64,000 nucleotides of DNA from Hyphococcus sp. GTDB taxonomy: Bacteria; Pseudomonadota; Alphaproteobacteria; Caulobacterales; Parvularculaceae. The stretch is from assembly GCA_028284345.1 (NCBI GenBank), contig JANQRY010000003.1, forward strand, positions 372,001-436,000. The letters run 5' to 3'. Positions within the stretch are counted from its first letter, which is position 1; every line of letters starts with the position of its first letter. Made by a program: the position numbers and the translations under genes. Under the pieces are notes generated by a model, which was not told the DNA's origin, did not search any database, and was given only the letters and a program-made list of their open reading frames with translations. Positions 1 to 64,000 of this stretch are shown here, in pieces.

Positions 1-730
1 CCGAAATGTCCTTGACGCCAAAGCGCCTCTTGAAGGCCGATTCGGCGAGATCGCCGGCCACGGACGCCGCCCCGAGAAGACCCCCCGCGAGCAGGAACGC
101 CGCCGCCGCCCCGGCTCCGAACAGGGCGTAGGCCGCTGCGGCGCCCACCAGCGCGCCGCCGGCGACGCCGCCGCCAATGCCGGCCCAGGTCTTTGACGGC
201 GACAGCGCATGAGAGATTTTCGGCCCCCCGATCAGCTTGCCGAAAATGAAGGCGCCGGTGTCCGCCGCCCAGACCGTCGCGAAGATGAGGACCGTCAGCG
301 CCTGGCCGTAGGCCGGATCAAAGCGCAGCCAGATCAGCGCCGCCGACGGGGCGATGATGTAGGGCGCGGCGACGGCCGGCCAGAGCGTAAAGCCGCCAAT
401 GGGAAGGAGGCTGGCCGCGCCGGCAAGCGCCGCGGCGGCAAGCGCCCATTCATAAGATCCGACGCTGGCGAGAATGAGCGTCGCCGCGGCGCCGACGCTC
501 AGCGCGTAAAACCGCCAGGAATAGGCCCGCCCCTCGACCATGCGCGTCCACTCAAACACCATGAGCATCGCCACGAACGCGACCATCGCCGTAAAGACGC
601 GCCCGCCCGCAACAACGCCGGCGATCGCCACGGGGATCATGCAAATGGCGGAGATAATCCGTAAGCGGAGGGCGCGGCGAACTTCGGCGCTGCCTTCCGC
701 CGTTGAGTTTTCAATCGCGGGGGCCGGCAT
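1..730 (-). CDS. cdsA: Phosphatidate cytidylyltransferase (3' end outside window)
   Basis: Makes CDP-diacylglycerol from phosphatidic acid and CTP at the inner membrane, the entry point to phospholipid synthesis. About 243 residues are visible, starting at an ATG that overlaps the uppS stop in an ATGA arrangement. The chain is a series of Ala/Val/Leu-rich membrane segments. Near the window edge it carries the family signature (residues about 230-243: ESAFKRRFGVKDIS), which fits the S-x-x-KR-x4-KD pattern of CdsA. The C-terminus is cut off by the window edge. It follows uppS as in most proteobacteria (frr-uppS-cdsA). The family call rests on the signature, the membrane character and the gene order. 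Confidence 0.93.
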   Translation of the reverse strand, partial: MPAPAIENSTAEGSAEVRRALRLRIISAICMIPVAIAGVVAGGRVFTAMVAFVAMLMVFEWTRMVEGRAYSWRFYALSVGAAATLILASVGSYEWALAAAALAGAASLLPIGGFTLWPAVAAPYIIAPSAALIWLRFDPAYGQALTVLIFATVWAADTGAFIFGKLIGGPKISHALSPSKTWAGIGGGVAGGALVGAAAAYALFGAGAAAAFLLAGGLLGAASVAGDLAESAFKRRFGVKDIS

Positions 731-1485
731 CAGGCGTCGCCGACGCCGCCATAGCGCCGTTCGCGCGCCTTATATTCTGCGATTGCGTCGGCAAATGCGT
801 CAGCGTCGAAATCCGGCCACAGCACGTCCGCGAAGACGTATTCAGCATAGGCCGCCTGCCAGTTGAGAAAATTCGACGTGCGCCGTTCGCCGCTGGTGCG
901 AATAACGAGATCGGGATCGGGAGCGCCCGCCGTGTCGAGAAAACGACTGAAGGTCGCCTCGTCGATGTCGTCGGCCTCGATGTCGCCGCGCTTGACTGCA
1001 TCCGCCGCCGCGCGCACGGCCCGGACGAGTTCGTCGCGCCCGCCATAGTTAAACGCAATCTGCAACGTGTATGTCGTGTTGTTTTCAGTTTCCCGCTCGG
1101 CGCGGCGCACCAGCGTTTTCAAATCCGCGGTGAGATTGTCCTTGTCGCCAATGACCCGCACCCTGACGCCTTCTTTCCTCAGGCGCGGCAGGTCGTCGAC
1201 GATGAACTGTTTGAGGAGCCCCATCAGATCGCGTACTTCGCCCGCCGGGCGGCGCCAGTTTTCCGTCGAGAAGGAATAAAGGGTCAGATATTCGACGCCG
1301 AGATCGCGGGCCGCTTCGACGGCGCGGCGCGCCGCCGCGACGCCTTCGCGATGGCCGGCCGTGCGTTCAAGGCCGCGGGCCTTCGCCCATCGGCCATTGC
1401 CGTCCATGATGATCGCCACATGGCGCGGGGCCGCGCCGCCGCCGCTTGCGGGCGCAATATGCGCGGATTTTTCTGCAGCCTTCAT
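730..1485 (-). CDS. uppS: Isoprenyl transferase (undecaprenyl diphosphate synthase)
   Basis: Cis-prenyltransferase that elongates farnesyl diphosphate with isopentenyl diphosphate to undecaprenyl diphosphate, the lipid carrier for peptidoglycan and surface polysaccharides; cytoplasmic and membrane-associated. The 251-aa length is typical. Visible motifs are [14 protein letters not shown] near residue 25 (catalytic Asp and diphosphate binding), the HREG turn, [12 protein letters not shown] in the middle, and the C-terminal [14 protein letters not shown] segment. It lies 53 bp downstream of frr and overlaps cdsA by ATGA, so frr-uppS-cdsA are probably co-transcribed. The N-terminus is about 20 residues longer than the conserved core and Ala-rich, so a later start is possible. 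Confidence 0.96.
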
Positions 1486-1538
1486 TATCGCATCATACTA
1501 CACGCAGGCCCGGCGCCGGCGATTAATCACGGCGGGCG

Positions 1539-2087
1539 TCAAACCTGCATGATCTCCTCTTCCTTGGCGGCGAGCGCTTCATCGACCTTTTTCACATATT
1601 CGTCGGTGAGTTTCTGCACTTCGTCATGGAGGCGTTTTTGTTCGTCTTCCCCGCCCTCAGCCGTTTTCGCCTGGGTCATGCCGTCATGGCGCACATTGCG
1701 GACCGCCACGCGAGCCTGTTCGGCGTATTTCGCTGCGACTTTGGCGAGTTCGGCGCGCCGCTCTTCCGTCAGCGGCGGGATCGGTATGCGGATATTCTGC
1801 CCGTCGACCACCGGATTGATGCCAAGGCCGGATTCGCGAATCGCTTTTTCCGTCGCCGCGATGAGCCCCTTGTCCCAGATCTGAATCGAGATCATGCGCG
1901 GCTCGGGGATGGAGATCGTGCCCACCTGGTTCATGGGCATTTTCGAGCCGTAGGCGTCGACGTCGATCGGCTCGACGAGGCTCGCCGTCGCCCGCCCCGT
2001 GCGCAGGCCGCCGAATTCCGACTTCAGCGCCGTAATCGCGCCGTCCATGCGCTTTTTGAGGTCTTTGAGGTCCACCCCGCTGCTCAT
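1539..2087 (-). CDS. frr: Ribosome recycling factor
   Basis: Splits post-termination ribosomes together with EF-G. The 182 aa are close to the usual 185. The N-terminal [20 protein letters not shown] segment and the C-terminal helix [20 protein letters not shown] are characteristic of the long three-helix bundle, and the [20 protein letters not shown] region of the small domain is conserved. An AGGAG site lies about 9 bp before the ATG. It sits 67 bp downstream of pyrH in the conserved order pyrH-frr-uppS-cdsA. Confidence 0.97.
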
Positions 2088-2154
2088 CGGTCTATTCTCC
2101 TGAATTAGTTCGCCTTTTCCCCGAATAATACGCCGGAATTCGGGCGAAAAGGGG

Positions 2155-2901
2155 TTAGCGGTCGGAAATGATCGTCGAAGGGCCGGAACCGGTCAACGCG
2201 CCAACGACGCCGCCGGCCGCGCCGATGGGAAAGACGACAATCGGAATGCCGCTTTCCCGGGTGAGCGAGATCGCCGCCTGGTCCATGACCTTGAGGTCCC
2301 GCATCAGCACCTCATGATAGGTCAGCGTGTCGAAGCGCTCCGCTTTCGGATCTTTCTTCGGATCGGCCGAATAGACGCCGTCGACCTGGGTTCCTTTCAA
2401 AAGCGCATCGCATCCCATTTCCGCCGACCGCAGGGCGGCGGCCGTGTCGGTGGTGAAAAACGGGTTGCCGGTGCCGGCGGCAAAAATCACCACCCGGTTC
2501 TTTTCCATGTGGCGCAGGGCGCGGCGACGGATATAGGGCTCGCAAATCGCCGTCATTTCGATGGCCGAAAGAACGCGGGTGTAAAGCCCGATTTTCTCCA
2601 GCGCGTTCTGCATGGCGAGAGCGTTCATCACCGTCGCCAACATGCCCATATAGTCGGCGCTCGCCCGCTCCATGCCCTGCGCCGCCGGCGACATGCCGCG
2701 GAAAATATTGCCGCCGCCGATGACGAGGGAGATTTCAACGCCAAGCTCCTTGGCGTCCTTAACCTCGCCGGCGATGCGGTCGACCGTATCGTTGTCGATG
2801 CCGTAGGTCCCCGGCCCCATCAGCGCCTCGCCGGAAATTTTCAACAGGACGCGCTTGTAGCGGGACGCGGTGGCGGCGGAGGCGGGGCTGGCGTCGGTCA
2901 T
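2155..2901 (-). CDS. pyrH: UMP kinase
   Basis: Phosphorylates UMP to UDP with ATP (amino-acid-kinase fold, hexameric, usually GTP-activated and UTP-inhibited); cytosolic pyrimidine pathway. The 248 aa carry the family blocks: [13 protein letters not shown] near residue 15, [10 protein letters not shown] near 60, the [19 protein letters not shown] stretch in the middle and [15 protein letters not shown] near 170. A GGAG lies upstream of the ATG. The first dozen residues are Ala/Ser-rich and may be a non-conserved tail. A strong terminator between tsf and this gene suggests that pyrH has its own promoter or depends on read-through. Confidence 0.97.
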
Positions 2902-2944
2902 GGGTCAGAACTCCGTTGGCGAACGCGCCGAGCCGAAGCGGCGC

Positions 2945-2988
2945 AAAAACGCCGCGGCAGGGGCCCGTTCGCTCCTGTCCGCGGCGTT
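2945..2988 (-). terminator. Rho-independent terminator after tsf
   Basis: Read on the minus strand, a perfect 10-bp stem AACGCCGCGG/CCGCGGCGTT (2979-2988 with 2948-2957) is extended inward by a CAGG/CCTG pairing and followed by a short T run. It lies directly between tsf (ends 3045) and pyrH (starts 2901), so it separates the rpsB-tsf unit from pyrH-frr-uppS-cdsA. Confidence 0.8.
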
Positions 2989-3044
2989 GTTCTAACTGTT
3001 TGATCCGCGCCGTCAAATGGCGCGGCAAAGGGGGCGGCGCGGGC

Positions 3045-3953
3045 CTAGTCGTCCTCTTCCGAGGCTTCGACGCCCTCGCCCAGCTCCAGCCGGGCGAAGC
3101 CGGCGAATTCGATCGGGGCGCCAACGTCTTTCGCGGCGTTTTCGATGACTTTCCCGACTTTCGTCTCGCCGTCGATGACGAAGACCTGCTCAAGCAGCAC
3201 CGATTCCTCGTAGAATTTGCGCAACCGTCCCTCGACCATCTTTTCGATGATGTTTTCCGGCTTGCCGGAGCTTCTGGCCTGATCGGCGAGGATCGTTTTT
3301 TCACGCTCGACCACAGCCGGGTCAAGATCGTCGACGCGGCCCGCAAGCGGGCGCGCGGCCGCCACATGCATGGCGATCTGCTTGCCGAGGGCGGCGAGCT
3401 TGGCTTTGTCGCCGGACGACTTCAGGCCGACAATGACGCCGATCTTGCCGGCGCCGTCGGTGACCATGCCGTGAATATAAGACGCGACGACGCCTTCATC
3501 GACGGTGACGCCCTCGGCCCGGCGCAGGGCCATGTTCTCGCCGATCTGGCCGACCATTTCCGCCACATGGTCGTCAACGGTTTTATCCGTACCCGGATAT
3601 TTCGCCGCCTGCAGCGCGCCAAGGTCGCCATTAACGGCGATTGCGGTCGCAGCAATGTCGCCGACCATTTTCTGGAACAGATCGTTGCGCGCAACGAAGT
3701 CCGTTTCGGAATTCACTTCGACGAGCACGCCGATCGAGCCGGCGCCGTCCGCTTCAACCGACGCGGCGACGAGGCCCTGGGCCGCCGTGCGGCCGGCCTT
3801 CTTGGCCGCCTTTGCGAGCCCCTTTTTGCGCAGCCAGTCGACGGCCTGCTCCATATCGCCGTCTGTTTCATTCAGCGCGGATTTGCAGTCCATCATCCCT
3901 GCGCCGGTTTTCTCGCGCAGTTCCTTGACCATCGCTGCGGTAATTTGAGCCAT
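3045..3953 (-). CDS. tsf: Translation elongation factor Ts
   Basis: Nucleotide-exchange factor that regenerates EF-Tu-GTP. I start it at the ATG giving [20 protein letters not shown], because the family begins here and AGGAG lies 10 bp upstream; an upstream in-frame ATG at 3980 would add nine atypical residues. The 302 aa include the UBA-like N-terminal domain, the TDFVARND motif near residue 80 that contacts EF-Tu, and the repeated core. The C-terminus is acidic. It follows rpsB by 150 bp, with a nested hairpin in the gap, and is followed by a strong terminator. Confidence 0.97.
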
Positions 3954-4027
3954 TGTTTGCTTGCTCCTGTCTTCATCCATGCGGCGCGGCGGGCGATCCC
4001 GAAGCGCCAGTTTACGGTGTTTTCAAG

Positions 4028-4087
4028 CCGCCTTCGCCGTCTCGCCGGGGCCTATAGCGGGCGCCGGCGACAGTTTTGCGAAGGCGG
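4028..4087. repeat. Nested inverted repeat between rpsB and tsf
   Basis: Outer arms CCGCCTTCGC (4028-4037) and GCGAAGGCGG (4078-4087) enclose inner arms TCGCCGG (4042-4048) and CCGGCGA (4064-4070). It lies in the transcribed spacer downstream of rpsB and upstream of tsf, with no U-run after it on the minus strand. It could be a processing or attenuation structure that sets the rpsB:tsf ratio. The function is inference. Confidence 0.5.
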
Positions 4088-4103
4088 GCGGGCCTAAAAG
4101 ACG

Positions 4104-4976
4104 TCAGGCGCTGGCCTGTTGCTCGCCCGCCGGTTCGGCCGGGGTTTCGGCGACCGCATCGGCGGCGCCGTCTGCCGCCGGCGCGCTTTCAGCTGACGGC
4201 TCTGCGGGCGGCTGGGCTGGCGTTTCCTCAAGGGCCGGTTCAACCGGCGCCTCTTCGGACGCGCCAAGATCGACGCCAAGGGCCGCCTGCCCCTCGCCGA
4301 TGCCGTCAATCACTGCATCGGCGACGAGGTTGCAGTAAAGAGCGATGGCGCGCGAGGCGTCGTCATTGCCGGGGATGATATAGTCAACATCTTCCGGCGA
4401 ACAATTGGTGTCGACCACGGCGACGACCGGAATGCCGAGTTTTCGCGCTTCCTTGATGGCGATCGCTTCCTTGTTGACGTCGATCACGAACATGAGATCG
4501 GGCAGGCCGCCCATGTCGCGAATGCCGCCGAGGGAGGCTTCGAGTTTTTCGCGCTGGCGCGTGAGGTCGAGCAGTTCTTTCTTGGTGAAGCCAGCACCGC
4601 CGCTTTCGAGTTTTTCTTCAAGGTCCTTGAGGCGGCGGATCGAATCCGAAATCGTTTCCCAGTTGGTGAGCGTGCCGCCGAGCCAGCGCACGTTCATATA
4701 ATATTGCGCGCAACGCTGCGCCGCTTCCGCAACCGGGTTTTGCGCCTGACGCTTGGTGCCGACGAACAGCACGCGGCCGCCGCCAGCGACGACGTCGCGC
4801 ACCTTGACCAGCGCCTGATGCAGCATGGGCACGGTCTGGGAAAGATCGATAATGTGAATGCCGTTGCGATCGCCGAAAATGTAATGCTTCATTTTCGGGT
4901 CCCAGCGGTGGGTCTGGTGACCGAAATGCACGCCAGCTTCGAGTAGCTGGCGCATGGAAAATTCTGGCAGCGCCAT
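4104..4976 (-). CDS. rpsB: 30S ribosomal protein S2
   Basis: Small-subunit ribosomal protein. The family N-terminus [20 protein letters not shown] is present, followed by [23 protein letters not shown], the coiled-coil insertion near residues 100-140, and the [13 protein letters not shown] and [14 protein letters not shown] blocks. At 290 aa it is about 50 residues longer than the E. coli protein because of an Ala/Pro/Glu-rich low-complexity C-terminal tail, a feature often seen in alphaproteobacterial S2. It heads the rpsB-tsf unit and has a good promoter about 100 bp upstream. Confidence 0.98.
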
Positions 4977-5077
4977 CTGTTGCTCCTGTTCGTTTTACCG
5001 CCGCGACGCCGATTAACCGGATGGAGCAAAACCCCGACCGGCCACGAAAGGATGGCCTCGCGTGAGAGATGGCGCGC

Positions 5078-5106
5078 CCTATACGCGGGCTTTAGCCGCT
5101 TTGCAA
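5078..5106 (-). promoter_or_regulatory. Sigma70-type promoter of rpsB
   Basis: On the minus strand, TTGCAA (5101-5106) and TATAGG (5078-5083) are separated by exactly 17 bp. Transcription would start near 5071 and give a leader of about 95 nt before rpsB. The leader contains an imperfect GGCC-flanked stem that could be a site for S2 feedback, but I cannot show that. Confidence 0.65.
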
Positions 5107-5156
5107 CTGCGCGGAACGGCGGCGGAGCGTGCGAAATCGGAGCTTAAACCGGTTCC

Positions 5157-8100
5157 TTAAACCAGTTCGACATCGGCGACGCCCTCAACCCCTTTGAGGG
5201 CCCCGCGCATGGCCGGGGTGCAGGCGGCCGGCTCCGGCAGGGTGATTTCGACGTCCCGCCCCTTTTCGCCGACCCGCATGGCGATAATGACGTCGCCCCG
5301 CTCGCGCGCGCTCGCCGGTTTGACGGCGGCGAGGCGCCGGCGCACCCCCTCAAGGGCCCGCTCGGACGTGATCGAAATCCGCAGCTGCGAAACGGCGGCG
5401 GCGGCGGCGAGATCGAGGCTCTTGATCCCGTTGCACGTAAATCGGATGTCGCCATCCCCATCGCGGTCCTCCGCGGCGACGTCGGCGAGGATCAGGGTTC
5501 CCGCTTCAAGAAGGTCATCGGCCGCTTTGAGCACCTCCTGAAAGATGGTGATTTCATATTCGCCCGCAGCATCGGAAAGCTCGACCCAGGCGAACGGCTT
5601 GCCGGTTTTCGACCGGCGCCGGCGCACGGCGCGAATGACGCCCGCCATCTTGAAGGCGTAGCCGCCGGCTTTCGCTCGCTCGACGGCGTCCGCGTAATTG
5701 GTCACGCGCATGCGCGCGAGCTCGCGCTCATAATCGTCAAGGGGATGGCCGGAGAAATAAAACCCGATCGCGGCGCGTTCATCGTCAAGACGGGCGAGCG
5801 CCGTTTCGTCTTCAACGGCTGGCAATCGCGGTTTATCGAGCGCCGGCGCCGCATCGAGGGCGAAAAGCGCACCCTGGTCGCTGGTGCGTTCTTCGGCCGC
5901 CTGCGCCGAATAGCGGATCATGAGATCGGCCGCGGCAAAGGCCTGGCCCCGCGATGCGCACAGCCCGTCAAGGGCGCCAGCGCGGGCCAGATTTTCGAGC
6001 GCGCGCTTGCCCACGGATTTCAGATCGACCCGCTCGGCGAAATCAAAAACATCCGCAAACGGTCCGTTGGCGGCGCGCTCATCGGCGATCAGCGTCATCG
6101 CCGCCTCGCCCACATTCTTCACCGCCGAAAGCGCATAAACGACGGCGCCGTCCTCGACCGTAAAGTCGCTTGCGGAAATGTTGACATGGGGCGCCTTTAC
6201 CTCAACGCCCGCCCGGCGGGCTTCTTTGAGGAAAATCGCGAGCTTGTCCGTATTGGCGCGATCGAGCGACATGGACGCGGCCAGAAACTCCGCCGGATAA
6301 TTGGCTTTGAGCCAGGCCGTTTGATAGGCGATCAGGGCGTAGGCGGCGGCGTGGGATTTGTTGAACCCGTAGCCGGCGAATTTCTGGACAAGGTCGAAGA
6401 TCGACGACGCTTTCTTTTTGTCGACGCCCTTTTCCGCCGCGCCCTCAACGAAGCGGGCGCGCTGCTTGTCCATCTCCGCTTTCTTCTTCTTGCCCATGGC
6501 GCGGCGCAGGAGATCGGCCTCGCCCAGGGAATAGCCGGAGAGGATCTGGGCGATCTGCATCACCTGTTCCTGATAGATGATGACGCCGTAGGTCTCTTTC
6601 AGCACGTCTTCGAGGAGCGGATGCAGATAGTCCGGGTCCTGATCGCCCTGCTTGCGCTCAATATAGGTCGGGATGTTCTCCATAGGCCCCGGCCGGTAGA
6701 GCGAGACAAGGGCGATAATGTCTTCCAGCGTATCGGGCTTCATGGAGCGCAGGACCGCGCGCATGCCGGCGCTTTCAAGCTGGAAGACGCCGGTCGCCGC
6801 GCCCTCGCCCAGCATGTCGTAGGTCGGCCGGTCGTCGAGGGGGAGCGCGGCCATATCGACCTCGACGCCGCGCCGTTTGATCAGCGCCACGGCCCGGTCG
6901 ATAACGGTGAGCGTTTTCAGGCCGAGAAAATCGAATTTGACGAGCCCCGCGGGCTCGACCCATTTCATGTTGAACTGGGTCGCCGGCATGTCGGAGCGCG
7001 GATCGCGGTAAAGCGGCACCAGCTCGTCAAGGGGCCGGTCGCCGATGACGACGCCCGCCGCATGGGTTGAGGCGTGGCGATAAAGCCCTTCAAGACGCAA
7101 CGCTTTTTCGATGAGCGCCGCCACGGCGCTGTCGCTGTCGCGCTGTTCCTTAAGGCGCGGCTCGCTTTCGAGCGCCTCAGCCAGCGTGACCGGATTGGCC
7201 GGGTTGTTGGGCACCAGCTTGCAGATGCGGTCGACCTGCATAAAGGGCATGTTGAGGACGCGGCCCACATCGCGAAGAACGGCCCGGGCCTGCAGCTTGC
7301 CGAAGGTGATGATCTGCGCCACGCGGTCGCGGCCGTAGCGCTCCTGCACGTACCGGATCACCTCGTCGCGCCGGTCCTGACAGAAATCGATATCGAAGTC
7401 GGGCATCGAGACCCGTTCGGGATTGAGAAACCGCTCGAACAGCAAACCGAAGCGCAACGGATCGAGATCGGTGATGGTGAGCGCCCAGGCGACGACCGAG
7501 CCGGCGCCGGATCCGCGCCCCGGCCCCACCGGAATGCCCTCTCCCTTCGTCCATTTGATGAAGTCGGAAACGATCAGGAAGTAGCCGGGAAAGCCCATGC
7601 CGTTGATGATGTCGAGTTCGACCTTGAGGCGCGACCAGTAGTCTTCTTCCGGCGCGGCAAGGTCGATATCGGCGAGCCGGGCCTTGAGGCCCTCCCGCGC
7701 CTGGCGCTCCAATTCCGCCCGCTCGGCCTCGACCGCTTCCGCGCCGTCGGCGCCGGTAAAACTCGGCAGGATCGGATCATGAAAGCGCGGCCGGTAGGCG
7801 CAGCGGCGGGCGATCTCCACCGTGTTTTCAATCGCTTCGGGCAGATCTGCGAACAGCGCCGTCATTTCCGCCGCGCTCTTGAAATAATGATCGGGCGTCG
7901 CCTTGCGGCGGTCGTCCTGATGCACGTAAGCGCCCTCGGCGATGCAGAGCAGCGCGTCATGGGCCTCATAATCTTCCGGGGACGGAAAGAATGGCTCGTT
8001 CGTCGCGACGATGGGCAATTCCAGATCATAGGCGAGATCGAGAAGCCCGCCTTCGACGCTTTCCCCGGCGCGCGCCGGATGACGCTGTAGTTCCACATAA

Positions 8101-8612
8101 AGCCGGTCCGGAAACAGCGCGTTCAATCGTTCGAGCGTTTTGCGCGCTTCCGCGTCGCGCCCCTTGCGCAGGAGAGCGTCGAGCGGGCCGTCATAGCCGC
8201 CGGTGAGACAGATGAGCCCGTCAGTCGCGCCGTCGAGATTCGACAGCGACGCGCAAACGCTGTCCTCGGCGGCGGAGGCGAGAAAGGCGGCGCTGGTCAG
8301 CTTCAGGAGGTTGCGATAGCCGGCCTCATTCTGGGCGAGGAGGACGAGCGACGGATGGCGCTCGCCGCGACTAAGGGGCAAGTCGAAATCGCCGCCGGCG
8401 AAGGCCTGATGAATGCCGATGATCGGCTGCACGCCGGCGCCGGCGAGGCTCGTTGAGACCTCCAGCGCGCCATAAAGATTGTTGGTGTCGGTGACGGCCA
8501 CCGCCGGCATCCCGGCCCGCCGGCACAGCGCACCGAGCTTTTCAACCCGGATCGCGCCCTCGGAAAGGGAATAGGCCGAATGAAGATGGAGGTGGATAAA
8601 TTGCGCGGCCAT
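5157..8612 (-). CDS. dnaE: DNA polymerase III alpha subunit (replicative polymerase)
   Basis: Catalytic subunit of the chromosomal replicase. The 1151 aa run in DnaE1 order: PHP domain at the N-terminus (FIHLHLHSAYSLSEG, residues 6-20), palm with the catalytic acidic motif PDFDIDFCQ at about residues 403-411, fingers with SAGMRAVLRSMKPD and LYRPGPM, a helix-hairpin-helix region with GYGFNKSHAAAYA, and a C-terminal OB fold (GVIRAVRRRRSKTGKPFAWVEL). Length and architecture fit the essential DnaE1 rather than error-prone DnaE2/ImuC. It lies 29 bp downstream of a 31-codon LexA-controlled peptide gene on the same strand, so part of its transcription may be SOS-inducible. Confidence 0.98.
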   Translation of the reverse strand: MAAQFIHLHLHSAYSLSEGAIRVEKLGALCRRAGMPAVAVTDTNNLYGALEVSTSLAGAGVQPIIGIHQAFAGGDFDLPLSRGERHPSLVLLAQNEAGYRNLLKLTSAAFLASAAEDSVCASLSNLDGATDGLICLTGGYDGPLDALLRKGRDAEARKTLERLNALFPDRLYVELQRHPARAGESVEGGLLDLAYDLELPIVATNEPFFPSPEDYEAHDALLCIAEGAYVHQDDRRKATPDHYFKSAAEMTALFADLPEAIENTVEIARRCAYRPRFHDPILPSFTGADGAEAVEAERAELERQAREGLKARLADIDLAAPEEDYWSRLKVELDIINGMGFPGYFLIVSDFIKWTKGEGIPVGPGRGSGAGSVVAWALTITDLDPLRFGLLFERFLNPERVSMPDFDIDFCQDRRDEVIRYVQERYGRDRVAQIITFGKLQARAVLRDVGRVLNMPFMQVDRICKLVPNNPANPVTLAEALESEPRLKEQRDSDSAVAALIEKALRLEGLYRHASTHAAGVVIGDRPLDELVPLYRDPRSDMPATQFNMKWVEPAGLVKFDFLGLKTLTVIDRAVALIKRRGVEVDMAALPLDDRPTYDMLGEGAATGVFQLESAGMRAVLRSMKPDTLEDIIALVSLYRPGPMENIPTYIERKQGDQDPDYLHPLLEDVLKETYGVIIYQEQVMQIAQILSGYSLGEADLLRRAMGKKKKAEMDKQRARFVEGAAEKGVDKKKASSIFDLVQKFAGYGFNKSHAAAYALIAYQTAWLKANYPAEFLAASMSLDRANTDKLAIFLKEARRAGVEVKAPHVNISASDFTVEDGAVVYALSAVKNVGEAAMTLIADERAANGPFADVFDFAERVDLKSVGKRALENLARAGALDGLCASRGQAFAAADLMIRYSAQAAEERTSDQGALFALDAAPALDKPRLPAVEDETALARLDDERAAIGFYFSGHPLDDYERELARMRVTNYADAVERAKAGGYAFKMAGVIRAVRRRRSKTGKPFAWVELSDAAGEYEITIFQEVLKAADDLLEAGTLILADVAAEDRDGDGDIRFTCNGIKSLDLAAAAAVSQLRISITSERALEGVRRRLAAVKPASARERGDVIIAMRVGEKGRDVEITLPEPAACTPAMRGALKGVEGVADVELV

Positions 8613-8641
8613 CGGCGCTCGCCTTCCCGAGAATGAACTTT

Positions 8642-8737
8642 CTACGCGCCGAGCAACATTCCCCAGAATTGCGCCGCGCCGATCACCGTCAGAAGTACGC
8701 CGAGTCCGACGACGTCACGCAAGGTTTCGTTTTCCAT
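8642..8737 (-). CDS. 31-aa single-pass membrane peptide, probable SidA-like SOS division inhibitor
   Basis: ATG to TAG, 31 codons. The peptide begins MENETLRDVV, followed by a continuous hydrophobic stretch (GLGVLLTVIGAAQFWGMLLG, residues 11-30), so it is one membrane helix with a short charged N-terminus. A GAGAGAA purine run lies 6-7 bp before the ATG. Its promoter has a GTTC-N7-GTTC LexA-type box across the -10. It is 29 bp upstream of dnaE on the same strand. In Caulobacter crescentus the SOS-induced 29-aa inner-membrane peptide SidA, which blocks division through FtsW, is as far as I recall encoded next to dnaE. Size, topology, regulation and location all match. Sequence homology was not tested, so the symbol is withheld. 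Confidence 0.72.
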   Translation of the reverse strand: MENETLRDVVGLGVLLTVIGAAQFWGMLLGA

Positions 8738-8767
8738 AAGGTTTCTCTCGTTTTGCTGCTGCGCTCT

Positions 8768-8782
8768 GTTCGTCTTTTGTTC
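8768..8782 (-). promoter_or_regulatory. LexA (SOS) box, GTTC-N7-GTTC type
   Basis: Perfect alphaproteobacterial-type direct repeat: GTTC at 8768-8771 and GTTC at 8779-8782 with seven bases between (GAAC-N7-GAAC on the transcribed strand). It overlaps the -10 hexamer and start region of the promoter for the 31-aa peptide, the usual geometry for LexA repression. A third GAAC lies 14 bp upstream on the minus strand. Confidence 0.85.
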
Positions 8783-8809
8783 TATATTCCCCTTTTGTTC
8801 TTTTGTCCA
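8781..8809 (-). promoter_or_regulatory. Promoter of the 31-aa peptide (and possibly dnaE)
   Basis: On the minus strand, TGGACA (8804-8809) and TATAGA (8781-8786) are separated by 17 bp. Transcription would start near 8774, inside the LexA box, giving a leader of about 36 nt. Just upstream is the imperfect palindrome at 8811-8831 (TAAATTCCGC/GCGGAAATTTA), a possible second operator or the end of the MAPEG transcript. Confidence 0.75.
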
Positions 8810-8886
8810 GTAAATTCCGCGCGGAAATTTATCGCCGCGGCGCTAAGCCGGCGTTCAGCAAGGTGCGAGACGGCGCGGGGTCGCGC

Positions 8887-9312
8887 TCAGGCGAGAAGCA
8901 GATAGAGCGCCCGGCCGGCGAGGGGGAACAGCAAGGCGGACGCGGCTAGAAAAATATAGAAGCGGATCATGACGACGTTTTTGGTCGCCTGCCAGATCGA
9001 ATGAACGATGCGCAAGGCGACGTAGCCCCAGGCGAGCCAGACGTCGATCATCGCCGCCTCACCGCTGATGGCGATCGCCAGGGCGACGGCGTAGAAGATC
9101 GTCGGCTGCTCCATCAGATGGTTGTAATTGTCCGCAACCTGACGGACTTCGCTGGGCAACGCGTTCATCGCTTCGCTACGCGTGTGAACCGCCTTTTGCG
9201 GATGCATCCGCGCCGCGCGCATGGCCGGAATGCGCGTCGCCAGCATCCAGACGGCCATTATGAGCGTCCACGCAACAAGCGCGGCGACGGGGAGCAGCAT
9301 GGCTTGGGTCAT
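8887..9312 (-). CDS. MAPEG-family membrane protein
   Basis: Four predicted membrane helices in 141 aa. The ENYNHLxExPxxFYA-like motif of the MAPEG family appears as ADNYNHLMEQPTIFYAVAL near residue 62. Family members include microsomal glutathione transferases and leukotriene synthases; the role of the bacterial ones is mostly unknown. I start at MTQAMLLPV because GGAGG lies 6 bp upstream of that ATG, rather than at an in-frame TTG five codons earlier. It is followed on the same strand, after a 149-bp gap, by the SOS peptide gene. Confidence 0.85.
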   Translation of the reverse strand: MTQAMLLPVAALVAWTLIMAVWMLATRIPAMRAARMHPQKAVHTRSEAMNALPSEVRQVADNYNHLMEQPTIFYAVALAIAISGEAAMIDVWLAWGYVALRIVHSIWQATKNVVMIRFYIFLAASALLFPLAGRALYLLLA

Positions 9313-9385
9313 CGGAGCCTCCGGCAAAGAAAGGCGGTTTTTTACCGCGCTTCGTCAGCGCGGCCCATAGCCTTCCGCAGCCGGT

Positions 9386-9757
9386 TCACCCGATGGCCGC
9401 GCGCGGGCGCGCAAAGCCCATCAGGATCAGCGCGGCGAGCGCCGGCGCCCCTTGCGTGAAAAGGATCGACGGCTTTGCCGTCGCCGCGCCGAAAACGCCG
9501 GCGATAATCACGCAAAGAAGGAAAAAGATGATGACGTCGCGTTTGCCGGCGATCAGCCCCCAGAGAAGGCCCGCGGCGAGGAAGCCATTATAAAGACCCT
9601 GATTGGCGGCGAGGGTTTTGGTAATCGCCGACTCCTCGGCGGTCATGGAAAAGATTTCCCGCCCGATCTCGTGATCCCAGAAAAACATCTCCAGGACGAG
9701 AATGCCGAGATGTTCAACGGCGACAATGGCGACGGCGATTGCGGCGATGATGCGCAT
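9386..9757 (-). CDS. DUF1304-family membrane protein
   Basis: The 123 aa carry four hydrophobic segments. The sequence ANQGLYNGFLAAGLLWG near residue 52 and the preceding EHLGILVLEMFFW are hallmarks of the DUF1304 family, integral membrane proteins with no established function. It lies 73 bp before the MAPEG gene on the same strand; both are small inner-membrane proteins, but I see no firm functional link. Confidence 0.85.
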   Translation of the reverse strand: MRIIAAIAVAIVAVEHLGILVLEMFFWDHEIGREIFSMTAEESAITKTLAANQGLYNGFLAAGLLWGLIAGKRDVIIFFLLCVIIAGVFGAATAKPSILFTQGAPALAALILMGFARPRAAIG

Positions 9758-9822
9758 GACGAATTTCCCCTTCTCTTTTGCGCCCGGCGCGCCTCAAGGA
9801 GCCGCCGGGATGATGACGCGGC

Positions 9823-10374
9823 TCATTCACGCGGCGCAACTTTCTGCTGCGCAAGATAAAAATCAGGATTGAGGTCGAGCGCCTTGCGATAGGCTTCCTG
9901 CGCTTCGTCCCTCTCATTGCGCGCATCGTGAATGAGGCCGATATTGTACCAGGCCGCCCATGGCTCCGAGACGTCGAGCGCCAGCGCCTTTTCATAGTCC
10001 GCCATGGCGTCGTCGAGGCGGCCCGCAAAGAACCACGTATTGCCGCGATTGAGATACGCCTCGGCGATGGTCTCATCGAGATCGATCGCGTCGTTGAAAT
10101 CAGCGAGCGCCTCATTGTACTCGCCGCGGCGATTGTAAATGACGCCGCGGTTGACCAGCGTCTTCTTGCGGTCGGCGCGCGATGTCGCACGGTCGCCAAG
10201 CGCCGCGTCGCACGGGTCCACATCCTGTGAAAGTTGATTGACGGCGTTTTGGTAGCAGGCGGCCGCGTCCGTGGCGCCAATGGTCGTCACCGACATTTGC
10301 GCCCCCGCCGGCGCTGCAACGAGCAACATCGGAGCCGCAACCGTTGCGGCGCATACCCATGATCTTCGGTCCAT
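9823..10374 (-). CDS. Exported tetratricopeptide-repeat protein
   Basis: The 183 aa begin with a cleavable signal peptide (MDRRSWVCAATVAAPMLLVA, cut near PAGA-Q at residue 25). At least three TPR units follow, for example NRGVIYNRRGEYNEALADFN, then AYLNRGNTWFFAGRLDDAMA and AWYNIGLIHDARNERDEAQ. TPRs mediate protein-protein contacts, here most likely in the periplasm. There is no catalytic domain. It is divergent from the 3-hydroxybutyrate dehydrogenase gene, with 112 bp between the starts. Confidence 0.82.
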   Translation of the reverse strand: MDRRSWVCAATVAAPMLLVAAPAGAQMSVTTIGATDAAACYQNAVNQLSQDVDPCDAALGDRATSRADRKKTLVNRGVIYNRRGEYNEALADFNDAIDLDETIAEAYLNRGNTWFFAGRLDDAMADYEKALALDVSEPWAAWYNIGLIHDARNERDEAQEAYRKALDLNPDFYLAQQKVAPRE

Positions 10375-10486
10375 GACCGCGCCAGCCTACCCCATAACGG
10401 GTCGCGCCGGCAGGTCGTGATTTGCGTTTTGCGCTGCAGCAAATAAGGTCGCGCCACCTGCATCCGCCGACAGACAAGGAGTTCCC

Positions 10487-11269
10487 ATGCCCGCGCCCCT
10501 CAACGCCGTCGTCACCGGCTCCACCTCCGGCATCGGCCTCGGCATTGCGACCGCCTTTGCCGAAAACGGCATGAACGTCATGCTCAACGGATTTGGCGAC
10601 GCCGACGACATAGAGCGCGTCCGCGCGGGGCTTGAAGAAAAACACCGCGTGAGCGTTCGCTATAACGGCGCGGACATGACAAAGCCGGCCGAAATCCGCG
10701 CCCTCATCAAGGAGGCGGAAACGGCGTTCGGACAGGTCGACGTGCTCGTCAACAATGCAGGCATTCAGCATGTGACGAAGATCGAGGATTTCCCGGAAGA
10801 AAAATTCGACGCCATTATCGCCATCAATCTCGTCTCCGCCTTCCATACCACCAAGGCCGTGATGGCCGGCATGAAAGCCCGCGGCTTCGGGCGCGTCATC
10901 AACATCGCTTCGGCCCACGGCCTCGTCGCCTCGCCGTTCAAATCCGCCTATGTGGCCGCGAAACACGGGGTCGTCGGCATGACGAAGACGGTCGCGCTCG
11001 AAGGCGCGGAGTTCGGCGTCACCGCCAACGCGATTTGTCCAGGCTATGTGAAAACGCCGCTGGTCGAGAAACAGATCCCCGACACGGCGAAAGAACGCGG
11101 CATCTCCGAAGAAGAGGTCGTTAAAGACGTCCTGCTGGCGGCGCAGTCGACGAAAAAATTCGTCAAGATTGAGGAAGTCGGCGCCCTCGCCTGTTTTCTG
11201 TGTACGGAAGGCGCGGCCTCGATCACCGGCGCGGCGCTCCCCGTCGACGGCGGCTGGGTCGCGCATTAG
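10487..11269 (+). CDS. bdhA: 3-hydroxybutyrate dehydrogenase (SDR family)
   Basis: Interconverts D-3-hydroxybutyrate and acetoacetate with NAD, the last step in use of polyhydroxybutyrate. The 260-aa classical SDR has TGSTSGIG (residues 10-17), NNAG (about 88), the catalytic Ser in NIASAHG, and YVAAK with Tyr and Lys near residues 155-159. HVTKIEDFPEEKFD, PGYVKTPLV and the end ITGAALPVDGGWVAH closely match bacterial BdhA. An AAGGAG site lies just before the ATG. A patatin-like lipase starts two bases after the stop, which suggests a short operon around storage-polyester or lipid turnover. Confidence 0.9.
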   Translation: MPAPLNAVVTGSTSGIGLGIATAFAENGMNVMLNGFGDADDIERVRAGLEEKHRVSVRYNGADMTKPAEIRALIKEAETAFGQVDVLVNNAGIQHVTKIEDFPEEKFDAIIAINLVSAFHTTKAVMAGMKARGFGRVINIASAHGLVASPFKSAYVAAKHGVVGMTKTVALEGAEFGVTANAICPGYVKTPLVEKQIPDTAKERGISEEEVVKDVLLAAQSTKKFVKIEEVGALACFLCTEGAASITGAALPVDGGWVAH

Positions 11270-11271
11270 CA

Positions 11272-12303
11272 GTGGGCAAAAAAATCAATCTCGCCCTGCA
11301 GGGCGGCGGCGCCCATGGCGCCGTGTCCTGGGGCGTCGCCGACAAGATCCTTGAAGACTCGCGCATCGACGTCGCCGCCATTTCCGGGTCGAGCGCCGGC
11401 GCGGTCAACGCCGCCGCCCTCGCCTATGGCCTTCACAAAGACGGCGAAGCGGGCGCGCGCGCGACGCTCGAACAATTATGGCGCGAAGTCTCCAAAGCCG
11501 GAACGGTCTACAGCCCCGTGCGCGGCAATCCGTTCGCGCATTTTTTCGGCGGCGCGGATCTCATGAACGCCTGGTCGTATCAGATGTTCGACGCGGTGAC
11601 GCGGGCGTTTTCGCCCTATCAGCTCAATCCCTTCGACTTCAATCCGCTGAAAGACATTCTGACCCGCTGCATCGACTTTGACAGTCTGCGCACCTGCAAA
11701 ACGACGCAGCTCTTCATCGCCGCCACCAATGTGCGCAGCGGCAAGGTGCATGTTTTCGAAACCGGCGATGTCTCCGTCGACGCCGTCTGCGCGTCGACCT
11801 GCCTGCCGTTCCTGTTCAAGGCCGTCGAAATCGACGGCGAGCATTACTGGGACGGCGGCTATATGGGGAACCCGGTGCTCTATCCGTTCTTCTATGACGC
11901 GCCGTCGTCGGACATCGTCATCGTCCATGTCAATCCGATCGCGCGCGAGGATGTTCCGACCACGGCGCCGGAGATCATGAACCGCGTCAATGAAATCAGT
12001 TTCAACTCGTCCCTCTTGCGCGAATTGCGGGCGATCTCCTTCGTGCACAGGCTGCTCGACGACGGCTGGCTCAAGGACGAATATCGCGACCGGCTGCGCG
12101 ACGTACGCATTCATTCAGTGCGTTCCGACGACGCCCTTGTCGATTACGACATATCGTCAAAATTCCGCACCGACTGGGGTTTTCTGACAGGGTTGCGCGA
12201 CAAGGGCCGCGCCATCGCCGCGACGTGGATCGACGACCACTACGACAGGATCGGCGTCGAGTCCTCGGTCGACCTGCGCGAGATGTTTGACGGCGGCGAT
12301 TAG
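11272..12303 (+). CDS. Patatin-like phospholipase
   Basis: Serine-aspartate acyl hydrolase of the patatin family, 343 aa. The oxyanion loop is LALQGGGAHGAVSWG near residues 6-20, the nucleophile elbow ISGSSAGAVNAA near residue 40 (GxSxG), and the catalytic Asp is in YWDGGY near residue 193, so the dyad is complete. The start is a GTG two bases after the bdhA stop; upstream in-frame codons lie inside bdhA and do not resemble the family. Coupling to bdhA suggests a role in releasing or handling hydroxyacyl chains, but the substrate cannot be read from the sequence. Confidence 0.88.
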   Translation: MGKKINLALQGGGAHGAVSWGVADKILEDSRIDVAAISGSSAGAVNAAALAYGLHKDGEAGARATLEQLWREVSKAGTVYSPVRGNPFAHFFGGADLMNAWSYQMFDAVTRAFSPYQLNPFDFNPLKDILTRCIDFDSLRTCKTTQLFIAATNVRSGKVHVFETGDVSVDAVCASTCLPFLFKAVEIDGEHYWDGGYMGNPVLYPFFYDAPSSDIVIVHVNPIAREDVPTTAPEIMNRVNEISFNSSLLRELRAISFVHRLLDDGWLKDEYRDRLRDVRIHSVRSDDALVDYDISSKFRTDWGFLTGLRDKGRAIAATWIDDHYDRIGVESSVDLREMFDGGD

Positions 12304-12329
12304 GGCCGGGCGCGCCGAGACCAGCGCCG

Positions 12330-13043
12330 CTATCCAAGCATGTCCCGGACCCAATCGGGCACGACCTTTGTTGCGGGCCCGTAGCGGCTGTCTTCAAAGA
12401 CGTGCGCATTTTCCGACGGTTCGAGATTCAGCTCCATCGCCTTGACGCCGGCGCTGCGCGCCTCGCCGGCAAAACCGGCGGCCGGGTAGATCGAACCGGA
12501 CGTGCCGATGGACACAAAGAGGTCGGCGCCGAGAATGGCGTCCATCGCCTCGTCCATGAAGCGCGGCATCTCCCCGAACCAAACGACGTAAGGACGCATG
12601 CCGCCCTGTCGTCCGCATGCGGCGCAGTTGTCCTCAACCGAAAGGTCCGCGACGCAATCGCAGACATGGCTGCAATGCCAGCACGTCGCCTTGCCGAGCT
12701 CGCCATGCATGTGCAGGATATTTTTCGACCCCGCCCGTTCATGGAGGTCGTCCACATTCTGCGTCACAAGGGTCAGCCGCCCGCCGCGGGCGTCAAGGCC
12801 CGCTTCAAGCTCGGCTAACGCGACATGGGCGGCGTTCGGGTTCACGGACGGCAGTTTGCGACGCCGATCATTATAGAATGAATGCACAAGGTCGGGATTA
12901 GCGGCGAACCCTTCCGGCGTCGCCACCTCGCGATAGTCGTATTTCGCCCAGATCCCGTCCTGGTCGCGAAAGGTCGCCACCCCGGACTCCGCCGATACGC
13001 CGGAGCCGGTGAGAATGACGATATTGTTGGGCGCGCCGCTCAA
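12330..13043 (-). CDS. cobB: NAD-dependent protein deacylase, sirtuin family
   Basis: Removes acyl groups from lysines using NAD. The 237 aa include ILTGSGVSAESGVATFRD (residues 9-26, NAD binding), TQNVDDLHERAG, the active-site His in LHMHGEL, a zinc site of two CxxC-type pairs (CWHC, then CAAC), and RPYVVWFGEMP. The start is a TTG that overlaps the stop of the upstream DUF1993 gene (TTGA), placing the Rossmann strand eight residues in; no closer ATG exists. This implies translational coupling with the DUF1993 gene. The CobB class III type is the best guess. Confidence 0.92.
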   Translation of the reverse strand: MSGAPNNIVILTGSGVSAESGVATFRDQDGIWAKYDYREVATPEGFAANPDLVHSFYNDRRRKLPSVNPNAAHVALAELEAGLDARGGRLTLVTQNVDDLHERAGSKNILHMHGELGKATCWHCSHVCDCVADLSVEDNCAACGRQGGMRPYVVWFGEMPRFMDEAMDAILGADLFVSIGTSGSIYPAAGFAGEARSAGVKAMELNLEPSENAHVFEDSRYGPATKVVPDWVRDMLG

Positions 13044-13552
13044 CTGTCCGGCGCCGCAAGGTAGTCCATCTTGCCGACGTCGACGCCCATATTGCGCAGG
13101 ATCAGATACGCCGCGACGACGTGAAAGAACACGTTCGGCACGATAAAATTCTGCAGAAAAACCTGACGGGGGAATGTGAGTTCCCCGCGCGGGGTCGGCA
13201 TTACAATCTGCTCTTCCGGGTCCGCTTCGAGCGCATCGTCCGAGAGCCCCGTGATGACGTCGCGAGCGCTGTCGATCCGCTCGCGGCATTCGGCAAAGCT
13301 GGCCGGATCGGCGCCAAAATCCGGGAGCGGCGCGCCGGCAAGCCGGGACAGGGTGCGCGCGGGAAACTCCGTTGCGATTTGCACCTGGCGATTCATCGGA
13401 AACATGTCCGGCGCAAGGCGCCAGTCAAGAGCGACGCTTTCCGCGACGTCTTTTTCTTTCAGAAACGCGGCGCCTTTTCCGAGCGATCGCTCAAGACCGG
13501 CGTGCATCTGGCCGATCGCGTTTTTTGCGATCTGCGCGGGCGTGTTTGTCAT
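13040..13552 (-). CDS. DUF1993-family protein
   Basis: The 170-aa soluble, helical protein resembles the DUF1993 family: an N-terminal helix with LERSLGKGAAFLKE, the MFPMNRQVQIATEF block near residue 50, and FPRQVFLQNFIVPNVFFHVVAAYLILR near the C-terminus. DUF1993 proteins belong to the DinB-like four-helix-bundle group, and no reaction is established. A GGAG lies 6 bp before the ATG. It overlaps the sirtuin start by 4 bp, so the two are probably co-translated. Confidence 0.82.
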   Translation of the reverse strand: MTNTPAQIAKNAIGQMHAGLERSLGKGAAFLKEKDVAESVALDWRLAPDMFPMNRQVQIATEFPARTLSRLAGAPLPDFGADPASFAECRERIDSARDVITGLSDDALEADPEEQIVMPTPRGELTFPRQVFLQNFIVPNVFFHVVAAYLILRNMGVDVGKMDYLAAPDS

Positions 13553-13649
13553 TGGGTTTCTCCATTTTCAGCAGAAATTCTGCATCTCCATCCTAGACGA
13601 TGGACGAGAATAGAATAAGACAGACGGGCAAACGTTTTCGTGATTGGCC

Positions 13650-14114
13650 ATGAAACGCATCCTCTTTGTCTGCCTCGGCAATATCTGCCGCTCCCCGGCG
13701 GCGGAGGGCGTGATGCGCGCCAAGGCCCGCCGTCGCGGCCTGAAGCTTTATATCGAATCCGCCGGCACCGGCGCCTGGCACGCGGGCGATCCGCCGGATG
13801 CGCGCATGATGCGCGCGGCGAAGCGGCGCGGATATGATCTCTCCTATCAGCGGGCGCGAAAAGTGACGGACGCCGACTTCTTTGAATTCGATTTTCTCCT
13901 GGCGATGGATCTCGCGAACCATACCGACCTTCTTGAACTGGCGCCGCCGAACCGGGAATGCGACATTCGCCTGTTTCTGGATTTCGCCGATTGCGAAACC
14001 CGCGAAACGCCGGACCCCTATTATGGCGGCGATCAGGGCTTTGAACGGGTGCTTGATCTGATCGAAGAAGGCGCGGAGGCGTTTCTCAATTATCTGGAAG
14101 ATGAAAGCGAGTAA
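13650..14114 (+). CDS. Low-molecular-weight protein-tyrosine phosphatase
   Basis: Cysteine-dependent phosphatase. The P-loop CLGNICRSP is at residues 8-16 (nucleophile Cys, Arg), and the general-acid Asp lies in ETPDPYYGG near residue 120. The 154-aa length is typical. I start at the ATG giving MKRILFVCLGN; the in-frame TTG two codons earlier has no better ribosome site. It is convergent with thpR: the last 25 bp of the two reading frames overlap. In other bacteria such enzymes act on tyrosine kinases of polysaccharide export, but there is no such partner here. Confidence 0.93.
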   Translation: MKRILFVCLGNICRSPAAEGVMRAKARRRGLKLYIESAGTGAWHAGDPPDARMMRAAKRRGYDLSYQRARKVTDADFFEFDFLLAMDLANHTDLLELAPPNRECDIRLFLDFADCETRETPDPYYGGDQGFERVLDLIEEGAEAFLNYLEDESE

Positions 14115-14632
14115 CTCGCTTCGATTTCGTAGTGGCTGGCCTCGCCGCCGAGCTGCGACGAATAGAGATGATAGGCTTCCACCGGAAACGGCCCGCAGGA
14201 AAATAATCCGTGCTCTGCGCAATATTGCGCCGCCTGCTCGCGCGGCGTGTTTTTCAGGTAAGCGAGCGTCACATGGGGCGTGAATTTGCGCCGTTCCAGA
14301 GGGAAACCGGTCCGGCGCAGGGCCGTTTCCACCTTCCCCTGCAAATGATTGAGCGCGTCATTCGGTTCGACGCCCGCCCATAGGGCCGTCGGACGCTTGT
14401 CGCCGAAAAACCCGAGACCCTGAAGGCGCAGCTCAAAGGCGGGCGCGTCAAACCCCGACAGAGCGTCGACGGCGGCGTTAAATCCGTGCCGGTCGGCGTC
14501 GCCGATAAAGGCGAGAGTCAGATGAAAATTTTCAACCGGCCGCCAGCGGGCGCCCTCGACGCCGTACTGGAGAACGGAAAGCGCGTCGGCGATGATTTCG
14601 GAGAAAGAGAGAGCGACAAAGAGACGGGGCAT
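14090..14632 (-). CDS. thpR: RNA 2',3'-cyclic phosphodiesterase
   Basis: 2H-phosphoesterase that hydrolyses 2',3'-cyclic phosphate ends (formerly called 2'-5' RNA ligase). Both HxTx motifs are present: NFHLTLAFIGD near residue 36 and FTPHVTLAYL near residue 126, in 180 aa, the usual size. The N-terminus MPRLFVALSF is typical. It is tail-to-tail with the LMW phosphatase, overlapping by 25 bp. A large inverted repeat lies upstream (14682-14805). Confidence 0.92.
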   Translation of the reverse strand: MPRLFVALSFSEIIADALSVLQYGVEGARWRPVENFHLTLAFIGDADRHGFNAAVDALSGFDAPAFELRLQGLGFFGDKRPTALWAGVEPNDALNHLQGKVETALRRTGFPLERRKFTPHVTLAYLKNTPREQAAQYCAEHGLFSCGPFPVEAYHLYSSQLGGEASHYEIEASYSLSSSR

Positions 14633-14681
14633 GGGTAATCACAAAAGAAACTTTTATATATCAACCGCAACGCAAACAGAA

Positions 14682-14805
14682 TGTCATTCCGGGGCGCGAT
14701 GAAATCGCGAACCCGGAATCCATGGCGCACAATCACAACGTTTTCGATTGCTGAGATCAGCCGCCATGGATTCCGGGTTCCGGCTGCGCCGGCCCCGGAA
14801 TGACA
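14682..14805. repeat. Large intergenic inverted repeat (124 bp)
   Basis: The left arm (14682-14727) starts TGTCATTCCGGGGC and ends GAACCCGGAATCCATGGCG; the right arm (14762-14805) is its near-complete reverse complement, CGCCATGGATTCCGGGTTC to GCCCCGGAATGACA. The arms meet around a 34-bp centre. Each arm also has an internal short stem (CGCGATGAAATCGCG on the left, CCGGCTGCGCCGG on the right). This is the style of mobile palindromic intergenic elements common in alphaproteobacterial chromosomes. It sits between divergent genes. Confidence 0.8.
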
Positions 14806-14858
14806 GTAGTATCCGCATTGCAGATTCAAGCAAATGCATGACAAGCTCGGCAACGAAA

Positions 14859-15737
14859 ATGACCAACCGCCTCTTCATCTTCGGCTACGGCTACACGGCG
14901 CGCGCGCTTGTCCGCAAATTGCGCGAGGGCGACGGCTGGTCCGTCGCCGGCACGACGCGGTCGCCGGAACGGGCCGCGGCGATCGCCGCGGAGGGCGTTG
15001 AGCCGATTGTCTGGGACAACGACGCGTTCGACGCAGACGCCCTCAGCAACGCAACCCACATCCTGATATCGACGCCGCCGGACAAGGACGGCTGCCCGGC
15101 GCTCAATGCCGCCTCGGACGCTGTCGCGGCGCGCGCCGGCGCCATCCGGTGGATCGGTTATCTCTCCACTAACGGCGTCTATGGCGATCATGACGGCGCA
15201 TGGGTCGACGAGACTTCAGAACTGCGCGGACAGTCGGCGCGGGCAAAGCGGCGCATTGCGGCGGAAGCGGCCTGGCGGGCGTTTTCGCAAGCCCATGGGA
15301 TCCCGGTCGTCATCTTCCGCCTGCCGGGCATTTACGGGCCCGGACGATCGGCCGTCGACACCGTGCGCAACGGAACCGCGAGACGCATCTATAAGGAAGG
15401 CCAGGTCTTCTCGCGCATGCATGTGGACGACATCGCCGCCGCCCTTGCCGCGAGCATCGACCGGCCAGGGGCGGGCGATCTTTTCAACCTCGCCGACGAC
15501 GCGCCGGCGCCGCCCCAGGACGTCGTCGCCTATGCCTGCGACCTTCTCGGCGTCGAACCGCCGCCGCTGGTCCCGATTGAAAAGGCGGACCTCTCCGACA
15601 TGGCGAAAAGTTTCTATACTGATAACAAGCGCGTCTCAAACCGGCGCATGAAAGACGCGCTGGGCGTCACGCTTGCCTATCCGACTTTTCGCGACGGGCT
15701 GAAAGCCATCCTCGCCGGCGAACAGCAAGGTCAGTAA
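14859..15737 (+). CDS. YeeZ-like atypical SDR (NAD-dependent epimerase/dehydratase family)
   Basis: The 292-aa protein has an N-terminal Rossmann fold with FIFGYGYTARALVRKL at residues 5-20 (GxGxxA) and TTRSPERA after the second strand. YLSTNGVYGDHDGAWVDE near residue 103 and FRLPGIYGPGRSAVD match the YeeZ-type atypical SDRs, which lack a clean YxxxK pair; that pair is also not evident here. The substrate is unknown; such proteins are loosely linked to nucleotide-sugar chemistry. I start at the ATG just before the first strand; an in-frame ATG seven codons earlier is possible. It is convergent with the DUF6491 gene, overlapping by 7 bp. Confidence 0.83.
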   Translation: MTNRLFIFGYGYTARALVRKLREGDGWSVAGTTRSPERAAAIAAEGVEPIVWDNDAFDADALSNATHILISTPPDKDGCPALNAASDAVAARAGAIRWIGYLSTNGVYGDHDGAWVDETSELRGQSARAKRRIAAEAAWRAFSQAHGIPVVIFRLPGIYGPGRSAVDTVRNGTARRIYKEGQVFSRMHVDDIAAALAASIDRPGAGDLFNLADDAPAPPQDVVAYACDLLGVEPPPLVPIEKADLSDMAKSFYTDNKRVSNRRMKDALGVTLAYPTFRDGLKAILAGEQQGQ

Positions 15738-16201
15738 GCATCGGCGCTTTCGGCCTCGTCGTCCGTCGCTTCTTCTTCGTCGACCGCGTCCTCGTTCCAC
15801 TCATTGATTTGCGTGATGAGGCAGCGGTTGACGGAATTGCCGGGCCCTTCGACCAGCAGCCTGTCGCCCTGGGTCAGGCACCCGCCGGCGGGCCGATTGA
15901 CGATGCCGATGGTTTCCGCAAAGCGGAAATCGGACGCCGTGCAGGTCCCGATATATTCGACCCGATAGAGATCGTTGACGCTGCGACGCAGGATGATGCC
16001 GTCCCTATCGCCGTCAATGGTGCGCCAGCTATTGATGTTTTGCGGGAAGCAAATGCGGTTCACTTCCGGCCCAAGACGCGGATCGGCCTTCGCCAGGGCG
16101 GTCGGTCCGCCGGCGGCAGCCGCATCGTCGCCCGTTTGCGTAGCGCACGCCGCCGCACCCAGCGCAGCCGCGGCTGCGAACAGAAAAGCTTTCATGGTCA
16201 T
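15731..16201 (-). CDS. DUF6491-like exported protein, possible lipoprotein
   Basis: The 156 aa begin with a short hydrophobic signal ending GAAAC (Cys near residue 19), a weak lipobox. The rest resembles the DUF6491 family: NRICFPQNINSWRTID near residue 48, then LYRVEYIGTC, and paired cysteines that may form disulfides. The C-terminal 20 residues are strongly acidic. GGGAG sits 9 bp before the first ATG. Function unknown. Its upstream region is shared with ahcY, so the palindrome at 16327-16346 could affect it too. Confidence 0.7.
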   Translation of the reverse strand: MTMKAFLFAAAAALGAAACATQTGDDAAAAGGPTALAKADPRLGPEVNRICFPQNINSWRTIDGDRDGIILRRSVNDLYRVEYIGTCTASDFRFAETIGIVNRPAGGCLTQGDRLLVEGPGNSVNRCLITQINEWNEDAVDEEEATDDEAESADAY

Positions 16202-16326
16202 TTCGTATCTCCCGTCTCGACGCCCGCCATCCTTGCCCGTGGGGCGGCCGCAGCCGCCGCGGCGATGGTCACACGAAGGCCGGCGCTTGTGAACGCCCCG
16301 GCGGCGGCGGCTTCTTCACGAATATG

Positions 16327-16346
16327 ATATAAAGAAATCTTTATAT
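16327..16346. promoter_or_regulatory. Perfect palindrome upstream of ahcY, candidate SahR operator
   Basis: ATATAAAG-N4-CTTTATAT, with perfect 8-bp arms and an AT-rich composition in very GC-rich DNA. It lies just upstream of the -35 of ahcY. ArsR-family regulators of the S-adenosylhomocysteine cycle (SahR) are described upstream of ahcY/met genes in proteobacteria, and I recall an operator of this ATAAAG/CTTTAT form. The link to SahR is from memory; the palindrome itself is plain. Confidence 0.7.
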
Positions 16347-16351
16347 GTCCC

Positions 16352-16380
16352 TTGGCAGGGCCCCGCCGCGCTGGTATAGG
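16352..16380 (+). promoter_or_regulatory. Sigma70-type promoter of ahcY
   Basis: TTGGCA (16352-16357) and TATAGG (16375-16380) are separated by 17 bp. Transcription would start near 16387, leaving a short leader before the AAGGA site and ATG at 16417. The palindrome 16327-16346 abuts the -35. Confidence 0.65.
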
Positions 16381-16416
16381 CGGCCGCAAATCCAAGCAAA
16401 AATAAGGACCGCCGCC

Positions 16417-17823
16417 ATGACCGCGCCCGCTCATCACGACTATCACGTCAAGGACATCAGTCTCGCCGACTACGGCCGCCGCGAGATCGAAATCGCCGAA
16501 ACCGAAATGCCGGGCCTGATGGCGACGCGCGAAGAGTACGGCGCCGCGCAACCGCTGAAAGGCGCGCGTATCGCCGGCTCCCTGCACATGACCATCCAGA
16601 CCGCCGTGCTGATCGAAACACTGCAGGCCCTTGGCGCCGATGTGCGCTGGGCTTCCTGCAACATCTATTCGACCCAAGACCATGCCGCCGCCGCCATCGC
16701 CGCCGCCGGCACGCCGGTCTTCGCGTTCAAGGGCGAGACGCTGGAAGAGTACTGGGACCTTGCCGACAAGATCTTCGAATGGCCAAATGGCGAAACCGCC
16801 AACATGATCCTCGACGATGGCGGCGACGCGACCCTGCTTATTCTTCTCGGCGCGGATGCGGAAAAAGACCCGTCGATCCTCGATCATCCGTCTAATGAAG
16901 AAGAAACGGCGCTCTTTGAAACCATCAAACGCCGGCTCGCGAAACAGCCGGACTGGTATTCAAAGGTCAAAGCCAACATCAAAGGCGTCACGGAAGAAAC
17001 GACCACCGGCGTGTTGCGGCTTTACCAGCGCCAGAAAAAGGGAACGCTCCCCTTCCCTGCGATCAACGTCAACGACTCCGTCACCAAGTCGAAATTCGAC
17101 AACAAATATGGCTGCAAGGAATCCCTCGTCGACGGCATTCGCCGCGGCACCGACGTGATGATGGCGGGCAAGGTCGCGCTCGTCGCGGGCTATGGCGACG
17201 TGGGCAAAGGCTCCGCCGCGAGCTTACAGGGCGCCGGCGCCCGGGTCATGGTGACGGAGATCGACCCGATCTGCGCACTGCAGGCGGCGATGGACGGCTA
17301 TGAAGTCGTCACCATGGAAGAAGGCGCGCCGCGCGCCGACATCATCATCACCGCTACCGGCAACAAGGACGTGCTCACCGTCGATCACATGCGCAACCTC
17401 AAAGACATGGCCATCGTCGGCAATATCGGCCATTTCGACAATGAGATTCAGGTCGAGGGCCTTAAGAATTTCAAATGGGCGAACGTCAAGGACCAGGTCG
17501 ACATGATCACCTTCCCGGAAGGCAACCGCATGTTGCTTTTGTCTCAGGGTCGCCTTCTCAATCTCGGCAACGCCACCGGCCACCCCTCCTTCGTCATGTC
17601 GGCGTCCTTCACCAATCAGACCCTGGCGCAGATCGAACTTTGGACCAAGGGCGATCAGTACAAGAATGAAGTCTACATTCTGCCCAAGCATCTCGACGAG
17701 AAGGTCGCGAAACTCCACCTCGACAAGATCGGCGCAACCCTGACGAAACTGTCCGAAGAACAGGCGGACTATATCGGCGTCGATATTGAGGGACCGTTTA
17801 AGACCGATCACTATCGGTATTAG
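16417..17823 (+). CDS. ahcY: Adenosylhomocysteinase
   Basis: Hydrolyses S-adenosylhomocysteine to adenosine and homocysteine with bound NAD, which clears the product of methyltransferases. The 468 aa contain the family blocks: [21 protein letters not shown] near residue 48, the [15 protein letters not shown] segment near 225, the NAD site [10 protein letters not shown] near 262, [10 protein letters not shown], and the C-terminal KTDHYRY. AAGGA lies 9 bp before the ATG. A strong terminator follows about 100 bp after the stop. Regulation probably acts through the palindrome at 16327-16346. In several alphaproteobacteria ahcY lies near divL, as here. Confidence 0.98.
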
Positions 17824-17875
17824 GCTGGCTAGACCGTCTACTGATGAAATAATTTAACACATGCCTCCCTGGACT

Positions 17876-17889
17876 CCGGCTTTCGCCGG
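17876..17889. repeat. Short CCGGC-TTTC-GCCGG hairpin after ahcY
   Basis: A compact 5-bp stem with a TTTC loop in the context CTGGACTCCGGCTTTCGCCG. It resembles the hairpin at 37689-37704 (CCCGGC-GAAA-GCCGGG), seen from the other strand. This looks like one scattered intergenic hairpin family in the genome. Confidence 0.5.
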
Positions 17890-17924
17890 GGAGAACGGAG
17901 AGGGTTTTGTTCAAATTAAATCCG

Positions 17925-17963
17925 GAACGCGGCGCAATTTTTCCTTGCGCCGCGTTCTTTTTT
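17925..17963 (+). terminator. Rho-independent terminator of ahcY
   Basis: Perfect 13-bp stem GAACGCGGCGCAA/TTGCGCCGCGTTC (17925-17937 with 17945-17957), a 7-nt loop, then six T residues (17958-17963). It separates ahcY from the TonB-like gene. Confidence 0.93.
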
Positions 17964-18103
17964 GCGCCATGATGCTACATATGTCGCAACCATCGTGAAG
18001 ATGCGTCGCGACGCCGAACTCCGTATGCGAATCAGCCCTCGCAGCGGCGCCGATTTGCGCGCCGACCCTTTGCGGCGCGCGCCAACTTGGATGGAGGCGC
18101 AAG

Positions 18104-18685
18104 ATGCTCGCCCTACGCTGGATTGCCGGAACGCCCGTCGCCGCCCTGATTACCGCCGCCCTGTTCGCCATGATGGCGGCGATGATCAGCCAGCCGGTCG
18201 CCGGCTGGACAACGCCGAAACCGACCCCGCGCATCGTTATTACGCGGAAAATTATCGAAACGCGGCCCTTGCCGCCCAAGCCGCTTCCGCCGCTGAAGGA
18301 AGACCCGCCGCCGATTGAAATCCAGCCGGCCGGCGCCGGCGAGAAACCGACGATCCCGATGGAGACGCCAGACCATACGCCGGCGGAAGCCGGCCCGAAG
18401 GGCGGCGCGGGCGTTGTCGTCGCCCCGCTTATTCGCGTGGCGCCCGCCTATCCGGAGCGCTGCCGGGCGCGCGGGGCGGAGGGGACCGTCCTCGTGCAGT
18501 TCGACGTCGCCGCCGACGGCAGCGTCGTCAATCCGGTGATCATCGAATCCTCGGATCGCTGCTTCGACCGCACGGTGCTGAAGGCGGTCTCAGGATGGAA
18601 ATATCCGCCGGCGACGAGGGGCGGTCGGGCGGCGGCGCGCTATGGCGTGGTGGAGCGATTCAGCTTTGAAATTGAAGGGGAATAG
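18104..18685 (+). CDS. TonB-family energy transducer
   Basis: The 193 aa have a short N-terminus and one membrane helix (residues about 8-28), a Pro/Glu-rich periplasmic linker (TRPLPPKPLPPLKEDPPP and onward), and a C-terminal TonB domain: VAPAYPERCRARGAEGTVLV near residue 112, then DVAADGSVVNPVII and VSGWKYPPA. TonB proteins pass ExbB/ExbD energy to outer-membrane receptors; no exbBD or receptor is seen nearby. The two Cys in the TonB domain (in ERCRA and DRCFD) are a common disulfide pattern. GGAGG lies about 6 bp before the ATG. Confidence 0.88.
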   Translation: MLALRWIAGTPVAALITAALFAMMAAMISQPVAGWTTPKPTPRIVITRKIIETRPLPPKPLPPLKEDPPPIEIQPAGAGEKPTIPMETPDHTPAEAGPKGGAGVVVAPLIRVAPAYPERCRARGAEGTVLVQFDVAADGSVVNPVIIESSDRCFDRTVLKAVSGWKYPPATRGGRAAARYGVVERFSFEIEGE

Positions 18686-18870
18686 CGCCCCGCAATCTGT
18701 TGAAAACTTCACGGGCCTTAACGGCGATTCCGCGCTATTGGCTCTAGCGAGTCATCGCCGAACAAGTACATATTGCGCTTTCGTGCTTGGGGCGCACTAA
18801 ATCTGGGCGAATCTGCCTAGATTTGTTGTTTATGCGCCTTTTGGGGGGAACGGCGAGGGTGAGACGCAGT

Positions 18871-21528
18871 ATGCGGCGATTGGTCGATTTCCTGGCAGGC
18901 GTTTCGGCGGCCCTTCTGGCGGCGGGCGGCGCGTTTGCGCAGGACGCGGCCGTCGGCGAGCCGGCGGGTTTCACCGTCGATCCCCTGATCGCCGCGGCGG
19001 CCGGCGCGGTGGCGCTCGCCTGCGCGGCCATGCTCTGGGCCTATCGCGTTTCCGCCTCGACGCGCCACCAGTCGCTCCACTGGTCAAAGCGCCTTGCGGA
19101 AATGGAAGCCCGGCTTGAAAAGTCCGACGCCGTCCTGTCGGCCCATCCCGGACTGGTGTTGGTCTGGGAAGACGATAACGACGCCGTCGAATCGGGCTGG
19201 GGCGATCCGAAAATTCTCGGCGGTCCGGCGGCGCTCGCCTCCCTCCTCTCCTTCTCCCGGGAAGACGGCGAAACGCCGAAAACCCCGGTCGACACGCTGC
19301 TGAGCGCCCTCGGCAATCTGCCCGTGGACGAGGACGACGCGGCACCCACGGGAACCCTGCGCGAAAAAGTCCTCGATCTGCGCGCCCATGGGGTCGCCTT
19401 TTCCGGCGTCGTCGTCACCCAGGACGGGCGCTCAATCGAAGTCGACGGACGGGTCGCCGGCGGTCAGGTCGCCCTTTGGATGACCGATCCCGCCGTGCGC
19501 ATGGCCGAAGACGGCGCCATTGTCGGCGCGGTGCGCGAACGCGCAACGGATCTCCACGGCGCCCATGCGCTGCTTGAGCGGGCGCCGACGCCAGCCTGGC
19601 GCCGCGATGCGGACCTTGCCCTTGTCTGGGTCAACCGCGCCTATGTGGAAGCCGTTGAGGCGGCGAGCGCCGCCGATGTCGTGCGTCAGCAGATCGAACT
19701 CGACCCGGCCCTGCGCAAGCTCGCCGGCGATGCCTCCACATCGCGAAAACCCGCCGAAGGCGGCGTCATCATCAACACAAAAGGCGAACGGCGCGTCTTC
19801 CGCATCATTGAGACGCCGCTCCACGGCTCCGGCGACGCGGCCCTTGGCGGCCTCGCCATCGACGCCTCGGAACTCGACAAGGCGAAGTCCGACCTCAAAC
19901 AGCATATCGAAGCGAACCAGCGCACGCTTGATCAGATCCCCACGGCGGTCGCCATCTTCGGCGCCAGCCAGAACCTCGTTTATCACAACCGCGCGTTTCA
20001 GGAGCTTTGGGCGCTCGACGACGCGGCTCTCTCGGGCCGCGCCTATCACGGCGAAATCCTCGACGATCTGCGCTTCGCCGGCAAACTCCCGGAACCGGCG
20101 GATTACGACGCCTGGAAAACGGAGCAGCTTTCTCTCTATACGGAGAATGTCGGCCCGTCAGGCTCGGCGCGCGAAGGCGGCTCGCCCGACGAGATCTGGC
20201 ACCTGCCGGACGGGCGCGCCCTTCACCTGTCGAAAGAACGCCACCCCCTTGGCGGCGTCGTCGTCGCCTTTGACGACATCACCGAAAAGATCGCACTCGA
20301 AGCCCGCTTCAATACGCAGTTGAACGTCCAGAAAGCGACGCTCAACAATCTCGCGGAAGCCGTCGCCGTTTTCAGCGCCGACGGCACGCTGCGCCTTCAC
20401 AACAAGGCGTTTGAAGAGTTGTGGCGCATCGCGCCGGCGCGCCTCTCGGCCAACCCGCATATCGACGATATTGCGACACACCTCCTCGCCAAGACCGCCG
20501 GCGGCGACGGCGGCGTCGCCATGATCAAACGCGCAGCCACGTCGAAATCGCCGGAAGACCGCAAATCGGCCGCGGGCGTTGAGATCTCCATGCGCGACGG
20601 CCGCGCCGTTTCCTTCGGCGTCGAACCGCTTCCCGACGGCGCGACGCTCGTCCATTTCCTCGACATCACAGACTCCAAGGAACGGGAAAAGGAACTGAAA
20701 GAACGAAACGCCATTCTCGAACAGGCGGACCGGCTGAAATCGAAATTCGTCGATCACGTGTCGTACCAACTGCGCACGCCGCTGTCGGCCATTATCGGCT
20801 TTTCCGAAATGCTCGACGGACAGATGTTCGGCCTGCTGAATGATCGACAGAAAGACTATGTGGCGAGCGTTCTGTCGGCGTCCTACCATTTGCGCGACCT
20901 GATCAACGACATCATCGACCTTGCGGCTATTGACGCCGGCAAACTCGAACTCGACCGCGGGCCGACAAACATCCGCGCCCTCCTTGAAAGCGCGGCGACC
21001 TTCTCCGCCCTCAAGGCCGAGGACACGCAAGTCGTCCTCAAAGTCGACTGCGCCAAGGACATCGGCGAGGCGGCGCTCGACGAACGCCGCGTCAAACAGA
21101 TGTTGTTTAACCTGCTTTCCAACGCCTTTTCCTACACCGGCGCGGGCGGTTCGGTGACCCTTGGCGCGCGCCGGGAAAACGGCGTCATCAAGATCTGGGT
21201 CGAAGACACCGGCCGCGGCGTTTCGCCGGAAGACCAGGCCAAGGTGTTCGACGCCTTTGAAAGCCGCGGCCCCAGCGCCGGCGCCGGCCTCGGCCTGTCG
21301 CTGGTCGACCGTTTCGCCCGCCTCCATGGCGGCTGGACGCGGCTCGACTCCCATGAGGGCCAAGGGGCCCGCGTCACCTGCTATCTGCCGGAGACAGTCG
21401 CCGCGCCGGAAACCACCAGCGCCGCGGAGCCCGCCGCCGAGACCGAAGAAGCGCCGCGTAAGCGCAAACGGGTCAAACGCAAGGCCCGGAGCCGGCGCGC
21501 CACGGCGCAGGCCCACGCCGCCGAGTAA
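18871..21528 (+). CDS. divL: DivL-like tyrosine 'histidine kinase', cell-cycle regulator
   Basis: The 885 aa comprise a signal-like N-terminus ending GGAFAQ, a membrane helix (about residues 38-57), several PAS-type modules (for example LDQIPTAVAIFGASQNLVYHNRAF and LNNLAEAVAVFSADGTLRLHNKAF), a dimerisation helix pair and a HATPase domain with DTGRGVSPED and GAGLGLSLVDRF. At the H-box the sequence is DHVSYQLRTPLSAI: tyrosine (residue 632) stands where kinases have the phosphorylated His. That is the signature of DivL, which in Caulobacter binds DivK and tunes CckA and CtrA at the pole. I start at the ATG preceded by GAGGGTGAG; in-frame codons 13 and 28 codons earlier have no ribosome site. The basic C-terminal tail (PRKRKRVKRKARSRR) is unusual. 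Three GANTC sites lie upstream. Confidence 0.88.
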   Translation: MRRLVDFLAGVSAALLAAGGAFAQDAAVGEPAGFTVDPLIAAAAGAVALACAAMLWAYRVSASTRHQSLHWSKRLAEMEARLEKSDAVLSAHPGLVLVWEDDNDAVESGWGDPKILGGPAALASLLSFSREDGETPKTPVDTLLSALGNLPVDEDDAAPTGTLREKVLDLRAHGVAFSGVVVTQDGRSIEVDGRVAGGQVALWMTDPAVRMAEDGAIVGAVRERATDLHGAHALLERAPTPAWRRDADLALVWVNRAYVEAVEAASAADVVRQQIELDPALRKLAGDASTSRKPAEGGVIINTKGERRVFRIIETPLHGSGDAALGGLAIDASELDKAKSDLKQHIEANQRTLDQIPTAVAIFGASQNLVYHNRAFQELWALDDAALSGRAYHGEILDDLRFAGKLPEPADYDAWKTEQLSLYTENVGPSGSAREGGSPDEIWHLPDGRALHLSKERHPLGGVVVAFDDITEKIALEARFNTQLNVQKATLNNLAEAVAVFSADGTLRLHNKAFEELWRIAPARLSANPHIDDIATHLLAKTAGGDGGVAMIKRAATSKSPEDRKSAAGVEISMRDGRAVSFGVEPLPDGATLVHFLDITDSKEREKELKERNAILEQADRLKSKFVDHVSYQLRTPLSAIIGFSEMLDGQMFGLLNDRQKDYVASVLSASYHLRDLINDIIDLAAIDAGKLELDRGPTNIRALLESAATFSALKAEDTQVVLKVDCAKDIGEAALDERRVKQMLFNLLSNAFSYTGAGGSVTLGARRENGVIKIWVEDTGRGVSPEDQAKVFDAFESRGPSAGAGLGLSLVDRFARLHGGWTRLDSHEGQGARVTCYLPETVAAPETTSAAEPAAETEEAPRKRKRVKRKARSRRATAQAHAAE

Positions 21529-21605
21529 CCGGCCCCTCGCGCTTTTCGCAACAATTTCACCGGCGCCACTTTTGCGCCGACATTTCCGGCGATAAGACGG
21601 CCCTC

Positions 21606-22253
21606 ATGCCGTTTTTCGCCGTTCTCCTCTCCGCATTCACGCTCGCCCCGGCCGAAGCCTCGGACCGGTATCTCGATTGTCTCCTACTGATTGAAAGGGA
21701 CATCGAACTCGGCCGGCGCGCGGCGCAGATCTGGGCCGGCGAAGGCGGCGGCGCCTCGGCCCAGCATTGCCTCGCCATGGCCGACATCGCCGCCGGCTTT
21801 GGAAAGCTCGGCGCGGCGCGTCTTGAAGACATCGCCAAACGAAGCGACGCCGGCGACGATCTGGTGCGCGCGCGCCTTTACGCGCAGGCCGCCGAAGCCT
21901 GGCTTGAGGTTGAAGAAAAGGCGTTTGCCAAAACAGCGCTCGCCGCGGCGTTCGCCCACGCCCCCGACGCTGGCGAACTGCACCTGACCGATGCAAAGAT
22001 CAAAGCCGCCGACGAGGACTGGCACCACGTTATCACCGCAATCTCCACAGCGGAAAAAGCAGGCATCGCGTCCGCCGACGGATTTGTCTTGCGCGGGCGC
22101 GCGCGGCTCGCCATCGGCGATACGGAAGGCGCCGCCGTTGACGCGGTCAACGCTCTCAGCATCGAGCCGACGAATATCGACGCCCTGACTCTGCGCGGCG
22201 ACGTTCAGCGGGCCGGCGTGCAGATCGATGTTTCCCTGAGCAAGCAGGAATAA
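21606..22253 (+). CDS. Exported TPR-like protein of unknown function
   Basis: The 215 aa begin with a short signal peptide (MPFFAVLLSAFTLAPAEAS, cut near residue 18). Helical repeats follow, including CLLLIERDIELGRRAAQIWA, then LYAQAAEAWLEVEEKAFAKT and GFVLRGRARLAIGDTEGAAV with typical TPR spacing near residues 155-195. No enzyme motif is visible. It lies 77 bp after divL on the same strand, so it may share its transcript; a periplasmic scaffold role is only a guess. Confidence 0.72.
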   Translation: MPFFAVLLSAFTLAPAEASDRYLDCLLLIERDIELGRRAAQIWAGEGGGASAQHCLAMADIAAGFGKLGAARLEDIAKRSDAGDDLVRARLYAQAAEAWLEVEEKAFAKTALAAAFAHAPDAGELHLTDAKIKAADEDWHHVITAISTAEKAGIASADGFVLRGRARLAIGDTEGAAVDAVNALSIEPTNIDALTLRGDVQRAGVQIDVSLSKQE

Positions 22254-22320
22254 CGCGCGCAGATTTCGCTTTGCCTGGCGCGCGCCCGTCAAAGCGCGCC
22301 GGGGCCGCCGCAACCGTCTG

Positions 22321-22335
22321 TTAACCATTGGTTAA
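22321..22335. promoter_or_regulatory. CtrA-type box TTAA-N7-TTAA
   Basis: TTAA at 22321-22324 and TTAA at 22332-22335 with exactly seven bases between: the full consensus for the cell-cycle regulator CtrA of alphaproteobacteria. It is 50 bp upstream of the membrane-protein gene at 22386 and in the otherwise GC-rich gap after the TPR-like gene. Confidence 0.72.
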
Positions 22336-22385
22336 GGAATGGCCCCTCTCATCGTTTGCAGGGCGGCTCGGCGGAATTCGCAACC

Positions 22386-23123
22386 ATGGCTGACGCGTCA
22401 GCGAACGGCAAAACGATCAAGGAATTGCAGCAACTGGCGCAGGAAGCGCCGGCCCGCGCACGCCCGCGCCGGAAGAAACCGTCCCGCGCCGCCTTGCTGG
22501 AAGCGATCGACCTTCTGTCGCGCTGGAGCGCGGCCGGTCTCGCGGTGATCGCCGGCATTGGCGTTTATCTGTCGATTACGGTGGGCCGCGCTTATCCCGC
22601 GCGCGCCGCCGCCTGGGCCTTGATGCTGCTCGCCGCGCTTTATGTTTGCCGGCGCCTGCAATTGCAGTTTCGGGCCGGCGCGGAGATCGCCGCCCATCCG
22701 TTTCGCTGGCGCGCGTCTTTCGCCTCATGCCTGTGCGTCCTTGGCGTCGCCTTTGCGAGCGCGCCGATCCTGCTGACGCCGGTCGACGCCGCGCCGATGC
22801 TGGCGGCGCAAGCCGCGGCGCTGACCTTGGGCGGCGCATTTTGCGCTGCAATCTTCTTCAGCGCCCATCTCAACAGCGCCGTCGCGATCTGCCTGCCCGG
22901 CGCCGTCTTTCCGCTGCTGGCGGCCTGGCGCAGCGGCGACGCCGGCGCCGCGGCCTACGCATCTTTCGCAGCTGCAACAGGCGCCGCCCTGATCCTCGTC
23001 GTGCGATACGCGGTCGCCAACCGCTTGTCCCTTCGCCACCCCCGCACGACCCTGTTGCGCGGGGAAGCAAGCCGCGGCGAGCGCGATCATCGGGCCGGTG
23101 TCACGGACCGCCAAACGGCGTAG
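22386..23123 (+). CDS. Multi-pass membrane protein of unknown function
   Basis: The 245 aa have a charged cytoplasmic N-terminus with a KELQQLAQEAPARARPRRKK stretch, then about six hydrophobic segments (AAGLAVIAGIGVYLSITVG, AAAWALMLLAALYVC, FASCLCVLGVAFASAPILL, AAALTLGGAFCAAIFFSAH, AVAICLPGAVFPLLAA, AAATGAALILVVRYAV) and a basic C-terminal tail. I recognise no family. The start is the ATG giving MADASANGKT; an in-frame TTG ten codons earlier is less likely. A perfect CtrA-type box lies 50 bp upstream, suggesting cell-cycle-dependent expression. Confidence 0.65.
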   Translation: MADASANGKTIKELQQLAQEAPARARPRRKKPSRAALLEAIDLLSRWSAAGLAVIAGIGVYLSITVGRAYPARAAAWALMLLAALYVCRRLQLQFRAGAEIAAHPFRWRASFASCLCVLGVAFASAPILLTPVDAAPMLAAQAAALTLGGAFCAAIFFSAHLNSAVAICLPGAVFPLLAAWRSGDAGAAAYASFAAATGAALILVVRYAVANRLSLRHPRTTLLRGEASRGERDHRAGVTDRQTA

Positions 23124-23233
23124 ACAAGCCGGCCCGACAGGCCCGATAATTTGACGTTAATCCGTTAGACATAAGCTCCGCCTTCACGCTATGAGGGCGG
23201 CAAATCTATATCTCTTAACGACGAGGCGGGGCG

Positions 23234-26200
23234 ATGCCAGAGGGCTTCCTGACCGAAATCGATGACGAGATTCTCATCAATGTCATTGAGACGGCCAAAA
23301 CAAAAAAAATCGGCGACTTCGACAAGGACGGCCTGCCCGTCAAACCGTACGGACGCTATCTTGAACAACTGGTGCGCTACGCCACCGGCGAGGATTCGAT
23401 CTGGGAAGATCCGGCCTCGCTGTTGATGCGCGCCGGCTGTGTCTGGGAGCAGGCGGCGACGCGCAAAGCCAACGAAAACAAGATCGCCCTGCGCGTTGAA
23501 GACGGCAAGGGATGGAACGACCGGCGGCTCGTGCTCGATATCGTGACCGACGACAAGCCGTTTCTTGTTGATTCCATTTCCGCGGCGCTCGCCGACGCGG
23601 GAAAACCGGTTTCGTTTTTCTCAAACGCTGTCATCGACGTTCGCAGAGATGCAAAAGGCCAGCGCCGCTTTGATGGCGAGGGCAAGATTGTCCGCGAGTC
23701 GCTCATTCACGCGGAAATGGACCCGCCCGTTTCCGACACCGATATTGATCGGCTTACGGACGATCTAAAGCGCGTTCTCGACGACGTCGCCGCGGCGGTC
23801 GGCGACTGGGAGCCCATGCGCGCGCGTCTTGGGGCGTGTATCTCGCAACTGGAAAAAACGCGCCTCACGGGCGTCGCGCGGGAAGACCAGCGCGAAGCGA
23901 TCGATTTCCTGAAATGGCTCTGGGACAATCGTTTCGCCTTTCTCGGCGTCCGCGCCTTCGCCTATAGCGACGACGGCGAGGTTCGCTTCGAAGCCGACGA
24001 AGGAAAGGACCTCGGCATCTTCAGGCGCGCCGACCGTAAGGTGCTGCGCTCGACATTCACGCCCAGCGGCGCCTTGGCCCCGGCGGTGCAGGAATTTCTG
24101 ACGTCGAACGAGCCGATCGTCATTACAAAATCGAGCACGGTCTCGCTCGTGCATCGCCGCGTCTACATGGATTACGTGGGCGTGAAGATGTATTCGCCGG
24201 ACGGCAATGTCATCGGCGAGGAACTGTTTGTCGGCCTGTTCACCGCCGAAGCCTATAACCGTCCGGCGACGGACATTCCGCTGATCCGCGCGAAACTCCA
24301 CGCCGTCCTCGACTCAACGGCGTTCGATCGCGGCGGGCACAACGAAAAAGCGCTTAGCAACATTCTCGAAACCTATCCGCGCGACGAACTCTTTCAGGCC
24401 GACGCCGATACGTTGCGCGACGCCTGTCTCGGCATTTTGCGACTATATAAACGGCCGCGCGTAAAGCTGTTTCTCCGGCGCGACCGGTTTGACCGCTTCG
24501 TGTCGGCGCTTGTGTTCATTCCGCGCGACCGGTTCAATACGGACATTCGCAGTCAGATCGGCGATCTCCTGGCGGAAACCTATAACGGCCGCGTCGTCAG
24601 TTTCTCGCCGTTTTTCGGCGATGCGGCGCTGGTGCGGGTGCATTTCATTATCGGCATCGACGCCGGCGCGCCGGAGGGGCCGGGCCTGCAGGCGCTGACC
24701 GCCGAGGTCCGCAAAATCTGCCGGAACTGGAGCGACGATCTTCTGGAAGCCATGCGCCGCGCCCATGACGGCGTCCTGCCCGTGGCGCTTTACGAAAAAT
24801 ACGAGCGCGCCTTTGGCGCGGGCTATATTGAACGGGCGGAGATCGCCGACACGCTGCGGGATATCGGCGCGCTGGAGCAGCTTGCCGATCGCCCGGCGAT
24901 CGCGCGCGCCTATCGCAAGGCGGGCGACGCCGCCCACACGGTCCGCCTCAAGATTTATCGCCGCGGCGGCCCCTTCCCCCTGTCGCGCCTTATTCCGACG
25001 ATCGAGAATATGGGCCTCAGCGTTATTCAGGAAGCCGGATACGACGTGGAGCCGGCGGGCGCCGACGACGAAATCATGTGGATCCATGATTTCCATACGG
25101 AGCAGCAAAATCGCCATTCCGTCGAGCTTGACGACGTTCGGCAGGGGTTCGAGACCGCCATGCTCGCCGTGCTTGACGGGCTGACGGAGGACGACCGGTT
25201 TAACGCCCTTGTTCTGACCGCCGGCGTCACCTGGCGCGAGGCGTGGATCCTGCGCGCGGCCGCGAAATATCATGTCCAGGCGGGATTTTCCTATTCGCAA
25301 AGCTATATGGAGGACGCGCTCCTCAATCATCCGGAAATTGCGCGCGGTCTGATTGCCGCGTTTCACGCGCGCTTCAATCCGGCCGGGGCGAAAAACGCGT
25401 CGAAGCGTGAAAAAGACGCCGCCGCGGCCGCGGGCGACATCCTCGACGCCCTCAATGACGTTCAAAGTCTCGCCGAGGACCGGATATTCCGGCGTTTCGT
25501 CAATCTGTTCTCATCGATCCTGCGCACGAATTTCTATCAGTTGACGGATGATGGCGGCGCAAAACCCTATATCTCCTTCAAAATCGACAGCGCGCAGATC
25601 GACGATCTGCCGGAACCGCGGCCCTATCGCGAGATCTTCGTCAGCGGTCCGCGCGTCGACGGCGTGCATTTGCGCTTTGGCCCGGTGGCGCGCGGGGGCC
25701 TCAGATGGTCGGACCGGCGCGAGGATTTTCGGACGGAAATTTTGGGGCTCGTTAAGGCCCAGCGTGTCAAGAACGCCGTCATCGTCCCGAATGGATCAAA
25801 AGGCGGGTTTTATCCGAAACAACTGCCCCAGACCGACGACCGCGCCGCGATCTACGAAGAAGGGCGCGAAGCCTACAAGCTCTTCATCCGCGGGCTTCTC
25901 GATCTGACGGACAACATCAAAAAGGGCGAGATCGTCCGTCCCGGGAGCATGGTTCTCTGGGACGACCCCGACCCCTATCTCGTCGTCGCCGCCGACAAGG
26001 GCACCGCCGCCTTCTCCGATACGGCGAACGCCATTTCCGAGGAATACGGCTTCTGGCTCGGCGACGCCTTCGCGTCGGGCGGCTCGGCCGGCTACGATCA
26101 CAAGGTCATGGGCATCACCGCCCGCGGCGCCTGGGAGGCGGTCAAGCGCCATTTCCGCGAAATGGGCAAGGACATCCAGTCCGAGCCCTTCACGGCGGCG

Positions 26201-28126
26201 GGGGTCGGCGACATGTCCGGCGACGTCTTCGGCAACGGCATGCTGTTGTCAGAAAAAACCATGCTGATCGCCGCCTTCGACCATCGCGACATCTTTATCG
26301 ACCCCGATCCGGACCCGGCGAAGTCCTACAAAGAACGCAAACGCATGTTCGACATGCCGCGCAGTTCCTGGGCCGACTATGACAAAAAACTGATTTCCAA
26401 GGGCGGCGGCGTTTTTTCGCGAGCCGCGAAATCGATTTCGATAACGCCGGAGATGCGCGAACGCCTGAACATCGCGGATGAAAAACTGGCGCCCAACGAT
26501 CTCATCCGGGCCATCCTCAAAGCCCCGGTCGAATTGTTCTGGCTCGGCGGCATCGGAACCTATTTCAAGGCGGAAACGGAAGAGAACTGGCGCGTCGGCG
26601 ACCGCACCAACGACCCCTTGCGCATCGACGCGAAGGACGCCGGCGCCAACGTCATCGGCGAAGGCGCCAATCTCGGCCTCACCCAACTTGCACGGATCGA
26701 ATTCGCCCGCGCGGGCGGCCGCATCAACACCGACGCGGTCGACAACTCCGCCGGCGTCGATTCCTCCGACCACGAAGTGAACATCAAGATTCTTCTTTCG
26801 TCAGCCATCGAACAGGCCGAGCTAAAGGCTGCGGAACGCAACGACCTTCTCGCATCGATGACCGACGACGTCGCCGAACACGTGTTGCGTCACAATTACG
26901 ACCAGACCCGCGCCATTACGTTCATGGAAAGCACCGCCGCGCGCGACGTCGACGTCCATACGCGGCTCATGTCGACGATGGAGCGCGCCGGCCGGCTCGA
27001 CCGCGCCGTCGAAAACCTGCCGGCCAACGACGAAATGTTCGCCATGCGCCAGCAGGGCCTTGGCCTTACGCGACCGGAGCTTTCGGTTCTTCTCGCCTAC
27101 GCCAAGCTCTGGGTGTTTGACGCGCTGGTCGAGTCGAACGCGCCGGATGATCCCATTTATGAGCGAGAGCTCTTTGCCTATTTCCCTGAGGCGGTCGGTA
27201 AATTTACGAAACCGATCGTGTCGCATCGGCTGCGCCGCGAAATCATCGCCACGCGCATTTCCAATGAAATTATGGACACATGCGGCGTCACGTTTTTACA
27301 GCGCACGATTGAAATGACGGACAGCGATTTTTCCGCCATGGCGCTTGCTTACGAGACCGCCCGCGGCGTTTATCAACTCGCCGAATTCGGCAACGCGATC
27401 GACGCCCTCGACAACAAGGCGCCTGCGACCCTGCAAACCGAACTCTATCTTGAGGCGTCCTATCTCTTGCGCGAGCAGGTGTTCCACCTGCTGAACGATC
27501 CTGAGTTTGAGACGACCGCGGAAAATCACGGCGTCAAATCGATCATCCAGAAATATCGCGCGCCGGTCACGGAATTGAAAAAAGCCCTGCCCAATGTGCT
27601 CGGCGCGGAAGACAGCGAAGCGCTCGCCGCGCGCGTCAAGGAATGGCGCGCGCAAGGGGCGACGGCGGCGCTCGCCAAGGAAGCGGCGTCGCTTCCTCTT
27701 CTCGAACACGCTTTCGATATCGTCGATCTCGGCAGCGAGGCCGGCTGGTCGAACCCCGGCGTTGGCGCGCTCTATTTCGCCGTGGGCCGCGAATATTATT
27801 TCGACGCCTTGCGCGCCAAAGCGCGGCGCGACCCGCCCGCCGACCATTTCGACCGGATTTCCGTTCGTCAGTTCGCCGAAGATCTCGGCGGCCTTCAGCG
27901 CGCGCTGACGAATAAGATCATCGCCTTTGTCGGCAATGAGCCGAAAGGAACGCCGGGAGACTGGGCCGGGGCTGCGATCGCCCGCTGGGACGAATGCTCC
28001 GACGGCGCCGTCGCGGCGTTTCACAGCGCCGTCGGCGAGCTTGATTTGGCCGGTCCCGCCAGCGTCGGCAAATTTGCGCTCTTTGCAAAACGCGTCGGCG
28101 GCCTAATCGACGACCGGCGCGCCTGA
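23234..28126 (+). CDS. gdhB: NAD-specific glutamate dehydrogenase, 180-kDa class
   Basis: Oxidatively deaminates glutamate to 2-oxoglutarate and ammonium with NAD; cytoplasmic. At 1630 aa it is the full length for the large GDH class. The N-terminal half carries ACT-like regulatory regions ([20 protein letters not shown] near residue 100; [12 protein letters not shown] near 470). The catalytic core begins near residue 800 with [22 protein letters not shown], the substrate-lysine loop PNGSKGGF near 855, and the cofactor domain [14 protein letters not shown] near 995. A helical C-terminal domain follows ([21 protein letters not shown] onward). A GAGG run precedes the ATG. It is monocistronic and convergent with purH, only 8 bp apart. 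Confidence 0.96.
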   Translation: [1630 protein letters not shown]

Positions 28127-28134
28127 CAACCGCC

Positions 28135-29712
28135 CTAATGGCGAAAGTGCCGGACGCCGGTGAAGGCCATGGCGAGGCCCGCCTCATCGGCGGCGGCGAT
28201 GACCTCTTCATCGCGGATGGACCCGCCCGGCTGGATGACCGCGCGGGCGCCCGCTTCCGCCGCCGCGAGCAAGCCGTCCGCAAACGGAAAGAAAGCGTCG
28301 GAGGCGACGACCGAGCCCTCGGTCAACGGCGCGGACGCGCCGCACGCCTCCGCCGCGTCGACGGCCTTGCGCGCCGCGATGCGGCTTGAATCGAGCCGGC
28401 TCATCTGGCCGGCGCCGACGCCGACCGTGGCGCCGTCTTTCACATAAACAATGGCGTTCGACTTGACGTGCTTGGCGACGCGAAATGCGAACAGCATGTC
28501 GGCGATTTCCCGGTCATCGGGCTGGCGTTTCGTGACGATGGTGAGATCGTCCGCGGTGATGCGTTTTGTGTCGCGTGACTGCACCAGAAAGCCGCCGGCG
28601 ATAGGCCGCAATAGCGCGCCCGCCGCCTCCGGCGACGGCAGGCCGTCGGTCAGCAAGAGACGCAGGTTTTTCTTCTTGGCGAACACCGCGCGGGCGCCGT
28701 CATCAGCGCCGGGCGCAATGACGACTTCGGTAAAAACTTCCGTGATCTTGGCGGCGAGCGCTTCGGTCAGCGGTCCGTTGAGGGCGACAATGCCGCCAAA
28801 GGCCGACACCGGATCGCAGCGCAACGCCTTTTCGTAAGCGTCAAGCAGATCCCCGCCCAGCGCCGCGCCGCAGGGATTAGCGTGTTTGATGATGGCGACG
28901 GCGGGCTGCGCCGCGCCCAACTCGCCGATCAGTTCATAGGCCGCGTCGGTGTCGTTGAGATTGTTGTAGGAAAGCGCCTTGCCCTGCGCCAGTTCCGCCG
29001 TCGCCGCGCCCGGACGGGCCGCGCCGGTGAGATAGAGCGCCGCCTCCTGATGCGGGTTTTCGCCATAGCGCAGTTCCTGCTGCAGACGGCCGCCCACGGA
29101 GAAATGCCGCGGCAGGCCGCCGCCGGTTTCCGCGTGCAGCCACTCGGCAATCGCGGAATCGTAAGCCGCCGTCATAGCGAAGGCTTTCGCCGCCAGCCGC
29201 CGGCGCGTTTCGGCGGAAACGCCGCCGGCCTCGATCTCGACGGCGACGCCCTCATAATCCGCAGGATCCGTCACCACACAGACAAAATCATGGTTCTTCG
29301 CCGCCGCGCGGATCATCGCCGGGCCGCCAATGTCGATATTCTCGATGCAGTCGGCGAATGCGCCGCCGCCGCGCACGGTCTCCTCAAACGGATAGAGATT
29401 GACCACAAGAAGATCGATGGCGCCGATATCGTGCTCCTTCATGGCGCTCACATGATCGTCCTTGTCGCGCAGGGCGAGGAGCCCGCCATGCACGCGCGGA
29501 TGCAGCGTCTTGATGCGCCCGTCCATCATCTCCGGAAAGCCGGTAAGCTCGGCGACATCGCGGACGTCGAGGCCGGCCGCGCGCATCGCCTTCGCCGTGC
29601 CGCCGGTCGAGACAAGCTCCGCGCCCGCGCCGGCGAGGCGGCGCGCAAATGCTTCAACGCCCGTCTTGTCCGAAACGGATATGAGCGCGCGGCGAATGGC
29701 GGTCGTCGTCAT
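28135..29712 (-). CDS. purH: Bifunctional AICAR transformylase/IMP cyclohydrolase
   Basis: Catalyses the last two steps of IMP synthesis. The 525 aa have the N-terminal cyclohydrolase domain ([49 protein letters not shown]) and the C-terminal transformylase domain ([14 protein letters not shown] near residue 215, KHANPCGAA near 270, [14 protein letters not shown] and [11 protein letters not shown] further on). AGGA lies upstream of the ATG. It ends the rpe-heparinase-capD-like-purH cluster. Heparinase II/III followed by purH is a conserved alphaproteobacterial neighbourhood; here a capD-like gene is interposed. Confidence 0.98.
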
Positions 29713-29781
29713 GAAGAGAGTCCTTTATTTTTTGCAGTTGCCTGATGTCCGGGCGTCTTCAACGCTGATTCGCATTGCCGG

Positions 29782-30969
29782 TCAGAACCCCTGCCCGGCG
29801 CGGGTCTCCGCGGACGTCGTCGCGCGAAACTCAGGGACCAGGTGATGCACCGCTTCGTCGAGGGCCGCTTCATCGGCGGCGAGCGCGGAACGGACGACAT
29901 CCTCAAGGCGCGGGTTCAGAAGCGGCAAGTCGATCATCGCCGGCGAGGCGAGGAGGACGCCGTCGGCGCCCGTTTTCACGAGTTTGTCCGTATCGAGAAA
30001 AACTTCCTCGAACAGCTTTTCCCCGGGCCGCAAGCCGCTGAACTTGATTTCGATATCCTCGCCCGGCTTCAGGCCGTAGGCTTCGATCATGCGCTTGGCG
30101 AGATCAAGGATTTTCACCGGGTCGCCCATATCGAGAACGAAAACGCGCCCGTCATGGGTGACAATGGGGTTTTCCGCATTGTCGAGACTGGCCGCCTGCA
30201 AGACAAGCTGAACGGCTTCGCGCGTGGTCATGAAGTAGCGCATGATCTCAGGATGCGTGACCGTCACCGGGCCGCCATTTTCGATCTGGCGTTTGAACAG
30301 CGGCGCCACGGACCCGCTCGACGCGAGCACATTGCCGAAGCGCACGGTGACAAAACGGGTCTCTGTCTGCGCCACGTCCTGGGCCTGGGCGTAAAGCTCG
30401 GCAATGCGTTTCGTGGCGCCCATGAAACTCGTCGGATTGACGGCCTTGTCGGAGGAAATGAAGACCACCGACTCAACGCCATGCTCCATCGCCGTATCGA
30501 TCACGAGTTTGGCGCCGTAACAATTCGTCAGCGCGCCGGCGCAGCGATTGCCCTCGACAATGGGCACATGTTTAAACGCCGCCGCGTGCACGACAATTTC
30601 CGGCTTGTCCCGCTCAAAGACGCGGGACAAATGCGGCTCCCGGCAAATATCGGAAAGCGAGGACGCAATGATGGAGCCGTGGCCCGCTTCGCCGAGCTCC
30701 AGCAAAATCTTGTAAAGCGCGTATTCGGAATTATCGAGCAGTGTCAGCCGGGCGGGGCCGAAGCCCGCGATCTGCCGCGACAGTTCCGCGCCGATGGTGC
30801 CGCCGGCGCCGGTGACGAGGACGCGGCGGCCCTGAAACAGCCGGCGCGCCGCGCGCTGGTCGATCTTCCGCGGCTCGCGCGGCAACAGAAAAGCGAGATC
30901 GTCGCCGACGCCCCCGGAAGCGGCTTTTCGGCCGAAAATCTTTCGAAAAATGTTGGTCGGAAACGCCAT
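29782..30969 (-). CDS. CapD/FlaA1-type nucleotide-sugar dehydratase/epimerase, lacking the membrane domain
   Basis: SDR of the polysaccharide-biosynthesis class that acts on UDP-GlcNAc-type sugars (4,6-dehydration or epimerisation). The 395 aa begin with a short basic segment and the linker LLPREPRKID, which in full-length CapD proteins follows four membrane helices. Then VLVTGAGGTIGAELSRQI (residues about 49-66), HAAAFKHVPIVE, and the catalytic FISSDKAVNPTSFMGATKR, where Met stands in the Tyr position as in this family, then FSGLRPGEKLFEE. The missing membrane anchor makes it a short, probably soluble form. It lies between the heparinase and purH genes. Start at ATG; an in-frame TTG two codons earlier is possible. 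Confidence 0.87.
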   Translation of the reverse strand: MAFPTNIFRKIFGRKAASGGVGDDLAFLLPREPRKIDQRAARRLFQGRRVLVTGAGGTIGAELSRQIAGFGPARLTLLDNSEYALYKILLELGEAGHGSIIASSLSDICREPHLSRVFERDKPEIVVHAAAFKHVPIVEGNRCAGALTNCYGAKLVIDTAMEHGVESVVFISSDKAVNPTSFMGATKRIAELYAQAQDVAQTETRFVTVRFGNVLASSGSVAPLFKRQIENGGPVTVTHPEIMRYFMTTREAVQLVLQAASLDNAENPIVTHDGRVFVLDMGDPVKILDLAKRMIEAYGLKPGEDIEIKFSGLRPGEKLFEEVFLDTDKLVKTGADGVLLASPAMIDLPLLNPRLEDVVRSALAADEAALDEAVHHLVPEFRATTSAETRAGQGF

Positions 30970-31055
30970 CGGCAATCAGCTCGGGAAAAGCGCAAGCTAC
31001 CCGATCTTGAAGAAACGGCAAGCCGCGCGCGACAAGAAGATCGAGCCATGAGCCA

Positions 31056-32660
31056 TCACGCGGCGTCGAGCCTTTTCAGCGCCCATCGGGCGTTGACGAC
31101 GCCGTCTTCGCCGGGCGGTAGCGCGGTCACCCGCATGACAATTTGTTCAGCCGCCGTCGGCTTGTCCCCGTCGCCGCAATAGACCGATTTTTCAAGGTCC
31201 AGCGTCGCGGCGTTGGATTTGAACCGCCAGCCCTCCTTGTTCGGCAGCAGCAGGAGCACAGAGCGTTTGTCCCGGGCAAGAGACGCCTTGACGCCGGGAT
31301 GAAGATGAAACCGCCAGACGCCCCGCGCCGAGAGGGCTGGCGGCAAATCGTCGAGCCGTTCCTCGCCGCGGAGATCCGCGCCGCCGGGGGCGAGGAACAA
31401 GCGCCGCGTCCACGCAGCGGGGACCGTATCGGCAAGAAGCGCCCGTTCGATTTCAACAAGCAGCCCGCGCGCGTCCTCGGCCCGGCGATGGGAAATATCG
31501 CCGAAGGCCGGCGCCTTTCCCGGCCCCGGATCGAAGGAAAACGAGGAATGGGCCTCGCGCTGCATCAGCGCGCCGCGCCAATCCGCGGCGCGATGACCGC
31601 CATTGCCGCAATTGCCGATGATGCGAGCCCGCCCCGATGAGAAATGAAACGAGCCGGCGCTGCGAAAAAGATGCGGGCCCAGATCGGGGCCCGTATCGGC
31701 GATCAACAGCGCGCGACCCGCCGTCAGTTTGTGATAGCCGGAATGGCGCGCAAAGCCCGTGAGCGCACTGTCGGGATCGATCGATTTTTCAATCGCCAGC
31801 ACCGCCTTCGGATCGTCTTCATAGCCGCCGTTGAAAACCGCGAGCCTGCCGTCGGCGCATCGGAAAAACGCGGCCATGGCGCCGGCGCGAACCATGGCGT
31901 GTTTTAAAAAGCCCGGCGGCTGGTGCCCCCGCGCCTCCACCGCCTGCAACGCCGTCTGGATACGGATGGCGAGTTTCAATTGTCGCGACGGATTGCGGCT
32001 CACATGACCGCCGTCGGCGCGCAGTTGCAGACGCAATTCCCGGCGCGCCATTTCCAGCCCGCGCGCCGCCGCCGCCTCGCAACCGGGAAGACAATGGCCG
32101 GCGATGCAAAGGCCGAGCGCCATCATCAGCCGATCGACGCCGGTCTCGGCGCGATGGGCCGCGTTGGCGAGATGGCGGGTCTGACGCGCCATGGCGTTCA
32201 AGACGCGGCTGCGCCAGAGCGCATCGCCGCCGTTCAGAACCAGCGGATGGCGGGCGCAAAGCTGCACCAGCCGTTCCGAAACGAAATAGGGGTCCCAGGC
32301 TTCCGGCGACCATTTCTCAAAACGGTCGAGCCAGCCTTGCATCAAGGCGCGCGCGGCGGGCGCGGCTTCTGATCCGAGGGCTTCGAGGTGACGCAGCCAG
32401 GCAAACTCCTGAAGGAAAGCATGAGCCGCGCCCCCGACGGCGGCGAGATCCCAGATGCTTTCGAGATCGCCCTCGCAGTCGACGGTTTCTTCACCGACGA
32501 CAAGCCGGCCGGAGACGATCGCCTGCGCCACATCCTTTTCCGGCGTGAACGGATCATCGGGTTTGAAAAACAGCCGGTCCGGCGCCGGCCCGCGCAGCTT
32601 CGCCTGATAAAACGGGCTGTCGCCCCAGAGACGCTGCATGCGGGACAGCACGGGCCTCAA
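31056..32660 (-). CDS. Heparinase II/III-family protein
   Basis: The 534 aa consist of an N-terminal alpha-helical region ([40 protein letters not shown]) and a C-terminal beta-rich region with [19 protein letters not shown] near residue 300, [19 protein letters not shown], and [10 protein letters not shown], the heparinase II/III-like C-domain. Homologues degrade acidic polysaccharides, yet this copy is a housekeeping neighbour of purH in many alphaproteobacteria that do not use heparin; its true substrate there is not known to me. I see no signal peptide. The start overlaps the rpe stop by ATGA, so it is co-transcribed with rpe. Confidence 0.9.
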
Positions 32661-33319
32661 CCGCCTTTGCGAAGCGCGGCGATGTTGTCGGCATAGGCGC
32701 CCGCGCCGCCGCGAAAGACGGCGGAACCGGCGACGAGAACATCGGCGCCGGCGGCGATCGCCTTCGGCGCGGTTTCCGGATCGACGCCGCCATCAACCTC
32801 CAGCATGATGTCGCGGCCGGTCTTGTCGATCATGGCGCGCACCGTTTCGATCTTGCGCAACTGCGAGGCGATAAAGGACTGTCCGCCAAAACCCGGATTG
32901 ACCGACATGACGAGAATGAGATCAACGTCGTCGAGGACGGGCTCAACAAGGCTCGCCGGCGTCGCCGGATTGAGCGCCACGCCGGGCTTCATGCCGGCGG
33001 CGCGAATGCGCTGCAACGTCCGGTGCAGATGCGGGCCGGCTTCCGGATGCACCGTCAGGATATTGGCGCCGGCGTCCGCGAAATCGTCGATAAAGGGATC
33101 GACCGGCGCGATCATCAGGTGAACGTCGAAGGGCAGTTCCGTCGTCTTACGCAGGGACTTGATCACCGGCGCGCCGATGGTGAGGTTCGGCACGAAATGA
33201 CCGTCCATGACGTCAATATGGATGAAGTCAGCGCCGGCGGCCGCGACGGCGGCGATTTCCTCGCCCAGCCGGGCGAAATCCGAGGCTAGAATCGACGGAG
33301 CAATGCGTACGCGAACCAT
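32657..33319 (-). CDS. rpe: Ribulose-phosphate 3-epimerase
   Basis: Interconverts ribulose-5-phosphate and xylulose-5-phosphate (pentose phosphate pathway). The 220-aa TIM barrel has [17 protein letters not shown] at residues 6-22, the metal-binding [16 protein letters not shown] near 34-49, DVHLMI near 70, [11 protein letters not shown] near 140 and the catalytic Asp in [12 protein letters not shown] near 175. It heads the cluster with heparinase II/III (ATGA overlap), the capD-like gene and purH. Confidence 0.97.
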
Positions 33320-33381
33320 GATGTTCGGCGTATCGTGATGCGGCGCCCCTGCGCAACAAAATTACCAGCCTAATTTACCGA

Positions 33382-33410
33382 AAACGCCCCGCCGTACTGG
33401 CGGGGCGTTT
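33382..33410 (-). terminator. Probable Rho-independent terminator
   Basis: Perfect 12-bp stem AAACGCCCCGCC/GGCGGGGCGTTT with the loop GTACT. On the minus strand the stem ends in TTTT, and it would terminate transcripts from the membrane-protein gene at 33560-34114 before rpe. The T run is short, so efficiency is uncertain. Confidence 0.6.
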
Positions 33411-33535
33411 CATTCGGTGCAAGGGATTGCCGCAGGACAATTTCGGAACGTTGCATTTCGAAATCGGCGCCAACCGGGGTGAGTGTGTTGCTAGACGGCA
33501 AATGGGGCGTAATTTAGACGCAACTGAAGGATATT

Positions 33536-33567
33536 TTGGTAAATTACAGTTTTTATTGGTTAATTAC
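33536..33567. repeat. Direct repeat TTGGTAAATTAC / TTGGTTAATTAC, 20-bp period
   Basis: Two 12-bp AT-rich copies (33536-33547 and 33556-33567, one mismatch) lie exactly 20 bp apart, about two helical turns, in GC-rich DNA. They cover the stop of the 184-aa membrane-protein gene and lie 220-250 bp upstream of rpe. The spacing is typical of tandem sites bound on one face of the helix. No binding protein is known to me. Confidence 0.5.
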
Positions 33568-34114
33568 GTTCACCATGTTGCGCGGATCTGGCGCGCGCCG
33601 GCCGCCATGACAACATCGACCGCAGGCGCAGCGACCCGAACGCCGCCAGTCCCGCAAGGCCGGCGCCGGCGATCAGACCGCCGATCCATTCAATGTCGTA
33701 AAGCCCGACGCCGGTCAGCGCGAACAGGATGAGGCCGGCGGTCCAGGCGAGGAAGCGCAAGGGCGAGCGGACGGCGCGGGCGGCCGTCTTCGCCGCAGCG
33801 GCGGACGCCTTGACGGTCGCTTCGGCGGTTTTCTCAACCGCGCGCAAAACCTTCTTCGGACCGAGCAGCTTTACCAGCCAGCCGAGGGCGCCGAGCGCCA
33901 CGGCAATCAGCGCCGCCCTTTGCGCGGGCTTCGATCCATCATGATCGGCCTGGACAACCGAATCGGCCGCATGGGCGACCACCGGCGCTTCGACGGTCGC
34001 CGGAAACGCGGCCGGGTCGAGATCGCTCGCCTTCGCCGGGGCCAGCGCCGCCGCCGCCGTCATCAGCGACGTGGCGGCGAGCATCGCAATCTTTGTTTTC
34101 CGCGCAGTATCCAT
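33560..34114 (-). CDS. Small exported/membrane protein of unknown function
   Basis: The 184 aa begin with a signal peptide (MDTARKTKIAMLAATSLMTA, cut near APAKA-S). A hydrophobic stretch follows at about residues 67-83 (AALIAVALGALGWLVKLLG), then an Ala/Lys-rich amphipathic helix (VLRAVEKTAEATVKASAAAA), and two closing membrane helices. I recognise no family. The start is the ATG with GAGGTG 7 bp upstream; an in-frame ATG at 34138 would place eight polar residues ahead of the signal. It is divergent from the helicase gene. Confidence 0.68.
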   Translation of the reverse strand: MDTARKTKIAMLAATSLMTAAAALAPAKASDLDPAAFPATVEAPVVAHAADSVVQADHDGSKPAQRAALIAVALGALGWLVKLLGPKKVLRAVEKTAEATVKASAAAAKTAARAVRSPLRFLAWTAGLILFALTGVGLYDIEWIGGLIAGAGLAGLAAFGSLRLRSMLSWRPARARSAQHGERN

Positions 34115-34472
34115 GAGCGCACCTCTTTCGAGAGTCATACGGTCTTGGAAATGGGGCAGCGCCGGCTGTTTTTCAATAAAAACGCCCTAAAACGTTGACT
34201 TTCGCGCCAAAGCCGCCTACTTGGCCCGCAGCAATGTTGCAGTGCAGCGCGCGCCATCGGCGGCCGAAATCCAAAAGACCGGCCGCCCCACGATAAGACG
34301 CCAGCGCCGTCCCAAAAGGGCGAAAACACGAAACCATTGCCGAAGATGACGCATCGCTCGCAGACCCTCGGATCAGAGGGCGGCGGATGAGCGGGGCGTT
34401 GAAAGAAACAACCCCGCCGTTTTGCGCATCGCCGGAGACAGATCCGGCCCAACCCTTACGGAGACGCAAGCC
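34115..34472. other. Long divergent intergenic region before the helicase gene
   Basis: 358 bp without a convincing gene. It holds a possible plus-strand promoter (TTGACT at 34196-34201, 17 bp, TACTTG at 34219-34224) with a weak -10, and a CCCTC/GAGGG hairpin near 34372. If that promoter is real, the helicase mRNA has a leader of about 240 nt, which is common for RNA-helicase genes that are cold- or self-regulated. Confidence 0.4.
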
Positions 34473-35855
34473 TTGTCATTTGACGATCTCGGCCTTGAGC
34501 CGAAGCTTTTGGACGCCATCAAGGCGTCCGGATACGAAACCCCGACGCCAATCCAGACCGAGGCGATCCCGCCGGCCCTCGCCGGCAAGGACGTGCTTGG
34601 CATCGCCCAGACGGGAACCGGCAAAACGGCGTCGTTCACGCTGCCGATGATCCAGCGCCTGGCGAAAGGCCGCGCCCGGGCGCGCATGCCGCGCTCTCTG
34701 GTGCTGGCGCCGACGCGCGAACTGGCGGCGCAGGTTTCGGAGAATTTTGAAAAATACGGCGCCAACCACAAGCTCACCATGGCGCTTCTTATTGGCGGCG
34801 TTTCCTTCGGCGATCAGGATGCGAAACTGACCCGCGGCGTCGACGTCTTGATTGCGACGCCGGGCCGTCTTCTTGATCATTTTGAGCGCGGACGCCTGTT
34901 GCTCACCGGCATCGAGGTGATGGTGGTCGATGAAGCCGACCGCATGCTCGATATGGGCTTCATTCCCGACATCGAGCGCATCTTCAAACTGACGCCGATG
35001 ACGCGCCAGACGCTGTTTTTCTCCGCGACGATGCCGCCGGAAATTCAACGCATCACCGACCAGTTTCTCCATGCGCCGGTGCGCGTCGAAGTCGCCAAGC
35101 CCGCGACCACCGCGGACACCATCGCCCAGCGCATCGTCCGGGTGCCGACGAAAGACGACAAGACGAAACGGGCGGTCCTGCGCGAGATCATGTCCCACAA
35201 GGACGTCAAAAACGGCATCGTTTTCTGCAACCGCAAATCAACCGTCGATATCGTAGCGAAATCGTTGCAGAAACACGGGTTCAACGCGCGGCCGATCCAC
35301 GGCGATCTGGCCCAGGCGTTTCGCATGGAAACCCTTGATAAATTCCGCAATGACGAGATCCAATTCCTGATCGCCTCGGACGTCGCCGCCCGCGGGCTCG
35401 ACATTCCCGACGTCAGCCATGTTTTCAACTATGACGCGCCGATCCACTCGGACGACTATGTGCACCGCATCGGCCGAACCGGCCGCGCAGGCAAAAAGGG
35501 GGCGGCGCTGATGCTGGTGACGCCGGCCGACGACAAGGCCTATGACGCGATCTTAAAAACCATCGGCAAAGACGAAATCGAAGCCCTCGATTTCTCAGAA
35601 TTCTTCAAAACCTACGAACCGCGCAAACCCCGCGGCAAGGACGCCGACAAAAAAGGCCGCCGCAAAGACGCGGGCGAAAAGGGCCGTCGCGGCGGCGGCC
35701 GCAAGGCTGAAGACGAGGCCCGCACCGAGCCTGCGAGCGATGCCGGCGACCGCCGGCGCACAGGCAAATCAAAACGCCGCGAACCCGCCGGCGAACCCGT
35801 CGTCGGCCTCGGCGATCATGTGCCGGAATTCCTGACCCGCGCCGTCGCCGGTTAA
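34473..35855 (+). CDS. rhlE: DEAD-box ATP-dependent RNA helicase, RhlE type
   Basis: Unwinds RNA in ribosome assembly and mRNA turnover. The 460 aa start at a TTG that gives MSFDDLGLEPKLLDAIKASG, with GGAG 9 bp upstream. All core motifs are present: Q motif (TPIQTEAIP), AQTGTGKTASF (I), PTRELAAQ (Ia), VVDEADRMLDMGF (II), FSATMPPEI (III), SDVAARGLDIPDV (V) and HRIGRTGRAGKKG (VI). The C-terminal 80 residues are a basic, disordered tail of Lys/Arg/Gly/Asp, usual for RhlE proteins and probably RNA-binding. A 358-bp upstream gap suggests a long leader. Confidence 0.94.
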   Translation: MSFDDLGLEPKLLDAIKASGYETPTPIQTEAIPPALAGKDVLGIAQTGTGKTASFTLPMIQRLAKGRARARMPRSLVLAPTRELAAQVSENFEKYGANHKLTMALLIGGVSFGDQDAKLTRGVDVLIATPGRLLDHFERGRLLLTGIEVMVVDEADRMLDMGFIPDIERIFKLTPMTRQTLFFSATMPPEIQRITDQFLHAPVRVEVAKPATTADTIAQRIVRVPTKDDKTKRAVLREIMSHKDVKNGIVFCNRKSTVDIVAKSLQKHGFNARPIHGDLAQAFRMETLDKFRNDEIQFLIASDVAARGLDIPDVSHVFNYDAPIHSDDYVHRIGRTGRAGKKGAALMLVTPADDKAYDAILKTIGKDEIEALDFSEFFKTYEPRKPRGKDADKKGRRKDAGEKGRRGGGRKAEDEARTEPASDAGDRRRTGKSKRREPAGEPVVGLGDHVPEFLTRAVAG

Positions 35856-36013
35856 CGCGGCGCTAACAAGCAAGCAAAAATGCGTTGAAACGCAACGCAC
35901 TGCACGCGCATTTCCCTATGCGCTTAGGCATTCCTTTACGAGCCGCCGACTAGGTTGGCGCCAGAGAGAACTCGCGCCTGTAATACGCGGCGCGCCTATC
36001 GAGGGCGCCTGAT

Positions 36014-37072
36014 ATGATTAGCGGTGGTGAATCCACGCACAAGCTCGCCATCATCGTGCTTGAAGGGTTGAAACGCGCCGGCCTGCCCGCCAGCCCGCGC
36101 AACTACGAATTATGGTACGCCCATCTCGACGGCCGGCACCCCTCCCTCACCCGGGATATTGAGATCGCCGCCGATGCGTTCGGCAAGGTGACCCAGGACA
36201 ACGCTGACGCCCTTTACCGCGCCCACCTGCAGCGGGCCGATCTTACCAGCAACGTCGTCGACGTGATCACGCGCATGAACGCCGAAGTCGCCGACCTTTC
36301 CGAACTTGTCGAAAAGACCGGCGAACACGCAACCGGCAACAACAAGACGCTCGGCGGCCTGTCGGAACAACTGCGCCAGTCGACGGAAGACTACCCGGCC
36401 GTCGGCGCGCTGCTTGAGGGCGTCGTCAAGGTCGCGAAAGACATGCACGCCCAGAATGAACACCTGGAAAGCCGGCTCGCCGAGTCTGCGGACGAGATCA
36501 CGACGCTGCAGCGAAGCGTTGAGGATATCGAAGCCGAGGCGATGAAGGACCCGCTCACCGGCGTGGCGAACCGGGCGCGCTTTGATCGCGCCATCTATCA
36601 ATACATCGCGGAGGCGAAGGCCCTCGACAATCCGCTGTCGCTGCTGCTGGCGGATATCGATCACTTCAAGGGCTTCAACGACCAATGGGGCCACCAGACC
36701 GGCGATCAGGTGCTGCGTCTTGTCGCCGAAGTGATGACCCGTAATGTACGCGGCACCGATACGCTGGCGCGCTATGGCGGCGAGGAATTCGCCATTCTCC
36801 TCCCCGGCGCCGATCTCAACAACGCCATCCGGCTCGCGGAGCGCATTCGCGGCGCGGTTGAGTGCCGTCGCCTCAAAAAACGCAAGACCGATCAGGATCT
36901 CGGCGCCATCACCATGTCGATCGGCGTCGCCGAAATGCACGACGCGGACAGCGCCGGCAGCTTGATCGAACGGGCGGATGAATGCCTTTACGCGGCGAAA
37001 GGCGGCGGCCGCAATCAGGTTGTCGACGAGCAAAGCCTCGGCGCGCCCGCAGCGAACTCAGGCGCGGCGTAG
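36014..37072 (+). CDS. GGDEF-domain diguanylate cyclase
   Basis: Makes cyclic di-GMP. The 352 aa have an N-terminal helical region without membrane segments (about residues 1-170, with a coiled coil around AESADEITTLQRSVEDIEAE) and a C-terminal GGDEF domain starting DPLTGVANRARFDRAI. The catalytic RYGGEEF is near residue 254, and an intact inhibitory RxxD site (RGTD) lies five residues before it, so the enzyme should be active and product-inhibited. FNDQWGHQTGDQVLR is conserved. A degenerate TTAA-N7-CTAA sequence lies about 150 bp upstream at 35852-35866. Confidence 0.93.
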   Translation: MISGGESTHKLAIIVLEGLKRAGLPASPRNYELWYAHLDGRHPSLTRDIEIAADAFGKVTQDNADALYRAHLQRADLTSNVVDVITRMNAEVADLSELVEKTGEHATGNNKTLGGLSEQLRQSTEDYPAVGALLEGVVKVAKDMHAQNEHLESRLAESADEITTLQRSVEDIEAEAMKDPLTGVANRARFDRAIYQYIAEAKALDNPLSLLLADIDHFKGFNDQWGHQTGDQVLRLVAEVMTRNVRGTDTLARYGGEEFAILLPGADLNNAIRLAERIRGAVECRRLKKRKTDQDLGAITMSIGVAEMHDADSAGSLIERADECLYAAKGGGRNQVVDEQSLGAPAANSGAA

Positions 37073-37076
37073 CGTC

Positions 37077-37640
37077 TTAGGGCGCCTCTTCTATCAACAG
37101 ATCGAACCGGTCGTGCCCCCAATATTTGGCGCCGTTCATGACGGCGAACGGCACGCCGAAAACCTGATCCTCTTCGATCAGGGCCCTGTGTTTTTTCATC
37201 GCCTTGCCGACGGAGAGCGCGCCTTGCGCTTTTTCGACCACATCGGCGCTCCAGCCGACTTCCTCTGCGCAAGCTTTGAGGACGTCCATGTCGGAAACAT
37301 TCCGGCCCTTGCCCCAGCGCGCATCGGAAACAGCGAGCGCGTAGGCCATGCCGAACCCGTCTGCGTCTGCGGCGATTGCGGCCTTGTACGATGGCGCAAG
37401 ATCGACGTCGAACGGGTCCGGCGGCGTGATGGGAAGTCCCATGCGCATGGTCATGCGCGCGACGTCTTGCCGGTAATAGGCAAGCTTTGGTTTGTTAGCG
37501 ACGGGATCGTTGAACGGCGCGCCCTCCGGCGGGCCAGTGAAGGGAATGAGGTCAACGTCAAGACCGGCGCGCGCAACCTTGTGCAAGCCGAGACGGGAAT
37601 AGGGACTGCGGAAGGAATGATAGACGCGGATCTGAGGCAA
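37077..37640 (-). CDS. 2-hydroxychromene-2-carboxylate isomerase-like (DsbA/kappa-GST fold)
   Basis: The 187 aa start at a TTG with AAGGA 8 bp upstream, giving a family-like N-terminus (PQIRVYHSFRSPYSRLGLHK) where Ser replaces the redox Cys of DsbA proteins, as in HCCA isomerases and kappa glutathione transferases. PFTGPPEGAPFND, NKPKLAYYRQDVARMT and the C-terminal VFGVPFAVMNGAKYWGHDRF (cis-Pro loop) support the fold. The exact substrate is not readable; the HCCA name comes from naphthalene pathways, and no such pathway is here. A small hairpin separates it from tfoX. Confidence 0.83.
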   Translation of the reverse strand: MPQIRVYHSFRSPYSRLGLHKVARAGLDVDLIPFTGPPEGAPFNDPVANKPKLAYYRQDVARMTMRMGLPITPPDPFDVDLAPSYKAAIAADADGFGMAYALAVSDARWGKGRNVSDMDVLKACAEEVGWSADVVEKAQGALSVGKAMKKHRALIEEDQVFGVPFAVMNGAKYWGHDRFDLLIEEAP

Positions 37641-37680
37641 TGCTGTTTCCTTACAAGTTGACGACCATTTGAATTCACCC

Positions 37681-37718
37681 CCCGTGTTCCCGGCGAAAGC
37701 CGGGATCCATATCACGGG
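37681..37718. repeat. Nested intergenic hairpin, GNRA-loop repeat family
   Basis: Inner stem CCCGGC-GAAA-GCCGGG (37689-37704) inside an outer CCCGTG/CACGGG pairing (37681-37686 with 37713-37718). It lies between the tfoX-like stop and the isomerase start. The same motif on the other strand appears after ahcY (17876-17889). Confidence 0.6.
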
Positions 37719-37731
37719 CGCGGATTTCAGT

Positions 37732-38118
37732 TTATCGCGCCTTCTTGCCCGCCGCTTTCTTTTTTGCAGTCGATTTTTTCTTCGCCGGTTTTTTCGCCCG
37801 GGCCGCGGCGCCCAATGCAAGGCCGGTCCAGTGACGCAGCACGTCCTCGTCGTCATAAATGTCGTCGGGCGGTTTGTAATAGGACATCGTCCCCTTCTTG
37901 CCCTGCATCTCGACTTCAAAGGGCTTGAGGCCCGCCGCCTCAAACTCCGCGCGCGTCACGTCATCGACTTTCAGCCAGACATCGTCATCGTCGGCGATGG
38001 CGAAGATCTGTCCATCGCAATAGACGCCCGCCCCGCCGAACATCTTGCGGATGGCGATAGCGCCGAAGGGGGAGAAGAGGTCTTTCAGATGGTCGAGATG
38101 CGAAGCGGTCGGCGCCAC
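37732..38118 (-). CDS. TfoX/Sxy N-terminal domain protein
   Basis: The 128 aa have the TfoX N-terminal domain (HLKDLFSPFGAIAIRKMFGG near residue 8, then GVYCDGQIFAIADDDDVWLKV, and YYKPPDDIYDD), followed by a Lys/Ala-rich disordered tail (KKPAKKKSTAKKKAAGKKAR) that could bind nucleic acid. In gamma-proteobacteria Sxy/TfoX turns on competence with CRP; single-domain alphaproteobacterial versions have no defined role. It begins one base after the sufA stop, so it is probably the last gene of the suf transcript. Confidence 0.85.
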   Translation of the reverse strand: MAPTASHLDHLKDLFSPFGAIAIRKMFGGAGVYCDGQIFAIADDDDVWLKVDDVTRAEFEAAGLKPFEVEMQGKKGTMSYYKPPDDIYDDEDVLRHWTGLALGAAARAKKPAKKKSTAKKKAAGKKAR

Positions 38119-38484
38119 TTACGCATCCATCTTCTGCGGGACGATGGTCACGCTCTCGCCGCAGCCGCAGGCGTCGGTCTGGTTCGGATTGTTGAAGACA
38201 AAACGCTGCGAAAGCTTCTCCGTAACGAAATCGATCTCGGTGCCGAGCAAAAACAGGATCGCCTTCGGGTCGATGATGACCTTGATGCCGTTTTCCTCCG
38301 CCACCTCGTCCAGCGCGCCGACCTCGGTGGCGTACTCCATGGTGTACTCCATGCCGGCGCAGCCGCCGTTTTTAACGCCGATCCGGACGCCGATGAAATT
38401 CTCATCGGCCGCGGACATGATCTCATCCATACGCGCCGCGGCGGCGTCGGTGAGGGTTACGACTTTGGGTCTTGGTCGGGTCAT
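38119..38484 (-). CDS. sufA: A-type iron-sulfur carrier (SufA/IscA/ErpA family)
   Basis: Carries or delivers Fe-S clusters. The 121 aa have KVVTLTDAAAARMDEIM at the start, the first ligand Cys in KNGGCAGMEY near residue 46, and the C-terminal pair in ACGCGESVTI near residue 110, the expected Cys spacing. The ATG at 38484 overlaps the sufT stop (ATGA), which fixes the start over an upstream in-frame GTG. Confidence 0.94.
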   Translation of the reverse strand: MTRPRPKVVTLTDAAAARMDEIMSAADENFIGVRIGVKNGGCAGMEYTMEYATEVGALDEVAEENGIKVIIDPKAILFLLGTEIDFVTEKLSQRFVFNNPNQTDACGCGESVTIVPQKMDA

Positions 38485-38885
38485 CAGAGCCACCCCAGTT
38501 CCAGTTTCGCCTCGTCGGACATTTTCTCCGGCGTCCAGGGCGGATCAAAGGTCATGTTCACCTTGACGTCTTCAACGCCTTCAATGCCGCGCACGGCGCC
38601 CTCGACCCAGCCGGGCATTTCGCCGGCGACGGGACAGCCGGGCGCGGTCAGGGTCATGTCAACGGTTAAGAGGCGCTCATCGGATAGGTCGACCTTGTAG
38701 ATAAGTCCAAGCTCGTAAATGTCGACCGGGATTTCCGGATCGTAAACGGTCTTCAGGGAACGGATGACGTCCTGGGTAATCCGCGTCAGTTCCTCTTCGG
38801 GAATCGCAGACGAGCCGCCGGTTTCCGCCTGGGGGGCGGGTTCTTCAACCGGTTTCACGTCAATGATGTCGCGTTGCTGGTCCAT
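38484..38885 (-). CDS. sufT: SUF-system protein SufT (MIP18/DUF59 domain)
   Basis: Accessory Fe-S assembly or trafficking factor. The 133 aa start with a variable acidic N-terminus; the MIP18 domain has IRSLKTVYDPEIPVDIYELG near residue 43, and DMTLTAPGCPVAGEMPGWV near 75 with the conserved Cys. It lies 9 bp after sufS and overlaps sufA by ATGA. Confidence 0.94.
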   Translation of the reverse strand: MDQQRDIIDVKPVEEPAPQAETGGSSAIPEEELTRITQDVIRSLKTVYDPEIPVDIYELGLIYKVDLSDERLLTVDMTLTAPGCPVAGEMPGWVEGAVRGIEGVEDVKVNMTFDPPWTPEKMSDEAKLELGWL

Positions 38886-38894
38886 CTCAGGTTC

Positions 38895-40139
38895 CTAGCT
38901 AAGCATTTCATGGGTTTTGTGAAGGCCCCGGATGAGCGCCTCCACGTCTTCGTGAGTGTTGTAGGCGGCGAAACTCGCCCGCGCCGTGGCGGTGACGCCG
39001 AGGCGTTTCATCAAGGGCTGGGCGCAATGATGCCCGGCGCGGACGGCGACGCCGGTGCGGTCAAGAATGGCGGAAACATCATGGGGGTGCGCGCCCTCAA
39101 CCGTGAACGCGATGATCGGCGCCTTGCCGGGCGCGCGGCCATAGACGCGGACGAAGTTCAGTTTCGACAATTCTTCGAGCGCGTGGGTCGTTAGCGTCGC
39201 TTCATGGGCGGCGATGGCGTCGAGGCCCTTGTCCGTCATCCATTGCAGCGCCGCGCCGAGGCCAATCGCTTCGAGGATGGGGGGCGTGCCCGCCTCGAAC
39301 CGGTGCGGCGGATCGTTATAGGTGACCGCCTCGGTCGTCACCGCATCGATCATTTCACCGCCGCCCCGGAACGGCGGCAGGTCGTAGAGTGCGTCGCGCC
39401 GGCCATAGAGAACGCCGATCCCGGTCGGCCCGTATAGCTTGTGCCCGGTCATGGCATAGAAGTCGCAGTCTATATCGGCGACGTCGACGCTCCCATGCAC
39501 GCCGGCTTGGCAGCCGTCAAAGAGGATTTTCGCGCCGTGATCGTGGGCGATCTTCGCCATCTCCTTCGCCGGGGCCGGCGCGCCGAGAACGTTCGACATA
39601 TGCGAGACGGCGGCGAGTTTCGTCCGCGGCGTGAACATTGCCCGGAAGGCGTCAAGATCGATCTCGCCGTCATCGGAGATATCAAGCCATTTCAGGACCG
39701 CGCCCTTGCGCTCGCGCAGGAGATGCCAGGGCACGATGTTGGAATGATGTTCGGCGAGCGTCAGGATGATCTCATCCCCCTCGCTGATTTCCGACACGCC
39801 CAACGCATAGGCGACGAGATTGATGGCGTCAGTGCCGCCAGAGGTAAAGATGATGTCGTCGGCGCTCGGGGCATTCAGGAATTCGGCCGCCGTTTTGCGC
39901 GCGTCCTCGAACGCCGTCGTCGCCTCGTTGGAAAGAAGATGCAGGCCCCGGTGAACATTCGCATAGGAATGTTCCATGGCGTTTTTCATCGCATCGATGA
40001 CCGCGCGCGGTTTCTGCGCCGAGGCGGCGTTGTCGAGATAGACAAGCGGCTTGCCATACGCGTCGCGCGCGAGGATCGGGAACTCCGCGCGTAACGACGC
40101 GACGTCAAGCGTCGGAATTTGGGCGCCGTCCGCGCTCAT
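38895..40139 (-). CDS. sufS: Cysteine desulfurase, SufS type
   Basis: PLP enzyme that supplies sulfur for the SUF scaffold. The 414 aa carry PLVYLDNAASAQKPRAVIDA near residue 30, HHSNIVPWHLLRER near 130, the PLP-lysine in FYAMTGHKLYGPTG near 230 (Lys follows GH), and the active Cys region RAGHHCAQPLMKRLGV near 375, the SufS (group II) arrangement. The start overlaps the sufD stop by ATGA. It is the second cysteine desulfurase in this operon, as is usual in alphaproteobacteria. Confidence 0.96.
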   Translation of the reverse strand: MSADGAQIPTLDVASLRAEFPILARDAYGKPLVYLDNAASAQKPRAVIDAMKNAMEHSYANVHRGLHLLSNEATTAFEDARKTAAEFLNAPSADDIIFTSGGTDAINLVAYALGVSEISEGDEIILTLAEHHSNIVPWHLLRERKGAVLKWLDISDDGEIDLDAFRAMFTPRTKLAAVSHMSNVLGAPAPAKEMAKIAHDHGAKILFDGCQAGVHGSVDVADIDCDFYAMTGHKLYGPTGIGVLYGRRDALYDLPPFRGGGEMIDAVTTEAVTYNDPPHRFEAGTPPILEAIGLGAALQWMTDKGLDAIAAHEATLTTHALEELSKLNFVRVYGRAPGKAPIIAFTVEGAHPHDVSAILDRTGVAVRAGHHCAQPLMKRLGVTATARASFAAYNTHEDVEALIRGLHKTHEMLS

Positions 40140-41371
40140 TGCTGTTCCTCCAGCCAGGCGGCGACGCGGGCGGCAAAGACGTCGCGCACGCCGGCATCGT
40201 CTATGCCGTCAATGACCTCGCCGGCGAAGGCCTCGATCAGAAGCGCGCGCGCCTCGCCCTCCGACAGGCCACGCTGGCGCAGATAAAAGAGCGCGTCGTC
40301 ATCGAGGGCGCCCACCGTTGACCCATGGGCGCATTCCACATCGTCCGCATAGATTTCCAGTTCCGGCTTGTGATTGGCCTCCGCGCCGTCCGACAGCAGC
40401 AGCGCGTTCGCGGTCATTTTCGCGTCGGTCTTCTGCGCCGCGCGCTCCACATGGAACTTGCCCTGAAAAACATTGCGGCCTTTTTTGCTCGCCACACCCT
40501 TGTGAAGCTGGCGCGCCTCGCCGCCCGGCGCACGGAACCGCACTTGCGTCGTAAAATCGCTGTGCCGATCGCCGGCGACGAGCGCCGCGCCGGCGACGTC
40601 GCTGAAACCGATCGCAGCCGGGTAAAGCAGATGCGTTTCGTGCCGGCATAACCGCCCGCCCGTCGACAGGCTTGTCTGGCGGAAACGCGCATCCTCGCCG
40701 ACCATCCCGCCGAAGAACCCGTGGGTGACCGCATCCGCATCGGCGTCGTGCAGCACATAACGGCTTACCTCCGCGCCCTTATAGACGCTGAGATGATGCA
40801 TCGCGGAATGAAACGTCGCGCATCCTTCAAAGGTTTCGATGATCGTCACGCGGCTGCCTTCTTCGGCCCGCCCGAGAATTTGTGAGAAGACGTAGCCGGG
40901 TCTTTTGTTAATGTGACGAATGTGAACGGCACGGTCGATTATCGCGCCGCCGGCGACGCGAAACCCGAAGGCCCGCCGCGTCAGGGCGATGTTGAGGGCG
41001 ACGAGGCTGTGATTGTCGAAATCCTGGTCGGGCGCGCCCGGTTCGATGACGCCGAATTCGAACCCTTCAAGACGCGCGGCGTCCGGCGCCAGCACGCGGC
41101 CGTCGACGATCTGAATTTCCAGCGGCTCTAAGGTGGCGAAGGGCGACGGCGGGATGGTTTCTACGGGCGCGGCGTCGTTCGCCGGCGCGTCCCCGCGCAA
41201 GGCCGCGCTGAAATCGGACCATTTCCACCCCTCGACCCGGCGGTTCGGCAGGCCGAGCCGACCATATCGGTCATACGCCGCCGATTGCATGGCGTTCGTC
41301 GCCGACCGGTTGCGGTAGTCCGTCTCGATCGCCTTGGCGAACGGGGTTGGTCTGGCGCTCGCGTTCGTCAT
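40136..41371 (-). CDS. sufD: Fe-S cluster scaffold subunit SufD
   Basis: Partner of SufB and SufC in the SufBCD scaffold. The 411 aa show RVEGWKWSDFSAALRG near residue 42, the beta-helix core around FQGKFHVERAAQKTDAKMTA near 290, ANALLLSDGAEANHKPELEI, the conserved His in DDVECAHGSTVGALDDDALFY near 345, and RQRGLSEGEARALLIEAFA. The start overlaps the sufC stop by ATGA. Confidence 0.95.
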   Translation of the reverse strand: MTNASARPTPFAKAIETDYRNRSATNAMQSAAYDRYGRLGLPNRRVEGWKWSDFSAALRGDAPANDAAPVETIPPSPFATLEPLEIQIVDGRVLAPDAARLEGFEFGVIEPGAPDQDFDNHSLVALNIALTRRAFGFRVAGGAIIDRAVHIRHINKRPGYVFSQILGRAEEGSRVTIIETFEGCATFHSAMHHLSVYKGAEVSRYVLHDADADAVTHGFFGGMVGEDARFRQTSLSTGGRLCRHETHLLYPAAIGFSDVAGAALVAGDRHSDFTTQVRFRAPGGEARQLHKGVASKKGRNVFQGKFHVERAAQKTDAKMTANALLLSDGAEANHKPELEIYADDVECAHGSTVGALDDDALFYLRQRGLSEGEARALLIEAFAGEVIDGIDDAGVRDVFAARVAAWLEEQQ

Positions 41372-42126
41372 GCCGCCTCGATGAATTGTTCGTAGCCGGA
41401 TTTTTCAAGTTCCGCCGCGAGACTGGCGCCGCCGGATTTCACAATGCGCCCGCCGGCGAGGACGTGGACGCGGTCCGGCCTGATGTATTCCAGCAGGCGC
41501 TGATAGTGCGTGATGACGAGGAAACCGCGATCCGGCCCGCGCAGCGCATTGACCACCTCGCCGACCATTTTGAGCGCGTCGATATCGAGCCCGGAATCGG
41601 TCTCGTCCATGATCGCAAAGCGCGGCTCGAACATGGCGAGCTGCAGCATCTCCATGCGCTTCTTTTCGCCCCCGGAGAAGCCGACATTGAAGGGCCGTTT
41701 CAGCTTCGCATCGTCAAGACCAACGAGTTTCGCTTTTTCGCGCACCAGTCGGATGAAGTCGGCGGCGGAAATCTCGTCCTCGCCGCGCGCTTTTCGCTGT
41801 GCGTTCATGGCCGTACGGATGAAATTCATCGTCTGCACGCCGGGAATTTCCATCGGATGCTGGAAGGAGAGGAACAATCCTTTCGCCGCCCGTTCATTCG
41901 GATCGAGACCGAGTATATCCTCGCCCTCAAGGGTCACGGCGCCCGCCGTCGCCTCATACCCGTCGCGCCCGGCGACCGCGTAAGAGAGCGTCGACTTGCC
42001 CGATCCGTTGGGGCCCATTATGGCGTGCACTTCGCCCGCCGGCACCTCCAGCGTCAGTCCCCGGATAATTTCGGCCCTGTTGTCTTCCGGGCCAACGGCG
42101 ACATGCAGATCGTCAATCTTCAGCAT
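41368..42126 (-). CDS. sufC: SUF-system ATPase SufC
   Basis: ABC-type ATPase that drives conformational change in SufBCD. The 252 aa have the Walker A IMGPNGSGKSTLSYAVAG near residue 36, the signature NVGFSGGEKKRMEM near 148, Walker B FAIMDETDSGLDID near 172 and the H-motif VITHYQRLLEYI near 207. It starts at the ATG giving MLKIDDLHVAV, preceded by AGGA inside the end of the upstream RidA-family gene (14-bp overlap). Confidence 0.97.
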   Translation of the reverse strand: MLKIDDLHVAVGPEDNRAEIIRGLTLEVPAGEVHAIMGPNGSGKSTLSYAVAGRDGYEATAGAVTLEGEDILGLDPNERAAKGLFLSFQHPMEIPGVQTMNFIRTAMNAQRKARGEDEISAADFIRLVREKAKLVGLDDAKLKRPFNVGFSGGEKKRMEMLQLAMFEPRFAIMDETDSGLDIDALKMVGEVVNALRGPDRGFLVITHYQRLLEYIRPDRVHVLAGGRIVKSGGASLAAELEKSGYEQFIEAA

Positions 42127-42721
42127 CGTTATTCCTGACTGCAATACATTCAATTTCAAGTGCGGCGCCGAGCGCGAGACCGTCGACGCCAATCGTCGAG
42201 CGCGCTGGCTTCGGGTCGGGCAACGCAGCAGCGTAAGCCGCGTTCATCTCGGCGTAGTCGCTCATGTCGTCGAGAAAGACCGTACACTTCACGATATCGG
42301 CAAGACCGGCGCCAAGCGCGGCAAGCGTCGTTTCGTAATTCTTGAAGATCCGCCGCGTTTCCGCGCCGACGCCGCCCTCGACAAGCGAGAAGGTTTCATA
42401 GTCGACGCCCAATTCGCCGGACAGATAAATCGCATCGCCAACGACAACGGCGGCCGAGAACGGAAAATTCTCGGGAAGGTTCGGGTTGCGGTAGAAAACC
42501 CGGTCGCCATGCGGCGCATCGGAGACCGACGCACCGGCCTCCTGCATGATCAGGGCGCCGCTGAGCAACGGCAGTTCGCCATCGCCGGGCGACGCCGTCT
42601 CGGTTGCCGGCGGTTGGGCGAGCGCGCCGGTTGCCGTCGCAAACAAAGCAGCCACGGCGATAGCCGCATCTCTTCCTTGAGGGGTAACGGAAAAACCCTC
42701 ATTCATCCGCAGCGTTCTCAT
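42113..42721 (-). CDS. RidA-family protein with N-terminal signal peptide, inside the suf operon
   Basis: RidA (YjgF/UK114) proteins hydrolyse reactive enamine/imine intermediates in the cytosol. This 202-aa member has the RidA fold at residues 73-200 (YLSGELGVDYETFSLVEG, TRRIFKNYETTLAALGAGLA, CTVFLDDMSDYAEMNAAYA) with the key Arg in PARSTIGVDGL and EIECIAV after it. Ahead of it is an export-type sequence: about 15 polar residues, then AAIAVAALFATATGALA with a plausible AxA cleavage site. The start is fixed by overlap with the sufB stop (TGATG), and it overlaps sufC by 14 bp, so it is a true operon member. Export of a RidA protein is unusual; the function here is unknown. Confidence 0.85.
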   Translation of the reverse strand: MRTLRMNEGFSVTPQGRDAAIAVAALFATATGALAQPPATETASPGDGELPLLSGALIMQEAGASVSDAPHGDRVFYRNPNLPENFPFSAAVVVGDAIYLSGELGVDYETFSLVEGGVGAETRRIFKNYETTLAALGAGLADIVKCTVFLDDMSDYAEMNAAYAAALPDPKPARSTIGVDGLALGAALEIECIAVRNNDAED

Positions 42722-44241
42722 CACCCGACACTCCCCTCAAGGCTGACGGAGACGAGCTTCTGCGCCTCGACGGCGAATTCCATGGGCAGTTCCTGCAAGA
42801 CCTCCTTACAGAAACCATTGACCAGAAGCGCGACCGCTTCTTCTTCGGAAAGGCCCCGCTGCTGGCAATAAAAGAGCTGGTCTTCGGACAGGCGCGAGGT
42901 CGTCGCTTCGTGTTCGAGGATCGCCTGCGGATTTTTCGATTCCACATACGGCACCGTATGGGCGCCGCACTTGTCGCCGATCAGTAGGGAGTCGCATTGG
43001 GTAAAGTTCCGGGACCCCTCCGCCTTGCGGTGAATGCTGACGAGGCCGCGATAGGTGGAGTTCGATTTACCGGCGGAAATGCCTTTCGAAATGATCCGCG
43101 AGCGCGTGTTGCGGCCGAGATGAATCATCTTGGTGCCGGTGTCGGCCTGCTGGTGATTGTTGGTGATGGCGATGGAGTAAAACTCGCCTTGCGAATTGTC
43201 GCCCTTCAGCACGCAGGACGGATATTTCCACGTCACGGCGGAGCCCGTTTCAACCTGCGTCCACGACACTTTCGAGTTGACCCCGCGGCAGTCGGCGCGC
43301 TTGGTCACGAAATTATAGATGCCGCCCTTGCCGTCCTTGTCGCCGGGATACCAGTTCTGGACGGTGGAATATTTGATCTCCGCATCGTCCTCGGCGACGA
43401 GTTCGACCACCGCCGCATGCAACTGGTTTTCATCGCGCATGGGCGCAGTGCAGCCTTCGAGATAGGAGACGTAGGAGCCCGGTGCGGCGATGATCAGCGT
43501 GCGTTCGAACTGGCCGGTGTTCGCTTCATTGATGCGGAAATAGGTCGACAGCTCCATGGGGCACCGCACCCCCTCGGGCACATAGACAAACGTGCCGTCG
43601 GAAAAGACCGCCGAGTTTAACGTCGCAAAGAAATTGTCCGAGGTCGGCACCACCGTGCCGAGATATTTTTTGACGAGTTCGGGATGCTCGCGCACGGCTT
43701 CCGAAATCGACATGAAGATGACGCCGGCTTTTTCAAGCTCCTTCTTGAAGGTCGTCGCGACAGAAACGGAGTCAAAGACCGCGTCGACGGCAACCGGGGG
43801 CGCGTCGGGGTGCGTTCGCGCATCGCCCGGCGTCCCGCCGGCGCCTTCAACGCCGAGCAACACTTCCGCTTCACGCAGCGGAATGCCAAGCTTTTCGAAA
43901 TCCGCAAGAATTTCCGGCGGCACGTCGTCGATGGACTCATATTTCGCGCCGGTCGTCGGCTCGGCGTAGTAATAAGCGTCCTGATAATCGATCTCCGGAT
44001 AGTCGACCATGGCCCATGTGGGCTCCTCCATGGTCAGCCAGCGCCGGAAGGCGGCAAGGCGCCATTCAAGCAGCCATTCAGGCTCTTCCTTTTTGGCGGA
44101 GATAAACCGCACCGTGTCTTCGCTGAGACCCTTCGGCGCTTTCACGGACTCAATGTCCGTCGTGAAACCATATTTATAGGTTTCGAGCGCCTTGGCGGTC
44201 TCGACCGTTTCCTTACTGATGGTTTCCTTAACCTCGGACAT
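42721..44241 (-). CDS. sufB: Fe-S cluster scaffold subunit SufB
   Basis: Core of the SUF scaffold. The 506 aa include [19 protein letters not shown] near residue 50, [20 protein letters not shown] near 220, [20 protein letters not shown] near 262, the catalytic Cys region [19 protein letters not shown] near 415, [20 protein letters not shown] and the closing [10 protein letters not shown]. The ATG overlaps the stop of the preceding cysteine desulfurase (TAATG). Confidence 0.97.
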
Positions 44242-45395
44242 TACGCCGCCCCTCTGTGTTCTGATCGGGCCTTGATGCGGTCATAGGCCGCCGGCCATGT
44301 CTCGATGAAAGCGTCGGCGTCGGCGTCGGTCGAATTCCAGCCAATCGAAACGCGAATAGCTGTTGTCGCCTCTTCGTCGCTCGCGCCCATGGCGGCGAGC
44401 ACGTGGCTTGGTTTCGTCTTGCCGGAGGAACAGGCGCTCCCGGCGGAAATGGCGATTCCAGCGAGGTCCATGGTCATCAATTGCGTTTCGCCGGAAAATC
44501 CGGGGGCGGATAAACATAAGGTTCCGGGCAGGCGGTCTTCGCCCTTGCCCCATACCGTCGCGCCCGCCGCTTCCGCCGCCGCTTCCATGCGGTCGCGCAA
44601 GGCGGCGATGTCGCCCGTCCGGGCGAGGCTCTTTTCCGCAAGACGCGCGGCGACGCCGAGCCCCGCGACGCCGGCGACATTATGAGTGCCGGCGCGCCGG
44701 TTTTCCTCATGGCCGCCGCCGCGCATGACCGGCGCCAGCGGCAGGTTCGGCCCGGCGATCAGCGCGCCGACGCCGAGCGGCCCGCCGAATTTGTGGCCAG
44801 TGAGGATCATCAGATCGGCGCCGGACATGACGAAATTGACCGGGACCTTGCCGACCGCCTGGGCCGCATCGCAAACATAAAGCCCGCCCGCCTCATGGGT
44901 GATGTCGGCGATCTCGCGAACCGGTTGAAGGACGCCGGTCTCGTTATTGGCGAACATGACGCAAACGAGAAACCCGCCGTCGCGGGCCGTATCGTAGTCG
45001 GCGAGCCGGGTCTTCAACCAGTCGACGTCGACCAAGCCCGACGGCAGCGCCGGCATGATTTCGATTGCCGCGCCGGTCGCCTCCGCATTCGCCGACACCG
45101 CGGAATGCTCAATGGCGCTGACGAAGATGCGTTTGATGGCGTGCGGCTCCATCACGCCGTGGATCGCGTAGTGGATCGATTCCGTGCCGCCGCTCGTAAA
45201 GACGACGCCGCCGACGGGCGCGTTGACCAGCGCGCGCACGGCCGCGCGCGCATCCTCGACGGTTTTGCGCGCCCTGCGTCCTTCTTCGTGTACGGACAAT
45301 GCGTTGCCGTCGCGCGCCATCGCTTCAGCGACCGCCTCGATAACTTCCGGGCGCACGGGCGCGGTGGCGTTATGGTCGAGGTAATGGCGGCTCAC
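44241..45395 (-). CDS. Cysteine desulfurase, IscS/NifS-like (class V aminotransferase)
   Basis: PLP enzyme of group I. The 384 aa have [20 protein letters not shown] at the N-terminus, [16 protein letters not shown] near 70, [16 protein letters not shown] near 150, the PLP-lysine in [17 protein letters not shown] near 202, and the active Cys in [18 protein letters not shown] near 330. It overlaps the regulator gene by ATGA and sufB by one base. Alphaproteobacterial suf operons often carry this second desulfurase beside the regulator. Confidence 0.93.
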
Positions 45396-45907
45396 TCTGC
45401 AGCCTCCACCCGGACGTTTTTTGAATGCGCGCCTTCGCGCGATATTTCTATTTGCGCGCCTTCGCGCGCGGGCGGGTTCACCGCAGCCATGCCGGCGACG
45501 CGTTTGGCGAGCACGTCCTCAAGGGTCACGGCGTTTAGAAAAATGTCGATCTGCCGGCCAAGCTCATCCCAGAGGTCATGGGTCAGGCAGCGCGCGCTCG
45601 TGCCCTGGCACCCGATCGACGCGCCGGGAATGCATGCCGTGGTCTGGATCTGTTCATCGACCGCCGCGACAATATCGGCGATGCGCGTGTCGCCGGGCGC
45701 GTTTTCCAGAATATAGCCGCCGCCGGCGCCGCGCGCACTGGCGACGAGGCCGGCCCGGCGCAGCTTGGCAAACAGCTGCTCCAGATAGGAAACGGAAATG
45801 CCCTGACGCAGCGCGATATCGGCGAGCGCGATTGGGCCCGCGCCGCCATGAGCGGCGAGATCCGCCATGGCGGTGACGGCGTATCGGCCTTTTGTCGTCA
45901 GCTTCAC
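45392..45907 (-). CDS. Rrf2-family Fe-S-sensing regulator (IscR-like) of the suf operon
   Basis: The 171 aa start at a GTG giving the family N-terminus MKLTTKGRYAVTAMADLA; GGAG lies about 10 bp upstream. The winged helix includes RQGISVSYLEQLFAKLRRAG. The three cluster-ligand cysteines are in CIPGASIGCQGTSARCLTHDLW near residues 92-108. It should repress the operon when it holds a [2Fe-2S] cluster. The C-terminal end contains a duplicated REGAxIEIS/REGAHS sequence encoded by a GC-rich direct repeat (45437-45475). An IscR-type palindrome lies 95-115 bp upstream. Confidence 0.92.
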   Translation of the reverse strand: MKLTTKGRYAVTAMADLAAHGGAGPIALADIALRQGISVSYLEQLFAKLRRAGLVASARGAGGGYILENAPGDTRIADIVAAVDEQIQTTACIPGASIGCQGTSARCLTHDLWDELGRQIDIFLNAVTLEDVLAKRVAGMAAVNPPAREGAQIEISREGAHSKNVRVEAAE

Positions 45908-45994
45908 GTCTAATCCGCTCCGAATAGGGCGCGCCGGCTGGCCATGGCGCAAAAACATGCTATAGCCCCCCGCCAGCTCGCCGGGGTCGAGTGG

Positions 45995-46023
45995 GAAATA
46001 GGAAATCCGACTAAATTAGTCAA
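45995..46023 (-). promoter_or_regulatory. Promoter of the suf operon
   Basis: On the minus strand, TTGACT (46018-46023) and TATTTC (45995-46000) are separated by 17 bp. Transcription would start near 45988, about 80 nt before the regulator gene. The -35 lies inside the IscR-type palindrome. Confidence 0.65.
46009..46021. promoter_or_regulatory. IscR-type operator (GACTAAATTAGTC)
   Basis: A 13-bp palindrome within the wider sequence 46003-46030 (AAATCCGACTAAATTAGTCA followed by ACAATATT), matching the YGACTrwwwYAGTCR core of IscR type 1 sites. It overlaps the -35 and spacer of the suf promoter, as expected for autoregulation. Confidence 0.8.
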
Positions 46024-46148
46024 CAATATTGGCGCGGTATCGCAACAAAAAACGGCTGTTTCATGCGCCTTTTTGTCGCCGCCTCAATACGAAGTTGACA
46101 GGTTTGTTAGATCGGCGCCAAGCGCGACGACGATCATAAAGGAAGACG

Positions 46149-46826
46149 ATGCCTGAGATTATTTTTACGGGCCCCGAAGGCCGGCTGGAAGCGCGTTATC
46201 AAAAGGGGAAAGGCGACAACCCGCCGGTGGCGCTGGTGCTGCATCCGCACCCCATGTTCGGCGGCACCATGAACAACCGCGCGACCTACGAGCTTTACCA
46301 GATGTTCGTGCGCCGCGGCTTTTCGACCATGCGGTTCAACTTTCGCGGCGTCGGCCGCAGCCAGGGCGAATACGACCAGGGCCAGGGCGAGCTGGCCGAT
46401 GCGGCGACGGCCCTCGACTACATGCAGCAGATCAATCCGAATTCGCCGTTCGCCTGGGTCGCCGGGTTTTCCTTCGGCTCCTGGATCGCCATGCAGCTTC
46501 TGATGCGCCGCCCGGAAATTGTTGGCTTCATCGCCGGCTCGACGCCGGCGAACCTCTATGACTTTTCCTTTCTCGCGCCCTGCCCCTCGTCGGGCGTCGT
46601 CATTCACGGCGAACTCGACAAGATCTGCGCGCCGGAAGAAACCAAAGGCATGGTCGAAAGGACGCGCACCCAGAAGGGCCGAAAGGTCGAATTTGAAGTC
46701 GTGCCCGGCGCCGATCATTTCTTCGAAACCCATATCGACGAATTCATCGCCGAGGCGGAAAAATATCTCGACCGCCGCCTCGCCCATGACCGACCCGAGG
46801 GCGAATATCACGGCGAGGCGCCCTAG
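46149..46826 (+). CDS. Alpha/beta hydrolase, small cytoplasmic type
   Basis: The 225 aa have the strand LVLHPHPMFGGTMNNRATYE near residue 28 (oxyanion region HPHPxxGGxMxN), FNFRGVGRSQGEYDQGQGE near 62, the nucleophile elbow AGFSFGSWIAMQL near 100 (GxSxG), an Asp in HGELDKICAPE near 158, and His in PGADHFFETHID near 192. This HPHPxxGGxMxN class is widespread in proteobacteria and has no agreed substrate. A potential ribosome site (AAAGGAAG) precedes the ATG. It is divergent from the suf operon. Confidence 0.88.
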   Translation: MPEIIFTGPEGRLEARYQKGKGDNPPVALVLHPHPMFGGTMNNRATYELYQMFVRRGFSTMRFNFRGVGRSQGEYDQGQGELADAATALDYMQQINPNSPFAWVAGFSFGSWIAMQLLMRRPEIVGFIAGSTPANLYDFSFLAPCPSSGVVIHGELDKICAPEETKGMVERTRTQKGRKVEFEVVPGADHFFETHIDEFIAEAEKYLDRRLAHDRPEGEYHGEAP

Positions 46827-46928
46827 GGCCCCTCGCCTTGCCGACGGCATTGAAACGAATTTTGAAAGACCCGATTAACGAATGTCCGAGAGGATGCCGG
46901 CTCGTTCAGGCGTCTCCCGGAGTTTTTC

Positions 46929-47291
46929 ATGTTTAAGTTTCTGTTCGGCGGCGGCGAAAACCGCGTCGCCATCGGCCGCAAGATTGCCGATCTTGAAGCG
47001 CGGCTTTCGCCCGTCAATGGCGGCACCGGTCGCGGCGAAATCGAGTTTTCGTCCTGGCGCGACGGCTCCAAACAACTGGAGATCGAACTGCGCGGCGTTA
47101 CCGGCGCGGCGACCGCCGACGTCTATATCAACGGCGAGCGCGTCAAAACCGTGACCCTCGACAATGGCCGCATCGACGATTTTCTCGACACTCGCAAAGG
47201 CGACGCCGTCCCCGATCTCTCAGTCGGCGCATCGGTTGAGGTCCATCAGAATGGCGGCCCCGTCCTCGGCGGCGTCATGGCGCCGGACTAA
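46929..47291 (+). CDS. Hypothetical protein, 120 aa
   Basis: A soluble-looking protein with a short hydrophobic start (MFKFLFGG), then a helix (VAIGRKIADLEARLSPV) and a beta-rich remainder (KQLEIELRGVTGAATADVYI, VKTVTLDNGRIDDFLDTRKG, VGASVEVHQNGGPVLGGVM). The repeated strand-turn pattern suggests a small beta-sandwich. I recognise no family. GGAG lies 7 bp before the ATG. Codon use and GC content match the neighbours. Confidence 0.65.
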   Translation: MFKFLFGGGENRVAIGRKIADLEARLSPVNGGTGRGEIEFSSWRDGSKQLEIELRGVTGAATADVYINGERVKTVTLDNGRIDDFLDTRKGDAVPDLSVGASVEVHQNGGPVLGGVMAPD

Positions 47292-47362
47292 AACGCCGCG
47301 CGCGATTTGCGCTTTTCACATTTTGTTGCAACGATGCCGCGAACCAGCAGGAGCAGCGCATC

Positions 47363-47500
47363 GTGGCGTTCGAACAGCCTGACCCGTCGGAAGACGCCAG
47401 CGAATATCGCGTAGGCGGGACTTTGAGAAAACTCGCGCCGCTGGCGGCGCTCGCCGCCGCGCTGATCCTTATGGTTTTCCTGTTGTCGCTCGCCTACTAG
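47363..47500 (+). CDS. 45-aa tail-anchored membrane peptide
   Basis: GTG to TAG, 45 codons. The acidic N-terminal half ([18 protein letters not shown]) is followed by a basic hinge (TLRKL) and a strong C-terminal membrane helix ([20 protein letters not shown]) ending in Tyr. AGGAG lies 10 bp upstream. It ends over the convergent accA stop. Charge layout suggests the N-terminus faces away from the basic (cytosolic) hinge or that it is a tail-anchored protein. No family is recognised; coding status rests on the ribosome site, the start and the amphipathic design. Confidence 0.55.
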
Positions 47501-48459
47501 GCAAGCCCGGTCCGCCCAATCGCCAGGAATTTCCGGCGGCGCTGCTGCTTCAGTTCTTCCGGCGACATGCCTTCAAATTGCTGGATCGCGCTTTCCACCG
47601 CATCGCCGAGGCGCTCAATGGTCAAGTCGGGGTCGCGATGGGCGCCGCCGACGGGTTCGTCGATGATCGCGTCAATAACGCCGAATTTGAGGAGGTCCTG
47701 AGCCGAAATTTTCATGGCTTCAGCCGCATCCGGCGCTTTCGCGCCCGCCGCGTCCTTCCACAGAATGGACGCGCATCCTTCCGGCGAAATCACCGAATAG
47801 ACGGAATGCTCTAGCATTAGGATTTTGTTCGCCGCCGCCAGCGCCACGGCGCCGCCCGATCCGCCTTCGCCGACGACGACCGAAATCAGCGGCGTTTCAA
47901 GCGTCAGGCACTTATTCGTACACGTTGCAATAGCTTCCGCCTGACCGCGCTCTTCCGCGCCGCGCCCCGGATAGGCGCCGGGCGTGTCGACCAGCGTCAC
48001 CACGGGAAGCGAGAACCGTTCGGCCAGCTCCATGAGGCGGATCGCCTTGCGATAGCCTTCGGGACGGGCCATGCCGAAATTGTGTCTAACGCGGCCCGCC
48101 GTATCGGAGCCTTTCTCATGGCCGATGAGGACGACGGAGCGGCCGCGAAAACGCGCCGGCCCGCCGACAATGGCGTGGTCTTCGCCAAAAGCGCGATCGC
48201 CCGCAAGCGGCGTGAAGTCGTCGAACAGACGTTTGATGTAGTCTGAAAGGTGCGGCCGGGCGGCGTGCCGGGCGACCTGCGTTTTCTGCCAGCGCGTCAG
48301 CTTGCCGTAAGCGTCGGCGAGCAGCGCATCGGCCTTCGCCTGCAGGCGGCTGACCTCCTCATCGACGCTGACGCCGTTTTCCTGATCGACCCGGCGCAGG
48401 TCTTCGATCCGGCCTTCAAGCTCGGCGATCGGTTTTTCAAAATCGAGATAGGCGCGCAT
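47497..48459 (-). CDS. accA: Acetyl-CoA carboxylase carboxyltransferase subunit alpha
   Basis: Transfers the carboxyl group from biotin to acetyl-CoA, with AccD, giving malonyl-CoA. The 320 aa show [20 protein letters not shown] at the N-terminus, [20 protein letters not shown] near 70, [16 protein letters not shown] near 128, [20 protein letters not shown] near 157, [14 protein letters not shown] near 195 and [19 protein letters not shown] near 215. It starts at the first ATG and has no neighbouring acc genes. Confidence 0.97.
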
Positions 48460-48530
48460 AAACTCTCGCTTTCTTGTGCGGCGGGCAAAGGCTAAACAAA
48501 TTCCCCTGCCGATTTCCTAAGGTCCAGGGG

Positions 48531-50216
48531 TCAATTGACCGGCGACGGTTTTATTCGCGGCGCAAATCCCGCATCGGCGTCGCCGGCCGCCGATGCCGCT
48601 GCGTCGTCATCGGCGTCGTCCGCTGCGGGAAACCCCGCCGCCCAGGCCTGCTCAAATGCATAACGGCGTTGCAGATCCATCATGCCCGCCGCTTTCAGGG
48701 ACTGGCTGACAATAACCGTCGCGTCCGGCCCGCGCCCGGCGCCCGATGCGGCGAGCGCCGCAAGGCCGGCCTGTCCGGCTTTTTGTTCAAGCGCCGCATC
48801 GAAAGCCGCCTCCAGAATGTGCGCGGCAATGAAGGGATCGGCCGCGCGGCTGGAAGACACCCCGCGCACATCCACGCCGTTCAGCAACGATACGTCGGCG
48901 GCGCGGGCAATCTGCGACGCGGTTTGCGGATCGAGTAGCGCGAGAAGGTTGACGCGTTCGATAAACGTCATGGCCTCGGTTTCGGGAAGGGCGCCGACGC
49001 TGGCGCCGGGCCCCGTCATCGCCGCCAGCCATCCGCCGGCGCCGACGCTATCGCCAACGGCCATGCGCGCCTGCGCAAAGCGCGACGCCTCGTCAGGCGC
49101 AAGAATAGCGCCTTCGAGCGCGGCAATCTCATCCGCATACAGAATGGAAAGGGCGTAGGCGCGATAAAACGTATCGCCGAGAGAGAGCGCCAGGGCGATG
49201 CGCTGCGCCTTGTCGCGCAGAAACTCCGGCGCCGTCATGGCCTTGACCGACTGATACAACAGCGCGTCCGTCATCGGATCGTCGGGCCAGTCACGGGCGG
49301 CGTCCGCGGCGGTCCCGAGCGCGACAACGTCAAAGTCAAAACTCTCCATCAACGCGGAAAATTGCGCCGGCGCCAATACGCCCATGGCCGCAGCCCGCTC
49401 GCCGGCGGCGATGCGGGTCGCCGGATCGATCGTTTGATCGCGCGCGATTGACGCCAGAACGCCGCCGTCTGCCTCGGCAAGCAGCCCCGGCGCCACCGGC
49501 AGGTCAAGAGAACGCGCAATCGCATAGTGCAGCGGCGTCGCGGCGGCCGGCGGCGATTTCGGCGCGGCGCCGGTTGCAGCAGCCGTCAGAAAGACATCGT
49601 CCTCTGGCGATAGCCCATACTGGTCGCGCAAAATGCCCAGCGACAAATCGGCGGCGTCCCGTTCGTCGGCGGCGGCGTAACAGACGACGCGCAGCTTCAC
49701 CCAGAACGGATCTTCACGCCCTTCCGTCAGCCGCTCGCCGCGTCGACAGGCGTTTTGCACATCGCCGCTTAACAGATCACCCACCGCTTCGGCCCGACCA
49801 GTCCACGGATCGCCGCGCCCGGCGCTCGACAGGCTGGCGATCGTGGCAGCCTCTTCGACAAAACCGGCGCGCGCGAGGGCGAGCAGTTTTTTGCCGCCAA
49901 GCGCCGGTCCGGCGCCCTCCGGCGCCGCGCCGGGCGACAACAGGGTGCGCCGCATCGCTTCGCCGATGGCCGGCGTCGCCGGACGCGCCGGCAAATTTTC
50001 CAGCAGAAATTCAAGCGTGCTGGGTTTCGCCCCGCGCCACAGGTCAGGGGGCAGCGCGCCGGTCGCCGGCGTCAGCGTGCCGGTTGAAAACGCGTCCTTC
50101 GCCAGAGGCGCCGTCTCAACGCTTTCAGGCGGCGCGACCTGCGCCAAAGCGCCGCCGAACAGCGCCGCCGCCGCGGCGCACAGGGCCGCCTTACCCGCCG
50201 GGCGCCTAATTCGCAT
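48531..50216 (-). CDS. Large exported alpha-helical protein of unknown function
   Basis: 561 aa starting at an ATG with AGGAGG 6 bp upstream (an in-frame upstream extension lacks this). The signal peptide is RIRRPAGKAALCAAAAALFG, cut near ALA-Q. The rest is Ala/Leu/Asp-rich and helical, for example PWTGRAEAVGDLLSGDVQNA, LHYAIARSLDLPVAPGLLAE, FYRAYALSILYADEIAALEG, without a clear enzyme motif; a few cysteines (CRRGE, VVCYAA) may form disulfides. The C-terminus is acidic and disordered. It overlaps by 11 bp a 40-aa membrane peptide gene. Such a pair beside aroK is familiar from alphaproteobacterial genomes, but no function is known to me. Confidence 0.75.
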   Translation of the reverse strand: MRIRRPAGKAALCAAAAALFGGALAQVAPPESVETAPLAKDAFSTGTLTPATGALPPDLWRGAKPSTLEFLLENLPARPATPAIGEAMRRTLLSPGAAPEGAGPALGGKKLLALARAGFVEEAATIASLSSAGRGDPWTGRAEAVGDLLSGDVQNACRRGERLTEGREDPFWVKLRVVCYAAADERDAADLSLGILRDQYGLSPEDDVFLTAAATGAAPKSPPAAATPLHYAIARSLDLPVAPGLLAEADGGVLASIARDQTIDPATRIAAGERAAAMGVLAPAQFSALMESFDFDVVALGTAADAARDWPDDPMTDALLYQSVKAMTAPEFLRDKAQRIALALSLGDTFYRAYALSILYADEIAALEGAILAPDEASRFAQARMAVGDSVGAGGWLAAMTGPGASVGALPETEAMTFIERVNLLALLDPQTASQIARAADVSLLNGVDVRGVSSSRAADPFIAAHILEAAFDAALEQKAGQAGLAALAASGAGRGPDATVIVSQSLKAAGMMDLQRRYAFEQAWAAGFPAADDADDDAAASAAGDADAGFAPRIKPSPVN

Positions 50217-50328
50217 TTTCCGCCTCCTGCGTGATGGTCCGGGTTTCCGGCTCAAGCATCTGGCCATAAACGAAGAGACCCGCAAGCGCGGCCAGCGCCG
50301 CCAGTATGAGAATAATGACGAATCGCAA
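50206..50328 (-). CDS. 40-aa membrane peptide upstream of the large exported protein
   Basis: TTG to TAG, 40 codons: an N-terminal membrane helix (RFVIILILAALAALAGLFVYG) followed by QMLEPETRTITQEAENAN. GGAG lies 8 bp upstream of the TTG. The gene ends inside the start of the large exported protein, whose ribosome site it carries, so the two are probably translationally coupled. I recall similar peptides (membrane helix, then YGxMLxPETRxIxQEA) in other alphaproteobacteria. Function unknown. Confidence 0.7.
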   Translation of the reverse strand: MRFVIILILAALAALAGLFVYGQMLEPETRTITQEAENAN

Positions 50329-50468
50329 TGTGTCCGCTCCGCTATTCCTGCCCGCCCAATGCCGGATTGACCCCTTTAATCCCCGCCGGGACCCCGCGCC
50401 CGGCGTCCCGCATTCCGTCCCTAGCCTTCTCTAGCGCCGCGCGCCGCACTCGCCTACATCTAGCCGTC

Positions 50469-51050
50469 ATGAGCCGATCCGGCAAACATGGAAGTTTTCA
50501 GTGCCCGAAACCAGTGGTTCTGGTCGGCATGATGGGCGCCGGCAAGACCACGGTCGGCCGGCGCCTCGCGCCGCGTCTGGAACTGCCGTTTTTCGATTCC
50601 GACACGGAAATCGAACGGGCGGCGGGCATGTCGGTCTCGGAGCTTTTTGAGGCCCATGGCGAGCAGAGCTTTCGCGACGGCGAAGCGCGGGTCATCAAGC
50701 GCCTGCTCGACGGCCCGCCCCATGTGCTGGCGACAGGCGGCGGCGCGGTCATTCGTCCCGAAACGCGCGCGCTGATCAAGGACCGCGCCATCTCCGTCTG
50801 GCTCCGCGCCGATATCGAAACGCTCGCCCGGCGCGCGACGCGGCGCGACACGCGGCCCCTGCTACGCTCAAGCGACCCGGTCGCGACGTTGAAGAAGCTC
50901 GCCGAGGAGCGCGCGCCGTTTTACGGGGAGGCGGACATTCACGTTGACTCGCAGCCGGGGCCCCACGATCAGACGGCGTCGCTGATCTTTGAAAAAATCG
51001 CAAATCTAATCGGCGCGGCGCCATGCGTTCCGGACGAAAACGCCCAATGA
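50469..51050 (+). CDS. aroK: Shikimate kinase
   Basis: Phosphorylates shikimate in chorismate synthesis. The 193 aa have the P-loop VLVGMMGAGKTTVGRRLA near residue 17, FFDSDTEIERAAGMSVSELF with the substrate Asp near 41, EQSFRDGEARVIKRLL with the substrate Arg near 66, LATGGGAVIRPETR near 87 and RDTRPLLRSSDP (lid) near 127. The start is the ATG giving MSRSGKHGSF. aroB begins 10 bp after the stop. Confidence 0.96.
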   Translation: MSRSGKHGSFQCPKPVVLVGMMGAGKTTVGRRLAPRLELPFFDSDTEIERAAGMSVSELFEAHGEQSFRDGEARVIKRLLDGPPHVLATGGGAVIRPETRALIKDRAISVWLRADIETLARRATRRDTRPLLRSSDPVATLKKLAEERAPFYGEADIHVDSQPGPHDQTASLIFEKIANLIGAAPCVPDENAQ

Positions 51051-51060
51051 CAGACAGTCC

Positions 51061-52200
51061 ATGACAAAAGAAGAAGCGACACAGTCCGTTCGCGTCGATC
51101 TGGGCGCACGCAGCTATGACATCCATATCGGAACGCGGCTTCTGGAGGACGCCGGCGCCTTGCTGGCGCCGATCCTGACGCGGAAGAAAACCGTCATTGT
51201 CACCGACGACAATGTTGCGAAAGCCCAGACGCCGCGACTGACGGCGGGGCTCGAACGCGCCGACATCGCTTTTGACACCGTCGTGCTGCCGGCAGGTGAA
51301 GAAACAAAAAATTTCGCCCAGCTAGAATTCCTGACGCGACGGCTCATCGAGTTTGGCGTCGAACGCGGCGATATGATCATCGCGCTTGGCGGCGGCGTCA
51401 TCGGCGATCTGACAGGCTTCGCCGCGGCCGTGCTGCGCCGCGGCTGTCGCTTTGCGCAGGCGCCCACCACACTGTTGGCGCAGGTGGACTCCTCCGTCGG
51501 CGGCAAGACGGCGATCAACGTGCCGGAGGGCAAGAACCTTATCGGCGCCTTTCACCAGCCGGCCATGGTCATCGCCGACATCGCCGCCCTCGACACCTTG
51601 CCGACCCGGGAAGTGCGCGCCGGCTACGCAGAAGTCGTCAAATATGGCGCGATCAATGACGCGCCGTTCTTTGCCTGGCTTGAGAAGAATGTCGGCGCCG
51701 TCATGAACGGGGACGGCGCCGCGCGGATCCGCGCCGTCAAAACGTCCTGCGAAGCCAAAGCCGCCATCGTCGCCGCCGACGAACGCGAGGCCGGCGAGCG
51801 CGCCCTCCTCAATCTGGGGCACACTTTTGGCCACGCCTTTGAGGCTGCATACGGCTATTCATCGGACCTCCTCCATGGAGAGGCCGTCGCCCTCGGCATG
51901 GCCCTCGCCTTTGACTATTCCGCGCGCAAGGGCCTGTGCGCGCCCGCCGACGCCGAACGGGTCAAGGCGCACCTACGCGCCGCCTCGCTGCCGGCCGATA
52001 TCGCCGACCTGCCGGCGAACCCGAAAATCGACGCCGCCGGCCTCGCCGCGCTGATGATGCAGGACAAGAAAGTCGTCGGCGGCAAACTGACGCTCATTCT
52101 CGCCGATGCGGTGGGCGCCGCGCGCATTGTAAAAGACGCCGATGTCGCCGACATCGAAACCTTCCTGAAGGAGAAAATCGCCGCGGCCAGGCGATCATAA
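51061..52200 (+). CDS. aroB: 3-dehydroquinate synthase
   Basis: Converts DAHP to 3-dehydroquinate with NAD and Zn. The 379 aa show VVLPAGEETKNFAQLEFLTR near 78, IIALGGGVIGDLTGFAAAVL near 104, FAQAPTTLLAQVDSSVGGKT near 132, AGYAEVVKYGAINDAPFF near 188, the Zn-ligand stretch LLNLGHTFGHAFEAAYGYSS near 250 and LLHGEAVALGMALAF. It is 10 bp after aroK and 6 bp before the CNNM-type gene, so the three are probably one operon. Confidence 0.97.
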   Translation: MTKEEATQSVRVDLGARSYDIHIGTRLLEDAGALLAPILTRKKTVIVTDDNVAKAQTPRLTAGLERADIAFDTVVLPAGEETKNFAQLEFLTRRLIEFGVERGDMIIALGGGVIGDLTGFAAAVLRRGCRFAQAPTTLLAQVDSSVGGKTAINVPEGKNLIGAFHQPAMVIADIAALDTLPTREVRAGYAEVVKYGAINDAPFFAWLEKNVGAVMNGDGAARIRAVKTSCEAKAAIVAADEREAGERALLNLGHTFGHAFEAAYGYSSDLLHGEAVALGMALAFDYSARKGLCAPADAERVKAHLRAASLPADIADLPANPKIDAAGLAALMMQDKKVVGGKLTLILADAVGAARIVKDADVADIETFLKEKIAAARRS

Positions 52201-52206
52201 GAACCC

Positions 52207-53502
52207 ATGAACGAATTCGACACCGCGCTATTGGCGCCGATCGGCTTTATTGCTCTGCTTCTCGTCCTGTCGGCATTTTTTTCCGGATCGGAAACGGCGC
52301 TCACCGCCGTTTCCAAGGCGCGCATGCACCGGCTCGACTCCGAAGGCGATTTGCGCGCGCGCCGCGTCACTTTCCTCATTCGCGACCGGGAGCGCCTGAT
52401 CGGCGCCATTCTCCTCGGCAACAACCTCGTCAACATTCTGGCGACGTCGATCGCCACAAGCGTTTTCATTGCGCTGTTCGGCGCAACCGGCCTCGCCAAC
52501 GCCATCGCCACCATCACGATGACCATCCTGGTGCTGGTTTTCTCAGAAGTGACGCCGAAGTCGGCGGCGATCGCGCGGCCCGACGGGTTCGCCATGCTGG
52601 TCGCGCCGCTCATGCGCTGGGTCGTTTTTGTCTTCGCGCCGATCACCCGCGTCGTGCAACTCATTGTGCGCGGGTTTTTGAAAGTTTTCGGCCTTGATAT
52701 CTCCAAGGACAGCGCAGTTTTTTCGGCCACCGAGGAAATTCGCGGCGCGGTCGATTTGCATCACTCCGAAGGCGGCATCGACAAGGAATCAAGAGACCTC
52801 ATCCGCGGCGCCCTGGAACTCGACGAAATACGGGTCGAGGAGATCATGATCCACCGCAAGTCGATCGAAATGCTCGATCTCGACCAGTCGAACGAGGAAA
52901 TTATCCGCAAAGCGCTGAAAAGTCCCCATACGCGCCTGCCCGTGTTTCGCGACAACACCGACAATATTGTCGGCGTCTTGCACGCCAAGGATCTGTTGCG
53001 CGCCCTGTGGGACGCGGAAGCCGACGCCAACGCCGTCGACCTGACGGCCATCGCGCGCACGCCCTATTTCGTGCCGGAGACGACGACGCTGCAAGAGCAG
53101 CTTGACGCGTTCAAGATCAAGCAGGAACATTTCGCCCTGGTCGTCGACGAATACGGCGCCATTCAGGGCCTGGTGACGATGGAAGACATTCTTGAAGAGA
53201 TCGTCGGCGAAATTGAGGATGAATATGACAGCCCCGTTCAGGGCGTCCGTCCGCAGGCGGATGGATCGCTCAATGTGGACGGCGACGTCACCATCCGCGA
53301 TCTTAACCGCGCCATGGACTGGAACCTTCCCGACGGCGAAGCCGTGACGGTCGCCGGTCTTGTCATTCACGAATCGCAGTCGATCCCGGAAGTCAGTCAG
53401 ACATTTTCCTTTCACGGATTTCGCTTCCAGATTCTGCGCCGCCGCCGCAACCAGATCACCGCCATCAAAATATCGGAAATCGCGCCGGCCGCCGCCGATT
53501 GA
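52207..53502 (+). CDS. CNNM/CorC-type (HlyC/TlyC) membrane protein with CBS pair
   Basis: The 431 aa have an N-terminal DUF21/CNNM membrane domain (FFSGSETALTAVSKARMHRL near residue 22, ILLGNNLVNILATSIATSVF near 72, FSEVTPKSAAIARP near 115), two CBS modules (VEEIMIHRKSIEMLDLDQ near 216 to LVVDEYGAIQGLVTMEDILE near 312) and a C-terminal CorC_HlyC domain (GSLNVDGDVTIRDLNRAMDW near 358). Family members handle Mg or Co ions or are misnamed haemolysins. Position after aroKB is common in alphaproteobacteria. Confidence 0.92.
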   Translation: MNEFDTALLAPIGFIALLLVLSAFFSGSETALTAVSKARMHRLDSEGDLRARRVTFLIRDRERLIGAILLGNNLVNILATSIATSVFIALFGATGLANAIATITMTILVLVFSEVTPKSAAIARPDGFAMLVAPLMRWVVFVFAPITRVVQLIVRGFLKVFGLDISKDSAVFSATEEIRGAVDLHHSEGGIDKESRDLIRGALELDEIRVEEIMIHRKSIEMLDLDQSNEEIIRKALKSPHTRLPVFRDNTDNIVGVLHAKDLLRALWDAEADANAVDLTAIARTPYFVPETTTLQEQLDAFKIKQEHFALVVDEYGAIQGLVTMEDILEEIVGEIEDEYDSPVQGVRPQADGSLNVDGDVTIRDLNRAMDWNLPDGEAVTVAGLVIHESQSIPEVSQTFSFHGFRFQILRRRRNQITAIKISEIAPAAAD

Positions 53503-53537
53503 GCGCCGCACGCATCGAACAGGATTGACAGCTCTTC

Positions 53538-54824
53538 ATGCCTCAACGGGCCGGCGCGAGCGCGCTGATTTTCATCTTTGTCACGGTTCTGCTGAACATG
53601 ATCGGCTTCGGCGTGATCATGCCGGTCATGCCGCAGCTCATCATGGAGGTGACGGGCGACGATCTCGCCCACGCCGCGAAATGGGGCGGCACGCTGACCT
53701 TCGTTTACGCGCTGATGCAATTCATCATGATGCCGATCATGGGCGGCCTGTCGGACCGGTTCGGGCGCCGGCCCGTGCTGCTTGTCTCGCTACTTGCATA
53801 TTCGGTGGACTTCCTCGTCATGGCGCTGGCCCCGACGATCATGATCATCGCGGTGGCGCGCCTGATCGCGGGCGCCTTCGCGGCCACCTTTTCAACGGCG
53901 AACGCCTATATCGCCGATATCTCGCCGCCGGAAAAACGCGCGGCGAATTTCGGCCTTGTGGGCGCCGCCTTCGGGCTCGGATTTATTATCGGTCCCGCGA
54001 TCGGCGGTCTCCTCGGCGACGCTTACGGACCGCGGGCGCCGTTTTTCTTTGTCGCGGCCATCGGGGCGTTGAACTTTCTGTTCGGGCTGATCGTGCTCCC
54101 CGAAACGCTCAAACCGGAAAACCGCCGCACATTTGAGTGGCGGCGCGCCAACGCCGTCGGCAATTTCAATCAATTCGCCAAATATCCGGTGATGCTGCCG
54201 ATTGTGACGGTGCTGTTCATCGCGCAGATCGCCCATTGGTCCTACCCGTCGGTGTGGGCGTATTACGCGACGGAGAAGTTCGCCTGGACGGAAATTGAAA
54301 TCGCCGCATCCTTAAGCTTCGTCGGTTTGATGGCGGCGATCGTCCAGGGCGGACTGACTCGCATCGTCATCCCGAAAATCGGCGAGCGGCTCGCGGCCTT
54401 GTTCGCCATGACCATGACCTTCGTCTCCTATATCGCGTTCGCCTTCGTCGAAACGGTCTGGGCCGTCTACGCGCTGATCGCGCTGTCCTCCCTTGGCGGG
54501 CTCGCCCAGCCGGCCCTTCAGGGCATCATGTCGAGGACCATGCCGGCGAACGCGCAAGGGGAATTGCAAGGGGCGGTCGCCGCCATCATGAGCGTTTCGA
54601 TGGTGATCAGCCCGTGGCTGATGACGCAGATTTTCGCCGCGTTCTCCGACCCCGGCGAGCCCGTGATGCTATTCGGGATCACGCTCTTCGCCGAAGGCGC
54701 GCCGTTTTATTTTCCGGGAGCGCCGTTTGTCGTGTCCGCCTTACTGGAAGTCATTGCGATCGGATTTCTGTTTATCGCCTTCGCCCGCATACGCCGCCCC
54801 CGCGAGGACGCAGACCCGTCCTGA
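53538..54824 (+). CDS. Tet-type MFS multidrug/tetracycline efflux transporter
   Basis: The 428 aa have twelve predicted membrane helices. The N-terminus [20 protein letters not shown], the loop [20 protein letters not shown] near residue 70 (the MFS A motif GxLSDRxGRRP) and the helix 5 region [20 protein letters not shown] near 140 match TetA-type drug/proton antiporters. Real substrates of such chromosomal copies are usually unknown, so resistance should not be assumed. There is no TetR-type regulator beside it. Confidence 0.9.
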
Positions 54825-54833
54825 CCGGTGAGA

Positions 54834-55208
54834 TCAGTCTGAGTCTTTTGCGCGATCGGCGGATTTCAAAATCAGTTTGAGACGACCATTAGCGCGTTTG
54901 ATCGCCTGATCGAGCCGGTCGAGCTCCTCGCTCATGGCGGCGTCAGCGTTATCCGCCTTGTCGAGCAGCGCCTTCGCCTTTTGAACTTCCGCGAGGATCG
55001 ACCCCAGCTCGCCCTCAGGCGCGGCCTCATCGCCCAACGAAACCTGACGGAGCCGGCCGTCATTGCGGGCGGCCGCATCGTTTTGCCCCAACGCATCGCG
55101 CCCCAATCCATCGCGCCACGGCCCGCCCCATGCCATCCAACCGACAAAGAGGCCAAGCACGAATGCAACGCCGGCGACCAACCAGGGGCTTTCCAGTATT
55201 TCAGCCAA
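54834..55208 (-). CDS. Small membrane-anchored coiled-coil protein
   Basis: The 124 aa have one N-terminal membrane helix (WLVAGVAFVLGLFVGWMAWG, residues 9-28), a Gly/Asp-rich linker, and a C-terminal helix with heptad character (LGSILAEVQKAKALLDKADN, then MSEELDRLDQAIKRANGRLK). I recognise no family. It lies downstream of the infC terminator on the same strand, so it is probably transcribed separately. Convergent with the MFS gene, 9 bp apart. Confidence 0.68.
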   Translation of the reverse strand: MAEILESPWLVAGVAFVLGLFVGWMAWGGPWRDGLGRDALGQNDAAARNDGRLRQVSLGDEAAPEGELGSILAEVQKAKALLDKADNADAAMSEELDRLDQAIKRANGRLKLILKSADRAKDSD

Positions 55209-55352
55209 TGCGCCCTCGCCTGTTCAACAAAAGAGCCCGGTTCCCGCGCGCCAAAATGGCACACTGCGCCAATCCGCGCGCGCACGGGCCGCGCCGTTTC
55301 ATGGCGTCGAAGCAATCGCCGGGCCAGCCCGCTGCGATCCTGTGTCAAAATG

Positions 55353-55387
55353 AAAAGCCGCCGGCGATCTTTCTCGCGGCGGCTTTT
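55353..55387 (-). terminator. Rho-independent terminator of infC
   Basis: Stem AAAAGCCGCCG/CGGCGGCTTTT (55353-55363 with 55377-55387), a 13-nt loop, and T-rich sequence after it on the minus strand (TTTTCATTTTG). It lies 20 bp after the infC stop. The stem ends in its own A/U pairs, so it could act in both directions, but no plus-strand gene precedes it. Confidence 0.82.
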
Positions 55388-55408
55388 GTTTCGCAGCATC
55401 GCCGCCGG

Positions 55409-55948
55409 CTAGCGGGGCGCCATGACCATCATGATCTGGCGGCCTTCCATCTTCGGATACTGCTCAACCTTGGCAATCTCTTCGAAGTCGTCTTGCACGC
55501 GCCTTAACAGATCCGCGCCGCGATCCTGGTGCGCCATTTCACGGCCGCGAAAGCGCAGCGTCACCTTCACCTTGTCGCCCTCTTCGAAGAAGCGCTTCAT
55601 CGCCTTGACCTTCACGTCATAGTCATGGTCGTCGATGTTCGGCCGCATCTTGATCTCCTTGATCTCGACGACCTTCTGCTTCTTCTTGGCTTCGGCTTTC
55701 TTTTTCTGCTGTTGGTATTTGTATTTGCCGTAGTCCATGATTTTACAGACCGGCGGCTGGGTGTTCGGAGAAACCTCTACGACATCGAGGCCGGCCTCGG
55801 CGGCAAGGGCGAGCGCATCGTCCAGCTTGACGACGCCCTTTTTCTCTCCGTGATGATCGATAAGCAGAATCTGCGGAACGCTGATCTCCTCGTTGATGCG
55901 TGGGCCCTCGTTCTTTGGCGCCACGTTGGCGAATGGTTTGCGTGCTAT
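55409..55948 (-). CDS. infC: Translation initiation factor IF-3, apparently with an ATA start codon
   Basis: Binds the 30S subunit and proofreads initiation. The 179 aa have [17 protein letters not shown] near residue 16, [20 protein letters not shown] near 50 (the family signature), a long linker helix, and the C-domain [20 protein letters not shown] with [20 protein letters not shown]. The best start is ATA: AAGGAG lies 8 bp upstream and the product begins [11 protein letters not shown], as IF-3 proteins do. An in-frame TTG nine codons earlier has no ribosome site and adds non-conserved residues. Rare AUU/AUA/AUC starts on infC allow autoregulation by IF-3. Not followed by rpmI-rplT. Confidence 0.92.
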
Positions 55949-56079
55949 GAACTTCTCTCCTTCGGTTGCTGACAAACAAAACCCGGCGATTGTCGGGCGA
56001 ACTGTTTAAGAAACGCCGTATAACGCGCCGGGGGACAAGCTATATAAGGACTTCTTTTCACGGATCAACGGGTCATGGA

Positions 56080-57066
56080 TCAGCCCGCTTGAGCCGCTTG
56101 TCGGGGTTCATTCCCCGGATTGATCAGACCCATATTCGAAAGCGTGCGCCAGACAAACGCGGAATCGACCGATCCCGGCCCGCCCGCCGACGTCAGCGTC
56201 ACCACGTGACGACCGTGCGGCGCGGCCGCCTCCGCCGCGGCGCCCGACGCAATCAGGACGCCCTCGCAGCCGACGCTCACGGCAAGGTGCATCTCTTCAG
56301 CGTGATCCGACACGAAGAACGCCGCCTCATGGGCGAGCGCAGCCAGTTGCAGATGATCGGTCTTGCCGGCGAGGTCGACGAGCTGCGGCGCGGCGTCGGC
56401 GATCTCATCGCCGAACGCATGCAGCTCCTTTGGCCCGGCCAGCACCGGCATGAACCCGGACGTCGCCATGATGGAGGCAAGGTCCGCATACCCCTTCGCC
56501 GTCCACCGGCCGTCGGGGTTTCCGCCCGGCAACAATAGCCCGTAAGCGCCGGATATGCCGTACCAGGACGGTTTCATGTTCGCCGAATCCTTGCGCGCCT
56601 CAAGCGCCCAGTGAAAATCGGGAAGCCGTTTGTCGGCGTCGATGCCGGCCTCCGACATCAGTCTGGCAAGGCTCGGCGTCGCCGCGGCCCGGTCCGCCTG
56701 TTCGCGGCGCTTGCGCGGCGCCGGCGCGGCGCCAAACCATTTCGGCCGGAAGGGACCCATGGCGGCGTGCAGTTTTCGCGAGACATCGTCGGCCGCGAGA
56801 TCGTAGACGCGTTCGAATTTCGCATTTTTCAGTTGCCGGATGAATTCCTTGCGCGCGTCGCTGTCGCGAAAATTCGGCATGCCGGCAACCTGATCGAAAT
56901 AGGGCGCCGCGCGAGCGACGCGCTGCAGGGACGGTATCGTCAGCAAACTGATGGTGGCGTCGGGGTGCGCCTCGCGAATGGCTTCAAAGGCGGGCTCGGC
57001 CGACACGAAACCGACCAGACTGTCGGTCTTGATCACGAGAATATTTGACTTCTTACGCCCGAACAT
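56080..57066 (-). CDS. Glycosyltransferase family 9 (heptosyltransferase-like)
   Basis: The 328 aa resemble GT9 enzymes of lipopolysaccharide core assembly: NILVIKTDSLVGFVSAEPAF near residue 8, HPDATISLLTIPSLQRVARA near 33, YDLAADDVSRK near 87, GLLLPGGNPDGRWTAKGYAD near 178, VDLAGKTDHLQLAALAHEAA near 232 and SDHAEEMHLAVSVGC near 250. The usual (S/T)GxxH of heptosyltransferases is changed (SDHAEEMHL), so activity or donor may differ. The start overlaps the upstream GT4 gene by 14 bp. Confidence 0.85.
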   Translation of the reverse strand: MFGRKKSNILVIKTDSLVGFVSAEPAFEAIREAHPDATISLLTIPSLQRVARAAPYFDQVAGMPNFRDSDARKEFIRQLKNAKFERVYDLAADDVSRKLHAAMGPFRPKWFGAAPAPRKRREQADRAAATPSLARLMSEAGIDADKRLPDFHWALEARKDSANMKPSWYGISGAYGLLLPGGNPDGRWTAKGYADLASIMATSGFMPVLAGPKELHAFGDEIADAAPQLVDLAGKTDHLQLAALAHEAAFFVSDHAEEMHLAVSVGCEGVLIASGAAAEAAAPHGRHVVTLTSAGGPGSVDSAFVWRTLSNMGLINPGNEPRQAAQAG

Positions 57067-58243
57067 CGCCCGATTTCGCCCCGCGCCCCAATAACCCTCT
57101 ATACACGTTTAGCGTCGCATCGCACATCGCCGCCGTCGAGTAGACAGCGCGCACCCGCGCCGCGGCGGCGTCGCCAAGCCGGTCGCGAAGGGCGCGATCG
57201 CCGGCGAGCCGGCCCATCGCCTCGGCCAGCGCCGTCGCCGAGCCGGGCTCAAACAGAATACCGGTTTCATCATCGACCACGGTCTCAAGGAAGCCGCCAT
57301 GACCCGCAGCGACCACGGGTTTGCCCATGGCGCCCGCCTCAACGACAACGCGGCCGAAGGGTTCGGCGCGCATGGACGGCGCGATCACCGCGTCCGACCA
57401 GGCGATCGCCGCCGGCATGTCGGCGCACTCGCCGACCAGTTGAACCATGTCGCGCACCCCACGCTCATCAATTTGCGCGCGCAAAGCAGCTTCATACTGG
57501 CGCTCGCCCTGCACGCCCCCACACAAAACTAACCTTAAAGCGGGTCGTTTTCCAGCGCTTACTTCTCCCTTCAAGATACCTGCCGCTTCAATCGCAAGGG
57601 ACTGGCCCTTCCACGGGGTGAGCCGCGCCGGCATGAGGAAACGCACCGCATCGCCGGCGAAATCGCCGTCCCACTTGGCCTTGATGCGATTGATCCGATC
57701 CTCGCCGACGGCCTGCCGGTTAAAGACCGCAAGGTCCGCGCCCCTGGGGATAATTTTTAATCTGTCCGGCCCGACGCCATAGTCCGCCGCGATGCGTTCG
57801 CCCGTAAAACGGGAATTCGCAATGACGGCGTCGCCTTTGACGAGCGATGAATTGTACCAGCGTTTGATGGCGTTGCCTGCCGAATGGGCGCCGTGGAACG
57901 TCGTCACCAGCGGCGCGCCCGCGCGGCGCGCCGCCATCGCCGCGCTCCAGGCGGGCCCGCGCGAGCGCGCATGGATGAGGTCGACGCCTCGCTCGCGCAT
58001 CATGCGCGCCAGCATTCGGCCGTTGGAAAGAATAGACGCCGGATCTTTCCGGTGCACGGGCGCTGCGATGAATTCGCCGCCGGCGCGCAATATGTCCGCC
58101 TCCAGCCGGCCGCCATGGCTGACCACCAGCGCCCGCCCGCCGGCCTCGACAATGGCGGCGGCCATTTCCGCCGTCGTGCGTTCGGCGCCGCCGGAACCAA
58201 GCCGCGGCACCACCTGCAGGATCGTATAGGGAAAGCTGCTCAC
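57053..58243 (-). CDS. Glycosyltransferase family 4
   Basis: The 396 aa form a GT-B retaining transferase: VVPRLGSGGAERTTAEMAAA near residue 10, DLIHARSRGPAWSAAMAARR near 85, VIANSRFTGERIAADYG near 135, IIPRGADLAVFNRQAV near 160, FLMPARLTPWKGQSLAIEAA near 198 and RAEPFGRVVVEAGAMGKPVV near 293 with the conserved E-x7-E pattern. It starts at GTG and overlaps the GT9 gene by 14 bp, so both probably act on one surface glycan. Acceptor and donor are unknown. Confidence 0.9.
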   Translation of the reverse strand: MSSFPYTILQVVPRLGSGGAERTTAEMAAAIVEAGGRALVVSHGGRLEADILRAGGEFIAAPVHRKDPASILSNGRMLARMMRERGVDLIHARSRGPAWSAAMAARRAGAPLVTTFHGAHSAGNAIKRWYNSSLVKGDAVIANSRFTGERIAADYGVGPDRLKIIPRGADLAVFNRQAVGEDRINRIKAKWDGDFAGDAVRFLMPARLTPWKGQSLAIEAAGILKGEVSAGKRPALRLVLCGGVQGERQYEAALRAQIDERGVRDMVQLVGECADMPAAIAWSDAVIAPSMRAEPFGRVVVEAGAMGKPVVAAGHGGFLETVVDDETGILFEPGSATALAEAMGRLAGDRALRDRLGDAAAARVRAVYSTAAMCDATLNVYRGLLGRGAKSGDVRA

Positions 58244-58326
58244 GCTATGGTTTTCAGGCGCATTCGGCCGATTTCTTGTTGTTGACGACGATGGCGGCGC
58301 GCGCGCGCCATGCTACACCAATTTTC

Positions 58327-59079
58327 ATGGAAAACACGCCGCCCGACTATATTGACGGCCCGCATGGCCGCATCGCCTATCGACAGCGCGCCGGCCGCGG
58401 GCCCGGGGTCGTCTGGCTGGGCGGCTTCCGCTCGGACATGATCGGCACGAAGGCGGCGTTTGTCGACGAATGGGCGAAAGACAGCGGCGCCGCCTTTCTG
58501 CGGTTCGATTATTCCGGCCATGGGGAATCCGACGGCGTCTTTGAGGACGGCTCCATCGGCGAATGGTTCGCCGACGCCCTCACGGCTTTCGACGCATTAA
58601 CCGACGGGCCCCAGATCCTTGTGGGCTCCTCCATGGGGGCATGGATCGCGACCCTCCTCGCCAAGGCGCGGCCCGACCGCGTCGACGCCGTTATCTTCAT
58701 CGCGCCGGCGCCGGATTTCACCGAACGCCTGATGTGGCCGGCCTTCAGCGACGAACAGCGCGAAACCATTACGCGGGACGGCCGCCTCGAACAGCCGTCG
58801 GACTATTCAGACGAGCCGGAGGTGATCACGCTGAAGCTGATCGAAGACGGGCGCAGTCATCTTGTCATGACCGGCGCCGTTCCCATTACCGCGCCGGTGC
58901 GCATCCTGCAGGGCATGGAAGACGAGGCCGTGCCTTGGCGCCATGCAATTGACTTCGCCGCCATGATCGAGAGCGACGATGTCGAGATCACGCTGAAAAA
59001 ATCCGGCGATCATCGGCTGTCGGAGCCCGATGATCTGGCGCGGCTGAAAGCGACGCTGGACGCGCTCTGCGCCGATTAA
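58327..59079 (+). CDS. Alpha/beta hydrolase
   Basis: The 250 aa have VVWLGGFRSDMIGTKAAFVD near residue 28, FLRFDYSGHGESDG near 57, the elbow LVGSSMGAWIATLLA near 98 (GxSxG), Asp in LQGMEDEAVPW near 196 and His in SGDHRLSEPDDLARL near 226, so the catalytic triad is complete. It resembles the group related to mammalian ABHD10-type esterases; substrate unknown. Start at the ATG giving MENTPPDYI; no clear ribosome site supports either it or an in-frame ATG further upstream. Divergent from the glycosyltransferase genes. Confidence 0.86.
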   Translation: MENTPPDYIDGPHGRIAYRQRAGRGPGVVWLGGFRSDMIGTKAAFVDEWAKDSGAAFLRFDYSGHGESDGVFEDGSIGEWFADALTAFDALTDGPQILVGSSMGAWIATLLAKARPDRVDAVIFIAPAPDFTERLMWPAFSDEQRETITRDGRLEQPSDYSDEPEVITLKLIEDGRSHLVMTGAVPITAPVRILQGMEDEAVPWRHAIDFAAMIESDDVEITLKKSGDHRLSEPDDLARLKATLDALCAD

Positions 59080-59153
59080 AACATCTGCTCGCGCATCTCG
59101 GCGCGTCAGCTCAACGGTTCGTCGCAAAGTCCCTCGCCGCGCCATCAAGCCGG

Positions 59154-59171
59154 TTGCGACATCTGTCGCAA
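59154..59171. promoter_or_regulatory. Operator-like palindrome 1 before the BlaI-type gene
   Basis: TTGCGACATCTGTCGCAA is a perfect dyad of 8-bp arms around TC. Its ACAnnTGT core matches the core of BlaI/MecI operators. It overlaps a candidate -35 (TTGCGA 59154-59159, 17 bp, TAGCCT 59177-59182). Confidence 0.7.
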
Positions 59172-59183
59172 TGGAGTAGCCTC

Positions 59184-59197
59184 GCGACAACTGTAAC
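59184..59197. promoter_or_regulatory. Operator-like dyad 2 before the BlaI-type gene
   Basis: GCGACA-AC-TGTAAC, an imperfect copy of the first dyad (same ACAnnTGT core), centred 28 bp downstream of it and near the expected transcription start. Two such sites flanking a promoter fit repression by a dimeric BlaI-like protein. Confidence 0.65.
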
Positions 59198-59245
59198 ACC
59201 TTTTCAGGGACCGGCGCGGGGGCAATCCCTGTCGCCGCGGGCGAT

Positions 59246-59632
59246 ATGAGCGGCAAACCCTTCGACAATCCGACCAAACCGGAACTGGCGATCCTCAAAC
59301 TGTTATGGCGCGGCGAGGATCTGACTGCCCGGACCATCCATGACGAAATCGCTGACGAATTCGGCTGGTCCTATTCCACCGTGCGCACGGTCCTCGAACG
59401 GATGAGCGAAAAAGGGCTGATCTCGAAACACGCCCGCGACGGCGTGAATTACTACGACGCCGAAGTCACGAAAGTGTCGGTGCTCGGCCGCATGATCGCG
59501 GATTTCTCAACCCGGGTGCTCGAACTCGACCGGGCCCCGGCGGCGGCGTTCTTTTCCGATTCCAAGCTGCTGTCCGAAGCCGAACTCGACGAACTCGAAG
59601 CCATGTTGCGCAAGGCGGAGGATCAGTCATGA
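59246..59632 (+). CDS. BlaI/MecI/CopY-family repressor
   Basis: The 128-aa winged-helix protein has LAILKLLWRGEDLTARTIHD near residue 13 and WSYSTVRTVLERMSEKGLIS near residue 38 (recognition helix), then a dimerisation tail. BlaI proteins repress until cleaved or released through a paired M56 protease. The ATG is at 59246; it overlaps the M56/M23 gene by 4 bp (ATGA), so the two form a pair. Two dyads upstream are likely its operators. Confidence 0.93.
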   Translation: MSGKPFDNPTKPELAILKLLWRGEDLTARTIHDEIADEFGWSYSTVRTVLERMSEKGLISKHARDGVNYYDAEVTKVSVLGRMIADFSTRVLELDRAPAAAFFSDSKLLSEAELDELEAMLRKAEDQS

Positions 59633-61959
59633 GCGCAATCCCGACAACAGAAATCATCGACGCCTTTTACCTTTGCCTCGCCGCTTCCGTCATCTGGGCG
59701 CCGCTCGTCTTTCTTGGCGCAGCCTTTCTAAGCCGCCGATCCGGCGCTGGCGCCGAAGCGGCCGTCTGGCCGTCGGCGCTGATGATCGCCGCCCTCCCCG
59801 TGATCGCGGCGCCGTTCGCCGCCGCCTTCGGTCTTTCCTTGCGCGCGGCGAAACCCCTGCCGCCCATGGCCGCGCCCGACACAACGATGCTGGCGATGCC
59901 GGCGTCCATGACAACCGCGGCGCCCACAGGCCCCGCCATAGAAATGGCGACCGTGCTCAACGCCGCCGCGGACTTATATTTCTACGGCTTTGTTCTGTTC
60001 GCAGCGCTCGGGCTGTTGCGGCTTGTCGGGTTTTCCTACCGCGTTCGATACAGCTATCCGGTTGACGATGCGCGCCTGATGGACGGCTTGCGCGACTGGC
60101 GCCGATTGATCGGCGTGCGCGCGCCGGTGCGGTTCGCCTATTCCGATGCGGTGACCTCTGTGTGCGTACACGGATTTATTCGTCCGGTCATCCTGATGCC
60201 GCCGAGCCTCCTCGAACGGGTATCGACCGACGACGCCATCCTGATGGGCGCCCATGAACTCGCCCATGTGAAACGCGGCGACACCTGGCTGTTCGCTTTT
60301 TGCGGCCTCGCCAAGGCGCTCTTCTGGTTCAACCCGTTCATGCGCCGAATCATCGCCCATGCGCAGCTTGCAGCGGAACAGGCGGCGGACGCCCTTGTCA
60401 TTCGCCGCGGCGTCAACCGCAAATCCTATGCGCGCTGTTTTGTTGAGAGCCTTAGGATATCTTCGGGACTTTCCGCGCCCCAGCATGCGCTGGTCCCCTC
60501 GTTTACGCCCTTCGACAAACGCTCGCGCCGGGAGCGCCTGGACGCCATCCTTTCGGGCCGCGCCGCCGCGCCGGTCGTCACCCTTGGCGGCAAGATCGTT
60601 CTCATCGCCAGCGGCCTCCTCGCCCTCGTGCTTGCCTTCGGTCAGGCCGCCCTCGCCGTCGCGCCGCCGCCGGCGAAAGACGCGCTCACCGTCGTTCCCG
60701 TTGAGGGGCGGATTACATCGACATTCGGCGAACGCGTCGATCCGATCAGCAAAGAAAAGAAATTCCATCGGGGCATGGACATCGCCGCGCCGACGGGCGC
60801 GCCGGTGCGCGCCGCCGGCGACGGCAAGGTTGTCGCCGCGACGCCGCGCTATAACGGCTCGGAAGCGTGGGGCAATGTGGTCGTCATCGATCACGGCCAC
60901 GGCCTCGTGACCCGTTACGCCCAGCTCGACAGCTATATCGTGCGCAAGGGCGACAGCGTTAAAGCCGGCGACGTCATCGGCGCCGTCGGCGCCACGGGCC
61001 GGGCGACCGGACCGCATCTCCATTTCGAAGTGCTCGCCGACGGCGAACATATTGACCCGGCGCCGGTCGTTACCCCCGATGCGCCCGTCGCGCCATCGCC
61101 GCGCACGGTGCGCAAAGTCACGCTGGCGCCGATTGCGCCAGACGTTATCGTGGATATTGCGCCGCCGGCGCCGGTTGTCCCCGATACGCCCGCTGATCCC
61201 GCCGTGGCGCCGGAGGTTGTTATCGCCATCGACCCGGCGCCGCAGCCCATGCCCGCGCCGGACGTTGACGTCGCGCCCGATCCGGCGCCGAAACCGGAAG
61301 ACCTGACCCTCGGCGAGCGTCTTGAACTGCGCCTCGCCGGCCGGCTCGGGGAATGGCGCGCCCATCTCGATGAAAACGCAGGCCTTTTTGAATGGTCCGA
61401 CGGCGCGGGTCTTTTCGCTGATTCAGAAGGGTTCATTCTGCAACTTGGTGATAATGAATTCAGTTTCGCCGAGCATGGCGCGGACATCGAAGAGGCGCTG
61501 CGCAATTACGGCGTTGAGATTGAGAACTGGGAAGACCTTGCGAATAACTTCACACAATTCGCCTTCGTCATCGACGGCGACGAGTTGTCCGACGAACAGC
61601 GCGAGACGATTGAACGCACCCGCGAAAAGGCGATGCAGGCCGCAGAAAAGGCGCGCCGCGAAGCCGAACGCCAGGTTGAACGGGCGCGGCGCTCCATGGA
61701 ACGCGCGCAGTTAGACCGTGAACGGATGATGCGGGAAATGGAGCGCGCCGAACGCGCGCGCGAACGCGCCCTTCGCCGGGTCGAGCGCGAGGGCCGCCAC
61801 GCCCAGGATGAGCATGAACGCCATGCGGAACACATGGAAGAGATGCTCAAACTGCGCGAAGAGGCGCTGCGCGAGGCCGCGGAACAGATCGCCGAGGAAC
61901 GCGCCGAGCTTGAACGCATGCGCGCCGAACTCGAAGCGGAAAAGCGCCGGAAAGATTAA
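59629..61959 (+). CDS. Fused M56 (BlaR1-like) and M23 (LytM) metallopeptidase with coiled-coil tail
   Basis: 776 aa. Residues 1-315: BlaR1-like membrane domain with helices near 8-30, 43-67 and 110-130 and the zinc motif HELAHVKRGD (H209, E210, H213). A further helix lies near 323-345. Residues about 355-480: LytM/M23 domain GRITSTFGERVDP, with the metal ligands H380 and D384 (HRGMD) and H463/H465 (HLHFE), all present. Residues 490-560: Pro/Ala/Val linker. Residues about 655-776: charged coiled coil of Glu/Arg heptads. In classical BlaR1 the position after the last helix holds a penicillin-sensor domain; here a cell-wall endopeptidase domain replaces it. It is coupled to the BlaI-like gene and followed by an RND pump. 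Confidence 0.9.
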   Translation: MSAIPTTEIIDAFYLCLAASVIWAPLVFLGAAFLSRRSGAGAEAAVWPSALMIAALPVIAAPFAAAFGLSLRAAKPLPPMAAPDTTMLAMPASMTTAAPTGPAIEMATVLNAAADLYFYGFVLFAALGLLRLVGFSYRVRYSYPVDDARLMDGLRDWRRLIGVRAPVRFAYSDAVTSVCVHGFIRPVILMPPSLLERVSTDDAILMGAHELAHVKRGDTWLFAFCGLAKALFWFNPFMRRIIAHAQLAAEQAADALVIRRGVNRKSYARCFVESLRISSGLSAPQHALVPSFTPFDKRSRRERLDAILSGRAAAPVVTLGGKIVLIASGLLALVLAFGQAALAVAPPPAKDALTVVPVEGRITSTFGERVDPISKEKKFHRGMDIAAPTGAPVRAAGDGKVVAATPRYNGSEAWGNVVVIDHGHGLVTRYAQLDSYIVRKGDSVKAGDVIGAVGATGRATGPHLHFEVLADGEHIDPAPVVTPDAPVAPSPRTVRKVTLAPIAPDVIVDIAPPAPVVPDTPADPAVAPEVVIAIDPAPQPMPAPDVDVAPDPAPKPEDLTLGERLELRLAGRLGEWRAHLDENAGLFEWSDGAGLFADSEGFILQLGDNEFSFAEHGADIEEALRNYGVEIENWEDLANNFTQFAFVIDGDELSDEQRETIERTREKAMQAAEKARREAERQVERARRSMERAQLDRERMMREMERAERARERALRRVEREGRHAQDEHERHAEHMEEMLKLREEALREAAEQIAEERAELERMRAELEAEKRRKD

Positions 61960-62108
61960 CAAGCCGTTTCCCTCGCCCGTCAGCGGCAAGCAGCGAGCCC
62001 GGTTCGCCGCACCATCCCGGCGGCCCGTCGAATAGCGGATGCGCGCGCCCGTGAAAGGCGCATAACGGTTCCATCCAAACAGAGCCGTGTTGCTGGGAGC
62101 GCCGCGCG

Positions 62109-64000
62109 ATGGGCCTCACAAGGATCTGCCTGCAAAATCCGGCCGCCGCCGGCGTCGTCCTGGCGGTGATTACGCTACTCGGCCTGCTGTCCGTGTCGCA
62201 ATTGCCGGTGCAGCTCTTTCCCCAGATCGAGCGCCCGCAGATCGGCATTCAGACCGGGTGGCGGGCCGCGTCGCCGCGGGAAATCGAAAGCGAAATCGTC
62301 GAACCGATCGAGCGCGAGCTGCGCGGCATTCCGGGCCTCAGGACCATGCAGTCATGGTCGAATGCCGGCGGCGGATGGATCTCCCTGGAGTTCAATCTCG
62401 GCGCCGACATGGATCAGGCGTTTACGGAAGTGAATGCGCGCCTGCAGCGCGTGCGCGGCCTGCCGGCGGAAGCCGAACGCCCGCGCGTGCATACGGGCGG
62501 CGGACAGGAAGCCGGCGAAACGCTGATCTTTCTGTTTCTGCAACGCCTGCCGAACAATACGCAGGAGGGCGTGCGGCTGCGCGAATTCGCCGAGCAACGG
62601 ATTATGCCGGCGCTTGAAGCCGTCCCCGGCGTCGGCGGCGTTATCGTGAATTCGTCAGAGGGCGAGGAAATCGTTCGCGTTGAATTCGACCCGTTTCTCG
62701 CCGCACAACTCGGCGTTACGCTGGACGACATTGCGCAGACGGTAAACCGGTCGACGGACGTCACCGGCGGCCGCGTTGAGGTCGGACGGCGCAACTACAC
62801 CATGCGGTTTGAAGGACGCTTCACCGCCGACCAACTTGAGCAGACCATCCTCGCCTGGCGCGACGGCGCGCCGGTGACCCTTGGCGACGTGGCGGATGTC
62901 GTCGTCGCGCCGGACCGGCAAGGGGGCGTCGTTTACCAGAACGGCAATCAGGCGATCGGTCTGCGCGTGATGCGGGAGCCCGGCGCCAATGTTCTTGAAT
63001 CCATAGACGCGCTCACCGCCGTGATCGACGAGATGAACGCCGGACCGCTCGCCGAAATGGGCTACGCCATTCAGAAAAGTTTTGACCCGTCGGTCTTTAT
63101 CAAGCGCGCCATCACCCTGCTGACGAACAATCTGCTGATCGGCGTCATGCTCGCCGTCGGGGCCCTCTGGCTGTTCTTAAGGCGCGCAAAAGCAACGCTG
63201 ATCATCGCCGCGGGGATACCGATTTCCCTGATGGCGACAATCATCGTCCTCAACCTTTTCGGCCGGTCGATCAACGTCATTTCCCTTGCGGGGCTTGCCT
63301 TCGCCACCGGCATGGTGCTCGACGCGGCCATCGTCGTCCTCGAAAACTTCGTGCGCCTGCGCGAGGAAGGCCGCTCGCCCATGCAAGCGGCGGAGACCGC
63401 CGTGGGCCAGGTTTTCGGCGCCCTCTTCGCGTCGACCGTCACGACCGTCGCTATCTTCATTCCGATCATGTTCTTTGAAGACGTGGAAGGCCAGCTCTTC
63501 GCCGATCTTGCGCTCACCATCGCCATCGCCGTTTCGTTCAGCCTGATCGTCGCCGTGACGCTGTTGCCGACGGGCGCGCGGTTGCTGCTGAAAAACGATG
63601 CGCGCGCAACGGCGGCGACGCGACGAAACTTCGCCGAACCGATTGCCGATTTCATCATGCGCGCAACCGCAACCAATCCGCGGCGCATTGGCATCGTTGC
63701 GGCCCTGACCAGCGTTCCCGTCTTGCTCGGTTTTCTATTGTGGCCGCAACTCAATTACCTGCCGCCGGTGAAGCGCGACGCCGTGGACGCCTTTGTCAGT
63801 TTTCCCTCCGGCGCCAGCGCGGACATGATCCGCGAGGAGTTCGCCGAAGTCGTCGTCGAACGACTAGAGCCTTACATGCACGGCGAAAAAGAACCGGCGC
63901 TCAAAAACTATTATCTGTTTTCCGCCGCATGGGGCGGCAATGTGGGCATCCGCGTGCTCGATCAGTCGCGCATCGACGAGATGGTAAGGATCGCCAATGA
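62109..64000 (+). CDS. RND-family efflux permease (3' end outside window)
   Basis: Inner-membrane proton-driven pump of the AcrB type; about 630 residues are visible. TM1 is GVVLAVITLLGLLSVSQLPV, then FPQIERPQIGIQTGWRAASP, and the periplasmic porter domain follows (VNARLQRVRGLPAEAERPRV). TM4 reads GLAFATGMVLDAAIVVLENF: the AcrB pair Asp407-Asp408 is D405-A406 here, so one proton-relay Asp is Ala. A GGAG site lies about 10 bp before the ATG. It is 149 bp after the M56/M23 gene on the same strand. No membrane-fusion partner is visible inside the window; one could lie downstream. Confidence 0.93.
   Translation, partial: MGLTRICLQNPAAAGVVLAVITLLGLLSVSQLPVQLFPQIERPQIGIQTGWRAASPREIESEIVEPIERELRGIPGLRTMQSWSNAGGGWISLEFNLGADMDQAFTEVNARLQRVRGLPAEAERPRVHTGGGQEAGETLIFLFLQRLPNNTQEGVRLREFAEQRIMPALEAVPGVGGVIVNSSEGEEIVRVEFDPFLAAQLGVTLDDIAQTVNRSTDVTGGRVEVGRRNYTMRFEGRFTADQLEQTILAWRDGAPVTLGDVADVVVAPDRQGGVVYQNGNQAIGLRVMREPGANVLESIDALTAVIDEMNAGPLAEMGYAIQKSFDPSVFIKRAITLLTNNLLIGVMLAVGALWLFLRRAKATLIIAAGIPISLMATIIVLNLFGRSINVISLAGLAFATGMVLDAAIVVLENFVRLREEGRSPMQAAETAVGQVFGALFASTVTTVAIFIPIMFFEDVEGQLFADLALTIAIAVSFSLIVAVTLLPTGARLLLKNDARATAATRRNFAEPIADFIMRATATNPRRIGIVAALTSVPVLLGFLLWPQLNYLPPVKRDAVDAFVSFPSGASADMIREEFAEVVVERLEPYMHGEKEPALKNYYLFSAAWGGNVGIRVLDQSRIDEMVRIAN

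Follow-up and report, generated by a model that had tools for sequence, protein, structure and literature searches.

A 31-residue peptide gene behind LexA-type boxes upstream of dnaE in Hyphococcus probably encodes a divergent positional orthologue of SidA

According to the available part of one study (PMC4211646), the SOS division inhibitors SulA, YneA, DivS, ChiZ and SidA of different bacteria are unrelated to one another, and sulA is not widely conserved. In the same part, SidA of Caulobacter is presented as a 29-aa inner-membrane protein that is induced on LexA cleavage and acts through FtsW to block division. Its lethality is suppressed by certain changes in FtsW, F145L and A246T among them, and A246T leaves the binding intact (PMC4211646, same part). 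A model from 2026 places SidA against TM7 of FtsW, a placement that the authors, in the accessible portion of their text, call not of high confidence (PMC13396833). In the portions of the literature reached by our searches there was no published statement on the distribution of sidA outside Caulobacteraceae.

In C. vibrioides the genes at this place (locus L242) come in the order lolD-like ORF, oppositely oriented nucleoside hydrolase-like ORF, 29-aa ORF and dnaE, where the first two labels are our own readings of the translations. The 29-aa ORF sits behind LexA-type boxes and matches the NCBIfam SidA model NF033228 with 72.4 bits, at a cut-off of 35. According to the accessible parts of two papers, sidA is CCNA_02004 and CCNA_02005 is an inosine-uridine nucleoside hydrolase (PMC10769358, PMC3667746); the nucleoside hydrolase-like neighbour is what would be expected for this pair. 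Because the ORF matches NF033228 and has this neighbour, we identify the slot beside dnaE as the sidA slot. The position of SidA beside dnaE had been given in the first-pass annotation, and it is borne out here.

The window, that is the whole stretch of 64,000 nucleotides that was analysed, comes from a genome that belongs to the order of Caulobacter but to another family, below called f1. In the ORF reading of the window, an ORF of 31 codons runs from ATG to TAG at 8737..8642 on the minus strand (MENETLRDVVGLGVLLTVIGAAQFWGMLLGA), and its start is the first start codon past the preceding in-frame stop. The product is a peptide of 31 aa with a single hydrophobic helix, predicted by composition only, whose best 17-residue mean hydropathy is 1.93. 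Its N-terminus is acidic (MENE), and the ribosome site of the gene is weak (GAGAG). Directly downstream on the same strand, at 5157..8612, lies the main gene for DNA polymerase III alpha, dnaE (TIGR00594, 1200.6 bits); its ATG is at 8612, which leaves a gap of 29 bp from the stop of the peptide.

Upstream, 30 bp before the ATG of the peptide, there is a perfect LexA-type box GAAC-N7-GAAC (GAACAAAAGACGAAC, 8768..8782, minus strand), which is GTTC-N7-GTTC on the other strand. We call it box 2. A second LexA-type box with one mismatch, box 1 (GAACAAAAGGGGAAT, 8786..8800, minus strand), lies 18 bp upstream of box 2. The likely -10 hexamer TATAGA (8781..8786, minus strand) overlaps box 2 by two bases, and the likely -35 hexamer TGGACA (8804..8809, minus strand) is 17 bp from the -10; both hexamers were read by eye, and a promoter consensus scan lists no promoter upstream of the peptide. 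In the same genome lexA has a box of the same type upstream (GAACAACCATAGAAC), and recA has a one-mismatch box before its likely start (GAACAAAACGCGTAC).

The first-pass annotation had proposed a 31-codon gene for a membrane peptide with a ribosome site, a perfect GTTC-N7-GTTC box on the -10 and dnaE 29 bp downstream. The ORF with its one helix, the box and the distance to dnaE are exactly as it had them; the ribosome site exists, in the weak form given above. Box 1 is absent from that annotation.

Exact GTTC-N7-GTTC boxes occur 92 times in the genome (44 on one strand, 48 on the other), compared with 87 occurrences of the reversed control pattern, and a box alone is therefore weak evidence. 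The weight lies on the conservation of the box at this position: 23 of the 24 genus loci (the window included) have the perfect box, and at the remaining locus the contig ends 24 bp upstream of the gene. Further, we formulated a strict rule that asks for an exact box and, beginning no more than 125 nt after it, an ATG ORF of 22-48 aa that contains a hydrophobic 17-mer. When both strands of the window are scanned this rule fires once, at the peptide gene.

The peptide itself is also conserved in the genus. In a search of 60 genomes, its own included, a match at E 10 or better was found in 30. Among the 27 genomes of the same genus the peptide was found in 23, with best E values that are all below 1e-9, and four had no match. 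In one of these four (G018) dnaE lies at a contig end, so that the slot is missing from the assembly. At 23 of the 24 genus loci dnaE follows the peptide. The tandem-box arrangement is kept as well: all 22 genus loci that were scored agree at 15 of 16 half-site letters, and shuffles give about 9.4.

The peptide gene is under purifying selection at the level of the protein. Over the 24 genus sequences (276 pairs) pN/pS is 0.284, and variable codon positions are most frequent at the third position (25/30), followed by the first (16/30) and the second (8/30). A chance ORF is ruled out by the conservation within the genus, the single firing of the box and ORF rule in the window and the pN/pS.

To see how far the slot reaches, the strict rule was applied to 180 loci upstream of dnaE. 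In eleven of them, among these the single locus from family f2, no DnaE motif could be recognised, and one more was too short, which leaves 168. On the strand of dnaE 62/168 upstream regions are positive and on the opposite strand 0/168; in 20 dinucleotide shuffles per region the rule gives 0.00 in each group. The positives are distributed as 15/20 in Caulobacteraceae, 8/16 in family f5, 21/24 in the other genera of f1, 0/3 in family f4 and 18/105 in other orders. One genome (G199) was entered twice, as L051 and L147, and contributes one duplicate to the class counts and to the class profile. At one locus from the other orders (L146) there is a GTTC-N7-GTTC box and a hydrophobic ORF upstream of dnaE that is unlike the SidA-like peptides; it passes the strict rule and was dropped from the family by judgement of its sequence.

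A profile built from 67 members identifies 14 more among the other hydrophobic ORFs, all of them on the dnaE strand of the upstream regions. These 14 occupy the same slot and had failed the strict rule; they score at least 17.0 bits, and the next ORF scores 6.4. After this profile scan the peptide is found in 24/24 loci of f1, 18/20 of Caulobacteraceae and 15/16 of f5. A search for short ORFs upstream of dnaE across Alphaproteobacteria had been suggested as a check in the first-pass annotation, and similar peptides do occur there, across the order and in 11 sampled families of other orders (f7, f8, f13, f20, f38, f51, f71, f107, f109, f112 and f150). The 18-bp arrangement of two boxes, at a score of at least 13, is seen at 10/24 loci of the other f1 genera and 11/18 of Caulobacteraceae, and at none of the 15 loci of f5 or the 18 of other orders. 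In a named scan, where 35 of 37 loci were examined, the strict rule is positive at 23/26 Caulobacteraceae-like loci and at 0/9 loci of Dongia, Rhodospirillaceae R-7, Cypionkella, Pseudorhodobacter and a MAG.

In some of the peptides the start was picked by hand; L049 starts with TTG and L173 with GTG. The first Met entered for L035/L172 is absent from the DNA, where the codon is GGG and an in-frame ATG lies further upstream. One row therefore carries one wrong letter in the comparison of shared residues (L035), in the set for the f1 profile (L172) and in the alignment A1 described next.

Profile A1 was made from 32 peptides and run over whole genomes at E 0.01. In the order it matches 146 of 249 genomes, the window's own included. 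For the linkage to dnaE the window's own hit was left out, which gives 146 hits (one genome has two), and the place of dnaE is listed for 135 of them. The hit is upstream of dnaE and on the same strand in 133 of the 135, and the distance from the peptide match to the DnaE match ranges from 13 to 361 bp. The two unlinked hits are that of G002 and the second hit of G049. Besides the window, 23 genomes of the order supplied rows to A1, all picked beside dnaE; when the row-supplying genomes are left out, 110/111 hits are still linked to dnaE by a hand count.

Among the order genomes, A1 has no hit in family f2. In family f4 there are four hits inside 551-aa frames, which are taken as false, and one weak short hit. 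Since neither of these families, both of the same order, shows a convincing peptide, the gene may have been lost or replaced there, or it may have diverged past the reach of the profile. In the class sample A1 matches 37/387 genomes. Outside the order there are 34 hits in this sample; the place of dnaE is listed for 24, of which 21 are linked, and six of the others, in frames of 380 aa or more, are probably false.

A conserved slot and operator make it possible to follow the SidA kind through the order and, less certainly, into others. As far as our searches show, this reach of the slot is new, and so is the natural variation of FtsW beside it that is described below.

In one genome of the genus, G002, the peptide is separated from dnaE: it lies with its boxes on contig C33 (L029, G002:C33:20213-23302; also L158), and dnaE is on C4. 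Genome-wide searches find the peptide there in a single copy, on C33, flanked by a Flp pilin-like ORF and a KpsF-like (sugar-phosphate) isomerase ORF, both labelled by eye; for the stretch upstream of dnaE in G002 only ORFs of 60 aa or more were listed. The conserved unit is operator plus peptide.

That this unit is kept in G002 speaks against the idea that the ORF is a leader, whose translation tunes the expression of dnaE while the peptide itself does little. The ORF and dnaE share a strand, are 29 bp apart and have no terminator-like site listed between them by the site scan, and they would indeed be co-transcribed. However, the placement in G002, the variable distance to DnaE and the conservation of the amino-acid sequence led us to reject a leader, which we regard as extremely improbable. 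A known RNA element was also considered for the locus and rejected, as an Rfam scan of 8300..9000 gave no match at E 1, and this too counts against a leader.

If the ORF is instead read as the gene of a SidA-like peptide, the relation to SidA has to be found in sequences that have diverged strongly. Against NCBIfam the window peptide matches no family at E 10 or E 1, a search in which HMMER filters may hide very weak matches. Since it fails the test of the NCBIfam SidA equivalog model (35-bit cut-off), it is not a member of that family. A search of the window genome with SidA of C. vibrioides gives no hit at E 10, and in the multiple alignment the two peptides are 10% identical. A match to Pfam VUPS was rejected (E 0.025, 14.6 bits at a cut-off of 27), and a PDB search with the peptide profile gave 0 matches at E 1.

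The curated model NF033228 matches 6/32 members of profile A1, which holds six rows from Caulobacteraceae, three of them confirmed as matches. Relatives outside Caulobacteraceae are missed by the model, in line with the expectation of the first-pass annotation that orthologues go unrecognised outside Caulobacter.

When profiles of f1 and Caulobacteraceae are tested on each other, they perform at chance against shuffled peptides (AUC 0.44 and 0.49), and against other hydrophobic ORFs the AUC is 0.75 and 0.50. A bridging profile, made from 17 peptides of other orders only (one a duplicate) and thus containing neither f1 nor Caulobacteraceae, recognises both groups. Against position-shuffled versions its AUC is 0.98 for f1 and 0.99 for Caulobacteraceae, and against the remaining hydrophobic ORFs from those regions, which at that stage still included the 14 members, it is 0.88 and 0.91. 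Residues conserved with SidA, which the first-pass annotation had named as support, are accordingly not detectable by direct comparison, and the link is made through the bridging profile only.

The part common to the members is short. It consists of a polar pair ahead of the helix, for example Arg/Lys-Asp/Glu (69/76 peptides have a pair of this broad kind), of small residues in the first part of the helix and, in many cases, of a Trp further on. The difference in charge across the helix gives no clear orientation over the 76 peptides (26 N-plus, 19 C-plus, 31 ties). The resemblance to SidA had been proposed for size, topology and regulation; it holds for the size and for the LexA-type boxes, while the charges give no clear topology.

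Side by side, the window peptide and SidA (NF033228, CCNA_02004) are alike in length (31 and 29 aa) and in their layout, a short N-terminus that carries a basic-acidic pair and then a single hydrophobic helix. Both genes have LexA-type boxes 18 bp apart and lie directly upstream of dnaE, at 29 bp in the window and in the same order in C. vibrioides (L242). They differ in that the window peptide has no match to the curated model, an identity of 10% and the acidic N-terminus MENE, and in that the FtsW residues of the host are different. The slot, the operator and the bridging profile are evidence of common descent, not proof of it. On these grounds the window peptide is probably a divergent positional orthologue of SidA and an SOS-induced division inhibitor. 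As a SidA-like peptide in the sidA slot, it very probably acts in the same way as SidA.

In its size, its one helix and its predicted SOS control the window peptide also resembles peptides of the TisB/DinQ type. These SOS toxins are under antisense RNA control and depolarise the membrane. For DinQ, the available part of one paper describes an SOS-regulated single-transmembrane toxic peptide (PMC3567139). An SOS-induced peptide of this kind would lower the energy of the cell or promote persistence rather than block division. All three shared features fit, but the slot, the operator and the bridging profile tie the window peptide to SidA, and we consider a depolarising peptide very unlikely.

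Other small membrane inhibitors of division were compared too. YneA, SosA and ChiZ come from other phyla. Like the window peptide they are small membrane proteins; they are induced by damage, inhibit division and have been modelled on FtsW, but ChiZ has a LysM domain and SosA an extended helix needed for toxicity, according to the accessible portion of the modelling study (PMC13396833), and for these there is no room in 31 aa. DidA of Caulobacter is a small single-helix membrane inhibitor of late division as well. It has 71 aa, is independent of SOS and driven by DriD, and binds FtsN, as stated in the available part of PMC4211646, whereas the window gene encodes 31 aa behind a LexA-type operator. 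On length and regulation an identity with DidA was rejected.

The proposed target can be examined in FtsW, where 19 of 20 genomes were readable. FtsW of the window genome is identical to that of C. vibrioides at 168/385 aligned residues; its residue 145 is Met and its residue 246 is Thr. In the eight f1 genomes examined, position 145 is Met or Leu in 8/8 and position 246 is Thr in 3/8, compared with Phe and Ala in the four Caulobacteraceae and the four f5 genomes examined. The three readable genomes of f2 and f4, where no peptide was detected, have Leu at 145 and Ala at 246. These are positions at which, in Caulobacter, a change suppresses both SidA and DidA.

Mainly because FtsW of f1 differs at 145 and 246, we do not treat the FtsW mechanism as established for this peptide. 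There are two ways to account for the difference: the manner in which the f1 peptide acts with FtsW has changed, or it targets a different divisome protein. The latter would make it an SOS division inhibitor of FtsI, FtsN or FtsQLB, with the SidA of Caulobacteraceae specialised on FtsW later. The FtsW residues of f1 are in favour of this, as is the divergence of the peptide beyond direct recognition; further, DidA binds FtsN though changes in FtsW suppress DidA (PMC4211646, available part). On the other hand, few genomes were compared, and in Caulobacter A246T leaves the binding of SidA to FtsW intact (PMC4211646, available part); residue 246 therefore bears on the activity of the divisome and not on the contact. 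We think a target other than FtsW unlikely, if somewhat less so than a depolarising peptide.

The best explanation of the locus is probably a translated gene for a LexA-repressed, SidA-like inner-membrane peptide that would halt the late divisome after damage. LexA on the tandem operators of the promoter would keep the gene off. After DNA damage RecA would become active, LexA would be cleaved and the peptide made, presumably to insert in the inner membrane as one helix. There it may hold the late divisome inactive, most likely through FtsW or its partners FtsI and FtsN, and division would wait for repair. The SidA-type division inhibitor proposed in the first-pass annotation is thus supported as far as the sequence goes, by the slot, the LexA-type operator, the size and the bridging profile.

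A wider reading has, in our estimate, about an even chance of being right: an SOS checkpoint peptide of old alphaproteobacterial origin would have been fixed at dnaE before several orders split, and SidA would be its branch in Caulobacteraceae, with the members outside that family missed by the curated model. Peptide and divisome target would then have changed together, giving lineages such as this one, whose FtsW differs at positions where a change suppresses SidA in Caulobacter. The orthologues, the natural FtsW variants and the families without a detected gene form a set in which one can test by what means a single-helix peptide brings the synthesis of the septal wall to a halt.

Two further observations concern the neighbourhood. 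The next ORF upstream of the peptide, at 8887..9327 on the minus strand, encodes 146 aa with several hydrophobic stretches, and we take it to resemble a MAPEG-type membrane protein. A second, weaker match to TIGR00594 is on another contig (467.8 bits, or 495.6 together with its neighbour in frame). Near the second DnaE-family gene (C6:40159-42840) there are two GTTC-N7-GTTC boxes, at G000:C6:44396-44410 and 45145-45159, which would presumably fit an imuA-imuB-dnaE2 operon.
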